NCBI RefSeq assembly: GCF_004014875.1
Contig: NZ_CP034929.1
Location: forward strand, 3,100,001 to 3,164,000
Reading direction: 5' to 3'
From: Nocardioides yefusunii
GTDB taxonomy: Bacteria; Actinomycetota; Actinomycetes; Propionibacteriales; Nocardioidaceae
DNA length: 64,000 bases
Under the pieces are notes generated by a model. The model saw nothing but the letters and a program-made list of their open reading frames with translations. It did no database searches and was not told the DNA's origin. Below are positions 1-64,000 of the stretch, in pieces. Within the stretch, counting starts at the first letter, position 1. Every line of letters starts with the position of its first letter. Position numbers and translations under genes: made by a program.

Positions 1-191
1 TGAGTCAGGATCGACGGTCCTGGGTCGACGACGACGCTGCGTCGCGCCCCCGGCTCGCGCAGCACCCAGGTGTTGGTGCCGTCGAGCGTCATCATGGTCG
101 GGTTGGGCGCGAGGACGCACTGCGCACGCTCACCGAACGCGCCGCCGGCCCACTCCCCGAACGGGACCGCACCGGACTGGTTCCAGCTCAC
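1..191 (-). CDS. MBL-fold metallo-hydrolase, partial (N-terminus only)
   Basis: Only the first 63 or so codons lie in the window; the gene runs off the left edge. The start is a GTG whose GTGA overlaps the NUDIX stop codon, so the two are translationally coupled. The translation carries the hallmark N-terminus of the metallo-beta-lactamase-like (glyoxalase II/LACTB2-type) family: APNPTMMTLDGTNTWVL followed by VVVDPGPS. The zinc-binding HxHxDH motif would lie outside the window. Actinobacterial crp-nth neighbourhoods (for example M. tuberculosis Rv3676-Rv3682) carry an MBL-fold gene in the same place, which supports the call. Substrate unknown; such proteins are generic hydrolases, some of thioesters. 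Confidence 0.8.
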   Translation of the reverse strand, partial: MSWNQSGAVPFGEWAGGAFGERAQCVLAPNPTMMTLDGTNTWVLREPGARRSVVVDPGPSILT

Positions 192-1051
192 GACCAACGC
201 TCCAGGATCAGGTCGACGAACTCGGGGTGTTCACTCAGCACGACGTCGCCGTCCTCGTCCGTCTCGGGGGTGGGGGTGAACATCGTGACGGTGCGCGACG
301 CGGTGGCTTCCAGCGCCTCTGCCGCGGAACCGAACCGAGCGACGTCCAGGCAGGTCAGGTAGGTGGGCGGCAGCATCATCACGCGTCCGGCCTCGGCCTC
401 GGCCAACGCTGTCAGCGGGGCGTGCCACTCGACGGCGGACGCCTCGGTGGAGACGTCACGGGTCACCTGACCGGCGGGCAGAGCGGCCAGGAAGAACCAG
501 GTGCGGAAGCGTCGGGGCTCGAACTCCGGGGTGGTCCAGCCGGAGATCACGCCGAGCAGGTCGCTGCGCAGGACGAGACCGCGGCGGCTCAGGAAGTCGG
601 CGAAGTGCAGTTCGTGCGCCTCCAACGCGCGACGGTCAGCTTCCCAGTCGTCACCGCTGGTGTCGGCGACCACCGACGTCGCATCGGGCCCGGCGAGCAG
701 GACGCCGGACTCCTCGAACGTCTCCCGCACTGCTGCACAGACCAGCGCGCGGGCGGTGTCGGTGTCGGTGCCCAGGCGGACCGCCCACTCCGCAGGCGCC
801 GGACCGGCCCAACTCACGTGCGCGTCGGCGTCACGCGGGTCGACGCCGCCGCCGGGGAAGACCCACATGCCGCCGGCGAACGCCATCGTCTTCTGCCGCC
901 GCATCAGGTAGATCTCCGGGCTCGCACCGTCCGCGCCCGGTCGCATCAGGACGACAGTGGCGGCGTTGCGTGGCTCCACGGGGGTCTTCTCCCCCGACGC
1001 GTACGCGAGGATCGCGCTCTTGAGCGGCTCGGGCAGGGGCATGCGCTTCAC
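188..1051 (-). CDS. NUDIX hydrolase (long-insertion, NUDT19-like subfamily)
   Basis: A 287-residue NUDIX-fold protein that probably hydrolyses a nucleoside diphosphate linked to another moiety (acyl-CoA in the NUDT19-like branch). The N-terminal strand region includes AATVVLMRPG and IYLMRRQKTMAF. A PGGGVD turn at about 66-71 is separated by about 38 residues from the REtFEESGV helix at 109-117; that long insertion within the Nudix box is typical of this subfamily and makes the match non-canonical. The GTG start at 1051 is preceded by a good GGAG site 6 nt away. The stop overlaps the downstream MBL-fold start (GTGA). A RidA gene lies upstream, as in other actinobacteria. Exact substrate cannot be told from sequence. 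Confidence 0.82.
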   Translation of the reverse strand: MKRMPLPEPLKSAILAYASGEKTPVEPRNAATVVLMRPGADGASPEIYLMRRQKTMAFAGGMWVFPGGGVDPRDADAHVSWAGPAPAEWAVRLGTDTDTARALVCAAVRETFEESGVLLAGPDATSVVADTSGDDWEADRRALEAHELHFADFLSRRGLVLRSDLLGVISGWTTPEFEPRRFRTWFFLAALPAGQVTRDVSTEASAVEWHAPLTALAEAEAGRVMMLPPTYLTCLDVARFGSAAEALEATASRTVTMFTPTPETDEDGDVVLSEHPEFVDLILERWS

Positions 1052-1114
1052 GGGGGCTCCTCACACGACGGGGGACGGCCTACGGCCGCACTGCCCGGAG
1101 ACTAACGCCAACGC

Positions 1115-1151
1115 GTCAGGGGCAGGCCCGGTGATCGGACCTGCCCCTGAC
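1115..1151 (-). terminator. Terminator-like hairpin downstream of the RidA gene
   Basis: Perfect 12-bp arms, GTCAGGGGCAGG (1115-1126) and its complement (1140-1151), around a 13-nt loop. It lies between the RidA stop (1186) and the NUDIX start (1051). No clear U-tract, as is usual in high-GC actinobacteria. Confidence 0.6.
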
Positions 1152-1185
1152 GGACGTGCTGGTGCTGCCGAAGCAGGCGGTTCGA

Positions 1186-1656
1186 TCAGACCTCGACGGT
1201 GATCTCGACCTCGACCGGGACGTCGAGCGGGAGCACCGCGACGCCGACGGCGGAACGGGCGTGGACGCCGCGCTCGCCGAAGACCTTGCCGAGCAGCTCG
1301 GAGGCGCCGTTGGCGACCTGCGGCTGACCGGTGAAGTCGGGGGTGGAAGCGACGAAGGCGACGACCTTGACGACGCGCTTCACCAGCGCGAGGTCACCGA
1401 TCTCGGCCTTCACCGCGGCGATGGCGTTGAGGGTGCACTGCTGGGCAGCCTCGACGGCGAGCTCGACCGAGACGGTGTCGCCGACCTTGCCGGTGGCGAT
1501 CGGGACGCCGGCACGGACGGGGATCTGGCCCGACGTCATGACGAGGTTGCCGGTGCGGATCGCGGGGACGTACGCCGCGACGGGCTTGGCGACCTCGGGG
1601 ACCGCCAGACCGAGCTCGGCGAGAGCGTCCTCGGGGTGGATCTCGTAGAGACCCAT
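1186..1656 (-). CDS. RidA family protein (reactive intermediate/imine deaminase)
   Basis: A 156-residue member of the YjgF/YER057c/UK114 family. Archetypal RidA hydrolyses the 2-aminoacrylate enamine/imine released by PLP enzymes. Recognisable elements are LVMTSGQIPVR near the middle, QQCTLNAIAAVKAEIGDL, and the C-terminal ARSAVGVAVLPLDVPVEVEITV strand, where the Arg of the RS pair corresponds to the catalytic-site arginine of the family. Longer than E. coli RidA (about 128) because of an N-terminal extension, as in the Rv3678c-like actinobacterial branch, so deaminase activity is not guaranteed. The ATG at 1656 overlaps the preceding DUF4177 stop (TGATG), which fixes the start; in-frame sequence upstream of it belongs to that gene's other frames. 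Confidence 0.88.
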   Translation of the reverse strand: MGLYEIHPEDALAELGLAVPEVAKPVAAYVPAIRTGNLVMTSGQIPVRAGVPIATGKVGDTVSVELAVEAAQQCTLNAIAAVKAEIGDLALVKRVVKVVAFVASTPDFTGQPQVANGASELLGKVFGERGVHARSAVGVAVLPLDVPVEVEITVEV

Positions 1657-1811
1657 CAGTCGTCCAGCGGGCGCTTCAGGAAGGCGACGAGGCCACCCTG
1701 GGCGTTGGTGTGGATGGCGACGAGCTCCCAGCCGTCGGCACCGAAGTTGTTGAGCATGAGCGCTTCGTTGTGGAGCGGAATGGGCGCCACCTGGTACTGC
1801 CACTTGGTCAT
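1656..1811 (-). CDS. DUF4177 domain small protein (51 aa)
   Basis: A short protein beginning MTKWQYQVAPIPLHNEAL, with a central GADGWELVAIH motif and ending FLKRPLDD. WEYK...W-N-x-x-G-x-x-GWELV is the signature of the DUF4177 family. Function unknown. The gene is coupled to the RidA gene through TGATG. It starts with ATG at 1811 directly after a TAGGGT box 6 nt upstream and has no Shine-Dalgarno sequence, so it is probably read from a leaderless mRNA. A small DUF4177 gene next to RidA, the ArsA-like pair and WhiB is a conserved actinobacterial arrangement, which supports the call despite the short length. Confidence 0.8.
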   Translation of the reverse strand: MTKWQYQVAPIPLHNEALMLNNFGADGWELVAIHTNAQGGLVAFLKRPLDD

Positions 1812-1817
1812 GGGAGA

Positions 1818-1823
1818 ACCCTA
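1818..1823 (-). promoter_or_regulatory. -10 box (TAGGGT) of a probable leaderless promoter
   Basis: TAGGGT on the minus strand, 6 nt before the ATG of the DUF4177 gene. No Shine-Dalgarno sequence lies between. Same arrangement as at 9676, 12636, 6988, 8763 and 35587. Confidence 0.5.
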
Positions 1824-1919
1824 CCTGCGCGCGCCCGCGCGAGGCTCCACCGAGCGGGCCGTGAACGGGCCGGTCCAGCGCACGCAGCAGGTGCTCAGTC
1901 CGTGCGCCCAGCCAGGTGC

Positions 1920-2414
1920 TCAGTCCGGGGTGAGGGAGGCGACCTCGAAGAGCCCGGCCACCAGACTGCGCGCACCGGTCCCGAACGCCTCCGCCAACGC
2001 GTACCCCAGCGCCGTCTCCAGCGGAGTCACCTCGGCCGAGTCCGGGGTGGCGGCGAGGCCGTCGTCGTCCCGTGCGAACGTGCCGAGGCGGACGTCGTCA
2101 CGCAGCAACGCGCTCTCGTCGACGCTGACGGGCGTGAACAGGTAGGTGCTGCCACCCACGACGGCGTGGACCCGGTGCGAACGTCGCGTCATGGCAGCCC
2201 TGGACGGACGCAGTTCGCCCACGGCGCCTCCCACGGTGAGAGTGAGGTCCTCGGGGCGACGGCTGCCGATCGGGACGAACTCCTGTCGCTTAGACGCGGG
2301 GTCGCGTTCGATCCGGACCTGCGGGGCGCCGGCGAGGTCGACGACGACGCTGAGGCCCGGGTCGACGGCGAGGCGGGGTTCGTCGTCGTGACAGTGGGGT
2401 GGCGTACTCACCAC
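1920..2414 (-). CDS. Hypothetical protein (164 aa)
   Basis: Not recognised as any family. The predicted protein is soluble, acidic, with no signal peptide or membrane segment. It contains DPGLSVVVDLAGAPQVRI, then EDLTLTVGGAVGELRPS, then VVGGSTYLFTPVSVDESALLRDD, which reads as a mostly beta-strand domain followed by a C-terminal helix (PLETALGYALAEAFGTGA). Codon third positions are as G/C-rich as the neighbours, and it fills the space between the DUF4177 gene and the divergent reductase, so it is likely a real gene. Two tandem GTG codons lie at the 5' end (2414 and 2411); either could be the start. It could be first in the cluster leading to DUF4177 and RidA, but the roughly 100-nt gap and the separate -10 box at 1818 suggest separate transcription. 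Confidence 0.6.
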   Translation of the reverse strand: MVSTPPHCHDDEPRLAVDPGLSVVVDLAGAPQVRIERDPASKRQEFVPIGSRRPEDLTLTVGGAVGELRPSRAAMTRRSHRVHAVVGGSTYLFTPVSVDESALLRDDVRLGTFARDDDGLAATPDSAEVTPLETALGYALAEAFGTGARSLVAGLFEVASLTPD

Positions 2415-2531
2415 CCCACCGTTACACGGGGACAGCCCTCATGGACAGACGTCCGCATGCCGGTGTGCGGCTCCCCCACATGAGCCGCACACCGTTGTTT
2501 CCGTGTGCCCGAAAACGTGTGCTAGATCATA

Positions 2532-2537
2532 TATCCT
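2532..2537 (+). promoter_or_regulatory. -10 box (TATCCT) of a probable leaderless promoter
   Basis: TATCCT lies 7 nt before the ATG at 2545, in an unusually AT-rich stretch (CATATATCCTTTTACTC). There is no Shine-Dalgarno sequence between. Confidence 0.45.
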
Positions 2538-2544
2538 TTTACTC

Positions 2545-3642
2545 ATGGCCTTCAGCACGATCACCAACCTCGATGTCGCAGCGCACCAGAAGAAGAGCAT
2601 CGCCCTGCGCGACCGCCTCCACGCGAGCGAGTCCACCACCTACGTCACCGGCCCCACGGGCAACGGCAACGGCGAGGTCGTCATGCTTCTGGGCGGCACC
2701 GGCTACATCGGCCGCGCCGTCGTCCCCGAGCTGGTCAACCGCGGCTACAAGCCCGTCGTGCTGGCCCGCTCCGAGTCCGCGCAGGGTGAGAAGGAGTTCG
2801 AGGGCGCCGACGTCGTCATCGGCGACCCCACCCGCATCGCCGACGTGCAGCGCGCCGTCGCGCAGACCAACCCGCAGGTCGTCATCTCCCTGCTCTCGGG
2901 CCGTCGCCCCAACGACGCCGAGGAGTGCCGCGAGGTCGACCACGAGGCCATCGGCAACGGCATCAAGGCCGCCGTCGAAGGCAAGGTCAAGCAGTTCATC
3001 CACATCTCCGACTTCGGCGCCTACCGCCCCGAACTCATCCCGCAGGTCTACAAGCTGCAGGTCGAGGGCGAGCTCATGGGCCGCCACCACGGCGACCTCG
3101 ACTGGACGATCATTCGTCCCACCGCCTACTACCCCTACATGTCGATGACCTTCGGCGACGTGAAGAACGGCGAGAAGTACCGCATCTTCGACCACGGCGA
3201 GTACTCCGTCGTGAACCCGATCGCCCGCGAGGACCTGGCCGAGTTCATCGTCAACCAGGTGCTCAACGACGACGCGATCGGTCGCATCCTGCCCGTCGGC
3301 GGCCCGTGGACCCCCGACAACACCGTCACTCTCAAGGACGCCGGACAGATGATGTTCGACGTGCTCGGCAAGCCCGCCGAGTTCGACGTCGTGACCATGG
3401 CGTCGTGGGACAAGAAGATCGCCAACCTGACCCGCGCCGGCAAGCTCTACAAGAAGATGGCGCCGGTCGCGTACTACCTCGAGGCTGCGAAGTACTGGTC
3501 GGTCGTCGACCACGTCGCTCCCGCCTACGGCACCCGCACCCTGCGTGGCTTCATGGAGAAGCTCAAGGACCGCGAGTTCCCGACGGGTTCGTTCCGCGAG
3601 CGCATGAAGTCGGGCACGCAGATGATGCCCACCGACATCTGA
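2545..3642 (+). CDS. NAD(P)-binding atypical short-chain dehydrogenase/reductase
   Basis: A 365-residue Rossmann-fold protein. After a roughly 45-residue N-terminal extension comes GGTGYIGRAVVPELVNRG, the TGXXGXXG nucleotide-binding motif of extended/atypical SDRs, then VVLARS (a basic residue after the second strand, suggesting NADPH), VVIGDPTR and VISLLSGRR. The region HISDFGAYRPELIPQVYK replaces the canonical YxxxK site, and DWTIIRPTAYYPYM follows. The fold resembles NmrA-like and divinyl-(proto)chlorophyllide reductase-type proteins, but no photosynthesis genes are nearby, so its substrate is unknown. The start at 2545 is chosen because of the -10 box and the loss of conserved codon bias upstream. 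It stands alone, divergent from the hypothetical gene at 1920. Confidence 0.78.
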   Translation: MAFSTITNLDVAAHQKKSIALRDRLHASESTTYVTGPTGNGNGEVVMLLGGTGYIGRAVVPELVNRGYKPVVLARSESAQGEKEFEGADVVIGDPTRIADVQRAVAQTNPQVVISLLSGRRPNDAEECREVDHEAIGNGIKAAVEGKVKQFIHISDFGAYRPELIPQVYKLQVEGELMGRHHGDLDWTIIRPTAYYPYMSMTFGDVKNGEKYRIFDHGEYSVVNPIAREDLAEFIVNQVLNDDAIGRILPVGGPWTPDNTVTLKDAGQMMFDVLGKPAEFDVVTMASWDKKIANLTRAGKLYKKMAPVAYYLEAAKYWSVVDHVAPAYGTRTLRGFMEKLKDREFPTGSFRERMKSGTQMMPTDI

Positions 3643-3728
3643 GGAGTGAGGTGAAGGTGTCCTGAGCGCAGCGAAGGCCACCGCAGCCGAGCCCCGCAGG
3701 ATGTCGGCCAACCAAACCGACATCTGAG
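3631..3728 (+). repeat. 13-bp direct repeat and hairpin after the SDR gene
   Basis: The last codons and stop of the SDR gene, ACCGACATCTGAG (3631-3643), recur exactly at 3716-3728 after 72 nt. The second copy forms a short hairpin with GATGTCGG at 3700-3707, possibly the terminator of the SDR gene. The arrangement looks like a small local duplication. Confidence 0.5.
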
Positions 3729-3747
3729 CCCTGCCCCTCTCCCCACC

Positions 3748-3753
3748 TACGAT
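3748..3753 (+). promoter_or_regulatory. -10 box (TACGAT) of a probable leaderless promoter
   Basis: TACGAT lies 6 nt before the GTG start of the YbaK gene; no ribosome-binding site is visible. Confidence 0.4.
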
Positions 3754-3759
3754 TCCAGG

Positions 3760-4269
3760 GTGGCGAAGAAGGCATCTGGCAGCACCGGTGGGGGCACCCC
3801 GGCGACCGACGCGTTGAGCGCGGCCGGGGTGCCCTTCACCGTTCACACCTACACCCACGACCCGCGCTCCACGTCCTACGGACTGGAGGCCGCCCAGGCG
3901 CTCGGGAAGCCTCCTGCGCAGGTCTTCAAGACGTTGCTCGTCGACGTCGCGACCTCGGGGCGTCCGGAACTGGCCGTGGGGATCGTCCCGGTCGACACCC
4001 AGCTCGACCTCAAGGCCCTGGCCGGTGCGCTGGGCGTCAAGAAGGCCGTCATGGCCGACCCGGCGCTCGCGGCCCGCAGCAGCGGCTACGTGGTCGGCGG
4101 GATCTCCCCGATCGGCCAGAAGACGTTGCTCCCCACCGTGCTCGACGAGTCCGCGATCCTGCACGAGACCGTCCTGGTCTCGGGCGGACGTCGTGGGATG
4201 GACGTCGAGCTCGCCCCTGACGCACTGCTCGCCCTGACCCGGGGCAGCTATGCACCCATCGCTCGTTAG
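3760..4269 (+). CDS. ybaK: Cys-tRNA(Pro)/Cys-tRNA(Cys) deacylase YbaK/EbsC
   Basis: A 169-residue single-domain YbaK protein. These hydrolyse Cys-tRNA(Pro) formed by prolyl-tRNA synthetase mischarging, an editing role in trans. Family features seen: VPFTVHTYTHDPR near the N-terminus, LGKPPAQVFKTLLV with the conserved catalytic-site Lys, GVKKAVMADPALAARSSGYVVGGISPIGQKTLLPTVLD with the GGISP-Gx-K signature, and a C-terminal RRGMDVELAPDALLAL. Length is normal for the family. It starts with GTG just behind a TACGAT box and ends 21 nt before the MFS gene, so the two may share a transcript. Confidence 0.92.
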   Translation: MAKKASGSTGGGTPATDALSAAGVPFTVHTYTHDPRSTSYGLEAAQALGKPPAQVFKTLLVDVATSGRPELAVGIVPVDTQLDLKALAGALGVKKAVMADPALAARSSGYVVGGISPIGQKTLLPTVLDESAILHETVLVSGGRRGMDVELAPDALLALTRGSYAPIAR

Positions 4270-4290
4270 CCCTTTCATCATCGGAGTCCC

Positions 4291-5649
4291 GTGACCGACG
4301 CACCTGCCCCTGACGTTCCTGCTGTGACGACAGCGCCCGGCAAGCGCGAGGGAGTGCTGTCGCCGACCTACCTGGCGACGACGCTCGGCACGGTCGCGGT
4401 CATCGTGCTGGTGGCCTTCGAGACGATGGCCGTCATCACCGTCATGCCCGACGTCTCCGACGACCTCGACGGCCGACGCCTCTACGCCCTCGGGTTCGCG
4501 GCGCCGTTGGCCTCGGGCGTGATCGGGATGGTGCTGGCCGGGATGTGGTCGGACCGGGTCGGTCCGGGACGTCCGCTGCTGGCGGCGTTGGGCGTCTTCG
4601 CCTCCGGTCTGCTGGTCGCGGGTGTCGCCCCGACGATGGAACTCTTCGTCGCCGGACGGTTCCTGCAGGGCATGGGCGGCGGCGCCTCGATGGTGGTGCT
4701 GTACGTGCTAGTCGGGATCCTCTACCCGGGACGTCTGCAGGCGTCGTTGTTCGCTGCGTACGCGGCGGCCTGGGTGCTGCCGTCGTTCTTCGGACCGTTG
4801 CTGGCCGCGTGGGTCGCGGACGCCTTCGGCTGGCGCTGGGTCTTCATCGGGACGGTCGCCCTGGTCGCGGCGGTCACCGCCGTCCTGGCCCGACGTGCGC
4901 TGGCCGTGCCGCGTTCCGAGGGCGCACCGATGCACACGTCGTTGCGTCCGTTGTGGTGGGCGCTGCTCGCTGCCGCGGCCGTGATGGGCGTGCGTCTGCT
5001 CGACGTCGAGGTGGCGTCGTTGGCGTGTGCCGCGGTGGTGCTGTTCGCGCTCTCGAAGCTGCTCCCCGCCGGCGCGCTGCGCCTGGGCCGCGGCCTTCCG
5101 TCGGTGATCTCGACGCGTGGCCTGTTGGCGGGGTCGTTCTTCACCGCGCAGGCCTACGTCGTGCTGATGTTCGAGGAGCAGTGGGGCATGGACGCCACCA
5201 CGGCCGGTTTCGTCCTGGCTGCAGTGGGCGTCGTGTGGTGGCTGGGGTCGTCGTTGCAGGCGAAGAACTCCGAGAAGGCGCACGCTCTGGTGATGACCGC
5301 CGGCACCGCCCTGCTCGCCGTCGCGTTCGTCGCGATGACCGCGGTGATCGCTCTCGACGCCAACGTCTGGCTCGCCGCAGCCGTCTTCGTCGTCGCTGCC
5401 GGCGCAATGGGTCTGGCCTACCCGCGCACGACGGTCGCGATGCTCGCCCTGAGCACCGACGCCGACCGTGGCTCCAACTCCGCTGCGATCAACGCCGCCG
5501 ACTCGATGGGCGCCGCCCTCTCGATCGCCGTGGCGGGTCTGATCATGGGCGTCGCCGAGTCGGCTGACGTCGAGCCGTTCTTCCCGCTCTACGCGTTCGC
5601 CGCGGCGCTGGCCGTCCTCAGCCTGCTGGCCGCACGCCGCACCGCCTAA
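4291..5649 (+). CDS. MFS transporter (drug-efflux type)
   Basis: A 452-residue integral membrane protein with about 12-14 hydrophobic segments, the first at about residues 30-50. Between the second and third segments is SDRVGPGRPLL, matching the MFS motif A (G-x-x-x-D-R-x-G-R/K-R). Further on, GRFLQGMGGGASMVVLYVL resembles motif B with its Arg, and WRWVFIG is a typical drug:H+ antiporter element. A proton-driven exporter of an unknown compound is the likely role. GTG start at 4291 with GGAG 4 nt upstream. It lies just after ybaK and ends 5 nt before a very strong bidirectional terminator. No adjacent TetR/MarR regulator gives a hint about the substrate. Confidence 0.85.
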   Translation: MTDAPAPDVPAVTTAPGKREGVLSPTYLATTLGTVAVIVLVAFETMAVITVMPDVSDDLDGRRLYALGFAAPLASGVIGMVLAGMWSDRVGPGRPLLAALGVFASGLLVAGVAPTMELFVAGRFLQGMGGGASMVVLYVLVGILYPGRLQASLFAAYAAAWVLPSFFGPLLAAWVADAFGWRWVFIGTVALVAAVTAVLARRALAVPRSEGAPMHTSLRPLWWALLAAAAVMGVRLLDVEVASLACAAVVLFALSKLLPAGALRLGRGLPSVISTRGLLAGSFFTAQAYVVLMFEEQWGMDATTAGFVLAAVGVVWWLGSSLQAKNSEKAHALVMTAGTALLAVAFVAMTAVIALDANVWLAAAVFVVAAGAMGLAYPRTTVAMLALSTDADRGSNSAAINAADSMGAALSIAVAGLIMGVAESADVEPFFPLYAFAAALAVLSLLAARRTA

Positions 5650-5654
5650 AGCCG

Positions 5655-5715
5655 CAGACCCCACCGGTTTGAGTCGCGAAACTACCGTTTCTGCGACTCA
5701 AACCGGTGGGGTCTG
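5655..5715. terminator. Long perfect inverted repeat, bidirectional terminator
   Basis: The arms starting CAGACCCCACCGGTTTGAG (from 5655) and ending GGTTTGG-type complement at 5715 pair perfectly for 23 bp. A further GAAAC/GTTTC pairing, offset by one extra base, closes a TACC loop. It sits exactly between the convergent MFS (stop 5649) and LLM (stop 5721) genes, so it can end transcription from both sides. Confidence 0.8.
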
Positions 5716-5720
5716 GCGGA

Positions 5721-6800
5721 TCAGGAGGCGAGCAGACGCAGGGTCTTCTCCCGCGACGGCGCGGCGTCGATCGGGTCGGAGGCGAGTGCGCCACCGACGG
5801 GCTGCACCATCACCTCGTCGACCCCGTGCTCTGCCGCGAACTCGGCGATCCGACGCTGGGCGTTGGTGGTGTCGTCGATGATCCACTTCTCGCGGATCTG
5901 CTCGACCATCGACAGGTGGGCGTCGGGGAAGCCGATCTCCTCGGCCTCGTCGACGGTGCGCTGGGCGTTGAACGGGCCACCGGTGCGGAGCGCGATCATC
6001 GACTGGATGTGCGGGATCGCCATCCGGAACGCCTCGTCGGCGGTCTCCGCGACAGAGGCGTTGACGGTGAGGAACGTCGTCGGCTCCGGGAAGGCCTCCG
6101 AGGGCTGGTAGTTGTCGCGGTAGCGCGCGATCGCCTGCGCGGTGCCCTCACCGAAGAAGTGGTGGGCGAAGACGTACGGAAGGCCCAGCTGCGCTGCCAG
6201 GGCGGCGGAGTAGTCCGAGGAGCCGAGCAACCAGGTGGTGGGCACCGAGACGGCGTTCGGGGTAGCGCGCAGGCCCTGACGACGCTGGCCGTAGGAGATC
6301 TCGACACCCTCGGGACGCATCAGCATCGCGATGTCCTGGACGTACTGCGGGAAGCGGGCGACGGCCTGGTCGGCGTCCTCCATCTCCTGTCCACGCAGGA
6401 CGAAACGGGTCAGGGCGTCGGTGCCGGGCGCGCGGCCCAGACCGAGGTCGATGCGGCCGGGGAAGGCCGCCTCGAGCAGCGAGAACTGCTCCGCGACCAC
6501 CAGCGGCGAGTGGTTGGGCAGCATCATGCCGCCCGAACCGAGCCTGATCCGCTGCGTCGCCGAGGCGAGCATCGCGATCAGGACCGGCGGGTTGGTGGAC
6601 GCCACCGAGGTGGTGTTGTGGTGCTCCGCGACCCAGTAGCGGTGGTAGCCGAGCTCGTCGGCGGTGCGGGCCAGCGCGGTCGAGGCACGCAGGGCCTCAC
6701 CGGTGCTCTGCCCGGAACGCACCGGGATCAGGTCGAGGACCGAGAGCGTCGGCATCGGGGCTGCGGGGGTCTCGGCGGGGGAAACGTCAGGAGTCGTCAC
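5721..6800 (-). CDS. LLM class flavin-dependent oxidoreductase (luciferase-like)
   Basis: A TIM-barrel bacterial-luciferase-like monooxygenase of about 359 residues. Family marks: LSVLDLIPVRSGQ at the first strand, ADELGYHRYWVAEHHNT with the classic Y-x-R-Y-W-V/L-A-E-H-H motif of group 1 LLM proteins, IRLGSGGMMLPNHSPLVVAEQFSLLEAAFPGRIDLGLGRAPGTD, and a C-terminal GVDEVMVQPVGG. It would use FMNH2 (or F420) and O2 on an unknown substrate. Start uncertain: GTG at 6800 (chosen) or the ATG at 6755 just before the first conserved strand; the in-frame extension to 6905 is not conserved in character. It stands alone, terminated by the hairpin at 5655-5715. Confidence 0.88.
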   Translation of the reverse strand: MTTPDVSPAETPAAPMPTLSVLDLIPVRSGQSTGEALRASTALARTADELGYHRYWVAEHHNTTSVASTNPPVLIAMLASATQRIRLGSGGMMLPNHSPLVVAEQFSLLEAAFPGRIDLGLGRAPGTDALTRFVLRGQEMEDADQAVARFPQYVQDIAMLMRPEGVEISYGQRRQGLRATPNAVSVPTTWLLGSSDYSAALAAQLGLPYVFAHHFFGEGTAQAIARYRDNYQPSEAFPEPTTFLTVNASVAETADEAFRMAIPHIQSMIALRTGGPFNAQRTVDEAEEIGFPDAHLSMVEQIREKWIIDDTTNAQRRIAEFAAEHGVDEVMVQPVGGALASDPIDAAPSREKTLRLLAS

Positions 6801-6987
6801 GGACGCGTGAACAACGACGCCGGACGATCCATTCCGCCGTGGCCACCAGCGAACCGCCCCGAGCAGCGTCACGGATTTCGATGACCGACGCGAGAGAGCA
6901 AGCATCTGCGAGCGCGTGTCACGGCGCTGCGCTACCCAATGCTGGGGAACGTGACGTGCGATCCGCCACTTCGGCTCACCCGGTCCC

Positions 6988-6993
6988 TAGGTT
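6988..6993 (+). promoter_or_regulatory. -10 box (TAGGTT) of a probable leaderless promoter
   Basis: TAGGTT lies 7 nt before the ATG of the 42-codon membrane-peptide gene. Confidence 0.45.
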
Positions 6994-7000
6994 CACCCTC

Positions 7001-7129
7001 ATGAACACAGTCTTCGGTCTCTCCAGCAGCCTCTTCTCGCTCCTCGTCGTCGTCATGATCACGGCGACCGTCGCCGCCGCCATGTGGTCGGCGCAGATCA
7101 TCTCCGACGAGCGTCGCAACCGACGCTGA
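7001..7129 (+). CDS. Small single-pass membrane protein (42 aa)
   Basis: A short predicted protein beginning MNTVFGLSSSLFSLLVVV, with one hydrophobic helix (residues 4-32) and a basic C-terminal tail SDERRNRR that fits an N-out/C-in anchor by the positive-inside rule. No family recognised. Support comes from the leaderless-type TAGGTT box exactly 7 nt upstream and a coding-like third-position G/C pattern. It sits alone between two convergent/divergent transcription units. It could be a regulatory or stress-related micropeptide, but nothing shows its role. Confidence 0.5.
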   Translation: MNTVFGLSSSLFSLLVVVMITATVAAAMWSAQIISDERRNRR

Positions 7130-7156
7130 TCCACCCGCTCCACCGCAGAACGCACA

Positions 7157-7189
7157 GGAGCCCCGACAGCACACGTCCGTCAGGGCTCC
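7157..7189 (-). terminator. Terminator hairpin of the CoA-transferase operon
   Basis: GGAGCCC (7157-7163) pairs with GGGCTCC (7183-7189), extended by G-U/near pairs, just downstream of the minus-strand scoB-like stop at 7203. Confidence 0.5.
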
Positions 7190-7202
7190 CGCAGCAGGTG
7201 GA

Positions 7203-7838
7203 TCACAGCGCGGAGATGAGCTCCGGCTCGGTCTTCTCCCGCACCTCGTCCTCGGTCACACCCGGCGCGAGCTCGCGCAGGACGAGACCCTCGGGCGTGA
7301 TGTCGATGACCGCGAGGTCGGTGATGATCCGCTCGATGACGCGCTTGCCGGTGTACGGCAGCGAGCACTCGTTGACGATCTTGTAGGAACCGTCGCGGGC
7401 GACGTGCTCCATCAGGACGATCACGCGCTTGGCCCCGTGGACCAGGTCCATCGCGCCGCCCATGCCCTTGACCATCTTGCCGGGGATCATCCAGTTGGCG
7501 ATGTCACCCGCGGCCGAGACCTGCATGGCGCCAAGGATCGCGGCGTCGATCTTGCCGCCGCGGATCATGCCGAACGACGTCGCGGAGTCGAAGAACGACG
7601 CGCCACGACGGACCGTCACGGTCTCCTTGCCGGCGTTGATCAGGTCAGCGTCCTCGTCACCCTCGAGCGGGTACGCGCCCACGCCCAGGATGCCGTTCTC
7701 GGACTGCAGGACCAGCTCGACGTCCTCGGGGACGTAGTTGGGCACCAGCGTCGGGAGGCCGATGCCGAGGTTGACGTACTGGCCGTCGGCGAGCTCGGAA
7801 GCCGCGCGCGCTGCCATCTCTTCACGGGTCCAAGCCAT
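7203..7838 (-). CDS. 3-oxoacid CoA-transferase, subunit B
   Basis: A 211-residue beta subunit of a family I CoA-transferase (SCOT/PcaJ/ScoB type). The catalytic glutamate that forms the glutamyl-CoA thioester is in [12 protein letters not shown] (Glu47). Also seen are [18 protein letters not shown] near the N-terminus and [40 protein letters not shown], highly typical of ScoB/PcaJ. It moves CoA from succinyl-CoA to acetoacetate or 3-oxoadipate. The ATG at 7838 follows the subunit A stop by 1 nt, so the pair is coupled. The neighbouring IclR regulator resembles Pca-type control, but no other aromatic or ketone catabolic genes are nearby, so the substrate stays open. Confidence 0.92.
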
Positions 7839-7839
7839 C

Positions 7840-8619
7840 TCAGGCCTCCTGTCCAGCGTCGGTACGGGGCGTGACGGTGCGCTTCTCGATGCGCTTCTCG
7901 GCCGCCTGCTCCGGAGTGAGGGCCACGACGCGCTGGACGTAGACGCCCGGGGTGTGGATCTCGTTGGGGTCCAGCTCGCCGGGCTCGACGAGCTCCTCGA
8001 CCTCGGCGATGGTGATGCGTCCGCACATCGCCGCGAGCGGGTTGAAGTTGCGTGCGGAGTCACGGAAGACGAGGTTGCCGTGGCGGTCGCCCTTCCAGGC
8101 ACGCACGAGGCCGAAGTCAGCGACGAGCGCCTCCTCCATCACGTACTCCTGGCCGTTGAAGACGCGGGTCTCCTTGGCCGGGGAGGCGACGGCGACGTTG
8201 CCCTCGGCGTCGTAGCGCCACGGCAGACCGCCCTCGGCGATCTGGGTGCCGACACCGGTGACGGTGAAGAACGCCGGGATGCCCGAACCGCCGGCGCGCA
8301 TGCGCTCGGCGAGGGTGCCCTGCGGGTTGAGCTCGACCTCGAGCTCGCCGGAGAGGTACTGGCGGGCGAACTCCTTGTTCTCGCCCACGTAGGACGAGAC
8401 CATGCGACGGATCCGCTTCTCCCTGAGGAGCTTGCCGAGACCCCAGTCGTCGACGCCGCAGTTGTTCGAGTACGCCTCGATGTCGGTCACTCCGGCGTCG
8501 AGCAGTGCGTCGATGAGCACTGCCGGGATGCCGCAGAGACCGAAGCCACCGACCGAGAGAGTCGCACCGCTCGGGATGTCTGCGACTGCCTCGGCGGCGC
8601 TGGCCACCACCTTGTCCAT
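7840..8619 (-). CDS. 3-oxoacid CoA-transferase, subunit A
   Basis: A 259-residue alpha subunit (ScoA/PcaI type). The start is fixed by GGAGG spaced 5 nt from the ATG at 8619; an in-frame ATG lies 24 nt further upstream but lacks such a site. [20 protein letters not shown] is followed by [12 protein letters not shown], the CoA-binding GGFGLCGIP loop of the alpha subunit. Other family elements are [62 protein letters not shown] and a C-terminal [16 protein letters not shown]. It forms a heterotetramer with the downstream subunit B. Divergent from the IclR gene, with a perfect palindrome between them. Confidence 0.93.
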
Positions 8620-8688
8620 GTGGACCTCCATGTTGTTCCGCACCCCAGGGCTCCTGCAGGTGCACGTCTGTCAGCCTGCATTCGACCC

Positions 8689-8709
8689 CTCGATCGTTCG
8701 ACGATCGAG
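8689..8709. promoter_or_regulatory. Putative IclR operator (perfect 9-3-9 palindrome)
   Basis: CTCGATCGT-TCG-ACGATCGAG at 8689-8709, in the 156-nt gap between the divergent CoA-transferase and IclR genes. The half-sequence ATCGTTCG recurs at 8764-8771, overlapping the -10 box and start region of the regulator gene, which suggests autoregulation as well as control of the transferase operon. Inference from symmetry and position. Confidence 0.6.
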
Positions 8710-8762
8710 CGTTTCGTCCGGATCGGCCGCTGATCTCTCGGCAGACGAAAACTGATGGACGC

Positions 8763-8768
8763 TATCGT
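8763..8768 (+). promoter_or_regulatory. -10 box (TATCGT) of the IclR gene
   Basis: TATCGT 7 nt before the GTG start at 8776; no ribosome-binding site, so leaderless. It overlaps a copy of the operator half-site. Confidence 0.45.
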
Positions 8769-8775
8769 TCGCTGA

Positions 8776-9567
8776 GTGGACACCCCCGCGGCGCGCACCA
8801 GTGACACCCCGCCTCCCGTCGACGTCGTCGGACGGGTCGCGGCCCTGCTGCGGGTGCTGTCGGACGGCGAACCGGCCGGCGTCACCACCTCGGCCGCAGC
8901 TCGCGCCTGCGGGTTGGCGCGGCCCACCGCGCACCGGCTCCTGACGTCGTTGGCCACCGCCGGTCTGGCCGAACGCGACGAGCACGGCGCGTGGTTGCTG
9001 GGCCCCGAACTGTTCCTGCTCGGCAACGCCGCCGCGCAGCGCTACGACGTCACGTCGGTGGCGGTGCCGTTCCTGCGTCGGCTCAGCGCCGCGACCGGGG
9101 AGAGCGCGTTCCTGTCGGTGCGCCGCGGCGACGACACCGTCTGTCTGGCCCGCGAGGACGGCTCGTTCCCGATCCGCTCGCACGTCTTGCACGAGGGCAT
9201 CCGATTCCCGTTGGGCGTCGCGTCGGCCGGGCTCGCGCTGCTGGCGTTCCTGCCCGACTCCGAGGTCTCCGACATCCTGCGCCGCCTCGAACTCACGACG
9301 TCGTACGGCGAGGCGCACTCGGCCACCGCGCTGCGCGAGCGGATCGCGGCGACCCGACGCGACGGCTGGTCCCTCAACCCGGGCCTGATCGTCGAGGGGT
9401 CCTGGGGCATGGCCGCTGCGGTCTTCGACGCCGACGAGCAGCCGCGTTGGGCGTTGAGCCTGACCGGGATCGAGCACCGGTTCTCGGCGCAACGTCAGCG
9501 TGAACTCGGGCCGCTGCTGCTGCGGGAGGCGCACGCGTTGTCGAAGGCGATCGCACAGCGCGGATAG
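8776..9567 (+). CDS. IclR family transcriptional regulator
   Basis: A 263-residue regulator: N-terminal winged helix-turn-helix at about residues 15-80 (VVGRVAALLRVLSDGEPAGVTTSAAARACGLARPTAHRLLTSLATAGLAERD, given in parts) and a C-terminal effector domain (about 90-260) with SAFLSVRRGDDTVCLAREDG, SHVLHEGIRFPLGVASAGLALLAFLP and the terminal LSKAIAQRG. IclR effector domains bind small carboxylates. Divergent to the 3-oxoacid CoA-transferase operon, with a palindromic candidate operator between, so it most likely controls that operon in response to its substrate or product. Starts with GTG at 8776 immediately behind a -10 box. Confidence 0.9.
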   Translation: MDTPAARTSDTPPPVDVVGRVAALLRVLSDGEPAGVTTSAAARACGLARPTAHRLLTSLATAGLAERDEHGAWLLGPELFLLGNAAAQRYDVTSVAVPFLRRLSAATGESAFLSVRRGDDTVCLAREDGSFPIRSHVLHEGIRFPLGVASAGLALLAFLPDSEVSDILRRLELTTSYGEAHSATALRERIAATRRDGWSLNPGLIVEGSWGMAAAVFDADEQPRWALSLTGIEHRFSAQRQRELGPLLLREAHALSKAIAQRG

Positions 9568-9675
9568 GCGTCCCACGACGCAGCCCGGGTGAGCCTCACG
9601 GCGGTCTCCCCCAGCGTTCACGCACATGTAACCCGCGGCACGTCCACAGCCCTGTTCGACGGCCGCGTGCTCCCC

Positions 9676-9681
9676 TAGGGT
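9676..9681 (+). promoter_or_regulatory. -10 box (TAGGGT) of a probable leaderless promoter
   Basis: TAGGGT 7 nt upstream of the GTG start of the first ArsA-like gene. No Shine-Dalgarno sequence. Confidence 0.5.
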
Positions 9682-9688
9682 CGGGCGG

Positions 9689-10735
9689 GTGAGCGCAGAC
9701 CTGCACATCGTCACCGGCAAGGGCGGGACCGGGAAGTCGACGGTCGCCGCCGCACTGGCACTGGCCCTGGCGTCCTCGGGACGTCGGGTGCTGCTCTGCG
9801 AGGTGGAGGGGCGACAGGGCATCGCCCGCATGTTCGACGTCGACCCGCTGCCCTACGCGGAGACGCGGCTCGCGACCGGACTCCCCGGCGACGACGGCGT
9901 CGGCGGCTCGGTGAACGCCCTGCACGTCGACGCGGAGTCGGCACTCCTGGAGTACTTCGCCATGTACTACCGCCTCGGCAAGGCCGGGAAGGCGCTGGAG
10001 AAATTCGGGGTGCTGGAGTTCGCCACCACGATCGCGCCCGGTGTCCGCGACGTCCTGCTGACTGGCAAGGTCTACGAGGCGGTCATCCGCAACGCCCGCA
10101 ACAAGGGCGCGATCACCTACGACGCGGTCGTCATGGACGCGCCCCCGACGGGCCGGATCACGCAGTTCCTCAACGTCAACGGCGAGCTCGCCGGTCTGGC
10201 CAAGGTGGGGCCGATCCGTTCCCAGGCCGACAAGGTGATGGAGCTCTTCCGCTCCGACGCGACCCGGGTGCACCTGGTGACGCTGCTGGAGGAGATGCCG
10301 GTGCAGGAGACGATCGACGGGATCGCGGAGCTGCGTGCGGTCGGGCTGCCGGTGGGCGCGCTGATCGCGAACCGGGTGGGCGCCTCGGCTCTCTCCCCCA
10401 CCGACCTGGAGCGCACCCGACGTGGCGAGCTGGACCCGATCCGACTCGCCGCCGAGCTCGACGACGTGGGTCTCGCAGCGCCGGGCGCGGTCGAGGCGCT
10501 GGTGGCCCTGGCCGGTGAGCACGCGGCCAGGATCGGGCTGCAGGACTCCCAACGCGAACTCCTCACCGAGACCGGCCTGCCGTACGCCGAGCTCCCGTTG
10601 CTGGGCGCGACCGACCGCCCCGACGCGGGCGCCGCGGTCGACCTCGCCGGGCTCTACGAACTCGCAGGACACCTCGTGGCGACCGGCGTCAGTGAGGTCA
10701 AGGGCTCCCTCGACGCGACCGGAGGTCAGGCATGA
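9689..10735 (+). CDS. ArsA-like (GET3/anion-transporting) ATPase 1
   Basis: A 348-residue P-loop ATPase of the ArsA/GET3/MinD superfamily. The deviant Walker A is LHIVTGKGGTGKSTVAAAL at residues 5-23 with the signature Lys; DAVVMDAPPTGRITQFL is the Walker B/switch II-like region with the DAPPTG motif; VTLLEEMPVQETIDGI follows. Orthologue of M. tuberculosis Rv3679 by position and look. The Rv3679-Rv3680 pair has been connected with redox or small-metabolite handling rather than arsenite; no arsenic genes are here. ATGA overlap with the second ATPase means the two are coupled and probably form a heteromer. Confidence 0.88.
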   Translation: MSADLHIVTGKGGTGKSTVAAALALALASSGRRVLLCEVEGRQGIARMFDVDPLPYAETRLATGLPGDDGVGGSVNALHVDAESALLEYFAMYYRLGKAGKALEKFGVLEFATTIAPGVRDVLLTGKVYEAVIRNARNKGAITYDAVVMDAPPTGRITQFLNVNGELAGLAKVGPIRSQADKVMELFRSDATRVHLVTLLEEMPVQETIDGIAELRAVGLPVGALIANRVGASALSPTDLERTRRGELDPIRLAAELDDVGLAAPGAVEALVALAGEHAARIGLQDSQRELLTETGLPYAELPLLGATDRPDAGAAVDLAGLYELAGHLVATGVSEVKGSLDATGGQA

Positions 10736-11943
10736 GCAGGCGTCATCGGGTGGGGCCCTTGGCCACCGCCCCCGAGAAGCCCGTGACCGAACCCGGCGGC
10801 GCCTGGGACGTCGACGCTCTCCTCGACGACCGCAGCATCGAGATCCTGGTCTGCTGCGGGTCCGGCGGCGTCGGGAAGACGACGACGGCGGCGTCGCTGG
10901 CTCTGCGCGCTGCCGAACGGGGCCGCAAGGTCGTGGTGCTGACCATCGATCCGGCCCGACGCCTGGCGCAGTCGTTGGGCATCGAGACCCTCGACAACAC
11001 GCCGCGTCCGGTGCAGGGGCTCGACACGTCTGCGGGCGGCTCGCTCGACGCGATGATGCTCGACATGAAGCGCACCTTCGACGAGGTGGTGCTCTCCCAG
11101 ACGTCGCCGGAGAAGGCCCGCGCGATCCTGGAGAACCCCTTCTACGTGGCGCTGTCGAGCTCGTTCGCGGGCACGCAGGAGTACATGGCGATGGAGAAGC
11201 TGGGCCAGGTGCACCGCGACGCCGCGAAGGCCGGCACCTACGACCTCGTCGTCGTCGACACCCCGCCCTCACGTTCGGCGCTGGACTTCCTCGACGCCCC
11301 TGAACGGCTCTCGTCGTTCCTGGACGGGCGGCTGCTGAGGATCCTGCTGGCCCCTGCGAAGGGGCCGGCGAAGCTGCTGACAGCAGGGTTGGGGATCGTG
11401 ACGGGTGCGATCCAGAAGGTCCTGGGAGCGCAGTTCCTGGGCGACCTGCAGGTCTTCATCGCTGCCTTCGACACCCTCTTCGGCGGGTTCCGGGCGCGGG
11501 CCGAGCAGACGTACGCGTTGCTGAAGGACTCCCCCACCCGGTTCGTCGTGGTCGCATCCCCCGAGGCGGACGCGCTGCGCGAGGCCGCCTACTTCGTGGA
11601 ACGGCTGGCACAGGACCGGATGCCGTTGGCTGGTCTGGTGGTCAACCGGGCAACACACGTGCCGGTGCCCTCGATCGGCGCGGACGCCGCCGGCGCCGCG
11701 GCGCTGAAATTGCGACCGGGGGTGACGTCGGGGCTCCTACAGATCCAGGCCGACCGGGCCCGGGCGGCGCAGACCCAGCGTCGGGTGGTGCGTCGGTTCG
11801 CGGTGGCGCACCCGCAGGTGACGGTGACGACGGTGCGGGCCTTGGCCACCGACGTGCACGACCTGGACGGCCTGCGCATGGTCGGAGGTCTCCTCGCAGC
11901 AGGTCCCGACGACGTCGCTCCCGAACCGGTGAAGGCGTCCTGA
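10732..11943 (+). CDS. ArsA-like (GET3/anion-transporting) ATPase 2
   Basis: A 403-residue partner of the preceding ATPase. Walker A is VCCGSGGVGKTTTAASLAL at about 40-58. VVVLTIDPARRLAQSLG is the ArsA-type switch I/TIDPA motif, YDLVVVDTPPSRSALDFLDAPERLSSFLDG the Walker B/switch II, and FVVVASPEADALREAAYFVERL a later conserved block. It corresponds to Rv3680 of M. tuberculosis. Start ATG overlaps the previous stop (ATGA). The convergent whiB gene on the other side matches the conserved block Rv3679-Rv3680-whiB4-ponA2. Client or ligand is unknown. Confidence 0.88.
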   Translation: MSRRHRVGPLATAPEKPVTEPGGAWDVDALLDDRSIEILVCCGSGGVGKTTTAASLALRAAERGRKVVVLTIDPARRLAQSLGIETLDNTPRPVQGLDTSAGGSLDAMMLDMKRTFDEVVLSQTSPEKARAILENPFYVALSSSFAGTQEYMAMEKLGQVHRDAAKAGTYDLVVVDTPPSRSALDFLDAPERLSSFLDGRLLRILLAPAKGPAKLLTAGLGIVTGAIQKVLGAQFLGDLQVFIAAFDTLFGGFRARAEQTYALLKDSPTRFVVVASPEADALREAAYFVERLAQDRMPLAGLVVNRATHVPVPSIGADAAGAAALKLRPGVTSGLLQIQADRARAAQTQRRVVRRFAVAHPQVTVTTVRALATDVHDLDGLRMVGGLLAAGPDDVAPEPVKAS

Positions 11944-11963
11944 GGCACCTCCGGAAATGCGTT

Positions 11964-11990
11964 CGGCCCCCGGATCAGTTCCGGGGGCCG
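11964..11990. terminator. Bidirectional terminator hairpin
   Basis: CGGCCCCCGGA (11964-11974) and its complement (11980-11990) around TCAGT, followed by CTACGAAAAA. It lies between the convergent ArsA-like 2 and WhiB genes. Confidence 0.75.
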
Positions 11991-12016
11991 CTACGAAAAA
12001 GGTACGAACTTGGTGG

Positions 12017-12334
12017 TCAGACTCCGGCGACGGTGTCGACCTCGGCGTCGAGGTCCACGTCGCTGCGCGAGTGTTCCTGACGGGCGGTCTCGAGCACGGT
12101 GCGCCACGAGGCACCGGGACGACGGCGGAGCAGCGCGCGGCGCTCACGCTCGGTCATGCCACCCCAGACGCCCCACTCGATCTGGTTGTCGAGCGCCTCG
12201 GCCAGGCACTCGGTACGGACGCTGCAACCGTTGCAGAGCTGCTTCGCCTTGTTCTGTTCGGCCCCCCGCACGAACAGCTGGTCCGGTGAGGCGTCCTTGC
12301 AGGCCGCCTTCGCGCTCCAGTCCTCAACCCACAT
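12017..12334 (-). CDS. whiB4: WhiB family iron-sulfur regulator (WhiB4/WblA type)
   Basis: A 105-residue Wbl protein with all four cluster cysteines: Cys12 (KAACKD), then Cys34, Cys37 and Cys43 (LCNGCSVRTEC), which bind a [4Fe-4S] cluster. The GVWGG turn (55-59) and the basic RERRALLRRR segment are the sigma-factor/DNA-contact part. Position between the ArsA-like pair and the ponA2-like gene is that of whiB4 (M. tuberculosis Rv3681c) and wblA (Streptomyces), known redox-responsive regulators of oxidative-stress and developmental genes. Start ATG at 12334 with GGGGAG 7 nt upstream. Convergent with the ATPase operon. The symbol is assigned on synteny. Confidence 0.93.
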   Translation of the reverse strand: MWVEDWSAKAACKDASPDQLFVRGAEQNKAKQLCNGCSVRTECLAEALDNQIEWGVWGGMTERERRALLRRRPGASWRTVLETARQEHSRSDVDLDAEVDTVAGV

Positions 12335-12635
12335 GTGTGTCTCCCCAAGATCATCAGTTTGCGGGTGGATGTCCCCATGAAACCCACTACCGCTGGTGCT
12401 GCGAACCCAAAACTAGGGATGCCACCCCCAGTCTGGCAGACACCTTTAGCCCAGTTCATGTAGTCCAGAATGACTAGATCTTTATGGTTACGGCCCCAAA
12501 ACGTGTCGCGATGCGTATACGGACATGTCCTTGAAACATGAATGTCACGCAACGCCACCGAGCCGCCACGGGCCATCGGCGTCATGCGCGCGGCCACTCA
12601 CGCGCAGCAACCTGTCCGGGTACCCGCCGCTCACG
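12335..12635. other. Divergent whiB4-ponA2 intergenic region
   Basis: About 300 nt without a gene. It is more AT-rich than its surroundings around 12400-12500 and holds the promoters of both genes. GGACATGTCC, a 10-bp palindrome, lies at 12521-12530. No ORF with coding character and no RNA gene seen. Confidence 0.5.
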
Positions 12636-12641
12636 TAGGGT
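12636..12641 (+). promoter_or_regulatory. -10 box (TAGGGT) of ponA2
   Basis: TAGGGT 6 nt before the ATG at 12648, with no ribosome-binding site: probable leaderless transcript. Confidence 0.5.
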
Positions 12642-12647
12642 GAGCGC

Positions 12648-15071
12648 ATGGCAACACCTCAGGAGCAGGACGTGCAGGGGACCACGAAACAGCCCGGCAG
12701 GGGCAGGCGTGCAGCCACCCTCGTCTCGGCGATCCTGGCCACCGCCGTCGTCCTCGGGGTCCTGGCTGCCGGCCTCGCGATGCCGATCATCGGCGCCGTC
12801 GGAGGCACCACCAAGAACGTCGCCGAGACCCTCGAGGAACTCCCCCTCGACCTCGACACCAAGCCGCTCGCCCAGAAGACCAACGTCCTGGACACCGACG
12901 GCAACCTGATCGCGTCGTTCTACGACGAGAACCGCGTCAGCGTCTCCCTCGACCAGATCGCCAAGCCGATGATCCAGGCGATCGTCTCGATCGAGGACTA
13001 CCGCTTCTACGAGCACGGCGCGATCGACCTCAAGGGCACCCTGCGCGCACTCCTCACCAACCAGGCCAGCGCCGGCAACGTCCAGGGTGGATCCTCCATC
13101 ACCCAGCAGATGGTCAAGCTGACCCTGGTCGACATGGCGGAGACCAAGGAGGAGCGCGACAAGGCCACCGAAGACAGCTACGAGCGCAAGATCCGTGAGC
13201 TGCGCTACGCGATCGCGTTCGAGCAGAACTACTCCAAGGACTGGATCCTGGAGCGGTACCTCAACATCGCCTACTTCGGCGACGGTGCCTACGGCGTCCA
13301 GGCCGCGGCCCGCCACTACTTCAACAAGAACGCCTCCAAGCTCACCATCAAGGAGGCCGCCACGCTCGCGGGCCTGGTGAAGAACCCGGTCGGCTACGAC
13401 CCCACCACCTACCCCGACCGTGCGCTGACCCGACGCAACATCGTCCTCAACCGCATGGCCGAGCTCAGCGTCATCCCCGCCGCCGAGGCCAAGCGCCTCA
13501 AGGACAAGTCCCTCGGGCTCGACGTCCGGGCCGCCGCGAACGGCTGCGTGAACTCCCCCGCGTCGTTCTTCTGCGACTACGTCTACCGCTACCTCCTCGA
13601 GGATCCCGCTCTGGGCAAGACGCCCGAGGAGCGCCGCGACCTGATGCGTTCAGGTGGCCTCACGATCCACACCACCGTCGACCTCGACGCCCAGAAGGCC
13701 GCCGACAAGTCGGTCTCCTCGAAGGTCTTCCCCAAGGACGACGCGATCGGCGCGCTCGCGATGGTCGAGCCCCGCACCGGAAACGTCCGGGCGATCGCCC
13801 AGTCGCGCCCGATGGGCGACAACGTCAAGAAGGGCGAGACGTACCTGAACTACGTCGTCAACGAGAAGTACGGCGACTCCGCCGGCTTCCCCGGCGGCTC
13901 GACGTTCAAGCTCTTCGTCATGGCCACCGCCCTGACCCAGGGCGAGGTGTCGATGCGCCAGATCATCGACGCCCCCAAGCAGAAGACCTTCGACCAGCGC
14001 TCGTTCCCCGACTGCGACGGCTACTACGGCGGCGGCGCCCCGTGGACGGTGAACAACTCCACCACCTCGGGCCCGATGGACATGTACGCCGCCACCCGGA
14101 ACTCGGTCAACACCTACTACGTGCAGCTCGAGCAGAAGACCGGCCTGTGCGAGCCGTTCAAGTTGGCCCGCAAGATGGGCGTCGACCTCGACAACCCGAC
14201 CGAGGGCATCGGCGCCGAGCGCACCCCGTCCTTCGTGCTGGGTGCCGCCAACGCGAGCCCGCTGGAGATGGCCGAGGCCTACGCGACCTTCGCCGGACGC
14301 GGCCTGCACTGCGACTCCCGCCCGGTCACCTCGATCGAGGACTCCGAGGGCAAGACCCTCAAGAAGTACCCCTCCAAGTGCAAGCAGGTCCTGCGTGGCG
14401 CCGTTGCCGACGCCGTGAACGACGTGCTCCGCGGCGTCCAGGAGCCGGGCGGCTTCGGCTACCAGAATGGCATCGCGCTCAACCAGCCCTCCGCGGGCAA
14501 GACCGGTACCTCGCAGAGCAACAAGTCGGTCTGGTTCGTCGGCTACACCCCCAACCTCGCTGCCGCCGCCATGATCGGTGGCGCCAACCAGGCCGGAACC
14601 CCGATCCCGCTGGCCGGCCAGACCATCGGTGGCTCCTACTGGAACACCGCGTCCGGCTCGGGCCGCGCAGGCCCGATCTGGGGCGACGCGATGAAGGCGA
14701 TCCAGGGCAAGCTCAAGGACGAGGACTTCCGTCGTCCGTCGGGTTCCGACGTCCTCGGCGTCCAGATCCGCGTCCCCTCCGTCTCCGGGATGACCGTCGC
14801 TAAGGCGATCCGCACTCTGGAGAAGGCCGGCTTCGACGCCCGTGAGGGTTCGCGGGTCAACTCCGACGTCAAGGAGGGCCTCGTCGCGTGGTCCTCGCCC
14901 GGCTCGGGCGCAGGCCTCAGCTCTGGCGACACCGTCTACGTCTACCCCTCCACCGGGTACGTCCCGCCCAAGCCGGAGAAGAAGCCCGCGGGCGACGGAT
15001 CCAAGAAGGGCTCCGACGGCAAGAAGAACGACGACGCGAAGAAGCCCAAGAAGAAGAACGACGACGACTGA
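12648..15071 (+). CDS. ponA2: Bifunctional class A penicillin-binding protein with PASTA domain
   Basis: An 807-residue peptidoglycan polymerase/cross-linker. One signal-anchor helix (about 20-45) is followed by the GT51 glycosyltransferase domain (SIEDYRFYEHGAIDLKG with the catalytic Glu, QGGSSITQQ, KEAATLAGL). The transpeptidase domain has SxxK at Ser418 (GGSTFK), SxN at 486-488 (SVN) and KTG at 618-620 (GKTGTS). One PASTA domain lies at about 705-770 (SGMTVAKAIRTLEKAGF), followed by a Lys/Asp-rich tail that ends KKKNDDD. The PASTA domain and the adjacent whiB4 identify the PonA2 branch. All catalytic residues are present. Terminated by a strong hairpin at 15128. Confidence 0.95.
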   Translation: MATPQEQDVQGTTKQPGRGRRAATLVSAILATAVVLGVLAAGLAMPIIGAVGGTTKNVAETLEELPLDLDTKPLAQKTNVLDTDGNLIASFYDENRVSVSLDQIAKPMIQAIVSIEDYRFYEHGAIDLKGTLRALLTNQASAGNVQGGSSITQQMVKLTLVDMAETKEERDKATEDSYERKIRELRYAIAFEQNYSKDWILERYLNIAYFGDGAYGVQAAARHYFNKNASKLTIKEAATLAGLVKNPVGYDPTTYPDRALTRRNIVLNRMAELSVIPAAEAKRLKDKSLGLDVRAAANGCVNSPASFFCDYVYRYLLEDPALGKTPEERRDLMRSGGLTIHTTVDLDAQKAADKSVSSKVFPKDDAIGALAMVEPRTGNVRAIAQSRPMGDNVKKGETYLNYVVNEKYGDSAGFPGGSTFKLFVMATALTQGEVSMRQIIDAPKQKTFDQRSFPDCDGYYGGGAPWTVNNSTTSGPMDMYAATRNSVNTYYVQLEQKTGLCEPFKLARKMGVDLDNPTEGIGAERTPSFVLGAANASPLEMAEAYATFAGRGLHCDSRPVTSIEDSEGKTLKKYPSKCKQVLRGAVADAVNDVLRGVQEPGGFGYQNGIALNQPSAGKTGTSQSNKSVWFVGYTPNLAAAAMIGGANQAGTPIPLAGQTIGGSYWNTASGSGRAGPIWGDAMKAIQGKLKDEDFRRPSGSDVLGVQIRVPSVSGMTVAKAIRTLEKAGFDAREGSRVNSDVKEGLVAWSSPGSGAGLSSGDTVYVYPSTGYVPPKPEKKPAGDGSKKGSDGKKNDDAKKPKKKNDDD

Positions 15072-15090
15072 CGTCCCAGCACGCACGGGT

Positions 15091-15118
15091 CAGTGCGCAC
15101 GTCTCAGTGCGCACGTCT
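15091..15118 (+). repeat. 14-bp tandem duplication
   Basis: CAGTGCGCACGTCT occurs twice head to tail in the ponA2 3' non-coding region. Confidence 0.7.
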
Positions 15119-15127
15119 CAGCAGGCA

Positions 15128-15164
15128 CGAGAGCCCCCACCGGATGATCCGGTGGGGGCTCTCG
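15128..15164. terminator. Strong bidirectional terminator
   Basis: A 17-bp perfect stem (CGAGAGCCCCCACCGGA and complement) with a TGA loop, between the convergent ponA2 and yqeY genes. Confidence 0.85.
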
Positions 15165-15207
15165 TCGTCCAGCGCCGTGGCGGCACCGGGCGTGGTTCAG
15201 GCGAAGA

Positions 15208-15672
15208 TCAGGCAGAGGCGAGCTGACGCTTGACCTCAGCGGCGACGAACGAGCCGTCGGCACGGCCCTTGACCTGCGGGGTCACCTTGCCCATGACCTT
15301 GCCCATCGCGCGCATGCCCTCGGCAGCGGCACCGGTCTCGGCGATCGCGGCGGCGACGATCGCGACGACCTCGTCCTCGCTCAGCTGGGCGGGGAGGTAG
15401 TCGGCCAGGATCGCGGCCTCGGCGGTCTCCTTGGCTGCCATCTCCTCACGGCCGCCGTCGGCGAACGCGGTGGCGGCCTCGCGGCGCTTCTTGGCCTCGG
15501 ACGAGAGGACGTCGAGGACCTCGGCGTCAGTGAGCTCCTTGGCCGTCTTGCCGGCGACCTCGGCCTTGGTGATCGCGGACAGCACCATGCGGATCGTGGA
15601 GGATCGCAGGTCGTCGCGGGCCTTGATGGCAGTGGTGAGGTCGTCGCGGAGTCGTTCCTTGAGGGTGCTCAT
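15208..15672 (-). CDS. GatB/YqeY domain-containing protein
   Basis: A 154-residue protein of the YqeY family, which shares the tRNA-binding tail domain of GatB/GatE amidotransferases. It begins MSTLKERLRDDLTTAIKARD, followed by SSTIRMVLSAITKAEV, KKRREAATAFADGGREEMAAKE, AAILADYLPAQLSEDE and GKVMGKVTPQVKGRADGSFVAAEVK, all in the expected order and over the full family length. Biochemical role in bacteria is not settled; involvement in tRNA-dependent amidation or tRNA binding is inferred from the domain. Start ATG at 15672. Only 26 nt separate it from the divergent phosphoesterase start, so the promoters must overlap. Confidence 0.9.
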   Translation of the reverse strand: MSTLKERLRDDLTTAIKARDDLRSSTIRMVLSAITKAEVAGKTAKELTDAEVLDVLSSEAKKRREAATAFADGGREEMAAKETAEAAILADYLPAQLSEDEVVAIVAAAIAETGAAAEGMRAMGKVMGKVTPQVKGRADGSFVAAEVKRQLASA

Positions 15673-15698
15673 GTGCTCCAGTGTGTCAGCCTTGCCGG

Positions 15699-16634
15699 GT
15701 GTCGTTGCAACGCATTGCTGCCCGAACCGTCGCCGCCGGGGTCCTGACGGGCGCCTCCGCGCTGGCCTACGGACTCTGGGAGGCGCGCCAGTACACGCTG
15801 CGCCACGTCGAGATCCCCGCGCTGCCACCCGGCCACGCGCCGTTGAAGGTGCTGCACCTCTCCGACATCCACATGACGCCCGGGCAGTCGAAGAAGCAGG
15901 CCTGGCTGCGGTCCCTGACCGCGCTGGAACCGGACCTCGTCATCGACACCGGCGACAACCTCGCCCACCGTGACGCCGTGCGTCCCACACTGGACGCGCT
16001 GGGGGACCTGCTCGACGTCCCGGGCGCCTACGTCCTGGGCTCCAACGACTACTACGACCCGGGCATGCGCAACCCGTTCGCCTACCTGGGCAAGGACCAC
16101 GGCCGTCGCCACATCGACCGCCCGTTCCTGGACTGGGAGGGCCTCAAACACGGCTTCGACTCCCGCGGCTGGCTCGACCTCACCAACACGTTCGGCGAAC
16201 TGACGATCAAGGGCACCCGGATCTCGTTCGCGGGCGTCGACGACCCCCACATCGGGCTCGACGACCTCGTCGCCGTCCAAGGGCCCGCGGACCCGTCCGC
16301 CGACCTGCGCCTCGGCGTCGTGCACGCGCCGTACCTGCGGGTGCTGGACCAGTTCGCCGCCGACGGCTACGACGCCGTGATCGCGGGCCACACCCACGGC
16401 GGCCAGGTGTGCCTACCGACGCTCGACGGCCGCGGCCGTGCCCTGACCACCAACTGCGACCTCGACCCCGAACGGGTCAAGGGGCTGCACCGCCACCCTG
16501 CCGACTCCTCCCCCGGCGATCCCGGCTCGGCGTGGATGCACGTCTCAGCGGGTCTGGGTGCGAACCCGTTCGTCCGGGTCCGGGTGGCCTGCCGTCCCGA
16601 AGCGACGCTACTGACCTTCGTCGCACGTCCCTGA
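15699..16634 (+). CDS. Membrane-anchored metallophosphoesterase
   Basis: A 311-residue calcineurin-like phosphoesterase with an N-terminal hydrophobic segment (about 5-25, VAAGVLTGASALAYGLW). The metal-binding motifs follow in order: LKVLHLSDIHMT (D-x-H), VIDTGDNL (GD), VLGSNDYY (in place of the usual GNHD, with the Asn-Asp kept) and VIAGHTHGGQVCLP (GHTHGGQ). This is the YkuE/YaeI branch, acting on envelope phosphate esters or UDP-diacylglucosamine-like substrates in other bacteria; its substrate here is unknown. Start is ambiguous: GTG 15699 is chosen since the residues before it are not typical, but GTG 15681 is possible. Homologues follow ponA2 in many actinobacteria. Confidence 0.9.
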   Translation: MSLQRIAARTVAAGVLTGASALAYGLWEARQYTLRHVEIPALPPGHAPLKVLHLSDIHMTPGQSKKQAWLRSLTALEPDLVIDTGDNLAHRDAVRPTLDALGDLLDVPGAYVLGSNDYYDPGMRNPFAYLGKDHGRRHIDRPFLDWEGLKHGFDSRGWLDLTNTFGELTIKGTRISFAGVDDPHIGLDDLVAVQGPADPSADLRLGVVHAPYLRVLDQFAADGYDAVIAGHTHGGQVCLPTLDGRGRALTTNCDLDPERVKGLHRHPADSSPGDPGSAWMHVSAGLGANPFVRVRVACRPEATLLTFVARP

Positions 16635-16746
16635 CCAGCCATGACGTAGGGCCTGAGATCCCGAACACGGACCCGATTTCCGCTCGGCCACCCCGCATGG
16701 GTATGGTTGTCTCGTTCGTGAGTCACTCCGGTGGCGAAACGAGCGG

Positions 16747-16821
16747 ACGGGCTGTGGCGCAGTTTGGTAGCGCGCCTCGTTCGGGACGAGGAGGCCGCAG
16801 GTTCAAATCCTGTCAGCCCGA
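16747..16821 (+). tRNA. tRNA-Pro (anticodon CGG)
   Basis: Acceptor stem CGGGCTG/CAGCCCG, D arm GCGC...GCGC, anticodon stem CCTCG/CGAGG with loop TTCGGGA (anticodon CGG at positions 34-36) and T arm CAGG-TTCAAAT-CCTG. CCA is not encoded. It reads CCG codons. A strong hairpin follows at 16841. Confidence 0.96.
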
Positions 16822-16840
16822 CAGCAAGCAAGAATTCCCG

Positions 16841-16871
16841 AACTCCCCGGATCCACTGGATCCGGGGAGTT
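16841..16871 (+). terminator. Terminator of tRNA-Pro
   Basis: AACTCCCCGGATCC and its exact complement around ACT, then TTCTGCATTT. Confidence 0.8.
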
Positions 16872-16898
16872 TCTGCATTTCAGGGGTCCCCCGCGTCC

Positions 16899-17014
16899 CC
16901 GGACGTCATAAGAATCCGGGCCCATGGGCCTTGATCTTTATGACGTCCCGCAGGGGCAACCCCGGGACGTCATAAAGATCAAGGGCTCCACCCCACGATT
17001 CCTATGACGTCCGG
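16899..17014. repeat. Nested double inverted repeat built on a GACGTCATA motif
   Basis: Two inverted repeats lie one inside the other in the gap between tRNA-Pro and asd. The outer arms (16899-16916 and 16997-17014) begin CCGGACGTCATA and match at 17 of 18 positions. The inner arms (16929-16950 and 16963-16984) are 22 bp and perfect, with GGGACGTCATAAAGATCAAG as the core of the second. All four arms carry ATGACGTC or its complement, so the motif appears four times in alternating orientation. No coding potential. Could be a complex terminator, a dispersed palindromic element or a binding-site array. Confidence 0.7.
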
Positions 17015-17061
17015 CGGGCAGCGGCGGGCGCTCTGAACGCGCCCAGGGCCCCGGAGAACGC

Positions 17062-17095
17062 CGAACGGCGGCCCTCCGAAGAGGACCGCCGTTCG
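17062..17095 (-). terminator. Terminator hairpin downstream of asd
   Basis: CGAACGGCGG pairs with CCGCCGTTCG; the stem continues inward with one mismatch to a CGAA loop. It lies 39 nt beyond the asd stop on the minus strand. Confidence 0.7.
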
Positions 17096-17133
17096 TACCA
17101 CGCTCAGCGGCCACAGCGCCGCACACGAGACGC

Positions 17134-19448
<2,315 letters not shown>

Positions 19449-19481
19449 GCGAGGTACCACCTGATCTGTATCGCTGGAGAC

Positions 19482-19502
19482 AGTCGACACGGCGTGTCGA
19501 CT
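19482..19502. promoter_or_regulatory. 10-1-10 perfect palindrome in the lysC upstream region
   Basis: AGTCGACACG-G-CGTGTCGACT, 34 nt before the lysC start. A TAGACT box lies just upstream (19514-19519, minus strand), so the palindrome covers the likely transcription start or early leader. It may be an operator or a leader hairpin. No lysine riboswitch or T-box was recognised. Confidence 0.5.
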
Positions 19503-19637
19503 CGACGGATGAAAGTCTAACCGGGCATGTTTTCTGGCCTTCGGCCGATCTCACCGGGCACGACGAGACGTCCACCACGTCACTTCTGTCACAGGAGTAT
19601 CGCGAGCACGCCTCGGGAATGTCACATCACGACGCAA

Positions 19638-19668
19638 GAGGCCCCGAACGTGTCACGTACGGGGCCTC
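19638..19668 (-). terminator. Terminator of the dnaX-ybaB-recR operon
   Basis: GAGGCCCCG pairs with CGGGGCCTC, with a further GTG/CAC pairing inside the loop, 40 nt after the recR stop. Confidence 0.75.
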
Positions 19669-19707
19669 GCGGGTGTCGTTCCAGGGTCAGGTCGCTGCCG
19701 TCGGCGC

Positions 19708-20316
19708 TCAGCCCTCGCTGCCGTCAGCAGAGCGACGTCCGGCGAACGCGCGACCGAGCGTCACCTCGTCGGCGTACTCCAGGTCGCCACCCACCGGGAG
19801 ACCGGAGGCCAGACGCGTGACCCGCAGGCCCAGCGGCGAGAGCATCCGGGTCAGGTAGGTCGCGGTGGCCTCGCCCTCGAGGTTGGGGTCGGTGGCCAGG
19901 ATGACCTCGGTGACCGAGCCGTCGGCCAGACGCATCATCAGTTCCCGCACGTGCAGCTGCTCGGGACCCACGCCGTCAATCGGGGAGATCGCTCCGCCGA
20001 GCACGTGGTAGCGGCCCTTGAACTCACGGGTGCGTTCGATCGCGACGACGTCCTTGTACTCCTCGACGACGCACAGCACGCTCGGGTCGCGACGCGGGTC
20101 ACGGCAGATGCGGCACTGGGCGTCCTCGGAGACGTTGAAGCAGATCGTGCAGAACTTCACCTTCTGCTTCACGACCGTGAGGACGTCGGCGAGGCGCTGC
20201 ACCTCCTCCGGTTCGGCCTGGAGGATGTGGAAAGCGATGCGCTGGGCGCTCTTGGGCCCGACGCCGGGGAGCCGACCGAGTTCGTCGATCAGGTCCTGGA
20301 CGACACCTTCGTACAA
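19708..20316 (-). CDS. recR: Recombination mediator RecR
   Basis: A 202-residue RecFOR-pathway protein that helps load RecA onto SSB-coated gaps. Helix-hairpin-helix region ([24 protein letters not shown]), a zinc finger with four Cys ([16 protein letters not shown]), and a TOPRIM domain ([17 protein letters not shown]...[16 protein letters not shown]) with the RecR C-terminal [18 protein letters not shown]. The chosen start is a TTG at 20316 giving [14 protein letters not shown], the conserved N-terminus, because no ATG/GTG is near; it lies 4 nt after the ybaB stop. In-frame codons further upstream belong to ybaB. Family length matches (about 199-203). Confidence 0.95.
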
Positions 20317-20320
20317 GACG

Positions 20321-20671
20321 TCAGCCCAGTCCGGGGATGCCGCCGGCCATCGGGCCGAGGGAGGCCTGGGCCTCGACGTCGGCCTTGGCCTTCGCGTCGC
20401 GGTAGGCGGCGACGACGAGGTCGCCGAGGACCTCGAGGTCGTCGGCCGAGGTGCCGTCGAACGCACCGGGGGCGATGGTGACGCCGGTGAGCTCACCGGA
20501 ACCTGCGATCTCGACGGTCACCTGACCGCCAGCGGCACCGGTGAACCGAGCAGCCTGCAGCTTCTCGTGCGCGTCGGTGAGCTGTGCCTGCATCTCCTGG
20601 GCCTGGGCCAGCAGGGCGTTCATGTCGAAGCCGCCTGCGCCGCCGAGTGCCTCGAACGGGTTCTGGGACAT
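20321..20671 (-). CDS. ybaB: YbaB/EbfC family nucleoid-associated protein
   Basis: A 116-residue DNA-binding tweezer-like dimer protein. N-terminal [24 protein letters not shown] helix, then strands [26 protein letters not shown], then [26 protein letters not shown], all standard. The C-terminus is Gly/Pro/Met-rich ([11 protein letters not shown]). Between dnaX and recR as in most bacteria; the recR start follows 4 nt after its stop, so translation is coupled. Thought to shape the nucleoid and expression of nearby repair genes. Confidence 0.95.
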
Positions 20672-20743
20672 GGGTTCCTCCGGTTGAGGTGGGATGGGTG
20701 GGACGTGCGGGGGGACGCGGGACGCGGGTGCGTCCCGGCCGGG

Positions 20744-23074
20744 TCAGGAGTGCGGGATCTCGTCGATCACGCGGGCGCCGAGCGTGCGCTTGAGCAGCTC
20801 GGTGGAGTCCATGCCGGACTCGTCGACCTTCACATCGTCGAGGCTGACCGCGGCGTCGGCGAGGGCACTGTCGTCCTCGGCCTGCGCCGGCATGTCGCCG
20901 GTGCGAGTCTGTTGGATCGCCTCACGGGCACGTTCGAGCGCACCGCGACCGCCCGGCTGTGCCTGCTGGGGGGCCTGCTGGGGAGCGGCAGCCGTGGGCT
21001 GGCCGTAGCCGGACGGCGGACCGGAGTCGTAGGGGTCCTCCGGCGGGGGCGCGGCGTCCCAGTCCGGCGGCGGGACGTCGTTGAACGGCGGGGCCCAGTC
21101 CGGTGCGTGCGCCTGGGCGGGCGCCGGCGCTGCCGCCTGGGGTGCCGCCTGAGGTGCTGCCTGAGGTGCTGCCTGAGGTGCCTGCTGCTGGACCGGAGCC
21201 TGCTGCACCGGGGCGGGAGCCTGCTGCACCGGAGCGGGAGCTTGCTGCTGGACGACGGGCGTCACAGCCTGCTGCACGACGGTGTGGCTCGCTGCCGCAG
21301 AACCCGGCGGCGTGGCGCCGTTGTCGACGACGCACTCGATCTTCCACTCCACACCGGCGACGTCGATCGCGCACTGGCGCAGGATCTCGTCGTTGCCGCC
21401 CTTCACGAAGGACTCACGCGCACCGGCGTTGTTGAACCCGACCGTGACGGTGTTGCCGTCGACGCTGCTGACCTGCGCGTTGGCGGTCAGCAGCATCCAG
21501 GCCAGACGACGACGCGACTTCGTGGCGTCGACGACGGCGGGCCACAGACGTCGCACGTCACCCAGCGTGAGCGAGGCCCTCGGTGCCGACGCGGCGGCTT
21601 CCTGCGCCTGAACAGCGGCGGGCGCCGGGGCTGCGGCCCGCGGACGTCCCCACCCCTCGGGCTCGGCAGCCGGGCTGGGAGCCTGCTGAACCGGCGCGGG
21701 TGCCTGCTGGACCGGCGCCTGGGCCACGGGAGCAACGGGCGCCTGAGCGACCGGAGCAGGAGCCTGCTGGACGGGAGCCTGGACGGCCGGTGCCGGCGTC
21801 GCAGCAACCGGTGCAGGGGCGACCGGGGCAGGGGCGACCGGGGCAGGGGCGACCGGAGAAGGGGCAGGGGCAACAGCGGGCGCGGATGCCATCGGCATCC
21901 CACCGCCCATCGCCTGACGCTTCTCGACACGGTCGAGGCGGGCCTGGACGCCGTCGGAGCTGTGGTCGGCGGCCGGCAGCAGCACCCGAGCGCAGATGAG
22001 TTCGAGGAGCAGGCGCGGCGAGACCGCACCCTTCATGTCCATCAGACCCGACGCGAGCAGATCAGCTGCCCGCGACAGGTCGGCCTTGCCGAAGCCGGAT
22101 GCCTGCGCGACGAGGCGCTCGCCCTGGTCCTGGGGGCAGTCGATCAGTCCGGTGAACGGAGCGTCTGGCACAGCGGCCACGACGACGAGGTCGCGGAGGC
22201 GGCGGAGCAGGTCCTCGGCGAAACGGCGCGGGTCCTGACCGGACTCGATGACCTTGTCGACGACGCGGAAGACCGCGTTGCCGTCGGAGGCGGCGAACGC
22301 GTCGACGATCTCGTCGAGCAGGGCGTCAGGCGTGAAGCCCAGGAGCGCGACGGCCAGTGCATGGGTGACGCCGTCAGGGCCGGAGCCGCCGATCAGCTGG
22401 TCGAGCACCGACAGGGTGTCTCGGGCCGAACCAGCACCGGCACGCACGACGAGCGGCACGGCAGCAGGCTCGATCGCGACGCCTTCACGGCCGCAGAGCT
22501 CGGCGACGTAGTCCGAGAGCATCCGGGGCGGGATCAGCCGGAACGGGTAGTGGTGGGTGCGCGAGCGGATGGTCGGGATGACCTTCTCCGGCTCGGTGGT
22601 CGCAAAGATGAAGCGGAGGTGCGGCGGGGGCTCCTCGACCAGCTTCAGCAGCGCGTTGAAGCCCTGGTTGGTCACCATGTGCGCTTCGTCGATGATGTAG
22701 ATCTTGTAGCGGTCCCGGACGGGCGCGAAGTACGCCTTCTCGCGCAGGTCACGGGCGTCGTCCACACCACCGTGCGAGGCGGCGTCGATCTCGATGACGT
22801 CGATCGATCCGCGGCCGCCGGTCGCGAGGTCGACGCAGGAGTCGCAGACACCGCACGGCTCTGCCGTCGGGGCCTGGGCGCAGTTCAGCGTGCGGGCAAG
22901 GATGCGTGCCGACGTCGTCTTGCCACAGCCGCGCGGGCCGGAGAACAAGTAGGCATGGTTGACCCGGTCGTTCGCCAAGGCGTTGCGCAGCGGGTCGGTG
23001 ACGTGGTCCTGGCCGATGACCTGGGAGAACGTCTCCGGGCGATAGCGCCGGTAGAGAGCGAGGGGTGAGTCCAC
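20744..23074 (-). CDS. dnaX: DNA polymerase III subunit gamma/tau
   Basis: A 776-residue clamp-loader subunit. N-terminal AAA+ domain: YRRYRPETFSQVIGQ, Walker A GPRGCGKT (46-53), zinc-binding Cys65/74/77/80, IYIIDEAHMV (Walker B), then GAGSARDTLSVLDQL (sensor/arginine-finger SRC-like). The middle domain III is followed by two long low-complexity Ala/Pro/Gln/Val segments (about 400-480 and 620-690) that flank a tau-like domain (LGDVRRLWPAVVDATKSRRRLAWML...). DNA repeats underlie those linkers. No A-rich slippery heptamer was seen, so a gamma form by frameshifting is not suggested. GTG start at 23074. Heads dnaX-ybaB-recR, with the SRP RNA gene just upstream. Confidence 0.96.
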   Translation of the reverse strand: MDSPLALYRRYRPETFSQVIGQDHVTDPLRNALANDRVNHAYLFSGPRGCGKTTSARILARTLNCAQAPTAEPCGVCDSCVDLATGGRGSIDVIEIDAASHGGVDDARDLREKAYFAPVRDRYKIYIIDEAHMVTNQGFNALLKLVEEPPPHLRFIFATTEPEKVIPTIRSRTHHYPFRLIPPRMLSDYVAELCGREGVAIEPAAVPLVVRAGAGSARDTLSVLDQLIGGSGPDGVTHALAVALLGFTPDALLDEIVDAFAASDGNAVFRVVDKVIESGQDPRRFAEDLLRRLRDLVVVAAVPDAPFTGLIDCPQDQGERLVAQASGFGKADLSRAADLLASGLMDMKGAVSPRLLLELICARVLLPAADHSSDGVQARLDRVEKRQAMGGGMPMASAPAVAPAPSPVAPAPVAPAPVAPAPVAATPAPAVQAPVQQAPAPVAQAPVAPVAQAPVQQAPAPVQQAPSPAAEPEGWGRPRAAAPAPAAVQAQEAAASAPRASLTLGDVRRLWPAVVDATKSRRRLAWMLLTANAQVSSVDGNTVTVGFNNAGARESFVKGGNDEILRQCAIDVAGVEWKIECVVDNGATPPGSAAASHTVVQQAVTPVVQQQAPAPVQQAPAPVQQAPVQQQAPQAAPQAAPQAAPQAAAPAPAQAHAPDWAPPFNDVPPPDWDAAPPPEDPYDSGPPSGYGQPTAAAPQQAPQQAQPGGRGALERAREAIQQTRTGDMPAQAEDDSALADAAVSLDDVKVDESGMDSTELLKRTLGARVIDEIPHS
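21131..21182 (-). repeat. 12-bp coding tandem repeat in dnaX
   Basis: About four copies of a GCTGCCTGAGGT-type unit that encode the AAPQ repeats of the C-terminal linker. Confidence 0.8.
21811..21855 (-). repeat. 15-bp coding tandem repeat in dnaX
   Basis: Three copies of GGGCAGGGGCGACCG (the first with one change), encoding the VAPAP repeats of the linker. Confidence 0.85.
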
Positions 23075-23156
23075 GCCTGAACCCTAACCACCAGCACCGA
23101 CAACCACCCACCTGATCGGCGCGCAGACGCGGGGAAGGTGTCAGGAAATGCAAAGG

Positions 23157-23239
23157 CCCCCCGTGCACCCGGTAGAGCCCACCTGCCCTTGCTGCCTTCC
23201 GGCCCTGGGGGATTCAGTGAGATACCGCCGCACGGGGGG
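23157..23239 (-). ncRNA. ffs: Signal recognition particle RNA (4.5S, small bacterial type)
   Basis: On the minus strand the domain-IV signature GGGCCGGAAGGCAGCAAGGGCAGG (given here as GCCGGAAGGCAGCAAGGGC) forms the GGAA tetraloop and symmetric internal loop that bind Ffh. The flanking sequence closes through the outer stem CCCCCCGTGC/GCACGGGGGG. Size (about 83 nt in the core hairpin) fits the small SRP RNA without an Alu domain. Location directly upstream of dnaX is a widespread bacterial arrangement. The mature ends may extend a few nt. Confidence 0.92.
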
Positions 23240-23438
23240 TTGCGTGAAGCATAGGTCAGGGGTGGGGGCAGCGACAAAGCGAGTCACCGATCGGGACGAA
23301 CGGTTCTTCTGACGCCCCTCCCCGGCGAGGCTCCCCAGCGTCCACCAAGGCCCTGGAACCGGCACTGGACGACTCGGGATCACTCGACCAAGGGGGGTGG
23401 ATTTCCGTCGACGGCACCCTTTGGGTAACGTTCTTCTC

Positions 23439-23526
23439 GGAGGTATCGCCTAGTGGCCTATGGCGCTCGGTTGGAAACCGTGTTGGGTGAAAGCCCTCGA
23501 GGGTTCGAATCCCTCTACCTCCGCCA
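23439..23526 (+). tRNA. tRNA-Ser (anticodon GGA)
   Basis: Class II tRNA with acceptor stem GGAGGTA/TACCTCC and CCA encoded. Anticodon loop TTGGAAA gives GGA. The long variable arm is GTTGGGTGAAAGCCCTC, and the T arm is GAGGG-TTCGAAT-CCCTC. One T-T mismatch in the anticodon stem (CTCGG/CCGTG). Reads TCC/TCT codons. Confidence 0.95.
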
Positions 23527-23533
23527 TGTGAGG

Positions 23534-23563
23534 CTGAAGGCCCCGGTTCGCCGGGGCCTTCAG
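23534..23563 (+). terminator. Terminator of tRNA-Ser(GGA)
   Basis: CTGAAGGCCCCGG and its complement around a TTCG tetraloop, followed by TCATTTC. Confidence 0.85.
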
Positions 23564-23607
23564 TCATTTCACGACGCGGAACGCTCAGAGCCAGTCAGGC
23601 CGAGCAG

Positions 23608-23835
23608 TCACCGGAACCGTGCTCGCATCCAGTCGAGCCCGGCGTCTCCCCACAGCACCACCGCAACCACGACGAGTGCCAGCAGTGGACCGGCGATCCA
23701 ACCCGACCGGCTCAACGGCGTGGCGTCCACACCGGCGTCGGGCGAGGCGAAGAGCGTCGAGACCACCTGCGCGCGCACCCAGCGCGACGCCGCGACCAGG
23801 TCCGACGACGACGCCCCGCTCCCAGGTCCCGTCAC
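23608..23835 (-). CDS. Small membrane protein at the end of the type VII secretion operon (75 aa)
   Basis: Short protein with one transmembrane helix near the C-terminus (SGWIAGPLLALVVVAVVLWG, about 48-66) and a short DWMRARFR tail. The GTG start at 23835 overlaps the eccD stop in a GTGA, so the gene is coupled to eccD; reading frames that extend further upstream only lie inside eccD. No family recognised. Position suggests a small accessory subunit of the secretion complex or a protein dependent on the same operon, but that is inference. Not a recognisable EccB, EccE or MycP. Confidence 0.6.
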   Translation of the reverse strand: MTGPGSGASSSDLVAASRWVRAQVVSTLFASPDAGVDATPLSRSGWIAGPLLALVVVAVVLWGDAGLDWMRARFR

Positions 23836-25244
23836 CGCGGCCACCTTGGCAACAGCCCACTGCTGAGCAGCCACAACGACGGCAGGGCGAGGCGCAGCAG
23901 CCGCTCACCGATCGCCACCGGACGGCGGGACCAGCCGCTCGACCAGACGGTCGCGAGCCAGGACCCCGCCAACGCCAGTCCAGCCACGACCGTCATCGCC
24001 GTCGTCGTCAGTCCTGTCGCCCCCACGGCGCACCACTGCACCACGCCCCAGAGCACGAGGACGCCGACTCCGACGAGCCCCCAGCGGTGCCTCACCTGCA
24101 GTCGTTCCCCCCGCGTACGGGCCCACAGCAGCAGGACGACGCTGCCCCAGACGCCCACTCCGACAGCGCCTCGCGTCATCCAGATCGGAGTCACGCAGGC
24201 GATGAGGAGCATCACGGCGACGTCGAGCGCGAGGACGCAGCGCACAGCGCTGTCGATCCGCACGGACAGTTCGGCCATCTGCACCGGACGCGGATCCTCC
24301 GGCGCTCCTCGCACCGCGACCGCCTGTACCAACGCCGAGACCAACGGGGCGACGGCAAGCACGCACAGCACGACCACCGCCGAGAGCGCGTCGGCCCAGC
24401 CCAGCGACACTCCGCCCACCTCGAGGCGTCCCGCGGCGGCCGCGCTGCCGGAGACAACCAGCACCACGGCTGGCACGAGCGCCCACTCCCGACGTCCGGC
24501 CTCTGCCCACGACAGCACCAGCACGCTGAGCGCACCTCCCACCGCTGCCCCGCACCAGCCGGCGACGACCGGGTCTCCCCCGGCCCGCAGCGCCCACGTC
24601 CATCCCCAGAGCAGTCCGGCGACCGGGGCGAAGACGAGGTGCAGCACCAGTGCCACTGCCGTGTCGCCGGCCTCTTTCCCGCCGCCCGTGGGCTCCTCCC
24701 GCCTGCGCAGGAGCACCGCGGCAACGACGGCGACCGTCAGCGCCGCCAGGGCCCCGAGAACTCCGCCCCCGCCCCCGGCTCCGGCGACGAGGACCAGCGC
24801 CAGCACAAGTCCCAGGGCTGTCGTCGCGGCGCGCGCGGCCGTGCGCCGGACCCGGTCGTCCACCTGGACGTGACGTCGTTCGACGACGTCGGCGACTGCG
24901 CCGACCAGGTCGTGGTGCAACGTCAGCGGGATCGGGGCGTGGGCGGCGTCGAGCACCAGCAGCGCCCCGTCGCGGACGTCCTGCTCGGCCAGGGTGGCGT
25001 CGGGCCGGAGCCGCTGTCCGCCCACCTCGACGAGCGTGACGTCGGCGCCCATCTCAGCGCCCACGTCACCGCCCAGATCACCGGTGACGTCGGCCCCGGC
25101 CCGGCGCGCCAGGGCCACGAGGTCGGGGATGACCTCGAGCAGTGGGAGGTGTGCGGGGACCGCGAGGTCGAGACGCAGGTGGCCCGCGAGGAGGGCCACC
25201 TGCGTCTGCGTCCCGGCGGTCTCAGCTGAAGCGGGCTGCGCCAC
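23832..25244 (-). CDS. eccD: Type VII secretion integral membrane protein EccD
   Basis: About 470 residues. The N-terminal ubiquitin-like (YukD) domain at about 15-105 (VALLAGHLRLDLAVPAHLPLLEVIPDLV...TLAEQDVRDGALLVL) is followed by about 11 transmembrane segments from about 140 to the end. This is the EccD architecture: a channel/scaffold subunit of the ESX membrane complex. The segment PIPLTLHHDLVGAVADVVERRHVQVDDRVRRTAAR between the two parts is cytosolic. Start uncertain: GTG 25244 (chosen; 23-nt overlap with the WXG100 gene) or ATG 25271 (50-nt overlap). Reads in one operon with the WXG100 genes upstream and a small membrane protein downstream. Confidence 0.85.
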   Translation of the reverse strand: MAQPASAETAGTQTQVALLAGHLRLDLAVPAHLPLLEVIPDLVALARRAGADVTGDLGGDVGAEMGADVTLVEVGGQRLRPDATLAEQDVRDGALLVLDAAHAPIPLTLHHDLVGAVADVVERRHVQVDDRVRRTAARAATTALGLVLALVLVAGAGGGGGVLGALAALTVAVVAAVLLRRREEPTGGGKEAGDTAVALVLHLVFAPVAGLLWGWTWALRAGGDPVVAGWCGAAVGGALSVLVLSWAEAGRREWALVPAVVLVVSGSAAAAGRLEVGGVSLGWADALSAVVVLCVLAVAPLVSALVQAVAVRGAPEDPRPVQMAELSVRIDSAVRCVLALDVAVMLLIACVTPIWMTRGAVGVGVWGSVVLLLWARTRGERLQVRHRWGLVGVGVLVLWGVVQWCAVGATGLTTTAMTVVAGLALAGSWLATVWSSGWSRRPVAIGERLLRLALPSLWLLSSGLLPRWPR

Positions 25245-25515
25245 GTCGGTCCGCCGCACGGAAGGCGTCATTGGAGTCGGCCACGGCCAGCGAGACGTCG
25301 CTCAGGAGGGTGACCATCTCGGCGAGGGCCTGGTCCCAGGTGCGCTTGGCGGTCGCGTAGGACTCGCGTGCCTCACCGCTCCACTGTTCGGCGAGGGGCG
25401 CCAGCTGGCTCTCCAGTTCGTCGAGTCGGGAGCGGATCTTGCGGGCGGCCGACCCGAGGTCGGCGCTGGCCTGGTCGAGGCTGCCGTGGTCGACCATGAT
25501 TCCGTCGAAACTCAT
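25222..25515 (-). CDS. WXG100 family type VII secretion substrate (Esx-like) 2
   Basis: A 97-residue helical-hairpin protein. The central turn motif is Trp-Ser-Gly in LAPLAEQWSGEARESYATAK, with the helix-turn-helix of WXG100 proteins on both sides (DQASADLGSAARKIRSRLDELES before, WDQALAEMVTLLSDVSLAVADS after). The C-terminal tail is NDAFRAADRRGAARFS. ATG 25515 with AAGGAG 7 nt upstream. Probably forms a heterodimer with the preceding WXG100 protein and is exported by the EccC/EccD machine. Confidence 0.9.
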   Translation of the reverse strand: MSFDGIMVDHGSLDQASADLGSAARKIRSRLDELESQLAPLAEQWSGEARESYATAKRTWDQALAEMVTLLSDVSLAVADSNDAFRAADRRGAARFS

Positions 25516-25526
25516 GCTGTTCTCCT

Positions 25527-25856
25527 TCATCCGAGGCGGGCGAGCAGGCGCTGGGAGACCTCCGCGCGCGCTGCGTCGGTGGCCAGGTTGTCGCGGTCGG
25601 TCTGGGTGAGGGACTCGGCGAAGTCGTCGAGGGCACTCACGAGGCGGTTCTGCTTCTGCTGCCAGGTCTGGTGGACCTGGTGGAAGGCGCGGGCGCCTTC
25701 GCCGGCCCAGCGGCTGCCGATGCCTTCGATCTGGCTGCCGAGGGTGGTGCAGAGGCTGGTGACGTCGGCGCGGGCCGACTCGACGTGCTGGGTGGCGGTG
25801 GCCAGCGCCCCTGCTGTGGCGCTGACCTGGTTCGCGGACCGGCTGGCGTCGCTCAT
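25527..25856 (-). CDS. WXG100 family type VII secretion substrate (Esx-like) 1
   Basis: A 109-residue WXG100 protein: helix QVSATAGALATATQHVESARADVTSL, turn motif Trp-Ala-Gly in GIGSRWAGEGARAFHQVHQTWQQ, second helix QNRLVSALDDFAESLTQTDRDN and a longer C-terminal tail ending RLLARLG. ATG 25856 with AAGGAG 7 nt upstream; in-frame codons upstream run into the divergent promoter region. Stop lies 11 nt before the next Esx gene. Likely heterodimer partner of that protein. Confidence 0.9.
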   Translation of the reverse strand: MSDASRSANQVSATAGALATATQHVESARADVTSLCTTLGSQIEGIGSRWAGEGARAFHQVHQTWQQKQNRLVSALDDFAESLTQTDRDNLATDAARAEVSQRLLARLG

Positions 25857-26154
25857 CTTCACTCTCCTTCGCCGCCTGCTGCGGCTGTCGTGGTGCACGT
25901 GAGGTGTGTCCCGCGTCGGGGCACGACGCCCACTCTGGAGCGGCGGGACGGACTCGTGGGGCGCGCGGCGTGGGGTCGCCGGAATCTGTGGAGAACCGCG
26001 AGCAGATCCGGCCACGAGTTGTGCACAGGACTGCGTCGCACGGCCTCCGCGAGGCTCGTCCACAGGTCTCCCGCCGACCTCCACACTCCACGACAGCACC
26101 GCCGTACGGTCACGTCCGCCTGCTCCTTTCCGCAGGTCAGGAGAGGAGACACCC
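25857..26154. other. Divergent promoter region of the type VII locus
   Basis: About 300 nt between the Esx genes and eccC. No coding character and no recognised operator; it must hold both promoters. Confidence 0.5.
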
Positions 26155-29100
26155 GTGAGCGTCGCCCATGTCGAAGACCCCGAGACGACGTCCGCGCGCG
26201 CCCTGCCGACCGAAGAGGTGCTGCTGCCGTCAGCTCCGGTTCTGCCCGAGCCGGAGGCTGGTGCCAACCTGACGGTGCTGATGCCACTCACCGGTGCGCT
26301 GGGCTCGGTGGCGATGGTGATGGGTGTGGCACCGGGTGGGAGTGCGTCACGGGCGCTGTTGATGGCCGGGTCGGTGCTGGTCTCGGCCGGACTGATGGTG
26401 CTCGTCCAGGTGACCCGCCAGCGCACCCAACGCGCCCGCGTCGTGAGCCGGGCCCGCGAGGAGCACCTGCGGCTCCTGGCCGCACGCGGGCAGGACCTCC
26501 GGGAGCGGCGTCGTCATCAGGCGGACGAACAGCGACGTGTCTGGCCGGCACCCGCCGCGCTGCACACCGTCCCGCACACCGTCCCGCACGCCGTCCCACA
26601 CACCGACCCGCAGGACGCCGCTCGTGGGTCGGCCCTGCAGGTGCGCCTCGGGCTCAGCACCCGCCGCGCACCCACCACAGTGCTCGTCGACCCGCCCGCT
26701 CCCGGCGTCGTCGACCCCGTCTGCCGTCGCGCGACCGAGCGGTTCGAGGCGGCGCACGACAGCGTGGACGCCATGCCCGTGGTGGTGGACCTCGCCTCCG
26801 TGGACCAGCTCGTCGTCGATGTTCCCGACCGCGACGACACGCTACGAGCCCTCGTCCTGCAGAGCGCGCGCCTCTCCCCCGCCGAGGTCGCGGTCGCCGT
26901 GATGACCGACGCCGAGGCCCTTCCCCGGTGGGACTGGCTCAAGTGGCTGCCGCACGCCCGCGACCTCAGCACCGGCGACGTCCTCCTCGACCTCGAGGCT
27001 GAGCCCCTGATCGCGGCTCGCCCGCCGGGACGTCACCTCGTCCTCGTCGACGCCCGCGCCCACCTGCCCGAAGTTCCGGCACAGAGGATCGACCGGACGA
27101 CGCTCGTCACCGGCCCCAGACCGGTCACCCCCGAGTCCCGGAGCCTGCGGATCACCACAGCCTCGGGGACCCGTCTCGCGCAGGCCGTCCCCGACGTCGA
27201 CGGGGTGAACGCCCTCGTCCCGGACCGTTGCAGCCCGGCCCTCGCTACCGCGGTGGCACGTCGGCTCGCGTCCCGGGGCGCTCCCGCAGCGCCCCCGGCC
27301 CACACCCCTGCCGCGATGCAGGTCGACCTGGTCACCCGACCCCGCCACGACCTGTTGACGGTGCTGGTGGCTCACACCCCCGCGGGCGACCCGGTGCATC
27401 TGGACCTCAAGGAGTCCGCGCACGGTGGCCACGGGCCGCACGGTCTGCTGGTCGGCGCGACCGGCTCGGGCAAGTCGGAGTTCCTGCGCACGCTGGTGAT
27501 GGGGATCGTGACCACCCACCTGCCCGAGGACGTCGCACTGGTGCTGGTGGACTTCAAGGGAGGCGCGACGTTCAGCGACCTCGACGCCCTGCCCCACGTC
27601 GCCGCCTGCGTCACCAACCTCTCCGGGGCCGTCGGGCTGGTGGACCGGATGCAGGACGCTGTCGGCGGGGAGATGGAACGGCGTCAGGAGCTGCTGCACG
27701 CCACCGGCTTCCCCAACGTCACCGACTACCGCGCTGCACGCGCCGCCGGCGCTGAACTGGAACCGTTGCCACATCTGTTCGTCTGCGTCGACGAGTTCTC
27801 CGAACTGCTGGCCGCCCGGCCGGAGTTCGTGGAGCTGTTCACCGCCGTGGGCCGTCTGGGCCGGTCCTTGGGAATCCACCTGCTGCTGGCCTCGCAGCGT
27901 CTGGACGAGGGCCGACTGCACGCGTTGGAGGCACACCTGTCGTACCGGATCGCGTTGCGCACCTTCTCCGCCTCGGAGTCCCGCGCCGCGATCGGCGTTC
28001 CCGACGCCCATGAACTGCCGCGACGCCCCGGCGTGGGTCTCTTCCGCAGCGGTGCCGAGGCCCCGGTCCGGTTCGACGCGGTGCATCTGGGTGCTCCGGC
28101 CCCCGACGCTTCCCCGGCGCGAGGTCCCCGGCCTCGAGTCGAGGTGCTGACTGCGTTGACCCGACCGAGCAGCCACTCGGCTCCTCTCCTGGACGTGTGC
28201 GCACCGCAGCAGGATCGGACGACCCTGGACCGAACCACGCTGGGCGAGCAGTTGCTCTCACATCTGCACGACGCCGCAGCCGATCTCGCTCCCGCTCGAC
28301 GGATCTGGCTTCCGCCGCTGGACTTCACCGTCGATCTGGGGAGTCTGACGCCCGACGTGACGGTCGACCCCGACCTGGGTCTGCACTCCCCGCGCCTGCG
28401 CAGTCAGGGCGGCCTCCGACTCCCGGTCGGTCTGGTCGACCGTCCGCGGATGCAGCGCCACGACGCCCTGGGGCTCGACCTCACCGGGCCTCGAGGGCAT
28501 GTCGCGGTGGTCGGGGCTCCCCGTTCGGGACGCAGCACCGCTGTGCAGACGTTGGTCTCGGCGTTGGCCCTGGCACGGACCCCGGCCGAGGCGCACCTGC
28601 ACCTGGTCGATCTCGGCGGTGGGTCGTTGAGCCCGTTGGCGCTCCTGCCGCACGTGGTCTCCCACGTCACCCGGGACAGTGCGGATCTGCTGCCACGTGT
28701 GGTCGACGTGGTGGAGGGAGTCGTCGAGGAGCGTGAGCGCCGTCGTGCCGAGGGGCTGCCCCGTGAGATCGAGCCTGAGGTGTTCCTGGTGATCGACGGA
28801 TGGGGTGTGCTGCGCGCCGAGCACGACGACCTCGAACGACGTCTCGTGCACCTAGCAGCGCGGGCACTCGGCGCCGGGGTGCATCTGGTCGTCACCGCGG
28901 TGCGCTGGAGCGAACTCCGCCCGGCCTTCCTCGACGTCGTGGGGTCGCGGCTCGAACTGCGTCTGGGTGATGCCTACGAGTCGGTGGTGGACAGGCGTGC
29001 CGCCGCCGTGGTTCCGGTCGACCTGCCCGGACGTGGGATCGCGGCCGATCCGGGTGGTTCCGGGGCTGTCACGACACGGTTGGCGCATCCGCGCCTCTTC

Positions 29101-29838
29101 GCCGGCGAGCACACCGCCCCACCGGTGGAGGTGACGTGCAGGGCAGTCGCGCACCACTGGCACGGCCCGCTCCCGGAGCGTCTCAGGGAGCTGCCCGAGA
29201 CGGTGACGCCGGCCGACCTGACCGCTCCCGCTCCCGGCGTTCTCCGACTCGGGGTGGACGAGGCAGGGCGCACGATCAGTACGGCTGCCGGACGACACCT
29301 CGTCGTCCAGGGGCCGGTGGGGTCTGGGCGGACCACCTCGGTGCGCCATCTGGTGGCGGAGTGGATGCAGGCGGTGCCGTCCGGGCAGGTAGTGCTCCTC
29401 GACCCGCGGGGCACCCTGGACGGCGTGGTCGAGGACGCCCACCTACTGGATCACGCAACCACGGCTACCGAAGCGTCCTCGGTGGTCAGGGCTGTTGCCG
29501 AGCACCTGTTGCGGCGAGCCCCTGAGGCCGAGACGCCGCCGGTTCCGGTCCTGGTGGCGGTCGACGACCTCGAACTGCTGCGGGACCTCGGTGGCGACCT
29601 GACGCCGTTGACGCCGCTGTTGGCCCGGGCGGAGTCGTTCGGGTTGACGGTGATCGTGGCTGCCCGGACCTCGCCGCACCGCGCACCGGACCGTCTGGTG
29701 GGGCTCCTGGGCGATCTGGGGGCGACACGGATCAGTCTGACGGGCATGCCAGCGGGTCGCGCATCAGTGTGGGCGACCGGGGGCACCGAGGCCAGGGCAC
29801 AACTACCGGTCCAGACCTCTGCCCACCGACATCATTGA
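26155..29838 (+). CDS. eccC: Type VII secretion FtsK/SpoIIIE ATPase EccC
   Basis: A 1227-residue single-chain EccC. Two N-terminal transmembrane helices (about 38-85) are followed by three FtsK-like ATPase domains. Domain 1 has Walker A GATGSGKSE at 434-442 and Walker B HLFVCVDEFSEL. Domain 2 has GAPRSGRST at 787-795 and EVFLVIDGWG. Domain 3 has GPVGSGRTT at 1053-1061 and VPVLVAVDDLEL. Domains 2 and 3 have Arg in place of the catalytic Walker A Lys. A short Val-Pro-His-Thr repeat lies near 145-155. GTG start at 26155 with AGGAGAGGAG upstream; the open frame before it is intergenic. Divergent from the Esx/EccD operon. EccC drives export and recognises Esx C-terminal signals. Confidence 0.92.
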   Translation: MSVAHVEDPETTSARALPTEEVLLPSAPVLPEPEAGANLTVLMPLTGALGSVAMVMGVAPGGSASRALLMAGSVLVSAGLMVLVQVTRQRTQRARVVSRAREEHLRLLAARGQDLRERRRHQADEQRRVWPAPAALHTVPHTVPHAVPHTDPQDAARGSALQVRLGLSTRRAPTTVLVDPPAPGVVDPVCRRATERFEAAHDSVDAMPVVVDLASVDQLVVDVPDRDDTLRALVLQSARLSPAEVAVAVMTDAEALPRWDWLKWLPHARDLSTGDVLLDLEAEPLIAARPPGRHLVLVDARAHLPEVPAQRIDRTTLVTGPRPVTPESRSLRITTASGTRLAQAVPDVDGVNALVPDRCSPALATAVARRLASRGAPAAPPAHTPAAMQVDLVTRPRHDLLTVLVAHTPAGDPVHLDLKESAHGGHGPHGLLVGATGSGKSEFLRTLVMGIVTTHLPEDVALVLVDFKGGATFSDLDALPHVAACVTNLSGAVGLVDRMQDAVGGEMERRQELLHATGFPNVTDYRAARAAGAELEPLPHLFVCVDEFSELLAARPEFVELFTAVGRLGRSLGIHLLLASQRLDEGRLHALEAHLSYRIALRTFSASESRAAIGVPDAHELPRRPGVGLFRSGAEAPVRFDAVHLGAPAPDASPARGPRPRVEVLTALTRPSSHSAPLLDVCAPQQDRTTLDRTTLGEQLLSHLHDAAADLAPARRIWLPPLDFTVDLGSLTPDVTVDPDLGLHSPRLRSQGGLRLPVGLVDRPRMQRHDALGLDLTGPRGHVAVVGAPRSGRSTAVQTLVSALALARTPAEAHLHLVDLGGGSLSPLALLPHVVSHVTRDSADLLPRVVDVVEGVVEERERRRAEGLPREIEPEVFLVIDGWGVLRAEHDDLERRLVHLAARALGAGVHLVVTAVRWSELRPAFLDVVGSRLELRLGDAYESVVDRRAAAVVPVDLPGRGIAADPGGSGAVTTRLAHPRLFAGEHTAPPVEVTCRAVAHHWHGPLPERLRELPETVTPADLTAPAPGVLRLGVDEAGRTISTAAGRHLVVQGPVGSGRTTSVRHLVAEWMQAVPSGQVVLLDPRGTLDGVVEDAHLLDHATTATEASSVVRAVAEHLLRRAPEAETPPVPVLVAVDDLELLRDLGGDLTPLTPLLARAESFGLTVIVAARTSPHRAPDRLVGLLGDLGATRISLTGMPAGRASVWATGGTEARAQLPVQTSAHRHH

Positions 29839-29914
29839 AAGCCGCACTACTGGCAAGTCACTCCCTACGGTGAAGGTCTCATCAATTCTAGGTACGTACC
29901 TCTGGGGGGGACTC

Positions 29915-30571
29915 GTGCACGATCACCGCACCGCCATCACCAACTCCGACCAGCCTGACGCACCCACGCGTCGTACCGCCCTGCGGACCGCAGCGTGGGC
30001 GATTCCCGCCGTGACGGTGGCTTCTGCAACGCCCGCCTTCGCCACGAGCCCGGGTTCCTCAACGCCAACACCGACGTGGACCATCAGCAGCAACTCCTGG
30101 CGCGGCGGCCTCGACGGCATGCGCAGCGACAGCCTTGCCTACTTCGTCCTCCGGTTCACGATCGTTCCGCCCGCCGATGTGATCGCCGATGGCGCCATCG
30201 CCACCCTCGAGCTCAACACGAACCGCGCGGGAACGCAGATCTACGGCGGCGTGACAGGAAACGTCAACGGATGGACCACTGACCGCCAAGAACCTATGTC
30301 ACCCGGCAGCCACCTCTGCTCGAAGTTCGTCTTCACTGCTGGACCCTTTGCTGGTTCGAAGAACCTCTCCTTCGAACTCGACTCCGTCGGTTACCTCGGA
30401 GGCGCCTCCTACGACCCATCCGCCCTGGAGGACGACCTCGGCACCTTCACCTTCACCTCCCCCGGCCAGCCTGTACACCAGTTCAGGCTTCTTCGCGAGA
30501 ACACGGGCTACGCGTACCTCAGCGGGAACGTCAAGGACTACCGCACCGGACACGTCGTCGTCGGCAAGTGA
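29915..30571 (+). CDS. Secreted protein with Tat-like signal peptide, unknown function
   Basis: A 218-residue protein. GTG 29915 follows a run of seven G by 4 nt, a strong ribosome-binding site. A twin-arginine segment TRRTALRTAAWAIPAVTVA at about 19-37 is followed by ATPAFATS, a typical signal-peptidase site; the mature part is about 170 residues, mostly beta-strand by appearance (WTISSNSW, YFVLRFTIVPP, IATLELNTNRAG, LSFELDSVGYLGG). No known domain recognised. The AAW-x-x-PAV...PAFATS pattern recurs in the gene at 41581, so both may belong to a group of secreted surface proteins. Lies 76 nt after eccC but probably has its own promoter. Confidence 0.7.
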   Translation: MHDHRTAITNSDQPDAPTRRTALRTAAWAIPAVTVASATPAFATSPGSSTPTPTWTISSNSWRGGLDGMRSDSLAYFVLRFTIVPPADVIADGAIATLELNTNRAGTQIYGGVTGNVNGWTTDRQEPMSPGSHLCSKFVFTAGPFAGSKNLSFELDSVGYLGGASYDPSALEDDLGTFTFTSPGQPVHQFRLLRENTGYAYLSGNVKDYRTGHVVVGK

Positions 30572-30586
30572 ATCTGGGCTCCTCGG

Positions 30587-32251
30587 TCAGCGACGTCGTC
30601 GCCCGGACCCGAACATCCCCCGGGCGATCTCCCGCGCAGCGGTCTTCATGAAGTCCTTGAACGGTGCGGATCCGACCACCTGGTCGATCAGGCCCTCGTC
30701 CTCCTTGGCGGTCCTCCGCCGGGAGGCGGGGGCCTTCTTCGCTGCTTCCCGCTCGACCTTCGCGGCGTCCTTCTCCGCCTGGGCGGCGTCCTTCGCAGCC
30801 TGCTTCGCCTCGGCCTCCGCCTGAGCCGCCTTCGCGCCTTCCTCGAGCTTGGCGGTGAGGATCTCGTGGGCGGACTCGCGGTCCACCTCGGTGCCGTACT
30901 TGGCCTGCTGCGCACTCGCGGCGACCGTCGCAGCCATCGTCTCCGGGGCCGCAGCTCCCATCCGGGACTGCGGTGCCCGCAACCTCGTCCACGCCACTGG
31001 CGTCGGGGCACCCCGTTCGTTCATCACCGTCACCACGGCCTCACCGATGCCGAGGGAGGTGATCACGTTGCCGAGGTCCCCGTACGACGTCGTCGGGTAG
31101 GTGTTGACGGTCGCCTTGAGCGCCTTGGCGTCGTTGGGCGTGTGGGCCCGCAGCTGGTGCTGGATCCGCGACCCGAGCTGGGCCAGGACCTCGTCGGGCA
31201 CATCGGTGGGGTTCTGGGTCACGAAGAAGACGCCGACGCCCTTGGACCGGATCAACCGCACCGTCTGCGCGACCTGGTCCAGGAACCCCTTGGAGGCGTC
31301 ACGGAACAGCAGGTGCGCCTCGTCGAAGAAGAAGACCAGCTTGGGGCGGTCGAGGTCGCCGACCTCGGGCAGGTCGTGGAAGAGGTCGGCGAGCAGCCAC
31401 ATCAGGAACGTCGAGAAGACCGCCGGACGGCTGGCCAACGTCGGGAGTTCGACCAACGAGACGATGCCGCGGCCGTCGTCGGTGAGGCGGACGAGGTCGG
31501 CGGAGTCGAACTCCGGTTCCCCGAAGAACGCGTCCGCGCCCTGGGCCTCCAGCGCCACGAGCTCCCGCAGGATCACCCCGGCCGTCGCCGTGGAGAGACC
31601 GCCCAGGCCCTTGAGCTCCTCCTTGCCCTCGCCCAGCAGGTAGGTGAACACACTGCGCAGGTCGGCGAGGTCGAGCAGCGGCAGACCCTTCTGGTCCGCC
31701 CAGTGGAAGACCAGCCCCAGGCTCGACTCCTGGGTGTCGTTGAGGTCGAGGACCTTGGAGAGCAGCACCGGACCGAAGGCCGACATCGTGACGCGCAACG
31801 GCACGCCCACCCCGTCGCCGCCGATCGCGTAGTACTCCACCGGGAACGAGTCCCCGACCCACTCCTGCCCGATCTTCGACGTCCGCGCCAGCAGCTTCTC
31901 GCCGCCGTCACCGGCGACGCTCAACCCCGACAGATCGCCCTTGACGTCCGCGGCCAGCACCGGCACACCGTTGCGGGAGAGCTGTTCGACGAGGAGCTGC
32001 AGCGTCACCGTCTTGCCGGTTCCGGTGGCTCCGGCCACCAGCCCGTGCCGGTTGAACATGCCCAGCGGGATCCGCACCTGCGCCTGCGGAACGATCGTGT
32101 CGGCGTCGAGCAGCAACGCCCCGACCTCGACGGCCGGCCCCTCGAAGGCGTACCCCTTGCTCACCTCGGCGACCACAGGGTGCTGCTCCGCAAGCGCAGG
32201 CGGAGCAGTGGGTTCGGGCGTGCTGCTGACCGGGGTCGTCGAGTCCTCCAT
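30587..32251 (-). CDS. HerA-like ATPase (DUF853/YjgR family)
   Basis: A 554-residue P-loop ATPase related to HerA/FtsK. GMFNRHGLVAGATGTGKTVTLQLLVEQL is the Walker A region (about 62-90); KLVFFFDEAHLLFRDASKGFLDQV is Walker B (DEAH, about 290-310); and VGVFFVTQNPTDVPDEVLAQLGSRIQHQLRAHTP contains sensor and arginine-finger elements. The C-terminal about 90 residues are an Ala/Lys/Glu-rich charged helix ending in FGSGRRRR. Single gene, no NurA partner seen next to it, so its function (DNA translocation or repair) is unproven. Convergent with the secreted protein gene at 29915, stops 15 nt apart. Confidence 0.88.
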   Translation of the reverse strand: MEDSTTPVSSTPEPTAPPALAEQHPVVAEVSKGYAFEGPAVEVGALLLDADTIVPQAQVRIPLGMFNRHGLVAGATGTGKTVTLQLLVEQLSRNGVPVLAADVKGDLSGLSVAGDGGEKLLARTSKIGQEWVGDSFPVEYYAIGGDGVGVPLRVTMSAFGPVLLSKVLDLNDTQESSLGLVFHWADQKGLPLLDLADLRSVFTYLLGEGKEELKGLGGLSTATAGVILRELVALEAQGADAFFGEPEFDSADLVRLTDDGRGIVSLVELPTLASRPAVFSTFLMWLLADLFHDLPEVGDLDRPKLVFFFDEAHLLFRDASKGFLDQVAQTVRLIRSKGVGVFFVTQNPTDVPDEVLAQLGSRIQHQLRAHTPNDAKALKATVNTYPTTSYGDLGNVITSLGIGEAVVTVMNERGAPTPVAWTRLRAPQSRMGAAAPETMAATVAASAQQAKYGTEVDRESAHEILTAKLEEGAKAAQAEAEAKQAAKDAAQAEKDAAKVEREAAKKAPASRRRTAKEDEGLIDQVVGSAPFKDFMKTAAREIARGMFGSGRRRR

Positions 32252-32318
32252 GACGGCACCCTAGCGAGGCACGGAACCCAGCGGCAGTCACTTCGGGGCA
32301 TGCCGCTCCCGGGCTCGT

Positions 32319-32324
32319 TACACT
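32319..32324 (+). promoter_or_regulatory. -10 box (TACACT) of a probable leaderless promoter
   Basis: TACACT lies 6 nt upstream of the GTG start at 32331. Confidence 0.45.
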
Positions 32325-32330
32325 CACACA

Positions 32331-32663
32331 GTGATCTTCAAGCGGGTGGGGGACGGTCGGCCGTACCCCGAGCACGCCCTGACGTCGCGCCAGTGGGCAG
32401 CGATCCCTCCCAGCCAGGTCCGTCTGGACCAGCTGGTCACCGTCAAGGACACCCTCAAGCTCGACACCCTGCTCGACGAGGACTCCACGTTCTACGGCGA
32501 CCTGTTCGCCCACGTCGTGCGTTGGCGCGGCGACCTGTACCTCGAGGACGGCCTGCACCGGGCGCTGCGCACCGCCCTGCACCAACGCACCGTCCTGCAC
32601 GCCCGCATCCACGACCTCGACGGCGCCCCCGACGCGCCTCCGCACGCCCAGGAGAACCGATGA
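32331..32663 (+). CDS. VapB-like/Rv0430-like conserved protein
   Basis: A 110-residue protein with a strongly conserved actinobacterial pattern: MIFKRVGDGRPYPEH, ALTSRQWAAIPPSQVRLDQLV, then LLDEDSTFYGDLFAHVVRWRGDLYLEDGLHRALRTALHQRTVLHARIHDLD. It matches M. tuberculosis Rv0430 in character and position. Databases often label the family as VapB-type antitoxin, but no PIN-domain toxin is present and the next gene is a LytR_C protein, so a toxin-antitoxin role is doubtful. GTG start behind a -10 box. ATGA overlap with the next gene, so both are co-translated. Confidence 0.85.
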   Translation: MIFKRVGDGRPYPEHALTSRQWAAIPPSQVRLDQLVTVKDTLKLDTLLDEDSTFYGDLFAHVVRWRGDLYLEDGLHRALRTALHQRTVLHARIHDLDGAPDAPPHAQENR

Positions 32664-33214
32664 CCCCCCGCAGCCGTTCCGCGCTGACCCTCACCGCACT
32701 GGCGGGGCTCGTCCTGGGTGGTGGAGCCATCGGCTGGACCGCACTGACCGCCCCCCTGCCCGAGCAGGAGGAAATCCCGGTCTGCGTGAAGACGAAGGTC
32801 GAGGCCAACGAGGAGATCTTCGCCGACCAGGTGACGGTCAGCGTCTACAACGGCTCGTCGAAGGCCGGTCTGGCCTCCCGCACCCTCGCCGACCTGGTGG
32901 AACGCGGATTCGTGCGCGGCGAGGGCGGCAACGCCCCCAAGAAGATCAAGCGCGGCGTCCAGATCTGGGCCGCCAACCCGGCGAACCCGGGCGTCCAGCT
33001 GGTCGCTGGTCAGTTCCGCAACGCCAAGATCGTCGAGGGCCCGAAGAAGGGCACCGAGGACCTCGGCCCCGGCGTGATCGTCGTGATCGGCAACGAAGCC
33101 TCGCTGCGCACCGCCAACAAGGCCCCTGACAGCTTCGTCGCGACCAGCCCCGGCACGATCTGCACGCCTCCCGGTCACGCCTCGCTGGTGGACTCCCCCA
33201 CCTCGGCCAGCTGA
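32660..33214 (+). CDS. LytR C-terminal domain envelope protein (VirR/Rv0431-like)
   Basis: A 184-residue protein: a signal-anchor helix at about 8-30 (SALTLTALAGLVLGGGAIGWTAL), then an extracytoplasmic LytR_C domain containing VTVSVYNGSSKAGLASRTLADLVERGFV, the recognisable VxVxNgs..gLA..v...L...GF pattern of the family, and VVIGNEASL near the end. By position after the Rv0430-like gene it is the orthologue of Rv0431 (VirR), which in M. tuberculosis affects envelope remodelling and vesicle release. ATGA overlap with the previous stop, GGAG 6 nt upstream. Short gene-end gap to the convergent VWA gene (30 nt) with no clear hairpin. Confidence 0.88.
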   Translation: MTPRSRSALTLTALAGLVLGGGAIGWTALTAPLPEQEEIPVCVKTKVEANEEIFADQVTVSVYNGSSKAGLASRTLADLVERGFVRGEGGNAPKKIKRGVQIWAANPANPGVQLVAGQFRNAKIVEGPKKGTEDLGPGVIVVIGNEASLRTANKAPDSFVATSPGTICTPPGHASLVDSPTSAS

Positions 33215-33244
33215 CCCACCTGTCCACGTCCCGTGCGGCACGCC

Positions 33245-34672
33245 TCAGACGAGGTCGTGGACGAACTCCCCCAACTGCCCCAGGTTGCGGCACTCCGTCA
33301 TCGGCAACACCTCGCCGTAGGTGAACGCTGCCGAGTCCCCGCTTCCCCAGTGCCGGGGGTGCTCGGGGTTGAGCCAGAACGCGCGCTTGGCCACGTCGAC
33401 CATCGTCGCCAACGCCTGTTCGTTGAGATCGGCGTAGTTGGAGCGCGCGTCGCCGAGCACGAGCAGCGTCGAGCGCGGTCCGAGCGCGTCGGGGTGACGC
33501 TCCAGGAAGTGGCCGAACGCCGCCCCGTAGTTGGTGCGTCCGAACCTCGCTGCGTGCGCCGACCGGGCCGCCAGGTCGGCGAGCACCTCGACGGGGTCGG
33601 CGCCGGGACGGAACACGTCGGTGACCTCGGTGACGTCGTCGACGAACGTGAACGCTCGCACTCCGGTGAACTGCTCGCGCAGCGCGAAGACCAACATCAG
33701 CGTGAACTGCGCGAACTTCGCGACCGATCCGCTGACGTCGCACAGCACCACCAGTTCGGTCCGGTGCGGCCGACGCGGGCGGTGGTGGGTGACGACGGGG
33801 ACCCCGCCGGTGGCCATCGAGGCCCGCACGGTGCGTCGGAAGTCGAGTTGGCCGCGTCGTCGGGAGTGCTGTTCCTTGGTGAGCCGGACCGCGAGCTGAC
33901 GAGCCAGAGGAGCCAATGCCCGACGCATCTCGTCGAGGTCCTCAGTACGGGCGGCGGCGAAGTCGAGCTTGTCGATGGTGGGCCGCACGGTGGTGCGCGC
34001 CAGGTCAGCAGGGGGACGTTCGGCGGCGAGGCGACGCATGACGTCCTCCTTCACGTAGGCGTCGAACCTCGCCAGCACTGCTTCCGCCGACGCGCGGGCC
34101 TCGTGGGCGGGGCGTCCCTGTGCGGTCATTGCCTCGACGATCCGGCGGACGAGATCGTGGCCGTTGACCCGACGCATCGTGTTGTGACCCGACCACCCCT
34201 GCTGTCCGGGCGCACGTCCGGGCATGCGGCCGAAGCGGGCCACCGCCTCGACGGCGAGGTCACGCAGTCCGTCCTGACCGCTCCCCGATCCGTGCGGGTC
34301 GCCGTCACCGTCACCGTCGGCGCCGCCGTCACGGGCGTCGAGCTCTGTCTCCATGGCACGGGCGATCCGGTCCCTCACGTCGTCGAGCTGTGCCGGGGAG
34401 TCGAGACGTCCCCGGTCGTCGACGAAGGAGGCCGCCGCCACGCCGTCGCCCAGCATCCGCGGGAACCACAGGTCGAAGAGTTCGTCGAAGGTGATGCGCT
34501 GGGACTGCCGCTTCACCACCGCCGCGGCGTACGCCGCCCGCAGCGTCTCCCGATCGGCCAGCCCGACGGTCCGCAACGCCGCGACCGCGTCGAGGCCCTC
34601 CGCCAGCGAGACCTGCAGTCCGGCGTCGCGCAGCGCCTGCACGAACGAGACGTGCCGGTCCAGGAGCGCCAT
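33245..34672 (-). CDS. VWA domain-containing CoxE family protein
   Basis: A 475-residue protein with a C-terminal von Willebrand A-like domain: TELVVLCDVSGSVAKFAQFTLMLVFALRE carries the MIDAS DxSxS motif (about 295), with THGA-like residues YGAAFGHFLERHPDALGPRSTLLVLGDARSNYADLNEQAL later in the domain. The N-terminal about 250 residues are helical and conserved in CoxE proteins (FVQALRDAGLQVSLAEGLDAVAAL...). Downstream of MoxR by 1 nt (TGAGATG). MoxR-CoxE pairs act as AAA+/VWA chaperone systems that insert metals or remodel other proteins; the client here is not evident since no dehydrogenase is adjacent. Confidence 0.9.
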   Translation of the reverse strand: MALLDRHVSFVQALRDAGLQVSLAEGLDAVAALRTVGLADRETLRAAYAAAVVKRQSQRITFDELFDLWFPRMLGDGVAAASFVDDRGRLDSPAQLDDVRDRIARAMETELDARDGGADGDGDGDPHGSGSGQDGLRDLAVEAVARFGRMPGRAPGQQGWSGHNTMRRVNGHDLVRRIVEAMTAQGRPAHEARASAEAVLARFDAYVKEDVMRRLAAERPPADLARTTVRPTIDKLDFAAARTEDLDEMRRALAPLARQLAVRLTKEQHSRRRGQLDFRRTVRASMATGGVPVVTHHRPRRPHRTELVVLCDVSGSVAKFAQFTLMLVFALREQFTGVRAFTFVDDVTEVTDVFRPGADPVEVLADLAARSAHAARFGRTNYGAAFGHFLERHPDALGPRSTLLVLGDARSNYADLNEQALATMVDVAKRAFWLNPEHPRHWGSGDSAAFTYGEVLPMTECRNLGQLGEFVHDLV

Positions 34673-34673
34673 C

Positions 34674-35579
34674 TCAGAGCCTCCGGCGCGACTTCAGCTC
34701 CGTCACCGCACGCTTCTGGTCGGAGACGTGCTTGAGGACGACGCCCAACGTCGCCGTCGCTGTCTCGGCGTCGAGGTGGTCGATCTCGAGCGCCACCAGA
34801 GTGCGCGCCCAGTCGATGGACTCCGCGATCGAGGGCGACTTCTTCAGGTCGAGGCCACGCAGACGCGACACCACCTCGACGACCTCGCCCACCACGGCGT
34901 CGTCCAGTCCGGGGACGGCTCGGGCGACGATCTCGCGTTCGCGCTCCAGTTCGGGGTAGTCGAGGTGCAGGTAGAGACAACGACGCTTCACCGCCTCCGA
35001 CAGCTCACGCGCGGCGTTGGAGGTGAGCAGGACGAACGGCTTGCGGGTCGCGGTGACGGTGCCGAGCTCGGGGACGGTCACCTGGAAGTCGCTGAGGACC
35101 TCCAGCAGCAGGCCCTCGAACTCGACGTCGGTCTTGTCGACCTCGTCGATCAGCAGCACGGTGGGGTCGTCGCGTCGGATCGCGGTGAGCAGCGGCCGCG
35201 TCAGCAGGAACTCCTCGGAGAAGATGTCGTCGTGGGTGGCGTCCCAGCCCTCACCGGCCCCGTCCCCCGCGCCGGTGCCGGTGGACTGCCCGGTGGCCTG
35301 GATCCGCAGGAGTTGCTTCTTGTAGTTCCACTCGTACAGCGCTCGGGACTCGTCGAGCCCCTCGTAGCACTGCAACCGCACCAGTTCGGCGTCGGTGGCC
35401 CGAGCGACCGCCTTGGCCAGTTCGGTCTTGCCGACACCCGCGGGGCCCTCCACCAGGAGCGGCTTCTCCAGCGCCCCGGCCAGGAAGACACTCGTCGCGG
35501 TGGCGGCGTCGGCGAGGTATCCGACGGCACCCAAACGGTCGACGACGTCCTGCGGAGAGGTGAACCATGCCTGCGTCAT
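34674..35579 (-). CDS. MoxR-family AAA+ ATPase
   Basis: A 301-residue AAA+ ATPase. Walker A is PLLVEGPAGVGKTELAKAVA (about 42-61); QCYEGLDESRALYEWNYKKQLLRIQ follows; Walker B is TVLLIDEVDKTDVEFEGLLLEVL; sensor 1 is PFVLLTSNAARELSEAVKRRC, with Arg finger and sensor 2 in LYLHLDYPELEREREI. All are typical of MoxR. The start is ATG 35579, placed by the TAGAGT box 7 nt upstream on the minus strand; a longer form from 35600 would span that box. Coupled with the VWA gene, with which it probably forms a MoxR-VWA remodelling complex. Confidence 0.92.
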   Translation of the reverse strand: MTQAWFTSPQDVVDRLGAVGYLADAATATSVFLAGALEKPLLVEGPAGVGKTELAKAVARATDAELVRLQCYEGLDESRALYEWNYKKQLLRIQATGQSTGTGAGDGAGEGWDATHDDIFSEEFLLTRPLLTAIRRDDPTVLLIDEVDKTDVEFEGLLLEVLSDFQVTVPELGTVTATRKPFVLLTSNAARELSEAVKRRCLYLHLDYPELEREREIVARAVPGLDDAVVGEVVEVVSRLRGLDLKKSPSIAESIDWARTLVALEIDHLDAETATATLGVVLKHVSDQKRAVTELKSRRRL

Positions 35580-35586
35580 GGGGGTG

Positions 35587-35592
35587 ACTCTA
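35587..35592 (-). promoter_or_regulatory. -10 box (TAGAGT) of the moxR-VWA operon
   Basis: TAGAGT on the minus strand, 7 nt before the ATG of the MoxR gene: probable leaderless transcript. Confidence 0.5.
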
Positions 35593-35680
35593 GAGGCCAT
35601 CTCCCACGGGAACAGTGCAGTCGTGGAGTCCGGGGATAGGCTCGTTCCCGGAGTCGAGTGTCGAGAGAAGAGAGACCCAC

Positions 35681-35995
35681 ATGAGCAACGAGCACGTGCA
35701 CGAAGAAGAAGACCAGGTCGTCTCGATCGCAGCCCAGATGCTGGTCGAGGAGACTGCCGAGCACACCGCTGTCATCAGCGACGACCGCCCCGGCATCCAC
35801 CTGGAGCTCGTCGACCTGTCCAACGGCATCTCTGCCGAGGACGAGGCAGACGAGTGGGACTTCGACCTCCCGGCCGACAAGGGTCTGAAGATCCTGATCG
35901 GTGGCCTGGACCCCGAGATCGCCGCGCAGCTCCTGCGCGTCGCTGCGGAGTTCCTCGAGGAAGCCATCGAAGAGGGCGACGAGGACGAGGACTGA
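35681..35995 (+). CDS. Small acidic protein, unknown function (104 aa)
   Basis: A very acidic protein (roughly a third Asp/Glu) beginning MSNEHVHEEEDQVVSIAAQM and ending EEAIEEGDEDED. The middle has WDFDLPADKGLKILIGGLDPEIAAQLLRVAAEFL, an amphipathic helix. No signal peptide, Cys or known domain. ATG 35681 with AGAGAAGAGAG upstream. Codon usage matches the neighbours and a strong hairpin follows, so it looks real. Extreme acidity could point to a nucleic-acid-mimic, anti-regulator or chaperone-like role; this is speculation. Confidence 0.72.
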   Translation: MSNEHVHEEEDQVVSIAAQMLVEETAEHTAVISDDRPGIHLELVDLSNGISAEDEADEWDFDLPADKGLKILIGGLDPEIAAQLLRVAAEFLEEAIEEGDEDED

Positions 35996-36015
35996 GTCCT
36001 CTCCCCCGCAACGCA

Positions 36016-36055
36016 CACGAGCCCCTGTCCTCCTGCTGGAGGGCGGGGGCTCGTG
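36016..36055. terminator. Bidirectional terminator
   Basis: CACGAGCCCC pairs with GGGGCTCGTG with a further inner CCTCC/GGAGG pairing, between the acidic-protein gene (+) and tRNA-Ser(TGA) (-). Confidence 0.7.
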
Positions 36056-36058
36056 CAT

Positions 36059-36146
36059 TGGCAGAGGAGGCGGGATTTGAACCCGCGGTGGGTTGCCCCA
36101 CGACCGCTTTCAAGGCGGTTCCGATCGGCCGCTCCGGCACTCCTCC
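36059..36146 (-). tRNA. tRNA-Ser (anticodon TGA)
   Basis: Minus-strand class II tRNA with acceptor GGAGGAG/CTCCTCT (one G-U pair) and encoded CCA. Anticodon stem ACCGC/GCGGT with loop CTTGAAA gives TGA. The long variable arm is CGTGGGGCAACCCACC, and the T arm is GCGGG-TTCAAAT-CCCGC. Reads TCA codons. Confidence 0.95.
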
Positions 36147-36340
36147 TCGCGCCCTCGCGGACGCAGGGACCAGTTTAGGCAGACTCGGGCCCCAGATGAC
36201 GACGGACCGCTCCAAGGAGCCGCAGGACATCTCCCTGCAGTGGTCGTCCCGGCCAGCCAGCCGAGAGGAGAGAGCTCCCCGGAATCGACGACGGTCCGGC
36301 TTTTGCGTCGGCACCTCGGCGGTCTGGGAGAATCGGCGGC

Positions 36341-36787
36341 GTGACGTCCGACTACCGCCTCTCGCCTGCCCTGACCGCCCGCCTGCTCGGCCTGACCATG
36401 CTGGGTGGTGCCGTGCTCGTCGCCGTGGCCACGCTGCTGGTCGCCGTGGCAGATCTCCACAGCGCCGCGCTGATCGTTCCGGTGATCCTCGTGGTCGTCG
36501 CGATGGTCGGTCTGATGGCGTGGAGCAACTCGTGGGTGGTCCGCCTCACCGAGGACGGCTACCAGGTCCGTCGCCTGCGCAACATCGGCGTGCAGAACGC
36601 CCACTGGCGCGCGGTCGAGGACATGGTGGCCACCGAGCTCGACGGTGTCCCCTGCGTGACCCTGCGCCTGCGTGACGGCGGCACGACCACCCTCGCTCTG
36701 GGTGCGCTGCACGTGAACAGCAACGAGTTCACCCACACGGTCGCCGAGCACCTCAACCGTGCCCACGGCCTGCGCAAGCTGGGCTGA
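36341..36787 (+). CDS. Two-TM membrane protein with PH-like tail, unknown function
   Basis: A 148-residue protein: two transmembrane helices at about 13-35 and 42-62 (LLGLTMLGGAVLVAVATLLVAV and ALIVPVILVVVAMVGLMAW), then a cytosolic part of about 85 residues with strand-rich WVVRLTEDGYQVRRLRNIGVQNAHWRAVEDMVATE and LRLRDGGTTTLALGALHVNSNEF, which resembles a short PH-like/DUF2244-type fold. No family assigned with certainty. GTG start at 36341; no clear ribosome-binding site (AGAATCGGCGGC upstream). Stands alone between two tRNA-Ser genes. Confidence 0.65.
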   Translation: MTSDYRLSPALTARLLGLTMLGGAVLVAVATLLVAVADLHSAALIVPVILVVVAMVGLMAWSNSWVVRLTEDGYQVRRLRNIGVQNAHWRAVEDMVATELDGVPCVTLRLRDGGTTTLALGALHVNSNEFTHTVAEHLNRAHGLRKLG

Positions 36788-36874
36788 TCGACCCGCTGCT
36801 CAGGTTCCTGGTCCCGAATGGGGGGCTGATGCGACATTCAGCCCCGGGATCAGTTAGCCTGATGCCGCTGCACT

Positions 36875-36967
36875 GGAGGCGTCGCCTAGTCCGGTTTATG
36901 GCGCCCGCCTGCTAAGCGGGTTGAGGGTAATACCCTCTCGCGAGTTCAAATCTCGCCGCCTCCGCCA
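36875..36967 (+). tRNA. tRNA-Ser (anticodon GCT)
   Basis: Class II tRNA, 93 nt with CCA. Acceptor GGAGGCG/CGCCTCC. Anticodon stem CCCGC/GCGGG with loop CTGCTAA gives GCT. The variable arm is GAGGGTAATACCCTC and the T arm GCGAG-TTCAAAT-CTCGC. Reads AGC/AGT codons. Confidence 0.96.
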
Positions 36968-36974
36968 GTTCAGA

Positions 36975-37008
36975 AGTTCGGCCCCCGGCTCCTGCCGGGG
37001 GCCGAACT
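36975..37008 (+). terminator. Terminator of tRNA-Ser(GCT)
   Basis: AGTTCGGCCCCCGGC and its exact 15-nt complement around TCCT, then GCATTTCT. Confidence 0.85.
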
Positions 37009-37207
37009 GCATTTCTGCCGCCCCAGTCCCTGAGAGCGCGCGTGCGCTGGTTTATCCGCGCAAGAGCCCGGGTAAACGTCATACGAGAGCGCAGACGGGC
37101 GCTCTGCGACAGGTACCAGGGACGGGACCCCACGGTCCCCCGCCGTTCCCGTTCTCCACCTCCGCCAAGGTCGGTACCTGAACGCCGAAGGCCCCGGAAC
37201 CCATGGC

Positions 37208-38664
37208 GGTTTCAAGGGGTCATCGCAACACCGACCGGTTTCTTAGCTGGTGAGTAGAACACGCAGACGCTCGGCTGGGGTATCCCAGCCGAGCGTTTTG
37301 CGTGGACGGCCATTGAGTTTCTGCGCGACGTGCTCCAGATCCTCTGGCCCGTACATCGACAGATCGGTTCCCTTGGGGAAGTACTGACGCAGGAGCCCGT
37401 TGGTGTTCTCGTTGCTCCCGCGCTGCCACGGTGACGCGGGGTCACAGAAGTACACCGGCACACCCGTGGCAATCGTGAACTGCTTGTGGCCTGCCATTTC
37501 CGCGCCCTGGTCCCAGGTCAACGATCCCCGCAGGTGCGCCGGCAACGTCTCGATCTGGGCCGTCAACGCGTCCCTGACCTCTTCAGCGGTGTGCCCGTTC
37601 GGCAGGTGCAGCAACATGACGTAGCGGGTGGTGCGTTCGACCAGGGTCCCGATCGCGGTCTTGTTAAACGCGCCCGTGATCAGATCGCCCTCCCAGTGTC
37701 CCGGGACCGCACGATCAGCAACCTCAGCAGGACGCTCACTGATCATGACCATCGGATCAACAAACCTGCTCGTGCGTTGGTTCGGATCGCGGTGCGGTTT
37801 GCGGCGCGTGCGTCCGGTCCGGATGGCGGCTTGGACTTCCTTCTTGAGCCCGCCACGGGCCTGGAAGTACAGCGCCTGGTAGATCGTTTCGTGGCTCACG
37901 CGCATGGCCTGGTCATCGGGATGCTCCTTGCGAAGGGCGTTACTGATCTGCTCAGGCGACCACTCCTGGCGCAGTCCCTGGGACACGAATTCACGCAGCG
38001 GACCGTCGAGCAACAGTTTGCGAGTCTTGGGTCTCGGCCGGCGTGCAGCCGACGCCCGTTGGGCAGCGTACGGCCGATACACACCCGACACCGTGTTGGC
38101 CGCGATCTCCCGGGTGATGGTCGACGGTGCACGCCCCAACCGGCGAGCGACCTCGCGACGTGAACGCCCCTCGCTCAACAGGTCACGGATCCGCTCGCGA
38201 TCAGCCAGCGACAGAAACCGCGGGTGTAACGGCTTCTCGACAACACTCAACACAGGGGCCACACATCCCATAGTGGTCCGCCGGCTCGTGTAGTCCACAC
38301 GGCGTCCATCGGGATAGATCCGCACGTTGGCCCCACCGCTGTGGCGGACACCGTGATCCCAGTCCTGCGCGGTGCGCACGTGCACCCCGACTCGGGAAGC
38401 GGCCTCCCGGCGCGACACCCCGGAACGCCGCAACTCCTCGTACAACACGCGCCCCGGATGCCCCGGCCGCACCGCCACCGAACGCCGACCCGCGCGACGA
38501 GCCAGGCCAGCCGCTGTGTGCCGGTTCAGCCCGACATCACGCGCAGCGACCGTCACACTGCCCACCACGTCCAGCCGATCAAAGAACGCCTGCTTCAACT
38601 CCTGCGAAATGACCACGGTCCTCGCAACTCCCATCACTGGGTGTTGCGAGGACCGCTAGAACCC
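37208..38664 (-). mobile_element. IS30-family insertion sequence
   Basis: About 1457 bp. Imperfect terminal inverted repeats of 25 bp at 37208-37232 and 38640-38664 (21 of 25 matching, sharing TCGCAACACC at the inner end) enclose one transposase gene. A clear target duplication cannot be told because the flanks are themselves palindromic. The right end carries a second hairpin, CGGTCCTCGCAAC at 38616-38628 with its complement at 38643-38655, that spans the transposase start and may limit expression. The transposase is intact, so the element may be active. Confidence 0.85.
37243..38637 (-). CDS. IS30 family transposase (intact)
   Basis: A 464-residue transposase. The N-terminal DNA-binding part comprises an extra helix-turn-helix (residues about 10-100) and the IS30-type HTH (FLSLADRERIRDLLSEGRSRREVARRLGRAPSTITREI). 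The DDE nuclease domain shows the first Asp in PGHWEGDLITG, the second in GSLTWDQGAEMA and the Glu in QRGSNENTNGLLRQYFPKGTDLS; the spacing and the NENTNGLLRQY block are diagnostic for IS30. No frameshift or stop. Two adjacent ATG codons at 38637/38634 could serve as the start. It cuts and joins the element ends; regulation by the right-end hairpin is likely but unproven. Confidence 0.95.
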   Translation of the reverse strand: MMGVARTVVISQELKQAFFDRLDVVGSVTVAARDVGLNRHTAAGLARRAGRRSVAVRPGHPGRVLYEELRRSGVSRREAASRVGVHVRTAQDWDHGVRHSGGANVRIYPDGRRVDYTSRRTTMGCVAPVLSVVEKPLHPRFLSLADRERIRDLLSEGRSRREVARRLGRAPSTITREIAANTVSGVYRPYAAQRASAARRPRPKTRKLLLDGPLREFVSQGLRQEWSPEQISNALRKEHPDDQAMRVSHETIYQALYFQARGGLKKEVQAAIRTGRTRRKPHRDPNQRTSRFVDPMVMISERPAEVADRAVPGHWEGDLITGAFNKTAIGTLVERTTRYVMLLHLPNGHTAEEVRDALTAQIETLPAHLRGSLTWDQGAEMAGHKQFTIATGVPVYFCDPASPWQRGSNENTNGLLRQYFPKGTDLSMYGPEDLEHVAQKLNGRPRKTLGWDTPAERLRVLLTS

Positions 38665-38722
38665 GCCCATCAGGGTTCCGGGGCCTTCGCGTACCGTCAG
38701 GCGGCTGCGTGAGCAGTCACTC

Positions 38723-40561
38723 TCAGGCGTCTGCCTCCAGGGCGGCCTTCACACGGTTGTGGGCCTCCCAGATGGCGTCGGGCATGTTCGGGAACTGCTC
38801 GAGGTGCTCGGCGCGGTAGCCGATCTCCTGCTGCCAACGGGCGTTGTCGATCGAGAGCACGGTGTCGAGGTCGGCCTCGTCGATGACGAGACCCTCGAGG
38901 TTGAGCTCCTCCTTCTTGGGAAGGATGCCGACGGGGGTCTGGACACCCTCGACCTCGCCGTTCTTCAGCTGCATGAGCCAGAGGAGCGGGCGCAGGTTGT
39001 CGCGGTATCCGGGCCACAGGAAGCGGCCGTCCTCGCCACGCTGGAACCAGTTCACGTGAGCGAACAGCGGCTTCTCTGCGGCAGCGTTGATGATGTTGAG
39101 GTAGTGCTCGGCGTACTCGCCCTCGCCGTACGCCATGAACGGGCGGTTCGACATGGGGTCGTAGCGGAGGACGCCCTCCTTGCCCTCAGCGGCGAAGGTG
39201 GCCTCGGCGCCCAGGGTCAGACCGTCGTAGACACCCTCGGCGACGTCCTTGATCGCACGGATCAGCGGCTCGCGGTCGCGGGTACGACCACCGAAGATGA
39301 TCGCGTCGACCTCGACACCAGCGGCCTCGTTGAAGTCCGGAGCGATGTTCGGGACCTTGGTGAGGGTGGTGGTGAAGCGCGAGTTGGGGTGCGCCCACGG
39401 GTCGTTCGCCTGCTCGGGGGTACGGTCGGCGATCTTGTCGCCCTTCCAGTCCTCCCAGTCGGTGACGTCAGCCGGCGGGTTCTTGGTGCGACCCTCCCAC
39501 CAGACCTCCTGGGTGACCGGGTTGTAGGCCACGTTGGTGAAGATCGCCTCGGAGTTCTCGTCGATCGAGCCGAGAGCGGTGGGGTTGGTGGTCTCGTTGG
39601 TGTCCTTGGCGACACCGAAGACACCGTTCTCCGGGTTCATCGCCATCAGCTTGCCGGTGGTCTCGTCGACCCACAGCCACGCGATGTCGTCACCGTAGAA
39701 GTAGACCTCGTAGCGGTCGCCGAGAGCCTCGGGCGGCAGCATCATGGCGAGGTTGGTCTTGCCGGACGCGGACGGGAAGCCACCGGTGATGTGGTAGCTC
39801 TTGCCGGTCTCCTTGTCCTTGATGCCGATGAGCATGTACTGCTCACCGAGGAACTTCTTGGAGGCCCAGCCGTCGTAGGCAGCCTGGCGCAGACCGTGGG
39901 CGATCTTGCCCAGCAGAGCGTTGCCGCCGTACGAGGAGCCGAAGTGCAGGATGGTGCGCTCGTCGGCGACGGTCACGAACCAACGCTTGTCGTCGTCGGT
40001 GCCCTGACCCAGGTTGGGGAGGTCGCCGGTGACGTGGACCGCGCGCACGAACGAGTTCGGGTCGACGAGGTTGTTGACGTACTCGACGCCGACGCGAGCC
40101 ATGCGGATCATGTGCAGCACGACCGGACGGTTGTCGGTCAGCTCGACACCCACACCGTACTCAGCGAGGGCGTTGCCCTCGGGAGCCATGAGGTAGGGGA
40201 TCACGTACATGGTCTTGCCGGCCGAAGCGCCCTTCATCTTCTCGAGAAGGATCGGCTTCATCTCGGACGCGGGACGCCAGTTGTTGTAGACGCCCTTGTC
40301 CTTCTCGTCGTTGGTCGCAACGACGGTGCGCTCCTCGGAGCGAGCGGTGTCCTTGTGGTAGGAGCGGGAGTAGTAGCGACCCTTGCCGGCCGGCAGGAGC
40401 TCACCTGCCTCCAGGGACTCCTGGATCAGTCGAGCGTCGTCGGCGGCGGTGACCACCTCGACGCGCTCAGCGCCGGTGAGTTCCGCGTACTCCTGGACGT
40501 ACTCACGGACTCGCGGGTTAGTGATGCCCGCAGCATCCAGGGCTGCCAAAACGTCTGCCAT
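38723..40561 (-). CDS. pckG: Phosphoenolpyruvate carboxykinase (GTP)
   Basis: A 612-residue GTP-dependent enzyme (oxaloacetate + GTP to PEP + CO2), the first committed step of gluconeogenesis. It has YVIPYLMAPEGNALAEYGVGVELTDNRPVVLHMIRMAR in the N-terminal lobe, the P-loop GGFPSASGKTNLAMM at about 261-275, the metal-binding DDIAWLWVDE, and the C-terminal FGGRTRDREPLI...FLWPGYRDNLRPLLW. Most GTP-PEPCKs have a reactive Cys in the P-loop (FPSACGKTN); here it is Ser266. The start is ATG 40561, chosen over an ATG 15 nt upstream because of AAGG 5 nt before it. A 20-bp palindrome lies 60-80 nt upstream. Its downstream terminator seems to be split by the insertion sequence. Confidence 0.96.
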   Translation of the reverse strand: MADVLAALDAAGITNPRVREYVQEYAELTGAERVEVVTAADDARLIQESLEAGELLPAGKGRYYSRSYHKDTARSEERTVVATNDEKDKGVYNNWRPASEMKPILLEKMKGASAGKTMYVIPYLMAPEGNALAEYGVGVELTDNRPVVLHMIRMARVGVEYVNNLVDPNSFVRAVHVTGDLPNLGQGTDDDKRWFVTVADERTILHFGSSYGGNALLGKIAHGLRQAAYDGWASKKFLGEQYMLIGIKDKETGKSYHITGGFPSASGKTNLAMMLPPEALGDRYEVYFYGDDIAWLWVDETTGKLMAMNPENGVFGVAKDTNETTNPTALGSIDENSEAIFTNVAYNPVTQEVWWEGRTKNPPADVTDWEDWKGDKIADRTPEQANDPWAHPNSRFTTTLTKVPNIAPDFNEAAGVEVDAIIFGGRTRDREPLIRAIKDVAEGVYDGLTLGAEATFAAEGKEGVLRYDPMSNRPFMAYGEGEYAEHYLNIINAAAEKPLFAHVNWFQRGEDGRFLWPGYRDNLRPLLWLMQLKNGEVEGVQTPVGILPKKEELNLEGLVIDEADLDTVLSIDNARWQQEIGYRAEHLEQFPNMPDAIWEAHNRVKAALEADA

Positions 40562-40620
40562 CGTGCCTTGCTCCAATTTCAGGAATGTGCCGGTTCTTCC
40601 GGAGGGCTTGGACGAACGCG

Positions 40621-40640
40621 CCCGTCGTCATGACGACGGG
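40621..40640. promoter_or_regulatory. Perfect 20-bp palindrome upstream of pckG
   Basis: CCCGTCGTCATGACGACGGG, fully self-complementary, 60-79 nt before the pckG start. Position fits an operator for a regulator of gluconeogenesis; the regulator is not known. Confidence 0.55.
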
Positions 40641-41160
40641 AGTAACGCCTTCGACCCTTGGGACCCCTACCAAGGACGTGGAGGTCCGCGCCCAATGTAA
40701 CGGGAGCGCAACTTCACCCACACGGCAGGGGAGGGTGGCTCGCATCATGGCAGTCGCCACGCGCGGCGCCAAACGCCCAGCACCCCCATCGGGGGGTGGG
40801 CGTTCGATCACCCCGGACCGCTGGTGAGCGGGCGATGTCACGACGCGATCACGTCCGACACCCGGGCGAAAAGAGGTGGAGCGGCAGAGCGAGACGGGTG
40901 GGTCGCTGTGCGCTTCGGCATCCTTCCGCTGTCACAGTACGCCCACGAACGGGAGCGGCACAGGGTGTGACCAGATCCGCGAACGTGAGACCGGCCACCC
41001 TCTCACCGAGTGAACGACTACACTCCACTTTCTGCGCGCGCGCGCGAGGTAGGAGACCGGATCCGCGCCCCCAGGGCGCCCCAGCTGGCCCCTGGCCGGC
41101 GCCGCACCACGGGTGACCAACCCTCGGATCCGGGCCCGGATTTCGCATCCGGCATCACCC
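40641..41160. other. Intergenic region between pckG and tRNA-Arg
   Basis: About 520 nt without a supported gene; the short open frames on both strands lack coding character. A run of alternating GC (TGCGCGCGCGCGCG around 41033-41046) is present. Otherwise nothing recognised. Confidence 0.5.
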
Positions 41161-41195
41161 TGGGCTAATCTCTACGAGTCGCAGCGATGCGACGG

Positions 41196-41271
41196 GCGGC
41201 TGTAGCTCAACGGATAGAGCATCTGACTACGGATCAGAAGGTTTGGGGTTCGAATCCCTACAGCCGCACCA
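41196..41271 (+). tRNA. tRNA-Arg (anticodon ACG), copy 1
   Basis: Acceptor GCGGCTG/CAGCCGC with CCA encoded, D arm GCTC...GAGC, anticodon stem TCTGA/TCAGA with loop CTACGGA (ACG), T arm TTGGGG-TTCGAAT-CCC. Reads CGT/CGC/CGA after A34 deamination. A TAATCT -10 box lies at 41166-41171. Confidence 0.97.
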
Positions 41272-41279
41272 CACACGAA

Positions 41280-41302
41280 GACCCTCGCCAGCGGCGGGGG
41301 TC
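41280..41302 (+). terminator. Terminator of tRNA-Arg copy 1
   Basis: GACCCTCGCC and GGCGGGGGTC around AGC (one imperfect pair), then TTTCGCATTT. Confidence 0.75.
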
Positions 41303-41426
41303 TTTCGCATTTCCCCTGGCCACACAACTGCCCGGGGGCCACACGCGGAGCAGCCGCCACCCCATCCCCGAATCGCGCATTTCCAGGGCCTTGGGCTAAG
41401 GTTGACGAGTCGCAGCGATGCGGCGG

Positions 41427-41502
41427 GCGGCTGTAGCTCAACGGATAGAGCATCTGACTACGGATCAGAAGGTTTGGGGTTCGAATCCCTACAGCCGCAC
41501 CA
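41427..41502 (+). tRNA. tRNA-Arg (anticodon ACG), copy 2
   Basis: Identical to copy 1 over the whole 76 nt including CCA. Confidence 0.97.
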
Positions 41503-41510
41503 CACACGAA

Positions 41511-41535
41511 GACCCTCGCCAGCGGCGGGGGTTTT
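41511..41535 (+). terminator. Terminator of tRNA-Arg copy 2
   Basis: Same hairpin as copy 1 (GACCCTCGCC, AGC, GGCGGGGGTT), here followed by a better T-run (TTTTT). Confidence 0.75.
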
Positions 41536-41580
41536 TCGCATTTCTCCAGATCAGAAAGATCTCGGAATGGTGTCATCGCC

Positions 41581-42378
41581 ATGCCGGGTCTCCGTCCAGA
41601 GGACATGACCCGCCACGCCGCGCCCACTCCAGTCGGCTCGTTCGACACAGCCGCATGGCACGCCCCCGCGGTCCAACTCGCTGCGTCGGCGCCCGCCTTC
41701 GCGACGTCCCTCACCTCTGACGAGACCACCGTCCTGACGCCCGAGTGGGGCGGGTGGTCGATCCGCGACACCTCACCGAGACGTCGAGGCGCGCCACGAC
41801 TCGCCCGCTCCACCGGGTGGGCCACCCCCAGGACGAACCTCCGGGGCAGCGACAGCGCCTGCTCGTCGTGCAGCCACAGCAACCTCCCGACGGGTGCGTT
41901 CACCTCCTGGGCCTCCAACCGTTCACCCACCCGACCGGTCGTCGTCGACGTCAGCCACTCGTTCGTCGTGAGCGGGACCGTCACGGTGTCGATCAGTGCC
42001 GACGTCCTGTTGCAGCCGGGGGCGTCCGGGGCGACGTCGGCCCGCCAGACGCTCCGGGCACGTGTGGTCGACCCTTACGCAGGGACGGTCGACCTCGGGG
42101 GACTGACCGCTGCCCGCCCCGAACTGCGCCCGGACGACGACGAGCAGTTGGTGGCCCAGGGGTATTCCGTGGTTCCCGGCGGAACGACGTCGTGCGGATG
42201 CCGCACGTTCACGTGGAACACCGCCGCGGTCGACCTCGTCCTGCTCGGCGACAGTTCCTCGGCCCGGACCGTCGAGGTGGTCCACACCTTCGAGCTGCAC
42301 CCCGTCGCCGCGCCGGGAGGCGGAAACGACCGGATGGCGCTCCATCCGCCGACGGTCGTCGCGCGCCGCATCTCCTGA
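41581..42378 (+). CDS. Probable exported protein with degenerate Tat-like signal, unknown function
   Basis: A 265-residue protein (257 if the ATG at 41605 is used). Near the N-terminus, FDTAAWHAPAVQLAASAPAFATS looks like the hydrophobic and cleavage part of the Tat signal at 29915 (RTAAWAIPAVTVA, PAFATS), but the twin Arg is missing. The mature part has a Cys cluster (SDSACSSCSHS), strand-rich HSFVVSGTVTVSISADVLLQPG, a later CGCRTFTWNTAAVDLVLLG, and an ending FELHPVAAPGGG. Third-position G/C is high through the frame, including the Arg/Ser-rich middle. No domain recognised; lost secretion signal or wrong start are both possible. Lies between the tRNA-Arg pair and recC. Confidence 0.55.
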   Translation: MPGLRPEDMTRHAAPTPVGSFDTAAWHAPAVQLAASAPAFATSLTSDETTVLTPEWGGWSIRDTSPRRRGAPRLARSTGWATPRTNLRGSDSACSSCSHSNLPTGAFTSWASNRSPTRPVVVDVSHSFVVSGTVTVSISADVLLQPGASGATSARQTLRARVVDPYAGTVDLGGLTAARPELRPDDDEQLVAQGYSVVPGGTTSCGCRTFTWNTAAVDLVLLGDSSSARTVEVVHTFELHPVAAPGGGNDRMALHPPTVVARRIS

Positions 42379-42407
42379 CGTCCCTGCGGGTTTTCCCCAG
42401 GCACACC

Positions 42408-42440
42408 CCACGGCCCTCCGATCCTGTCGGTGGGCCGTGG
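42408..42440 (+). terminator. Hairpin between the exported-protein gene and recC
   Basis: CCACGGCCC (42408-42416) pairs with GGGCCGTGG (42432-42440). It covers the upstream candidate recC start (42430), which supports the later GTG at 42454. Confidence 0.55.
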
Positions 42441-42453
42441 CACATTTGCTGTC

Positions 42454-45400
42454 GTGCCACTGACCCTGCACCACGCCCACCGCACCGACCTGCTCGCCGA
42501 CGAGCTCGCCGGACTGCTGGCGACGCCACTTCCCGACCCGTTCGCGCAGGAGGTCGTCGTCGTTCCTGCCAAGGGCATCGAACGGTGGCTGACCCAGCGC
42601 CTCTCGCACTGGCTCGGTGCAGGGCCCCGCGGTGGGGACGGAGTGTGCGCCGGCGTCAGGTTCGTGGCACCGCACTCCCTGGTGGGGCTGCTGCTCGACC
42701 GCGACCGTGACGACCCGTGGCGCGCCGACAACCTCACCTGGCCGTTGCTGGACGCGATCGACGCCTCGCTCGACGAGCCCGCGTTCGCCCAGCTGGCCCG
42801 ACACCTCGGTCAGTCGCCGCACCCCCGTGCCGGGGACGAGGCGCGGCGGGCCCGACGGTTCTCCGTGGCCCGCCACCTCGCCGGGCTCTACTCCTCCTAC
42901 GCGCTCCAGCGCCCCACCCTCCTGACCGACTGGCGCGAGGGCCGCGACACCGACGGCGCCGGTCACGCCCTCGACCCCGACCTCGTCTGGCAGGCCGAGT
43001 TGTGGCGTCGGGTCCTGGGCCGCGTCGACGCCACCCCGCCCGACGTCCGGCACACCGAGACCCTCGCCCGGCTGCGAGCCGGCGGGGACACCCTCGACCT
43101 GCCCGCACGGCTCTCCTTCTTCGGCCACACTCGGCTCGCGCGGACCGAGATCGAGCTCCTGCAGGCCCTCGCCGAGCACCGTGAGGTCCACCTGTGGCTG
43201 CCACTGCCCTCGACAGAGCTGTGGGAGGCCCTCTCCCCCACCGCCGTCGCCGGGCCGGTGGCCCGCAGCGAGGACGCCTCGGCCCGGCTCGTCCGGCACC
43301 CTCTGTTGGCCTCGCTGGGACGCGACACCCGCGAGCTGCGTCGTCAGTTGGGCGATCTCCCTGCGGTCGCTGCCGCCACCGAACCCACCACTCCGTCGAC
43401 GCTGCTCGGATGGCTCCAGCACGACCTGCGCCACGACGTCCGTCCCGACGCGGCGCTGCGTGGCACCCGTCCGCTCTCGCCCACCGACCGTTCCGTCCAG
43501 GTCCACGCCTGCCACGGCCCGGCCCGGCAGGTGGAGGTCCTGCGCGACGCCCTCGTCGGTCTGCTCGCCGACGACCCCACCCTCGAGCCCCGCGACATCC
43601 TGGTGATGTGCCCCGACGTAGAGACCTACGCACCGCTGATCCAGGCCGCCTTCGGTCTCGGTGACGTCGAGGAGGGTGCAGGGCATCCCGGACACCGGCT
43701 CCGGGTCCGTCTCGCCGACCGCGCCCTCGGTTCCACCAACCCATTGCTCGGGTTCGCCGCCGCGGTGGTCGAACTCTCCGGCTCCCGGATGGGCGTGACC
43801 GAGGTCCTCGACCTCGCCGCCAGCGCCCCGGTGCGTGCCCGGTTCGGATTCAGCGACGAGCAGCTCGAACGCGTCACCGATTGGGTCCGTTCCTCCGGCG
43901 TCCGGTGGGGCCGTGACCCTGCCCACCGCGCCGAGTTCGGTCTCGAGCTGCCCGACAACACCTGGCTGGCAGGCCTGCGCCGGATGCTCCTGGGTGCCGC
44001 AGTCTCCGGTGGAACCACCCGCGTCGTGGGCAACACCCTCCCACTCGACGACGTCGGTGACGGTGACCTCGACCTGCTGGGCCGCTTCGCGGAGTTCCTG
44101 CAGCGTCTGCACACGTTCACCGTCCGAGCCCGGTCCGCGGCCACCGTCACCGACTGGACCGGGGCGCTGCGTGAAGCCGTGGCCGGTCTGACCCTGGTGA
44201 GCGGCGACGACGCATGGCAGCGCTCCCAGTTCGACCGCGAGATGGAGCAGATCGCGGCCGGGCCGGGTGCCGCCGCGACCCGACTGCGGCACGCCGACGT
44301 CCGGGCCCTGCTCGCGCACCGCCTGCGCGGTCGTCCCACCCGCGCCAACTTCCGCACCGGCACCCTCACCGTCTGCACCTTGGTCCCGATGCGCTCGGTG
44401 CCGCACCGCGTGATCGCGCTGCTGGGACTCGACGACGGCGTCTTCCCCCGCGTCAACGGCGTGGACGGTGACGACGTCCTGTCCCGCCACCCGCTCACCG
44501 GCGAGCGCGACGTCCGCGCCGAGGACCGTCAGCTCCTGCTCGACGCCGTCAACGCAGCCACCGAGACGCTCGTGGTCACCTACTCCGGACGCGGTGAACA
44601 CACCGGTTCGGACAAGCCCCCGTCGGTGCCGCTCGGCGAACTCGTCGACGCCCTCCACCTGACCGCAGACGTTCCCCACGGACGGGACCTGGTGGTCGAG
44701 CACCCGCTGCAGCCCTTCGACGAGAAGAACATGACCGCAGGTCTGGTCTCGCCATCGGCGCCGTTCACCTTCGACGAGCAGGCCCTCGCCGGGGCCAGCG
44801 CAGCCCGGAACGCGACGCCGCACGTCCGTGAACTGCTCCGCACGCCGCTGCCCGCACCCACCGCCGAGCCCAGCAACGGCCCGCGCGTCGTGCTGCTGTC
44901 GGAGCTCCACGAATTCCTGCGGCACCCGGTCCAGGCGTTCCTGCGCCAGCGTCTGCGCGTCTCCACGCCGCGCGACGTCAAGGACACCCACGACGCCCTC
45001 CCTGTCTCCTTGGACGGACTGGAGAAGTGGGCGATCGGCGACCGCCTGGTCGGGGCGCTGCTGCGTGGTGAGTCCCCCTTCGACGCTGCCGTCGCCGAGC
45101 GGCTGCGCGGCAGCCTGCCACCCGGCGCACTCGGCACCACGACCCTGCGCGAGATCGGCCGGGCCGTGGAGGCACTCGTCGGTGCTGCTGCACCGCTGCG
45201 TCAGCGCCGGGCTCGCACGATCGACGTCGACATCGACCTCGGAGACGTCCGCGTCGTCGGTTCGGTCGCCGAGGTGTTCGGCAACCACCGGGTCAGCGTC
45301 AGCTACTCCGGGCTCGGTGCGAAGCAGCGTCTGGCCGGCTGGGTCGACGCGCTCGCCCTCGCCGCCGGTGCCCCCGACCAGAACTGGACGGTCCACTCGA

Positions 45401-45864
45401 TCGGCAAGTACCGCTCGGGCGGGAAGTCGGCGATGGTGAAGCCGATCAGCGAACCCGACGCCCGGACGCTGCTGCGTTCCCTGGTGGGGTTGCGCGACCG
45501 TGGCCTGCGCGAGCCGCTGCCGCTGCCCTTGAAGACCTCGCTGGCCTGGGCCGAGAACCACGCCCACGTCCTGCGCGGGCGCGACGCCGACCCCGACGAG
45601 TGGGCCTGGAAGGAGTGGGCGACGCCGACGTTCTCCGACTCAGGGTTCCCGAAGGAGGACGCCGACGCCGCACACGTGCGGGTGTGGGGCGAGCGCGCCC
45701 CGTACCGGGTGCTGACCGCACCGTTGCGTCCCGACGAACTGGCCGCACTCGCGCCGGGTGCTGACGGCGTCGTCCAGCAAGCCCCGCACCGGCTGGGCCA
45801 GTACGCATGGGCCCTGTGGGGGCCGCTGCTCAGCAACGACCGTGAACTGGTGAGGGGCGCCTGA
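42454..45864 (+). CDS. recC: Exodeoxyribonuclease V subunit gamma (RecC)
   Basis: About 1136 residues. RecC is the Chi-reading, helicase-like but catalytically dead scaffold of RecBCD. N-terminus LTLHHAHRTDLLADELAGLLA and VVVPAKGIERWLTQRLSHWLG are strong RecC marks, as are PRGGDGVCAGVRFVAPHSLV, RLSFFGHTRLARTEIELLQAL, VHACHGPARQVEVLRDAL, ILVMCPDVETYAPLIQAAFG, GTLTVCTLVPMRSVPHRVIALLGLDDGVFPR and HPLQPFDEKN. Two GTG starts are possible; 42454 is preferred because 42430 lies in a hairpin. First gene of recC-recB-recD; stop and recB start overlap (TGATG). Confidence 0.95.
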   Translation: MPLTLHHAHRTDLLADELAGLLATPLPDPFAQEVVVVPAKGIERWLTQRLSHWLGAGPRGGDGVCAGVRFVAPHSLVGLLLDRDRDDPWRADNLTWPLLDAIDASLDEPAFAQLARHLGQSPHPRAGDEARRARRFSVARHLAGLYSSYALQRPTLLTDWREGRDTDGAGHALDPDLVWQAELWRRVLGRVDATPPDVRHTETLARLRAGGDTLDLPARLSFFGHTRLARTEIELLQALAEHREVHLWLPLPSTELWEALSPTAVAGPVARSEDASARLVRHPLLASLGRDTRELRRQLGDLPAVAAATEPTTPSTLLGWLQHDLRHDVRPDAALRGTRPLSPTDRSVQVHACHGPARQVEVLRDALVGLLADDPTLEPRDILVMCPDVETYAPLIQAAFGLGDVEEGAGHPGHRLRVRLADRALGSTNPLLGFAAAVVELSGSRMGVTEVLDLAASAPVRARFGFSDEQLERVTDWVRSSGVRWGRDPAHRAEFGLELPDNTWLAGLRRMLLGAAVSGGTTRVVGNTLPLDDVGDGDLDLLGRFAEFLQRLHTFTVRARSAATVTDWTGALREAVAGLTLVSGDDAWQRSQFDREMEQIAAGPGAAATRLRHADVRALLAHRLRGRPTRANFRTGTLTVCTLVPMRSVPHRVIALLGLDDGVFPRVNGVDGDDVLSRHPLTGERDVRAEDRQLLLDAVNAATETLVVTYSGRGEHTGSDKPPSVPLGELVDALHLTADVPHGRDLVVEHPLQPFDEKNMTAGLVSPSAPFTFDEQALAGASAARNATPHVRELLRTPLPAPTAEPSNGPRVVLLSELHEFLRHPVQAFLRQRLRVSTPRDVKDTHDALPVSLDGLEKWAIGDRLVGALLRGESPFDAAVAERLRGSLPPGALGTTTLREIGRAVEALVGAAAPLRQRRARTIDVDIDLGDVRVVGSVAEVFGNHRVSVSYSGLGAKQRLAGWVDALALAAGAPDQNWTVHSIGKYRSGGKSAMVKPISEPDARTLLRSLVGLRDRGLREPLPLPLKTSLAWAENHAHVLRGRDADPDEWAWKEWATPTFSDSGFPKEDADAAHVRVWGERAPYRVLTAPLRPDELAALAPGADGVVQQAPHRLGQYAWALWGPLLSNDRELVRGA

Positions 45865-48800
45865 TGGACCACTTCGACATCTCTGCCCCTGCTCTGCCCA
45901 GCGGCACCACGCTGCTCGAGGCGAGCGCCGGCACCGGCAAGACCTGGACGATCGCGTCGCTGGTGACCCGCTACGTCGCACAGGGCGAAGCGACCCTGGA
46001 CCAGCTGCTGGTGGTCACCTTCACCCGCGCCGCCAGCCAGGAACTGCGTCAGCGGGTCCGCGAGCAGCTCGTCGACGCCGTCGGTGTCCTTGACGCCTCC
46101 CGCGCCGCGCAGGGCGGCAACGCGCTGCACACGTGGCTCCTCGGGCCGGCCGATGCCCCTGTGGGTGACGACGAGCGCCGGGTCCGTCTGGAGCGGCTGA
46201 CCGACGCGGTCACCGCGTTCGACGCCGCGACCATCGCCACCATCCACCAGTTCTGCCAGCTGGTGCTGCGCAGCCTCGGCGTCGCCGGGGACAGCGACCG
46301 CGAGGCGGTCCTGGTCGAGGACCTCTCCGACCTCACCACCGAGGTGGTGGAGGACCTCTTCCTGCGCGACTTCGCCCAGCTCGAACTTCCCCCGTTCGAC
46401 ATCTCCACCGCGCGCACGATCGGGCGGTCGGTGATCTCCGATCCGCGGGCCCGGATCGAGCCGCAGGAGGCCGACGAGGTCGCCCCCGACTCCCCCGCCG
46501 CCGTGCGGTACCGGTTCGCGATGCAGGTGCGCGACGAGGTCGCCGAGCGCAAGCGCCGTCTGGGCCTGCTCAGCTATGACGACCTGCTCTCCGAGCTCGC
46601 CGACGCACTCGGCACCGGACCCACCGACCCCGAGGGCCACGCCGCGCGCTCCCGGATGCAGCAGCGCTGGAAGATCGTCCTGGTCGACGAGTTCCAGGAC
46701 ACCGACCCCGTGCAGTGGGAGGTGTTCCGCAAGGCGTTCGTCGAACCGACCCCCGACGGCGCCCCGAACCCCTGCACCGTCGTCCTCATCGGCGACCCGA
46801 AGCAGGCGATCTACGGATTCCGCGGCGGCGACGTCACCACGTACCTGCAGGCCGCCCGCAGCGCCACCACCCGCCAGACCCTGGCCACCAACTTCCGCTC
46901 CGACGCCCCATTGGTCGAGTCCGTGCACGCGATGCTGGGCGGTGCCCAGCTCGGCGACGAGGAGATCGTCGTCCACCCGGTGCAGGCCCACCACCCCACC
47001 TCCCGCCTGCACGACGCAGGCCCGCCGGTGCGGATGCGTCTGGTGCGTCGCGTCGAACTCGGCAAGGGCGAGCGCAGCAAGCCGAAGATGGACGAGTGGC
47101 GTGAGCACGTCATCACCGACCTCGCCCGCGACATCGCGGTGCTCCTGACCGGCGACGCCCGGATCGTCGACGCCCACTCCCCTGACGCTGGACCTGACGG
47201 CACCCGTCCGGTCCGCGCCGGTGACGTCGCGGTGCTGGCCCGCACCCGCAAGGTGCTGGCCGCGACCCAGTCCGCGCTGCGTGACCTCGGGATCGCCTCC
47301 GTCGTCGGCGCCGGCGGGTCGGTCTTCCACACCGCCGCCGCGACCGAGTGGATCACCCTGCTCGAGGCCCTCGAGCAGCCGCACCGGGCCGAACGGGTCC
47401 GAGCCGCGGCACTGACCTCGTTCTTCGGTGTGGACGCAGCCGCGCTCGACGCTGACCTCCCCCAGCACGCTGCTGGCACCGGGGCCAGCGCCGAGGGCAG
47501 CGACCTCACCGACCAGTTGGCCTCGCGTCTGCGCGTTCTGGTGGGTCTGCTCGCCACCCGCGGCGTCGCTGCCGTCACCGAGCACTGCGTCCTGCACGGG
47601 CTCACCGCCCGGGTCCTGGCCACCGTGGGCGGCGAACGCACCCTCACCGACCTGCGCCACATCGGCGAGTTGCTGCACAAGGTGTCGGTCGAGCAGCGCC
47701 TCGGCGTCGTCGGCCTGCTGGGATGGCTGCGCGAACAGGTCGACGACGAACGCACCGACGTCTCCGGCGAACGCACCCGCCGTCTCGACTCCGACGACGC
47801 CGCGGTCCAGCTCGTCACGATCCACGGCTCGAAGGGCCTGGAGTACCCGATCGTCTACCTTCCGATGGCCTGGGACCGCTGGGTCGGCAAGGCCGGCGAG
47901 GTGCAGCTGTTCCACGACGCCGACGGCGTCCGCTGTCTCGACGTCTCCGGCGCCGATCCGTGGCGAACCCGCGCCTTCGAGCGCAACCGCGCCGAGGAGG
48001 CCGGGGAGTCGCTGCGTCTGCTGTACGTGGCGATGACGCGTGCTCGCAGCCAGGTCGTCGCCTGGTACGCCCCGAGCTACAACAGTCCCGCCTCCGAGCT
48101 CCACCGGATGCTGATGGGTCGCCTGCCTGGCGGAGCGAAGGTGCCGGACGAGCAGGCCCTCGTCGACGACTCCCGCCTCCCGGCGATCTTCGGTGGGTGG
48201 CGCAACGCCGGCGCGTTCACTCCCGAGTTCGGGACGTGGCGCGACGTCGACCCGATCGAACCGCACCCGGACACGACGCCGCTCTCAGTACGCCGGTTCA
48301 CCCGCTCGGTCGACACCGCGTGGCGCCGGACCTCGTACTCGGCGCTCTCCGCGGCCGCGTCCGACCCGCACGGCCACGCCGCGGCACCTGCCGTCGAGCT
48401 GACCAGCGAGCCGGAGGAACGGCCCGAGGAGGCCGACGCCGTCAATCCGCTCCCCGACACCGTGCCCGCGGTAGCGGACGGCGACGACGCGTCACTGGCC
48501 GCGGTGCCGTCCCCGATGGACGGCCTACCCATGGGTGCGACCTTCGGATCGTTGGTCCACGCCGTGCTGGAGCACGCTGATCCGAGCGCCGAGGACGTCC
48601 ACGCCGACCTCCGCGCGCTGGTCGAGGAACACCTCGTCGACTGGCCCGTCGACGTCGACCCCGACACCCTGGCCGCCGCGCTCGTGCAGGTCGTCTCCAG
48701 CCCGATGGGGCCGCTGACCGGCCAGCGCACGCTGCTCGACGTCCCCACCCGGGACCGGCTCTGCGAGCTCGACTTCGAGGTGCCGCTCTCGGGCGGTGAC

Positions 48801-49388
48801 GACGCCGACGACTCCTCCGACGTCCGCCTCGGCGACCTCGCCCCGCTGCTGCGCCGCCACCTCGCTCCCGGCGATGCAGTCCTCAGCTACGCCGACCAGT
48901 TGGAGCGTGATCCGGGGCTGGCCGAGCAGTCACTGCGCGGCTACCTGACCGGATCCATCGACGTCGTCCTGCGGGTCACCGACACCGACGGGGCGACCAA
49001 GTACCTGACGGTCGACTACAAGACGAACTGGCTCGGTCCCTACGACCAGCCGCTGACGGCCCACACCTACCGGCCCGAGGCACTCGTCGAGGCGATGGCG
49101 CACTCCGACTACCCGTTGCAGGCGCTGCTCTACACCGTCGTCCTGCACCGCTACCTGCGCTGGCGACTGCCCGACTACGACCCGGCCACCCACCTGGGCG
49201 GCGTCCTCTACCTGTACCTGCGCGGCATGTGCGGGCCCGAGACCCCGCTCGTGGACGGACACCCGTGTGGTGTCTTCTCCTGGCAGGCACCGGTGCCGTT
49301 GGTCCTCGAACTCTCCGACCTGCTCGACGGCTCCGTCCCCAGTCCCGGCGCCGCAGCGCTCGCCTCGTCCCCGGGAGGAACCCGATGA
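45864..49388 (+). CDS. recB: Exodeoxyribonuclease V subunit beta (RecB)
   Basis: A 1174-residue 3'-5' helicase and nuclease. Superfamily 1 motifs in order: EASAGTGKTWTIASLVTRYV (motif I, about 19-38), VTFTRAASQELRQR (Ia), VDEFQDTDPVQWEVFR (II), VVLIGDPKQAIYGFRGGD (III), QLVTIHGSKGLEYPIVYLP (V) and LLYVAMTRARSQV (VI). The C-terminal RecB nuclease domain has GSLVHAVLEHAD, then LTVDYKTNWLG with Asp1051 and Lys1053 of the active site. All catalytic motifs are intact. The ATG overlaps the recC stop; the stop overlaps the recD start (ATGA). Confidence 0.97.
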   Translation: MDHFDISAPALPSGTTLLEASAGTGKTWTIASLVTRYVAQGEATLDQLLVVTFTRAASQELRQRVREQLVDAVGVLDASRAAQGGNALHTWLLGPADAPVGDDERRVRLERLTDAVTAFDAATIATIHQFCQLVLRSLGVAGDSDREAVLVEDLSDLTTEVVEDLFLRDFAQLELPPFDISTARTIGRSVISDPRARIEPQEADEVAPDSPAAVRYRFAMQVRDEVAERKRRLGLLSYDDLLSELADALGTGPTDPEGHAARSRMQQRWKIVLVDEFQDTDPVQWEVFRKAFVEPTPDGAPNPCTVVLIGDPKQAIYGFRGGDVTTYLQAARSATTRQTLATNFRSDAPLVESVHAMLGGAQLGDEEIVVHPVQAHHPTSRLHDAGPPVRMRLVRRVELGKGERSKPKMDEWREHVITDLARDIAVLLTGDARIVDAHSPDAGPDGTRPVRAGDVAVLARTRKVLAATQSALRDLGIASVVGAGGSVFHTAAATEWITLLEALEQPHRAERVRAAALTSFFGVDAAALDADLPQHAAGTGASAEGSDLTDQLASRLRVLVGLLATRGVAAVTEHCVLHGLTARVLATVGGERTLTDLRHIGELLHKVSVEQRLGVVGLLGWLREQVDDERTDVSGERTRRLDSDDAAVQLVTIHGSKGLEYPIVYLPMAWDRWVGKAGEVQLFHDADGVRCLDVSGADPWRTRAFERNRAEEAGESLRLLYVAMTRARSQVVAWYAPSYNSPASELHRMLMGRLPGGAKVPDEQALVDDSRLPAIFGGWRNAGAFTPEFGTWRDVDPIEPHPDTTPLSVRRFTRSVDTAWRRTSYSALSAAASDPHGHAAAPAVELTSEPEERPEEADAVNPLPDTVPAVADGDDASLAAVPSPMDGLPMGATFGSLVHAVLEHADPSAEDVHADLRALVEEHLVDWPVDVDPDTLAAALVQVVSSPMGPLTGQRTLLDVPTRDRLCELDFEVPLSGGDDADDSSDVRLGDLAPLLRRHLAPGDAVLSYADQLERDPGLAEQSLRGYLTGSIDVVLRVTDTDGATKYLTVDYKTNWLGPYDQPLTAHTYRPEALVEAMAHSDYPLQALLYTVVLHRYLRWRLPDYDPATHLGGVLYLYLRGMCGPETPLVDGHPCGVFSWQAPVPLVLELSDLLDGSVPSPGAAALASSPGGTR

Positions 49389-51259
49389 GTGACGTCTTCA
49401 CCCCGCTCGACTCCCACGATCCGCGGATCGCCCTCGGCCTGCAGGGCGACGGCGCTTCACCGTTGCTGGCCGCCTTCAACGCTGCCGGTGTGGTGACCGC
49501 CGGAGACGTCCACGTTGCGACCACACTCGGTGAACTCTTCGCTGCCACGCACCCCAGTGCGGATGAGGTGCTGCTGGCCGTCGCGCTGACCTGCCGCGCG
49601 GTGCGCACCGGTTCGGTCTGCGTGGACCTTGGGACCGTGGCCGGCGAGTTCGCTGCGCTGACCTCGTCCGACGACGCTCACGAGCAGGCGTTGGCCGAAC
49701 TCGCCTGGCCCGAGACGCAGCACTGGCTGGCACTGCTCGCTGCGTCTCCACTGGTCGCCGAGGGGGTGCTGCGTCTGGAGGGCTCCCTGCTCTACCTCGA
49801 CCGGTACCACGAGCAGGAGAGTCAGGTCCTGGACGACCTGCTGGCCCGCGACGTCACCGCCCCCGCCCACGATCTCGCGCTGCTGGAATCCACGTTGGCC
49901 CGGGTCTTCCCGGTCGGCACGGACGGCGTCGACACCTGGGTGGAGCAGCGCGATGCCTGCCGTCGTGCCGCTGCGCGCTGGACCACCGTCATCACCGGCG
50001 GCCCAGGCACCGGCAAGACCACCACCGTCGCCGGTCTGCTGGTCGCCCTGCACGAGCAGTACGAGAACCGCAGCCTCGCCGAGACCGGCCGCGCGGCGTC
50101 GGCCCGGATCGCGCTGGCTGCCCCCACCGGCAAGGCCGCTGCGCGCCTGAAGGAAGCCGTCGGTGACGCGGCAGCCCGGTTGGCGCCGACCGACCAGGCG
50201 CGTCTCGCCGACCTCACCACCGGCACCCTGCACCGACTGCTACGCACCGATCCGGGCAACTCCACCCGGTTCCGGCAGAACCGCCACAACCACCTGCCCT
50301 ACGACGTCGTCGTGGTCGACGAAGCATCGATGATGTCGCTGACCATGACCGCCAGACTCCTCGAAGCGATGCGTCCCGACGCCCGTCTGGTGCTGGTCGG
50401 CGACCCCGACCAGCTCTCCTCCGTCGACGCAGGCGCGGTGCTCGGTGACCTCGTGCACGGCTACGCCGGCGCCGGAGACCGCTCACCGGTGGCCGCGCTC
50501 GTCACCACGCACCGCTACACCGCCGGGATCGCCGAGCTCGCCGTCGCGCTGCGTCAGGGTGACGCCGACGCGGTCCTGGAGGTCTTGGGCCGCGGCCTGT
50601 CCGACGTGGCCTGGATCGACACCGACGACGACACCCAGGCCGCGGACCTGCTGCGACCCACCCTGCTCGCCGGGGCCCTGGCAGTGCGCGAGCACGCCCT
50701 GGCCGGCGAGAAGGAACAGGCGCTCGACGCGATGAACCGGCACCGCCTGCTGTGCGCCCACCGCGACGGCTCCTACGGCGTGAAGCGGTGGAACCTGCAC
50801 GTCGAGCAGTGGCTCACCGCTGCCGGGCACCCCACCTTCGAGCAGTTCTACGTCGGACGCCCGGTGCTGGTCAGCGCCAACGACTACGGCCTCGGGATCC
50901 ACAACGGGGACTCCGGCGTCGTCGTGGAGACCCCTGGAGGACGCCGGGTCGTGGTGGACACGCCCGGAGCGCCACGCGACTTCTCGCCGTCCCGGATGGA
51001 CTCCGTCGACACCGTGCACGCGATGACGATCCACAAGTCCCAGGGGTCGCAGGCCGCACACGTCACGGTGCTGCTGCCCTCGGAGGAGTCCCGGCTGCTG
51101 ACCCGTGAGCTCTTCTACACCGCCGTCACCCGTGCTCAGCACACCGTCACCGTCGTCGGGTCCGAGGCAATGGTGCGTGCCGCCGTGGGGCGCACGGCCC
51201 GTCGAGCCAGCGGTCTGGCCGAGCGCCTTTCCAGCCGTCTGGGCGCCCTGACGGCCTGA
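49385..51259 (+). CDS. recD: Exodeoxyribonuclease V subunit alpha (RecD)
   Basis: A 624-residue 5'-3' helicase. N-terminal domain about 1-180, then TTVITGGPGTGKTTTVAGLLVAL (motif I, about 200-222), IALAAPTGKAAARLKEAV (Ia), YDVVVVDEASMMSLTMTARLL (II), RLVLVGDPDQLSSVDAGAVLGDL (III), VHAMTIHKSQGSQAAHVTVLLP (V) and RELFYTAVTRAQHTVTVVG (VI). The start is ATG 49385 with GGGAGGAA upstream, overlapping the recB stop. Completes a full RecBCD set, which repairs double-strand breaks and degrades foreign linear DNA. Confidence 0.96.
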   Translation: MSDVFTPLDSHDPRIALGLQGDGASPLLAAFNAAGVVTAGDVHVATTLGELFAATHPSADEVLLAVALTCRAVRTGSVCVDLGTVAGEFAALTSSDDAHEQALAELAWPETQHWLALLAASPLVAEGVLRLEGSLLYLDRYHEQESQVLDDLLARDVTAPAHDLALLESTLARVFPVGTDGVDTWVEQRDACRRAAARWTTVITGGPGTGKTTTVAGLLVALHEQYENRSLAETGRAASARIALAAPTGKAAARLKEAVGDAAARLAPTDQARLADLTTGTLHRLLRTDPGNSTRFRQNRHNHLPYDVVVVDEASMMSLTMTARLLEAMRPDARLVLVGDPDQLSSVDAGAVLGDLVHGYAGAGDRSPVAALVTTHRYTAGIAELAVALRQGDADAVLEVLGRGLSDVAWIDTDDDTQAADLLRPTLLAGALAVREHALAGEKEQALDAMNRHRLLCAHRDGSYGVKRWNLHVEQWLTAAGHPTFEQFYVGRPVLVSANDYGLGIHNGDSGVVVETPGGRRVVVDTPGAPRDFSPSRMDSVDTVHAMTIHKSQGSQAAHVTVLLPSEESRLLTRELFYTAVTRAQHTVTVVGSEAMVRAAVGRTARRASGLAERLSSRLGALTA

Positions 51260-51399
51260 TCGCGAGCGCACCCCGTTGCACGGACGGTCCCGCACCTGCA
51301 ACCTGTCCGTCACAGGGATTGGTTAGGGTCGAGGCGCGCGACCCACCGAACGATCCCCGCATCGCCCGATGCTCACAGTCGACACCTTGGAGTCACCCC

Positions 51400-52056
51400 A
51401 TGCCGTTCCTGCTCCGCCTCGAGTTGCCCGACATCCCCGGTTCGCTGGGTCGGGTGGCGAGCGCGATCGGTGAGGCCGGAGCCGACATCGAGGCCATCCA
51501 GGTGGTCCAGAAGACCTCGGCCGGCACGGTCGTCGACGACGTGCTGCTCGAACTGCAGCCCGGCAAGATGCCCGACTCCGTGGTCTCGGCCTGCAGCGCC
51601 CTCGACGACGTCAGGGTGCTGTGGATCAGCCGCTACGCCGCGGGCGGCAACCTGTTCCTCGACCTGGAGATGGTCGAGGAGATCACCGTCGAGCCCGAGC
51701 ACGCCTTCGAGCGGATGCTGAGCCTGATGCCGGTGACGTTCCGCGTCGACTGGGCGGTGCGCGCCCGCCGTGGCCTCGACGGTGTGGTCACCGTCGTCGA
51801 CTCCACCGAGGCTGCACCGGAGACGGTCGAGTGGGTCGAGATCGACTCCCCGGCCCGGATCGACAGCGACGACGAGAACCAGGTCCTGTGCGCGATCCCG
51901 TCCCACGACGAACTGATCGTGGTGGGGCGCCGAGGTGGCCCGGAGTTCCTCGACTCCGAGATCGCCCGGATGGACCACCTCGTGGGTCTGACCCGGTCGA
52001 TCCACCGCACCCACACGGCCAAGGGCACCCCGCCCTCGGGCTGGGTCGCGGACTGA
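51400..52056 (+). CDS. ACT domain-containing protein
   Basis: A 218-residue protein. N-terminal ACT domain: FLLRLELPDIPGSLGRVASAIGEAGADIEAIQVVQKTSAGTVVDDVLLEL, with the classic D-x-P-G-x-L turn for ligand binding. A linker and a second, GAF/CBS-like half follow (ITVEPEHAFERMLSLMPVTFRVDWAVRARRG and HDELIVVGRRGGPEFLDSEIARMDHLV). ATG 51400 with GGAG 7 nt upstream. Related proteins occur near gat genes in actinobacteria and are annotated only as amino acid-binding; an amino-acid sensing role is plausible. Its stop lies 3 nt from the convergent WS/DGAT gene, and no terminator separates them. Confidence 0.82.
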   Translation: MPFLLRLELPDIPGSLGRVASAIGEAGADIEAIQVVQKTSAGTVVDDVLLELQPGKMPDSVVSACSALDDVRVLWISRYAAGGNLFLDLEMVEEITVEPEHAFERMLSLMPVTFRVDWAVRARRGLDGVVTVVDSTEAAPETVEWVEIDSPARIDSDDENQVLCAIPSHDELIVVGRRGGPEFLDSEIARMDHLVGLTRSIHRTHTAKGTPPSGWVAD

Positions 52057-52059
52057 CCT

Positions 52060-53499
52060 TCAGACCACGCTGCTCGGTGCGTCCTCCGGTTGTACCATGG
52101 CCAACCGCGCGAGTTCGGCGAACGACTCCTCCAACGCCTCCCGGAAGTCACCCGGGTGGGCGAGTGCGCGGTCGTGGCCCAGGATCCCGAACGTGAGCAC
52201 GTCGGCGTAGGACCACACCATCACGTTGATCCCGACTCCGTTGGACGGTGGCCCGTCGATGTGGATCCGGGTGAACTCGCGTCCACCGAGCGTGAACGGG
52301 GCGGCCGGGCCCCGGATGTTGGAGACCAGGATCGAGGCGTCGGCGTCGTCGGTGGAGGCTTCGAGGCGCTCCAGGACTCCCGCGACGCCACGTCGGGCCA
52401 GCGCCGGAGGCATCCGGTCGAGCCAGTCCGGGACGAGGTCAGGGCCGAACGCGTCGAGCTGGGCCTTCCCCTCCCGGGCCGTCGCGGAGATGACCCGGAG
52501 ACGTTCCCACGGGTCGGTGACGTCGGTGGCGAGCGTCGTCGTGAACGACCAGAACCGGTTGCCGTGCTGCCGCACCGGAGCGTCGGGGGCCTCGAACGCC
52601 ATCGGGACGGTGGTGAGCAGCGACCGTGACGTGGACGGGTCGAAGTCGGGCTGGTGACGGGCCAGGTAGCGCACGCACGCCCCTGCCATCATCCCGAGGA
52701 CGACGTCGTTGAGCGTCACGCCGGCTGCGTCCTTGACCTGTTTGACCTGTGCCAGCGGCAGTTCGGCCCGGACGTAGCAGCGGCCCGGGCCGAAGGCGTC
52801 GTTGAGCAGGGTGCGGGGTGCCCCTGCTGAGTAGGCGGGGAGCTCGATCTCCGACTCCGCCCTGCGCTCCTTGACGGCTGCTGTACCGCGGCGGGTGCGC
52901 AGCAGCAGCGGCAGCAGGGTCAGCAACGCCAGCAGGTGCGCCCACAACGCAGCCAGAACCAGGCGCACCGTGTGCGGGCGCCGTTCGGGGCGGGCCGGTC
53001 CGGCGTCGTGCGGCGGCGGACAGGTGGCGTCGGAGAAGAGCCGGAGCATGGTCGTCATCGCTCCGACGCCGTCGGCGAGCGCGTGGTGATACTTCATGAC
53101 CACTGCCTGACGGCCCTGGTCGAGGCCGTTGACCAGCCACACCTGCCACAGCGGGAGGTCAGGGTCGAGGTGTTCCTCCGCGAGGCGGGCGAAGAAGGCG
53201 TCCAGGGCCTCGTCCCCTCCGCGCACCGTCGCCTCACGGACGTGCGTGGTCAGGTCAGGCTCACCCGGCGTCCAGGCGACGGGGTGGTGGAGGTTGCCCG
53301 GTACCGGGGTGATCCGCCAGCGCCACGACGGGAGCTCGTCGAGTCGGGACCCGATGTGCCGACGCAGTTCGTCGACGGTGAGCGGATCGGCAGAGGCCTC
53401 CAGCACGCCCACGGCCATCGAGTTCATGGGCTGGGCATGCGTCTCGTCGGGACGTTCCATGATCAGGAACCCGGCGTCCTCGCCGTTGAGCCGGTGCAT
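52060..53499 (-). CDS. WS/DGAT family wax ester synthase/diacylglycerol O-acyltransferase 2
   Basis: A 479-residue acyltransferase of the bifunctional WS/DGAT family, which uses acyl-CoA and a fatty alcohol or diacylglycerol to form storage lipids at the membrane. The start MHRLNGEDAGFLIMERP is the family N-terminus. HHALADG at 138-144 is the catalytic HHxxxDG; NDVVLGMMAGACVRYL, SLLTTVPMAF and NIRGPAAPFTLGGREF are further conserved blocks, with GVGINVMVWSYADVLTFGILG near the end. The ATG overlaps the stop of the upstream paralogue (TGATG), so the two are co-translated. Confidence 0.92.
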   Translation of the reverse strand: MHRLNGEDAGFLIMERPDETHAQPMNSMAVGVLEASADPLTVDELRRHIGSRLDELPSWRWRITPVPGNLHHPVAWTPGEPDLTTHVREATVRGGDEALDAFFARLAEEHLDPDLPLWQVWLVNGLDQGRQAVVMKYHHALADGVGAMTTMLRLFSDATCPPPHDAGPARPERRPHTVRLVLAALWAHLLALLTLLPLLLRTRRGTAAVKERRAESEIELPAYSAGAPRTLLNDAFGPGRCYVRAELPLAQVKQVKDAAGVTLNDVVLGMMAGACVRYLARHQPDFDPSTSRSLLTTVPMAFEAPDAPVRQHGNRFWSFTTTLATDVTDPWERLRVISATAREGKAQLDAFGPDLVPDWLDRMPPALARRGVAGVLERLEASTDDADASILVSNIRGPAAPFTLGGREFTRIHIDGPPSNGVGINVMVWSYADVLTFGILGHDRALAHPGDFREALEESFAELARLAMVQPEDAPSSVV

Positions 53500-55034
53500 C
53501 AGGCCACCTTCGCGCAGGTCGTGCAGGAGAGGCCGTGAACGGCGAGCAGGTTCGCCAGTTCGGCCTCCATCGCGCGGGCGATGCTGCTGGGGTCAGGGAC
53601 GGCGGCCGGGTTGGTGTGGACGCCGCAGGTCAGGACGTCGCCGTAGCCGGTGACGGTGATGTTGATGCCGTTGCCGGAGGTGAGCGGACCGAGCAGGAAG
53701 ACCGACTCGATCGTCCGGCCGTCCAGGGTCCAGCCGCTGCGTGGCACCTTGAGGTTGGAGACGAGGACGTTGAAGTCGGGTGGGTTCTCCCCCGACGCAG
53801 CCTTCTCCCCCATGCCTCGGGCAGCAGCGGCCGCGAGCCGTGGCGGGATCCGGTCGAGCCACGTGGGAATCAGGGTGCGCCCCTGGAGTTCGAGCTGGAG
53901 CTTGGCCTCACGCGCGTGGTCCGCGGTGGAGCGGAGCCGGTCGCGGGGGTCGTCGAGGTGGGTGGGCAACAGCGCGTAGTAGTTGACGAAACAGTTGCCG
54001 CGCAGACGTGGTCGGGCCCCGACGGGGTCGTTGCCCAGCGGCACGTTGACCACCAACGGGGCCTCAGGCAGCGCGTCGCGCTCGGCGAGGTGGTCGCGCA
54101 GCGCACCCGCGACGAGGCTGACCACGACGTCACTGAGCGAGACCCCCACTGCGTCGCGCACCTTGCGCACGTCGTCGAGGTGGAGGTGAGCCCGGCCGAG
54201 GCGGCGTTCGGTGTCGCGGGAGATGTCGAGGACCGTGCGGGGAGCATCCCCTGCCATCCCCGGGACCCGGTGCTCGGCACGGGCCCGACGGGCCTTGACC
54301 GCCTTGGCTCGTCGGCTCGTCCGCAGCACGAGCGCGGGAATGGTCGTGAGCAGCACGACCAGACGCAGCAGAGCCACGACGAGGAGCACGATCCCGTTGG
54401 GTGGTCGCTGTCTGGCGTGGTCGGCGGGCAACGCCGGCGAGGGCACCTCGATCGCGCGGTCGTCGAGGAGTTCGGTGAGCATCGCGATGGTCGCGGTGCC
54501 GTCTCCCAGGGTGTGGTGGAACCGGTGGACGAGGGCCTGACGTCCGTCGGGGAACCCGTCGAGCAGGGTGACGTCCCAGAGCGGGCGGTCGAGCGGCAGG
54601 TGGCTGGCGGTGACCTCGGCCGCGAGCCACTCGTCGAGCATCCGGTCCCCCGCGGCCCGTACGTCGAGGAACTCGGCCTCACCGGAGGGCGCAGGCATCG
54701 TGGCGTGGTGGACGTGGTCGTCCAGCACGAAGCGGTGATCGTCGGCCCAGACGGCGTGACCGAGCCCTCCGGGGACGTGGTGCAGTCGTCGGTGCAGGTG
54801 CGGCACACGGTCGGCGCGGGCCGCGAGGCGTTCCAGGAGCGCGTCGCGGGTCAGCGCGGGGCTGCCGTGCTCCGGTGCGGCAAGCAGGACGACGTCGACG
54901 CACGCCGAGGTCTGCACGGCACTCTCGACGTAGAGGAACCCTGCGTCGACGCCACGGACACGTCGCCCCTGTCGACGGCTCGCCGGCGGCATGCCGGGCG
55001 TGATGTTCAGGTTCTCCCGTGACGCTGCAGCCAC
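53499..55034 (-). CDS. WS/DGAT family wax ester synthase/diacylglycerol O-acyltransferase 1
   Basis: A 511-residue paralogue of the next gene. VRGVDAGFLYVE is the family N-terminus, after an extension of about 25 basic residues. HHTLGDG at 173-179 is the catalytic HHxxxDG; LSDVVVSLVAGALRDHLAER, LVVNVPLG and NVLVSNLKVPRSGWTL are conserved blocks; GNGINITVTGYGDVLTCGVHTNPAAV is the C-terminal block. GTG start at 55034 with AGGAAGGAA 7 nt upstream. Transcribed away from the large synthase gene. The two WS/DGATs beside a PUFA-like synthase suggest its product may be esterified into neutral lipid; this is inference. C-terminal Cys pair SCTTCAKVA is unusual. Confidence 0.92.
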   Translation of the reverse strand: MAAASRENLNITPGMPPASRRQGRRVRGVDAGFLYVESAVQTSACVDVVLLAAPEHGSPALTRDALLERLAARADRVPHLHRRLHHVPGGLGHAVWADDHRFVLDDHVHHATMPAPSGEAEFLDVRAAGDRMLDEWLAAEVTASHLPLDRPLWDVTLLDGFPDGRQALVHRFHHTLGDGTATIAMLTELLDDRAIEVPSPALPADHARQRPPNGIVLLVVALLRLVVLLTTIPALVLRTSRRAKAVKARRARAEHRVPGMAGDAPRTVLDISRDTERRLGRAHLHLDDVRKVRDAVGVSLSDVVVSLVAGALRDHLAERDALPEAPLVVNVPLGNDPVGARPRLRGNCFVNYYALLPTHLDDPRDRLRSTADHAREAKLQLELQGRTLIPTWLDRIPPRLAAAAARGMGEKAASGENPPDFNVLVSNLKVPRSGWTLDGRTIESVFLLGPLTSGNGINITVTGYGDVLTCGVHTNPAAVPDPSSIARAMEAELANLLAVHGLSCTTCAKVA

Positions 55035-55526
55035 TGGCCGTTCCTTCCTCGACGAACCGGTCTCTCCCGTGACCGGACCGCGAGCATGGCATGCGAAGTG
55101 GCGTGCGTCACCCCCGATTCTGGGCCGTTGTCACAGCGGCGACCGACGTTGGCGTCTGGCTCGGGCAGCGCCTTCGACCAGTGGTTTTGTCTGATCGCGA
55201 CCCCATTTGTTCCACGGTGACAGCGGTCGCCCTGACGCCATTCCAGTGCGCCAACGAGTCGTATTTACGCCCAATGGGGGATGCCCCGAGACCCCACGTC
55301 CGGAGCGGGCTGGACCAGCCCCCTTGATACGTCCCAAGGGCTTCATTGCTTTGGTGTATGAGCCTTGACCACCACTCCGAACAGCGGTTTACAGTCGCAA
55401 TTCACCACGAAGTGACCGGCCCCACACGAACCGCCTCGGCGGCCGACGGGGAGGACGAACGATCTTGGGAGGGATCCTCGTCCGCACCGGTCATCAGGGA
55501 CTGCAACAGGGAGAGGGAGTCCCGCA
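55035..55526. other. Divergent promoter region between the WS/DGAT pair and the synthase
   Basis: About 490 nt with no supported gene and noticeably lower GC (55180-55410) than the flanks, as expected for regulated promoters. No tight palindrome seen. See the promoter candidate at 55365. Confidence 0.55.
55365..55393 (+). promoter_or_regulatory. Candidate sigma70-type promoter of the synthase operon
   Basis: TTGACC (55365-55370) and TTTACA (55388-55393) with a 17-nt spacer, about 130 nt upstream of the synthase start. Confidence 0.35.
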
Positions 55527-58500
55527 ATGCCGCACGTCACCACCGCCGGAGCCGCCGCACACCACAGCGCCGCTCACCACAGCGCCGCTCACCACAGCGC
55601 CGCTCACCATCGCACCGAGACACCGGAACTGGTCGTCGCCGCTGACCCGGTCGGCCGCACCAACGCCGCACTCGTCACCGCTGCCCAGCGCGCCGGTGGC
55701 ACCGGCCTGGTCGACGCACCCGACCTCACCGCACTGCAGGACGTGCTCGCCGACCTCGCCCGACGGCGGAGCACCGGAGGCTGGATGCGCCCCGGCGCAG
55801 GCCTCCTCTCCCGCGGGGTCGGGCACGACGACGCCCTGGACACCGCCCTCGACGACGCGTTCAGCGCCGTCGTGCTCGACGCGACCCTGCTCGACGACCT
55901 CGGCGCCCCTTGGGAAGACACGGCCGCCCTGTGGCGCACCCCCCGCCGCCGGGTCCTGGCCCAGGTGACCTCGCGCGACGCAGCCGTCGCTGCCGTCGAG
56001 GGTGGGGCCGACGGTCTGGTCGTCGTCGGCTGCGAGGCCGGAGGACGCGTCGGCACCACCCAGTCCTTCGTGCTACTGCAGCAGACCGTCGACCTCGGCG
56101 TCCCCGTCTGGGTCCGCGGCGGGACCGGTCTGCACACCACCGCTGCCGTCGTCGCCGGCGGTGGTGCAGGCGTCGTCGTCGACACCCAGCTCGGACTGCT
56201 CCGCGAAGCCGCACTGCCCGCCACCACCGCCGCCGCGCTGCGCCTGATGGACGGCTCCGAGACGCGCGTGGTCGGCGGACACCGGCTCTACACCCGCCCC
56301 GACCTCGAGGTCGCCGCACTCGACGACGCCGTCACCAGCGCGGAGGTCGCGGCCCGCCTCGGCGCCGACCTGCACTCCGACCTCGTCCCCCTCGGACAGG
56401 ACTGCGGCGTCGCCTCCGACTGGGCGACCCGCTTCGTCACCGTCGGCGGCGTCGTCCAGGCCCTGCGCGAGTCCGTGACCACCCACCTCGACGCGCTCCG
56501 CGCTGGCGACCCGCTGGCTCCCGGATCGGCGCTCGCCGCCACCCACGGCACCCAGTACCCGATCGCCCAGGGCCCGATGACGCGGGTCTCGGACCGCGCC
56601 GAGTTCGCCGCTGCCGTCGCCGAGGGTGGCGGTCTGCCTTTCCTCGCCCTCGCGCTGCTGCCCGCTGCCGAGGTCCGTTCCCTGCTCGCCGAGACCGCAG
56701 CCCTGCTGGGCGATCGCCCCTGGGGCGTCGGGCTGCTCGGTTTCGCCCCCGCCGACCTCCTCGCCGCCCAACTGGAGGTCGTCACCGAAGTGTCACCGCC
56801 GTTCGCGCTGATCGCCGGTGGCCGCCCCTCGCAGGCCGCGGCGCTGGAGGCCGACGGCATCGCGTCGTACCTGCACGTCCCTTCGCCGGGCCTGCTCGAC
56901 GCCTTCCTCGCCGACGGCGCCCGTTCGTTCGTCTTCGAGGGACGTGAGTGCGGCGGCCACGTCGGGCCGCGTTCGTCGTTCGCGTTGTGGGAGGCCCAGG
57001 TGGAGAGGCTGCTGCAGGTCAACGACCCGCAGAACCTGCGGATCCTGCTCGCCGGTGGCATCCACGACGCCCGCTCGGCCGCGATGGCTGCCGCCGCCGT
57101 CGCGCCGCTCGCCGCCCGCGGCGCCCAGGTCGGCGTCCTGATGGGCACCGCCTACCTCTTCACCACCGAGGCCGTGGCCTCCGGCGCGATCCAGGAGACC
57201 TTCCAGGAAGTCGCCGTCGACTGCGAGCGGACCATGCTCGTGGAGACCGCCCCCGGCCACGCGACCCGTTGCGTCGAGACCGAGTTCGCGCGCGCGTTCG
57301 CCGAGCGCAAGGCCGAACTGGAGTCTGCCGGGGTCGACGCCAAGAGTCGGTGGGCCGAGCTGGAGCAGCTCAACCTGGGCCGCCTCCGGATCGCTTCCAA
57401 GGGACTGGTCCGCACCGACGGCACACTCCAGAGCGTCGACGTGGACCGTCAGATCGCCGAGGGCATGTACATGATCGGCGAGGTCGCGACCCTGCGCGAC
57501 GAGGTCACCGACATCGCCGCCCTGCACGCCTCCGTCAGCGTCGGCAGCGTCTCGTGGGTGCACGAACACCTCGGCCTCGACGTCGAGACGGACGACGAGG
57601 TCGCCACCGAGGCCGACCCGTTCGACATCGCGATCATCGGCATGGAGACCTTCCTGCCCGGCGCGGTCGGTACGGAGCAGTTCTGGGCCAACGTCGTCGC
57701 CGGCACCGACCACGTCACCGAGGTTCCCGCCGAGCGATGGGACACCGACCTCTACTTCGACGCCGAGACCTACGACAAACGTCAGGGCGGACGCACCACC
57801 CCGTCGAAGTGGGGCGGTTTCGTCGACGCGATCGGCTTCGACCCGCTCTCGCACGGCATCCCGCCGGCCTCCCTGGCAGCGATCGAACCGGTCCAACTGC
57901 TCGCCCTCGAGGTGGCCTCGCGTGCGCTGGCCGACGCCGGGTACGCCCAGCGTTCCTTCGACCGTGAGCGCGCTTCGGTGGTCTTCGGCGCGGAGTCGGG
58001 CAACGAACTGGGCGGCGCCTACGGGATCCGCGCGTTCCTGCCGCAGCTCTTCGGTCAGGTTCCCGACGAGCTGGAGAACTGGCTCCCTTCCCTCACCGAG
58101 GACTCCTTCCCCGGCGTCCTGGCCAACGTGATCGCCGGCCGGATCGCCAACCGACTCGACCTCGGCGGGGTCAACTACACCGTCGACGCCGCCTGCGGAT
58201 CGTCGTTGGCCGCACTCGACGCCGCCTGCAAGGAACTGCGTCAGGGGTCCTCCGACCTCGTCATCGCCGGTGGCGCCGACCTGCACAACGGCCTCAACGA
58301 CTACCTGATGTTCGCCTCCGTGCACGCGCTCTCCCCGACCGGACGCTGCCGCACCTTCGACGCCGACGCCGACGGCATCGCGCTCGGTGAGGGCATCGCC
58401 GCGGTCGTGCTCAAGCGTCGCGTCGACGCCGAGCGTGACGGCGACCGGATCTACGCCGTGATCGACGCCGTCGCCGGATCCTCCGACGGCCGGCACCTGG

Positions 58501-61500
58501 GCCTCACCGCTCCCCGCAAGGAGGGGCAGCAGCGTGCTGTCGCGCGCGCCCTGGAGGCGTCCGGTGTCTCGCTCACCGAGGTCGGTCTGGTCGAGGCGCA
58601 CGGCACCGGCACCGTCGTCGGGGACCGCACCGAGATGGCGACCCTGACCGAACTCTTCGCCGAGGCCGACGTCGAGCCGGGATCAGTGGTCCTGGGCTCG
58701 GTGAAGTCCCAGATCGGGCACACCAAGTGCACAGCCGGGCTCGCCGGACTCGTGAAGGTCGCCAAGGCCCTGCACCACGCGGTGCTCCCGCCGACGATCA
58801 ACCTCGACGACCCCAACCCGTACTACGACGCCCAGGCGTCCCCGTTCCGCTTCCACGACACTGCACGCCCCTGGGCCGCGGCCACGCGTCGGGCCGGGGT
58901 GAGCGCCTTCGGCTTCGGCGGCACCAACTTCCACGCCGTCGTCTCCGCCTACGAGGGCGGGGACCGTCCCGCGCACAAGGTCGCGCAGTGGCCCGCCGAA
59001 CTGTTCGTCGTCCGGGCGGTCGACGAGGCCACAGCAGCCAATCGGCTCGACGACCTGCGCGCCTTGGTCGACGGCGTCCTCGCCTCCGACCCGGGCGCCC
59101 AGCGTCACCGTCTGCGTGACCTCGCCCGGACCGTCTCGACCTCGGGCCGTGGTGCAGTGCGGGCAGCCTTCGTGGCCGGGTCGTTCCTGGAACTGCGCCA
59201 GGAACTCGACCGGCTGCTCGACGAGGCCGGGTCGTACGGCCTACCTGCTGCCCCTGACGCCGCCGAACGCGGCAAGGTCGCGTTCCTCTACCCGGGTCAG
59301 GGCTCCCAGCGTCCGGGCATGCTCAACGACCTCTTCGTGACGTTCTCCGCACTCGACGACGTCGCCGCGCTCGCGGAGCCGTGGGCAGCGGAACTGTTCC
59401 CGCCGGCCGGTTTCACCGCCGCCCAGCGCGCCGCCCAGCGGGCCGCGATCACCGCCACCGAAGTCGCCCAGCCGACCCTCGGGGTAGCAGCGCTCGCGAT
59501 GACCCGGATGCTCCGCAGCGTCGGCGTGCAGCCCGACGTCGCCGGAGGCCACTCCTACGGTGAGCTCGCGGCGCTGGCTGCTGCCGGCGTGATGGACGAC
59601 GCCACCCTGCTGCGACTCTCCGCGGTGCGCGGCCAGGCCGTGCTGGACGCCGTCGAGGCGTCGGGCGGAGACCCGGGCACGATGGCTGCGGTCTCGCTGA
59701 CGATCGAGGAACTGCTGCCGCGTCTGACCGCCTTCGACGGCGTCGTGGTGGCCAACCACAACGCCCCGCGTCAGGTCGTCGTCTCGGGCCCGACGGCGAG
59801 CGTCCACGCCGCGGTCGAGGCGTGGGAGGCCGACGGGGTCCGCGCCACGCTGATCCCGGTGGCCTGTGCCTTCCACTCCCCGCTCGTGGCCCGCGCGAGC
59901 GAGTCGCTGGCTGCTGAACTCGCTGCTCTCGACCTCTCCGCGCCGCAGTTCCCGGTGTGGTCCAACGTCACCGCGGAGCCGTACCCCGGTGTCGGATCCA
60001 GCACCGGCGACGACGCGGTCGAGGTCCTCAAGGGCCTGCTGTCCTCGCAGGTCAGCGACGGCGTCCGGTTCGTCGACCAGATCGAGTCGATGTACGCCGC
60101 CGGCGTCCGCGTCTTCGTCGAAGCAGGTCCCGGACGGGTCCTCGGCGGCCAGGTCGCAAAGATCCTCGGCGACCGCCCGCACACCGTCGTCGCGACCGAC
60201 GTGAACGGCGAGAACGGGGTCCGCCGCTTCCTGCAGGCAGTCGCCGATCTGGCGATGGCCGGCGTCGAGGTGGACACCCGCAGCCTCTTCCTCGAACGCG
60301 CCGAGGACGTCGACCTGCGCACCTGGCCACTCAAGGCCCCTGGCTGGACCGTCAGCGGCGCGTTCGTGCGTCGGGCCGACGGCACCGTGCTTCCCAACAG
60401 TCACCAGCCGGCCGACACGATGCCGGCCCTCTCCCCCGTCGCCACACCGGAGGTCTTCACGATGAGCAGCGCCCCGGTCGAGACCTCGTTCGACGACGTC
60501 TCCGCTTCCCCCGTTCTCGCCGGGACCGGAGCCGACGTGGTCCTCACCGAGTACCTGCGGTCGATGCGTCAGGTGGTCGCGGCCGAGCGTGACGTCGTGC
60601 TCCGCTACCTGGGAGCCACCCCGGCACCTGCCCCGTCCGGCGCCGTGACGGCCGCTGCTCCGTCCAGCGCCGTGACGGCAGCTCCGGCCTCGGTCACGGC
60701 TGCTTCGGCCGTTGCTCCGGCTGCCCGGCAGGCTGCTGCTCCGGCACCTGCTTCCCTGGTTCCGGCCCAGCGGGCGCCCGAACCCGTCGCGGCGGCACCA
60801 GCTGCGACCGTGGACCTCCTGCTGGCGGTCCAGGAAGTCGTCTCCGAACGCACCGGCTACCCCGTCGACATGCTCGAACCCGACCTCGACCTCGAGGCCG
60901 ACCTCTCCATCGACTCCATCAAGCGGATCGAGATCGTCGGAGAACTCGCCCAGAAGATCGGACTGGGCTCAGGCGGACCGGGCGCAGGCGGCGCCGAACT
61001 CGACGAGAACGTCGTCGAAGAACTCTCCCGCCACAAGACCCTCGCCGCGATCGTCACCTGGATCGAAGGGATGCAGGGTGTGAGCAGCGCGCCCGGCACC
61101 TCTGCCCCGGCGGCCGCCACCGACGGCGCTGCTCCGGCTGCCGCGACGCCCACGGCCACGGCCACGGCCACGAGTCTCAGCGGCGACGCGTTGCTGCTGG
61201 CGGTCCAGGAAGTCGTCTCCGAACGCACCGGCTACCCCGTCGACATGCTCGAACCCGACCTCGACCTCGAGGCCGACCTCTCCATCGACTCCATCAAGCG
61301 GATCGAGATCGTCGGAGAACTCGCCCAGAAGATCGGGCTGGGCTCAGGCGGACCGGGCGCAGGCGGCGCCGAACTCGACGAGAACGTCGTCGAAGAACTC
61401 TCCCGCCACAAGACCCTCGCCGCGATCGTCACCTGGATCGAAGGCCTGAGCACGCCCGCTGCTGTCGCGTCGTCCGTCTCCGCCTCCGCCACGACGTCCG

Positions 61501-63077
61501 TGGGTGACGCCGTCGTGGTTCCTGCCCAGCCCACCCCGTCAGCAGCGGCACCGGAGCAGGTCATGGACCTCTCCACCGGTCTGTACGAGGTGGTCGTCGA
61601 ACCCCTCGGGCCGGTCGTCTCCCTGGGCCGGATCAGTGGCTCCAGCGTCGCCCTGGTCGAGGGACACTCAGACCTCACGCCGGTGGTCGCCTCCGCTCTC
61701 ACCGAGCGCGGTGCCCGCGTCGTCCGAGTCCCGTTCGAGGAGGTCAGCGCCCACACCGCGTTGCTGGCCGAGGTGGACGTCGTCGTTGATCTCTCCACCA
61801 CCTCGGGCGACCCCCGGATCGACGCCCGCGACGTGTTCGCCGCCCTGCGTCCTGCCCTCCTGGGTCGGGCCCAGCGTCTGCTCGGCGTCGGTGTGGCCGC
61901 CCACGCCGCCGACGACGCCGTCGGGGCAGCCGTCCCGACCGGCCTACCCGGTCTCTTCCGTTCCTTGGCCCGTGAGCGTGAAGACCTCCTGGTCCGCGCC
62001 GTGGAGGTGACCACCGGCGACCTCGCCGGCGACCTGCACGCGCTGGCCGTCTGCCTCGTCGACGAGCTCCTCGACCTCGATGCCCCTGCGGCGGTCTCCT
62101 GGACCGGCGGGGTCCGTACCGCCCGCGTGGCGGGCCCGGCGATCGACCTCGAACAGCGAGTTTCGTCGCTCGGTCTGGATGCAGAGTCCGTCGTCGTCCT
62201 GACCGGCGGCGCCCGGGGCATCACCGCCCGGATCGCGGAGGGCATCGCCCGGACCACACCGTGCCGTCTCGTCCTGGTGGGTCGTTCGCCCGCCCCGTCG
62301 GGCGCCGAGGACCCCCGTCTTCGCGGCACCGACGACGCGCTCGCGCTACGCCGACGGATCCTCGAGAACGCCTCCTCCGACGGCGTGAAACTGACCCCCG
62401 CCGAGGTCGAGAAGCAGGTCTCCGCGGTGATCGCCGACCGCGAGGTGACCGCGACCCTGGCGCTGCTGCGCGAGCTGGGTTCGGATGCTGAGTACGTCTC
62501 GATGGACGTGCGTTCCCCCGGCTTCGGTGCACTGCTCGACGCCCTGCACGGCACCTTCGGACGCCTCGACGGCGTGATCCACGGCGCTGGCGTCCTCGAC
62601 GACCGTCTGGTCCGCGACAAGACCGCCGAGGGCTTCGATCGGGTGTTCGGCACCAAGGTCGAGGGCGCCCGCGCGATCCTGGACCGGCAGCACCTGGGGA
62701 TGCGGTTCGTGGTCCTCTTCGGCTCGGTCTCCGGGGTCTTCGGCAACAAGGGCCAGGTCGACTACGCGGCCGCCAACGACGCCCTCGACACCCTCGCCCA
62801 GATCCACGACGGCCGGCACGGCTGCCACGTGGTCTCCCTGGACTGGGGTCCGTGGGCCGGCGGCGGCATGGTGTCGCCCGAGCTCGAGCGGGAGTACGCA
62901 CGCCGCGGCGTCGGCCTCCTCGACTCCGACGACGGTGTCACCGCACTCCTCAACGAGGTGGCCGGTGGTCGGGGCCGTCCCAGCCAGATCGTGGTGATGG
63001 CCGGCGAGCCCGCCGCCTTCGCACCGTCAGTGGCAGGTCGGGGCCGTCGTGCTGCCGACACGGTCGGACAGCCGTGA
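55527..63077 (+). CDS. PUFA-synthase-like iterative type I polyketide synthase (ER-like/NMO - KS - AT - ACP - ACP - KR)
   Basis: A 2516-residue megasynthase. Order: His-rich N-terminus (8-30); flavin-dependent nitronate-monooxygenase/PfaD-like region in two parts (about 35-280, VVVGCEAGGRVG; about 340-690, TQYPIAQGPMT, RECGGHVGPRSSF, LLAGGIHDARSA); KS (about 697-1145) with Cys890 in VDAACGSS, VEAHGTGT and KSQIGHTKCTAG; AT (about 1250-1590) with Ser1343 in GGHSYGE and CAFHS; an Ala/Pro linker; two ACPs with Ser1797 and Ser1922 in SIDSIKR, as in PUFA synthases; KR (about 2220-2490) with TGGARGIT, Ser2400 and Tyr2413. No DH here. All catalytic residues present. ATG 55527 after GGGAG. GTGA overlap with the next KS gene. 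The flavin domain is fused rather than separate as in marine Pfa systems. Product unknown. Confidence 0.93.
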   Translation: MPHVTTAGAAAHHSAAHHSAAHHSAAHHRTETPELVVAADPVGRTNAALVTAAQRAGGTGLVDAPDLTALQDVLADLARRRSTGGWMRPGAGLLSRGVGHDDALDTALDDAFSAVVLDATLLDDLGAPWEDTAALWRTPRRRVLAQVTSRDAAVAAVEGGADGLVVVGCEAGGRVGTTQSFVLLQQTVDLGVPVWVRGGTGLHTTAAVVAGGGAGVVVDTQLGLLREAALPATTAAALRLMDGSETRVVGGHRLYTRPDLEVAALDDAVTSAEVAARLGADLHSDLVPLGQDCGVASDWATRFVTVGGVVQALRESVTTHLDALRAGDPLAPGSALAATHGTQYPIAQGPMTRVSDRAEFAAAVAEGGGLPFLALALLPAAEVRSLLAETAALLGDRPWGVGLLGFAPADLLAAQLEVVTEVSPPFALIAGGRPSQAAALEADGIASYLHVPSPGLLDAFLADGARSFVFEGRECGGHVGPRSSFALWEAQVERLLQVNDPQNLRILLAGGIHDARSAAMAAAAVAPLAARGAQVGVLMGTAYLFTTEAVASGAIQETFQEVAVDCERTMLVETAPGHATRCVETEFARAFAERKAELESAGVDAKSRWAELEQLNLGRLRIASKGLVRTDGTLQSVDVDRQIAEGMYMIGEVATLRDEVTDIAALHASVSVGSVSWVHEHLGLDVETDDEVATEADPFDIAIIGMETFLPGAVGTEQFWANVVAGTDHVTEVPAERWDTDLYFDAETYDKRQGGRTTPSKWGGFVDAIGFDPLSHGIPPASLAAIEPVQLLALEVASRALADAGYAQRSFDRERASVVFGAESGNELGGAYGIRAFLPQLFGQVPDELENWLPSLTEDSFPGVLANVIAGRIANRLDLGGVNYTVDAACGSSLAALDAACKELRQGSSDLVIAGGADLHNGLNDYLMFASVHALSPTGRCRTFDADADGIALGEGIAAVVLKRRVDAERDGDRIYAVIDAVAGSSDGRHLGLTAPRKEGQQRAVARALEASGVSLTEVGLVEAHGTGTVVGDRTEMATLTELFAEADVEPGSVVLGSVKSQIGHTKCTAGLAGLVKVAKALHHAVLPPTINLDDPNPYYDAQASPFRFHDTARPWAAATRRAGVSAFGFGGTNFHAVVSAYEGGDRPAHKVAQWPAELFVVRAVDEATAANRLDDLRALVDGVLASDPGAQRHRLRDLARTVSTSGRGAVRAAFVAGSFLELRQELDRLLDEAGSYGLPAAPDAAERGKVAFLYPGQGSQRPGMLNDLFVTFSALDDVAALAEPWAAELFPPAGFTAAQRAAQRAAITATEVAQPTLGVAALAMTRMLRSVGVQPDVAGGHSYGELAALAAAGVMDDATLLRLSAVRGQAVLDAVEASGGDPGTMAAVSLTIEELLPRLTAFDGVVVANHNAPRQVVVSGPTASVHAAVEAWEADGVRATLIPVACAFHSPLVARASESLAAELAALDLSAPQFPVWSNVTAEPYPGVGSSTGDDAVEVLKGLLSSQVSDGVRFVDQIESMYAAGVRVFVEAGPGRVLGGQVAKILGDRPHTVVATDVNGENGVRRFLQAVADLAMAGVEVDTRSLFLERAEDVDLRTWPLKAPGWTVSGAFVRRADGTVLPNSHQPADTMPALSPVATPEVFTMSSAPVETSFDDVSASPVLAGTGADVVLTEYLRSMRQVVAAERDVVLRYLGATPAPAPSGAVTAAAPSSAVTAAPASVTAASAVAPAARQAAAPAPASLVPAQRAPEPVAAAPAATVDLLLAVQEVVSERTGYPVDMLEPDLDLEADLSIDSIKRIEIVGELAQKIGLGSGGPGAGGAELDENVVEELSRHKTLAAIVTWIEGMQGVSSAPGTSAPAAATDGAAPAAATPTATATATSLSGDALLLAVQEVVSERTGYPVDMLEPDLDLEADLSIDSIKRIEIVGELAQKIGLGSGGPGAGGAELDENVVEELSRHKTLAAIVTWIEGLSTPAAVASSVSASATTSVGDAVVVPAQPTPSAAAPEQVMDLSTGLYEVVVEPLGPVVSLGRISGSSVALVEGHSDLTPVVASALTERGARVVRVPFEEVSAHTALLAEVDVVVDLSTTSGDPRIDARDVFAALRPALLGRAQRLLGVGVAAHAADDAVGAAVPTGLPGLFRSLAREREDLLVRAVEVTTGDLAGDLHALAVCLVDELLDLDAPAAVSWTGGVRTARVAGPAIDLEQRVSSLGLDAESVVVLTGGARGITARIAEGIARTTPCRLVLVGRSPAPSGAEDPRLRGTDDALALRRRILENASSDGVKLTPAEVEKQVSAVIADREVTATLALLRELGSDAEYVSMDVRSPGFGALLDALHGTFGRLDGVIHGAGVLDDRLVRDKTAEGFDRVFGTKVEGARAILDRQHLGMRFVVLFGSVSGVFGNKGQVDYAAANDALDTLAQIHDGRHGCHVVSLDWGPWAGGGMVSPELEREYARRGVGLLDSDDGVTALLNEVAGGRGRPSQIVVMAGEPAAFAPSVAGRGRRAADTVGQP
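55560..55604 (+). repeat. 15-bp tandem repeat (x3) in the synthase N-terminus
   Basis: Three perfect copies of CACCACAGCGCCGCT, followed by a partial fourth, encode His-His-Ser-Ala-Ala repeats at residues 12-26. Copy number is likely to vary between strains by slippage. Confidence 0.9.
60819..61444 (+). repeat. Near-identical tandem ACP coding repeat
   Basis: Two 251-bp segments (60819-61069 and 61194-61444, offset 375 bp or 125 codons) differ at one synonymous base (a GGA/GGG Gly codon), while the linker between them is unrelated. Each encodes one full ACP. Recent duplication or gene conversion. Confidence 0.95.
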
Positions 63078-64000
63078 GCCGACGCCGACACCGCACCGGT
63101 GCGGATCCGCACCGCGACGACGTGGCCGTCGTCGGGGTCGCGGGTGTCTTCCCCGGCGCACCGGACGCGGCGACGTTCTGGTCCAACGTGAAGAACGGCG
63201 TCGACGCGATCAGCGATGCCCCGGCCCAGCGGTGGGACCCGGTCTTCCACGACGTCGACGGCAAGAGCGCGGACCGGTTCTACACCCGACGTGGCGGCTT
63301 CGTCGACGAGGTCGCGACCTTCGACCCGTTGGCGTTCGGGATCATGCCGAACGCTGCCGAGTACGCCGAACCCGACCAGTTGCTGGCTCTCTCCGCGGCG
63401 GCGGCAGCACTGTCCGACGCCGGTGACGTGCACGCACGCCTCGACCCCTCACGTGTCGCGGTGCTGCTGGGACGCGGCGGTTACCTGGGTGACGGCGTCG
63501 CCCGCCTCGACCAGCGGGTCCGCACCGCCCAGCAGGTCGTCGAGGTGCTGCGAGCAGTGGTCCCCGGCGTCACCGAGGGGCAGTTGCGTCAGGTCCGGGA
63601 GCAGTTCCACGACGCGTTGGGGCCTGAGCGCCCTGAGGCTTCGATCGGTCTCGTCCCCAACCTCGCGGCGTCACGGATCGCGAACCGTTTCGACTTCCAC
63701 GGCCCGGCCTACACCGTCGACGCAGCGTGCGCGTCGTCGTTGATCGCGGTCTCCCAGGCCTGCGACCTGCTGCGTTCGGACCGCGCCGACCTGGTGCTCG
63801 CCGGCGGCGTCCACCACTGCCACGACCTCACGTTGTGGAGCGTCTTCACCCAACTCCGCGCCTTGTCCCCCTCGGGCGGGATCCGCCCGTTCTCCGCCGA
63901 CGCCGACGGGATCCTGATCGGCGAGGGCACCGGCATCCTGGCGCTGCGTCGTTGGGAGGACGCCGTGCGTGACGGTGACCGGGTCTACGCGGTGATCCGC
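63074..64000 (+). CDS. Second PUFA-synthase-like ketosynthase gene (partial, N-terminus)
   Basis: The first 309 codons of a gene that continues past the window. GTG 63074 overlaps the synthase stop (GTGA). After a short basic leader comes a KS domain: DDVAVVGVAGVFPGAPDAATFWSNVKNGVDAISDAPAQRWDPVF, RFYTRRGGFVDEVATFDPLAFGIMP, active-site Cys219 in VDAACASS and LRALSPSGGIRPFSADADGILIGEGTGILAL. The WDPVFHD block and the overall look are PfaA/PfaC-like. It probably adds the second KS/CLF and the hot-dog dehydratases missing from the first protein, but that part is not visible. Confidence 0.9.
   Translation, partial: MSRRRHRTGADPHRDDVAVVGVAGVFPGAPDAATFWSNVKNGVDAISDAPAQRWDPVFHDVDGKSADRFYTRRGGFVDEVATFDPLAFGIMPNAAEYAEPDQLLALSAAAAALSDAGDVHARLDPSRVAVLLGRGGYLGDGVARLDQRVRTAQQVVEVLRAVVPGVTEGQLRQVREQFHDALGPERPEASIGLVPNLAASRIANRFDFHGPAYTVDAACASSLIAVSQACDLLRSDRADLVLAGGVHHCHDLTLWSVFTQLRALSPSGGIRPFSADADGILIGEGTGILALRRWEDAVRDGDRVYAVIR

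Follow-up and report, generated by a model that had tools for sequence, protein, structure and literature searches.

The described systems nearest to the locus discussed here are the 'Type M' secondary-lipid synthases of Actinosynnema, Frankia, Renibacterium and Streptomyces avermitilis (PMC3098273, PMC13291983), which in 2011 stood among the synthases with uncharacterized products (PMC3098273), the Renibacterium enzyme being described as still uncharacterized in 2026 (PMC13291983). Clusters resembling that of Renibacterium pair a fused pfaDA-like gene with a pfaBC-like gene that includes a phosphopantetheinyl transferase (PPTase; PMC13291983), and the PPTases of Types M-T carry motifs P1a and P1b' without P0 or P1b (PMC3098273). 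Two further comparisons come from glycolipids: the heterocyst glycolipid (hgl) islands, in which HglT adds the glucose headgroup (PMC11804610), and the fattiviracins, cycloviracins and glucolipsins, which are actinobacterial lipids composed of glucose and long hydroxy acids (PMC4365757) and for which a search of the open-licence literature returned no paper title on a gene cluster.

Here I describe a seven-gene block in Nocardioides yefusunii, lying at the end of the window (the whole 64,000-nucleotide stretch of DNA that was analysed; a coordinate on contig G000:C1 is the window position plus 3,100,000) and completed by genes read from the same genome's sequence beyond it. Gene content and order, domains, catalytic motifs, conservation, patchy distribution and insertion site can all be read from the DNA, and together they suggest that the block is probably a horizontally acquired cassette for the synthesis of a long-chain glycolipid, which would be O-acylated in the branch to which the window belongs. 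The ORFs of the first-pass annotation were recovered from the ORF table at the same coordinates, and the features are as follows.

52060..53499, minus strand: WSb, WS/DGAT O-acyltransferase of 479 aa with HHALADG (Pfam, TIGR02946)
53499..55034, minus strand: WSa, WS/DGAT O-acyltransferase of 511 aa with HHTLGDG (Pfam)
55035..55526, no strand: intergenic region from which WSa and PKS1 diverge (ORF table)
55527..63077, plus strand: PKS1, ER1-ER2-KS-AT-ACP-ACP-KR, 2516 aa (Pfam, NCBIfam, structure model of residues 1-700)
55626..56276, plus strand: ER1, first FabK/NMO-like TIM barrel, GGR replacing GGH (profiles, structure model, motif)
56517..57596, plus strand: ER2, second FabK/NMO-like TIM barrel, ECGGH intact
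57624..59060, plus strand: KS1, C-H-H intact (PF00109 4.9e-64, PF02801, KAsynt_C_assoc)
59283..60266, plus strand: AT1, GHSYGE (PF00698 1.3e-40, residues 1253-1580)
60816..61070, plus strand: ACP1, DSIKR motif (PP-binding)
61191..61445, plus strand: ACP2, DSIKR motif (PP-binding)
62190..62858, plus strand: KR (PF08659 5.7e-32, residues 2222-2444)
63074..67780, plus strand, cut by the window end at 64000: PKS2, KS2-AT2-DH-PPTase, 1568 aa (Pfam, own-genome sequence)
67746-68141, past the window end (numbering continued): stand-alone ACP (ORF, Pfam)
68145-69107, past the window end (numbering continued): alpha/beta hydrolase (ORF, Pfam)
69109-70314, past the window end (numbering continued): GT1 glycosyltransferase (ORF, Pfam)

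The synthase had been annotated as a secondary-lipid-like megasynthase coupled by GTGA to a second KS gene, and both parts of that claim are borne out, the former by its KR, DH, flavin-reductase-like barrels and own PPTase, the latter by PKS2, which starts at 63074 in a GTGA overlap with the end of PKS1. Pfam places KS1 at PKS1 residues 700-1093 (closest solved KS, 7zma, 461 bits), and ACP1 and ACP2 are identical over 85 aa and the same at 251/255 nt. Like the published pairs (PMC13291983), PKS1 and PKS2 combine a fused pfaDA-like protein with a pfaBC-like one that ends in a PPTase: an ER, though FabK-like by sequence, is fused N-terminally to KS-AT-ACPs-KR, KS-AT-DH-PPTase matches the PfaBC-like partner, and the PPTase contains P1b' once (VSISH) and P1a five times by a loose pattern, P0 and P1b being absent under the definitions in PMC3098273. 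Architecture and PPTase motifs fit Type M, in a comparison of domain order and motifs; the tandem FabK-like pair, where a PfaD-like sequence would be expected, is a possible difference from the published members, and the Type M passages of the two papers are silent on an ACP-hydrolase-GT tail and on a WS/DGAT pair (PMC3098273, PMC13291983).

The PUFA synthases PfaABCD (Types A and B) share the KS-AT-tandem ACP-KR core, but they possess two DH domains where this locus has one of PS-DH type and a KS-CLF where KS2 is intact, and in the window the ER is fused and FabK-like and the PPTase is without P0 and P1b. KS2 keeps its C-H-H triad (DAACAS, EAHGTAT, GHAMPAAG) and is followed by an AT, and by these motifs it is not a CLF. 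The DH (PF14765, with a His and LLDNAGQ) went unmatched when DH models were run on the whole of PKS2 and was matched by the PS-DH and PKS_DH_N models on its region alone, at E up to 1; the DH-PPTase segment had no match among solved structures at E<=0.01, and Pfam found no FabA-like dehydratase/isomerase in PKS1 or PKS2. The first-pass annotation had proposed looking past 64 kb, where the second AT and PPTase that it asked about are present and the FabA-like DH and CLF were not found; the lack of any DH, which it had counted against itself, is not the case here. Its polyunsaturated product fares worse, since the PS-DH is the sole dehydratase found, KS2 is not a CLF, PUFA-type PPTase motifs were not found and the PfaA model TIGR02813, although still the best NCBIfam model for PKS1, scores 909.6 bits against a cut-off of 1010.1; a PUFA was rejected as the main reading.

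The synthase also varies among relatives. The PPTase segment is unmatched in 11 of the 16 Lentzea loci and the DH aspartate pattern is absent from all 16 and from Umezawaea, so such copies may not share the chemistry. KS2 is missing from G028, G149 and G246, which makes these copies natural experiments on the role of the second ketosynthase.

At the N-terminus of PKS1, the annotated nitronate-monooxygenase/PfaD-like region does precede KS-AT-ACP-ACP-KR in that order, yet it consists of two tandem barrels rather than a single domain. Pfam assigns NMO to residues 335-594, residues 1-324 on their own match NMO with 22.2 bits (E=1.1e-4), short of the cut-off of 28 bits, the ER1 and ER2 halves align profile to profile (probability 95.3, E=2.2e-8), and the AlphaFold2 model of the head contains two eight-stranded barrels (pLDDT 83.7, pTM 0.87). 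By sequence the region appears to be nearer to FabK than to PfaD: its closest solved relatives are chains of FabK and NMO, and the solved matches at E<=0.01 include none of PfaD; the FabK model TIGR03151 scores 98.8 bits, below its equivalog cut-off of 453.1, and judged by these matches the flavin part is a relative of FabK and not a FabK. The catalytic histidine is absent from the first barrel in 33/33 loci and present in the second in all 35 loci that cover it, and ER1 is predicted to be a non-catalytic barrel and ER2 an enoyl reductase. The ERb/ERc heterodimer of Schizochytrium likewise pairs non-identical flavin reductase barrels, but on two chains that both have GGH and both bind FMN (PMC13311796), whereas the PKS1 head is one FabK-like chain whose first barrel lacks the histidine and whose pairing is presumed. 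The tandem head looks like a natural combination of catalytic and non-catalytic flavin reductase on a single chain.

The same barrels bear on the view that the product is a glycosylated polyketide other than a lipid, for instance a polyene, made by a synthase more like the enediyne-type iterative PKSs, whose domain order is KS-AT-ACP-KR-DH-PPTase. Such an order is approached in G246, where PKS1 and PKS2 are fused in a single 3355-aa frame without KS2 (ER-ER-KS-AT-ACP-KR-AT-DH-PPTase), and CalG2 is a near match of GT1 among solved glycosyltransferases; however, a reductase barrel with its histidine intact is fused to the synthase in every one of those 35 loci, and no enediyne-type accessory gene occurs among the annotated flanking genes (a minority of the relatives' flanking genes), and I consider such a product very unlikely.

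What favours a glycolipid is the tail. Of 25 related loci, 23 have an ACP, a hydrolase and a GT behind the synthase, the exceptions being a 3.9-kb fragment and a partial match from a cyanobacterium. The same trio is present in 5/5 further loci (G023, G028, G052, G054 and a Streptomyces plasmid), and a phylum survey of six loci found ACP and hydrolase in all and a GT in five; in G261 no GT lies within 3.5 kb 3' of the hydrolase. With a GT downstream in 33 of 36 other loci overall, a glycolipid is a more probable product than a PUFA kept in triacylglycerol, and the conserved GT1 gene is the kind of glycolipid gene that the first-pass annotation had itself set against its PUFA/triacylglycerol pathway. 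GT1 contains PF06722 (1.2e-18) and PF00201 (7e-16), and its nearest solved chain is the UDP-glucosyltransferase YjiC. The enzyme may instead have a different substrate or a role in self-protection: its NCBIfam matches include the MGT model TIGR01426 (the best, 184.4 bits against a cut-off of 260) and OleI-like and macrolide-inactivating models, all below cut-offs. That it is a macrolide-inactivating type of self-protection enzyme beside an unglycosylated lipid is nevertheless highly improbable, given a GT at the same place in loci of two classes and adjoining a synthase that, from its domains, is predicted to make a lipid chain.

The hgl islands similarly join an iterative lipid synthase to a glycosyltransferase, but include a thioester reductase according to a figure legend (PMC11804610), in place of which the window cluster has the alpha/beta hydrolase and stand-alone ACP; by Pfam, no gene of the block has a thioester reductase domain. 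The solved chains closest to the hydrolase by sequence are esterases, and its fold search (model pLDDT 74) returned generic esterases and lactonases among the best 50 of 1510 matches at E<=0.001. ACP, alpha/beta hydrolase and GT1 also make up an RhlA/RhlB-like rhamnolipid logic, which went unsupported, the hydrolase being nearest to esterases and the GT to the YjiC type, with 'Rhamnosyltransferase' chains far lower.

The divergent WS/DGAT pair was correctly annotated: WSa and WSb overlap by one base, both have PF03007 and PF06974 above cut-off and an intact HHxxxDG, and PF03007 and TIGR02946 (cut-off 309.95) give 1.2e-47 and 323.1 bits for WSb and 9.6e-39 and 301.7 bits, narrowly below, for WSa. 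The intergenic region between WSa and PKS1, with a GC of 0.64 against 0.71-0.72 in the two flanking genes, is possibly a shared promoter. Counterparts of WSb lie beside the synthase in G023, G028 and L006 (54-57% identity) and of WSa in G028 and L006 (50 and 42%), G023 having a single WS/DGAT of the WSb kind; these counterparts belong to the window genus and Acidimicrobiales. Conservation of the pair beside the synthase, on which the first-pass annotation made its reading depend, holds in its own branch (4/4 assessable loci), where the WS/DGATs belong with the synthase, and not outside it (0/22; downstream in one of the six survey loci), so they are accessory. They are also absent from the junction in 8/8 cluster-free complete congeners. 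The annotated fate of the chain, a long and possibly polyunsaturated acyl group put into storage by the WS/DGATs in triacylglycerol or wax ester, with the GT incidental, retains this branch association and a synthase of secondary-lipid type; what weakens it is that all 22 outside loci and five survey loci have the synthase but no WS/DGAT, and the frequency of the GT and the missing FabA-like DH and CLF speak against it too. Moreover, a third, distant WS/DGAT elsewhere in the genome (25-26% identity to the pair) could do the storing, and I regard storage as distinctly unlikely.

The cluster is present in 3/37 genomes of the window genus. Among the 11 single-contig congeners, ACT and ECH are 18.8, 17.0 and 28.7 kb apart with the cluster and 0.1-2.1 kb apart in seven of the eight complete congeners without it, where the junction measures no more than 2.2 kb. 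In the KS1 tree the three copies of the genus group with three Acidimicrobiales loci (support 100/100), apart from G052 and G054 of the same order, and on this evidence the block has apparently moved between distantly related bacteria, in a direction that I infer. No tRNA or tmRNA adjoins the junction in L003, L004, L048 or L055; a pair of tRNA-Arg genes is located some 10 kb upstream (41196-41502). Cluster GC equals that of the host, giving no compositional sign of transfer, which was therefore not recent.

The core was also found in Pseudonocardiaceae and on the Streptomyces plasmid, and this recalls the fattiviracins and cycloviracins, described as glucose with long trihydroxy fatty acids (C22-28) from Streptomyces and Kibdelosporangium (PMC4365757). 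A special case of the glycolipid explanation, and so overlapping with it in probability, is that a glucosylated polyhydroxy fatty acid is dimerised by the hydrolase to a macrodiolide as in those compounds, a product whose synthesis would call for a hydrolase to release it as well as for the GT and the separate ACP. The plasmid copy has a methyltransferase 3' of the GT, in keeping with methoxylated cycloviracin sugars (PMC4365757), but the window block has none and the hydrolase's best matches are generic esterases; a macrodiolide is conceivable but unlikely. The fuller proposal, that the five-gene core of PKS1, PKS2, ACP, hydrolase and GT is the as yet unassigned fattiviracin/cycloviracin pathway, carried on a plasmid and at chromosomal insertion sites in at least two classes, with O-acylation by the WS/DGAT pair in the window branch and, as its head, a new kind of pseudo-heterodimeric FabK-type ER on one chain whose one barrel is no longer catalytic, is to be considered unlikely.

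For the glycolipid cassette in general, what follows is a proposal as to how long and how hydroxylated the chain is, which sugar it bears, in what order the steps run, what ER1 does and what the WS/DGATs act on. PKS1 and PKS2 would together form a lipid synthase of Type M, type I and iterative: AT1 would load the malonyl units with which KS1 (together with KS2) lengthens the chain, KR and DH would process it and ER2 reduce it. ER1 would be a non-catalytic partner barrel, occupying the place that a second subunit has in dimeric flavin reductases, and the built-in PPTase would activate the carrier proteins. Once complete, and with one hydroxyl or more retained, the chain would pass to the stand-alone ACP, be released or transferred by the hydrolase and be glycosylated by GT1, most likely with glucose; in the window branch the two WS/DGATs would afterwards attach ordinary acyl groups to free hydroxyls by esterification, giving an acylated glycolipid. 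Searches of open-licence papers found neither an identified product nor a product-assigned gene cluster, and the conserved ACP-hydrolase-GT tail turns an 'unknown lipid' into a specific and testable guess, a glycolipid with a known gene set. Since close relatives of the core reside in named, sequenced strains, for example of Lentzea, the cluster marks a bacterial glycolipid that could be sought directly.

Because the genome of Nocardioides yefusunii is a single contig of 3.32 Mb, in which the window spans positions 3100001-3164000, the cluster cut by the window end could be completed; its features are given below, with positions above 64000 continuing the count past the window end and with gene starts taken as the first possible start codon in each frame.

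51319-52056: ACT-domain gene, left flank of the block
52060-53499, minus strand: WSb, WS/DGAT acyltransferase
53499-55034, minus strand: WSa, WS/DGAT acyltransferase
492 bp: divergent gap between WSa and PKS1
55527-63077, plus strand: PKS1
63074-67780: PKS2, its start overlapping the end of PKS1 in GTGA
67746-68141: ACP, overlapping PKS2
68145-69107: alpha/beta hydrolase
69109-70314: glycosyltransferase
Right of the glycosyltransferase: F420-dependent reductase, then ECH, an enoyl-CoA hydratase family gene that is naphthoate-synthase-like

The start region of PKS1 carries a His/Ala-rich repeat of AAHHS units (55557-55610), and given this repeat the real start may lie further inside than 55527. 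Elsewhere in the window, two tRNA-Arg(acg) genes occupy 41196-41502 with 155 bases between them.

The first-pass annotation described a single flavin region ahead of KS-AT-ACP-ACP-KR, and its domain order was right, except that the barrel, of the nitronate monooxygenase (NMO) type, is present twice in PKS1, not once. Its GTGA coupling of PKS1 to a second ketosynthase gene holds, as does the intact WS/DGAT motif in both WSa and WSb; motifs are likewise intact in both KS, both AT, the DH, the ACP and the hydrolase (GNSFG). The check that it proposed, to look past 64 kb for a second AT and a phosphopantetheinyl transferase, was run and located both in PKS2 with a PS-DH between them, giving the order KS, AT, PS-DH, PPTase. 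Also, the two ACP domains of PKS1 (60816-61445) are completely identical over 85 residues and share 251 of 255 bases, and this pair is near-identical inside each of two congeners yet different from genome to genome, a pattern that suggests concerted evolution.

One scan of species genomes returned 25 related loci (16 from Lentzea, one each from Umezawaea, Kutzneria, Sciscionella and a cyanobacterium, and five from Acidimicrobiales bins, one of them Ilumatobacteraceae), and in 23 of these PKS2 is followed by the ACP and hydrolase, with the glycosyltransferase in the same 23; the two exceptions, L011 and L025, are respectively a 3.9-kb fragment and a partial match in the cyanobacterium. All three tail genes recur in 5/5 additional loci, from two congeners, two other members of the order and a Streptomyces plasmid, and the phylum-survey loci have the ACP and hydrolase in 6/6 and the glycosyltransferase in 5/6, so that the latter is found in 33 of 36 other loci overall. 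PKS2 varies between copies: 11 of the 16 Lentzea loci lack a match to the PPTase segment and the DH aspartate pattern is absent from all 16 and from Umezawaea. The cyanobacterial locus, from Hormoscilla (L025 10001-15906), has the two-barrel head and KS-AT in common with the window PKS1, and no ACP-hydrolase-glycosyltransferase tail was found there. The Streptomyces copy (L031 8940-23914) holds the whole core, followed by a methyltransferase, on an 869-kb linear plasmid typed mobilizable, with IS transposases close by; in G149, a phylum-survey genome, the protein that follows the glycosyltransferase contains a domain with 54% identity to this methyltransferase. In two genera, homologous proteins (L066 14390-15451, 353 aa; L068 489-1616, 375 aa; 36% identity) sit soon after the glycosyltransferase, and neither has a Pfam match at E<=1e-4.

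Queries with the DH-PPTase segment place the cluster in 3 of the 37 window-genus genomes and in 2 of 21 further genomes from the order (for genus and order together, 58 were searched of 60 requested), and in 7 of 296 phylum genomes, the window genome being counted in the genus and phylum figures. In the 11 members of the genus assembled as one contig, the ACT-to-ECH distance is 18.8, 17.0 and 28.7 kb for the three cluster carriers; in the cluster-free congeners it is 0.1-2.1 kb in seven of eight and 39.9 kb in the eighth, G012. The G012 gap holds at least two flagellar genes, and about 40 kb with flagellar/export genes at this junction may mark an insertion hot spot. Of five proteins scanned in that gap (L055-L057), two belong to the flagellar/type III export apparatus, one being FliF-like and the other an export ATPase. 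None of the eight cluster-free junctions contains a WS/DGAT; all seven genes thus come and go together, as a block. In a KS1 tree of 28 of 31 loci (L025, L028 and L029 omitted, with KS1 missing or partial), the three window-genus copies group with three Acidimicrobiales copies (support 100/100), and those of the same-order genomes G052 and G054 with Streptomyces, Kutzneria and Sciscionella (100/96). With the window genome placed in class Actinomycetes, this grouping is an argument for transfer between classes.

It is to this branch of window-genus and Acidimicrobiales copies that the adjoining acyltransferases largely belong. Conservation of WS/DGATs next to the synthase stands in 4/4 branch loci with the upstream side covered, where divergent genes adjoin PKS1 (two each in the window genome, congener G028 and locus L006, one in congener G023; L007, L011, L028 and L029, not judgeable, are left out of this count), but fails outside the branch, with 0/22 in the stretch covered (L013 not judgeable). 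Five of the six survey loci have none within the 19-20 kb covered, and the sixth, in G149, which belongs to a different family, carries a single downstream gene with 34-44% identity to the cluster WS/DGATs. The window WSa and WSb are 42-57% identical to their counterparts at other cluster loci, 35% to each other and 25-26% to the genome's third WS/DGAT; in L006 the two are more alike mutually (46%) than its WSa is to the window WSa (42%). Together, this distribution and these identities support a role dedicated to the synthase product in this branch, yet one that would not be essential.

The second ketosynthase is missing from some copies. In G028 (L040 13000-17430) PKS2 has no KS domain, and a search of that genome for a displaced copy returned only KS1 and one FabF-like match elsewhere; KS2 is also absent from the covered loci of G149 and of G246, another survey genome, where PKS1 and PKS2 are fused in one 3355-aa frame (L066 2023-12090). 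A single KS may therefore suffice.

Synthases of this kind have been met before: PMC3098273 places Type M among types with uncharacterized products, and the PPTase motifs of the window PKS2 agree with the definitions there; PMC13291983 describes pfaDA and pfaBC-PPTase gene fusions similar to those of a Renibacterium synthase that is itself uncharacterized. For Lentzea, PMC9120177 gives a figure of 15 hglE-KS clusters in 21 species, possibly the loci described here. Searches of open-licence papers turned up no product for these genes. The block is genuine, conserved and mobile, a cassette of predicted glycolipid type, and what appears new here is the tandem FabK-like head, the glycosyltransferase tail and the WS/DGAT branch, built around a kind of synthase already known, though product-less.
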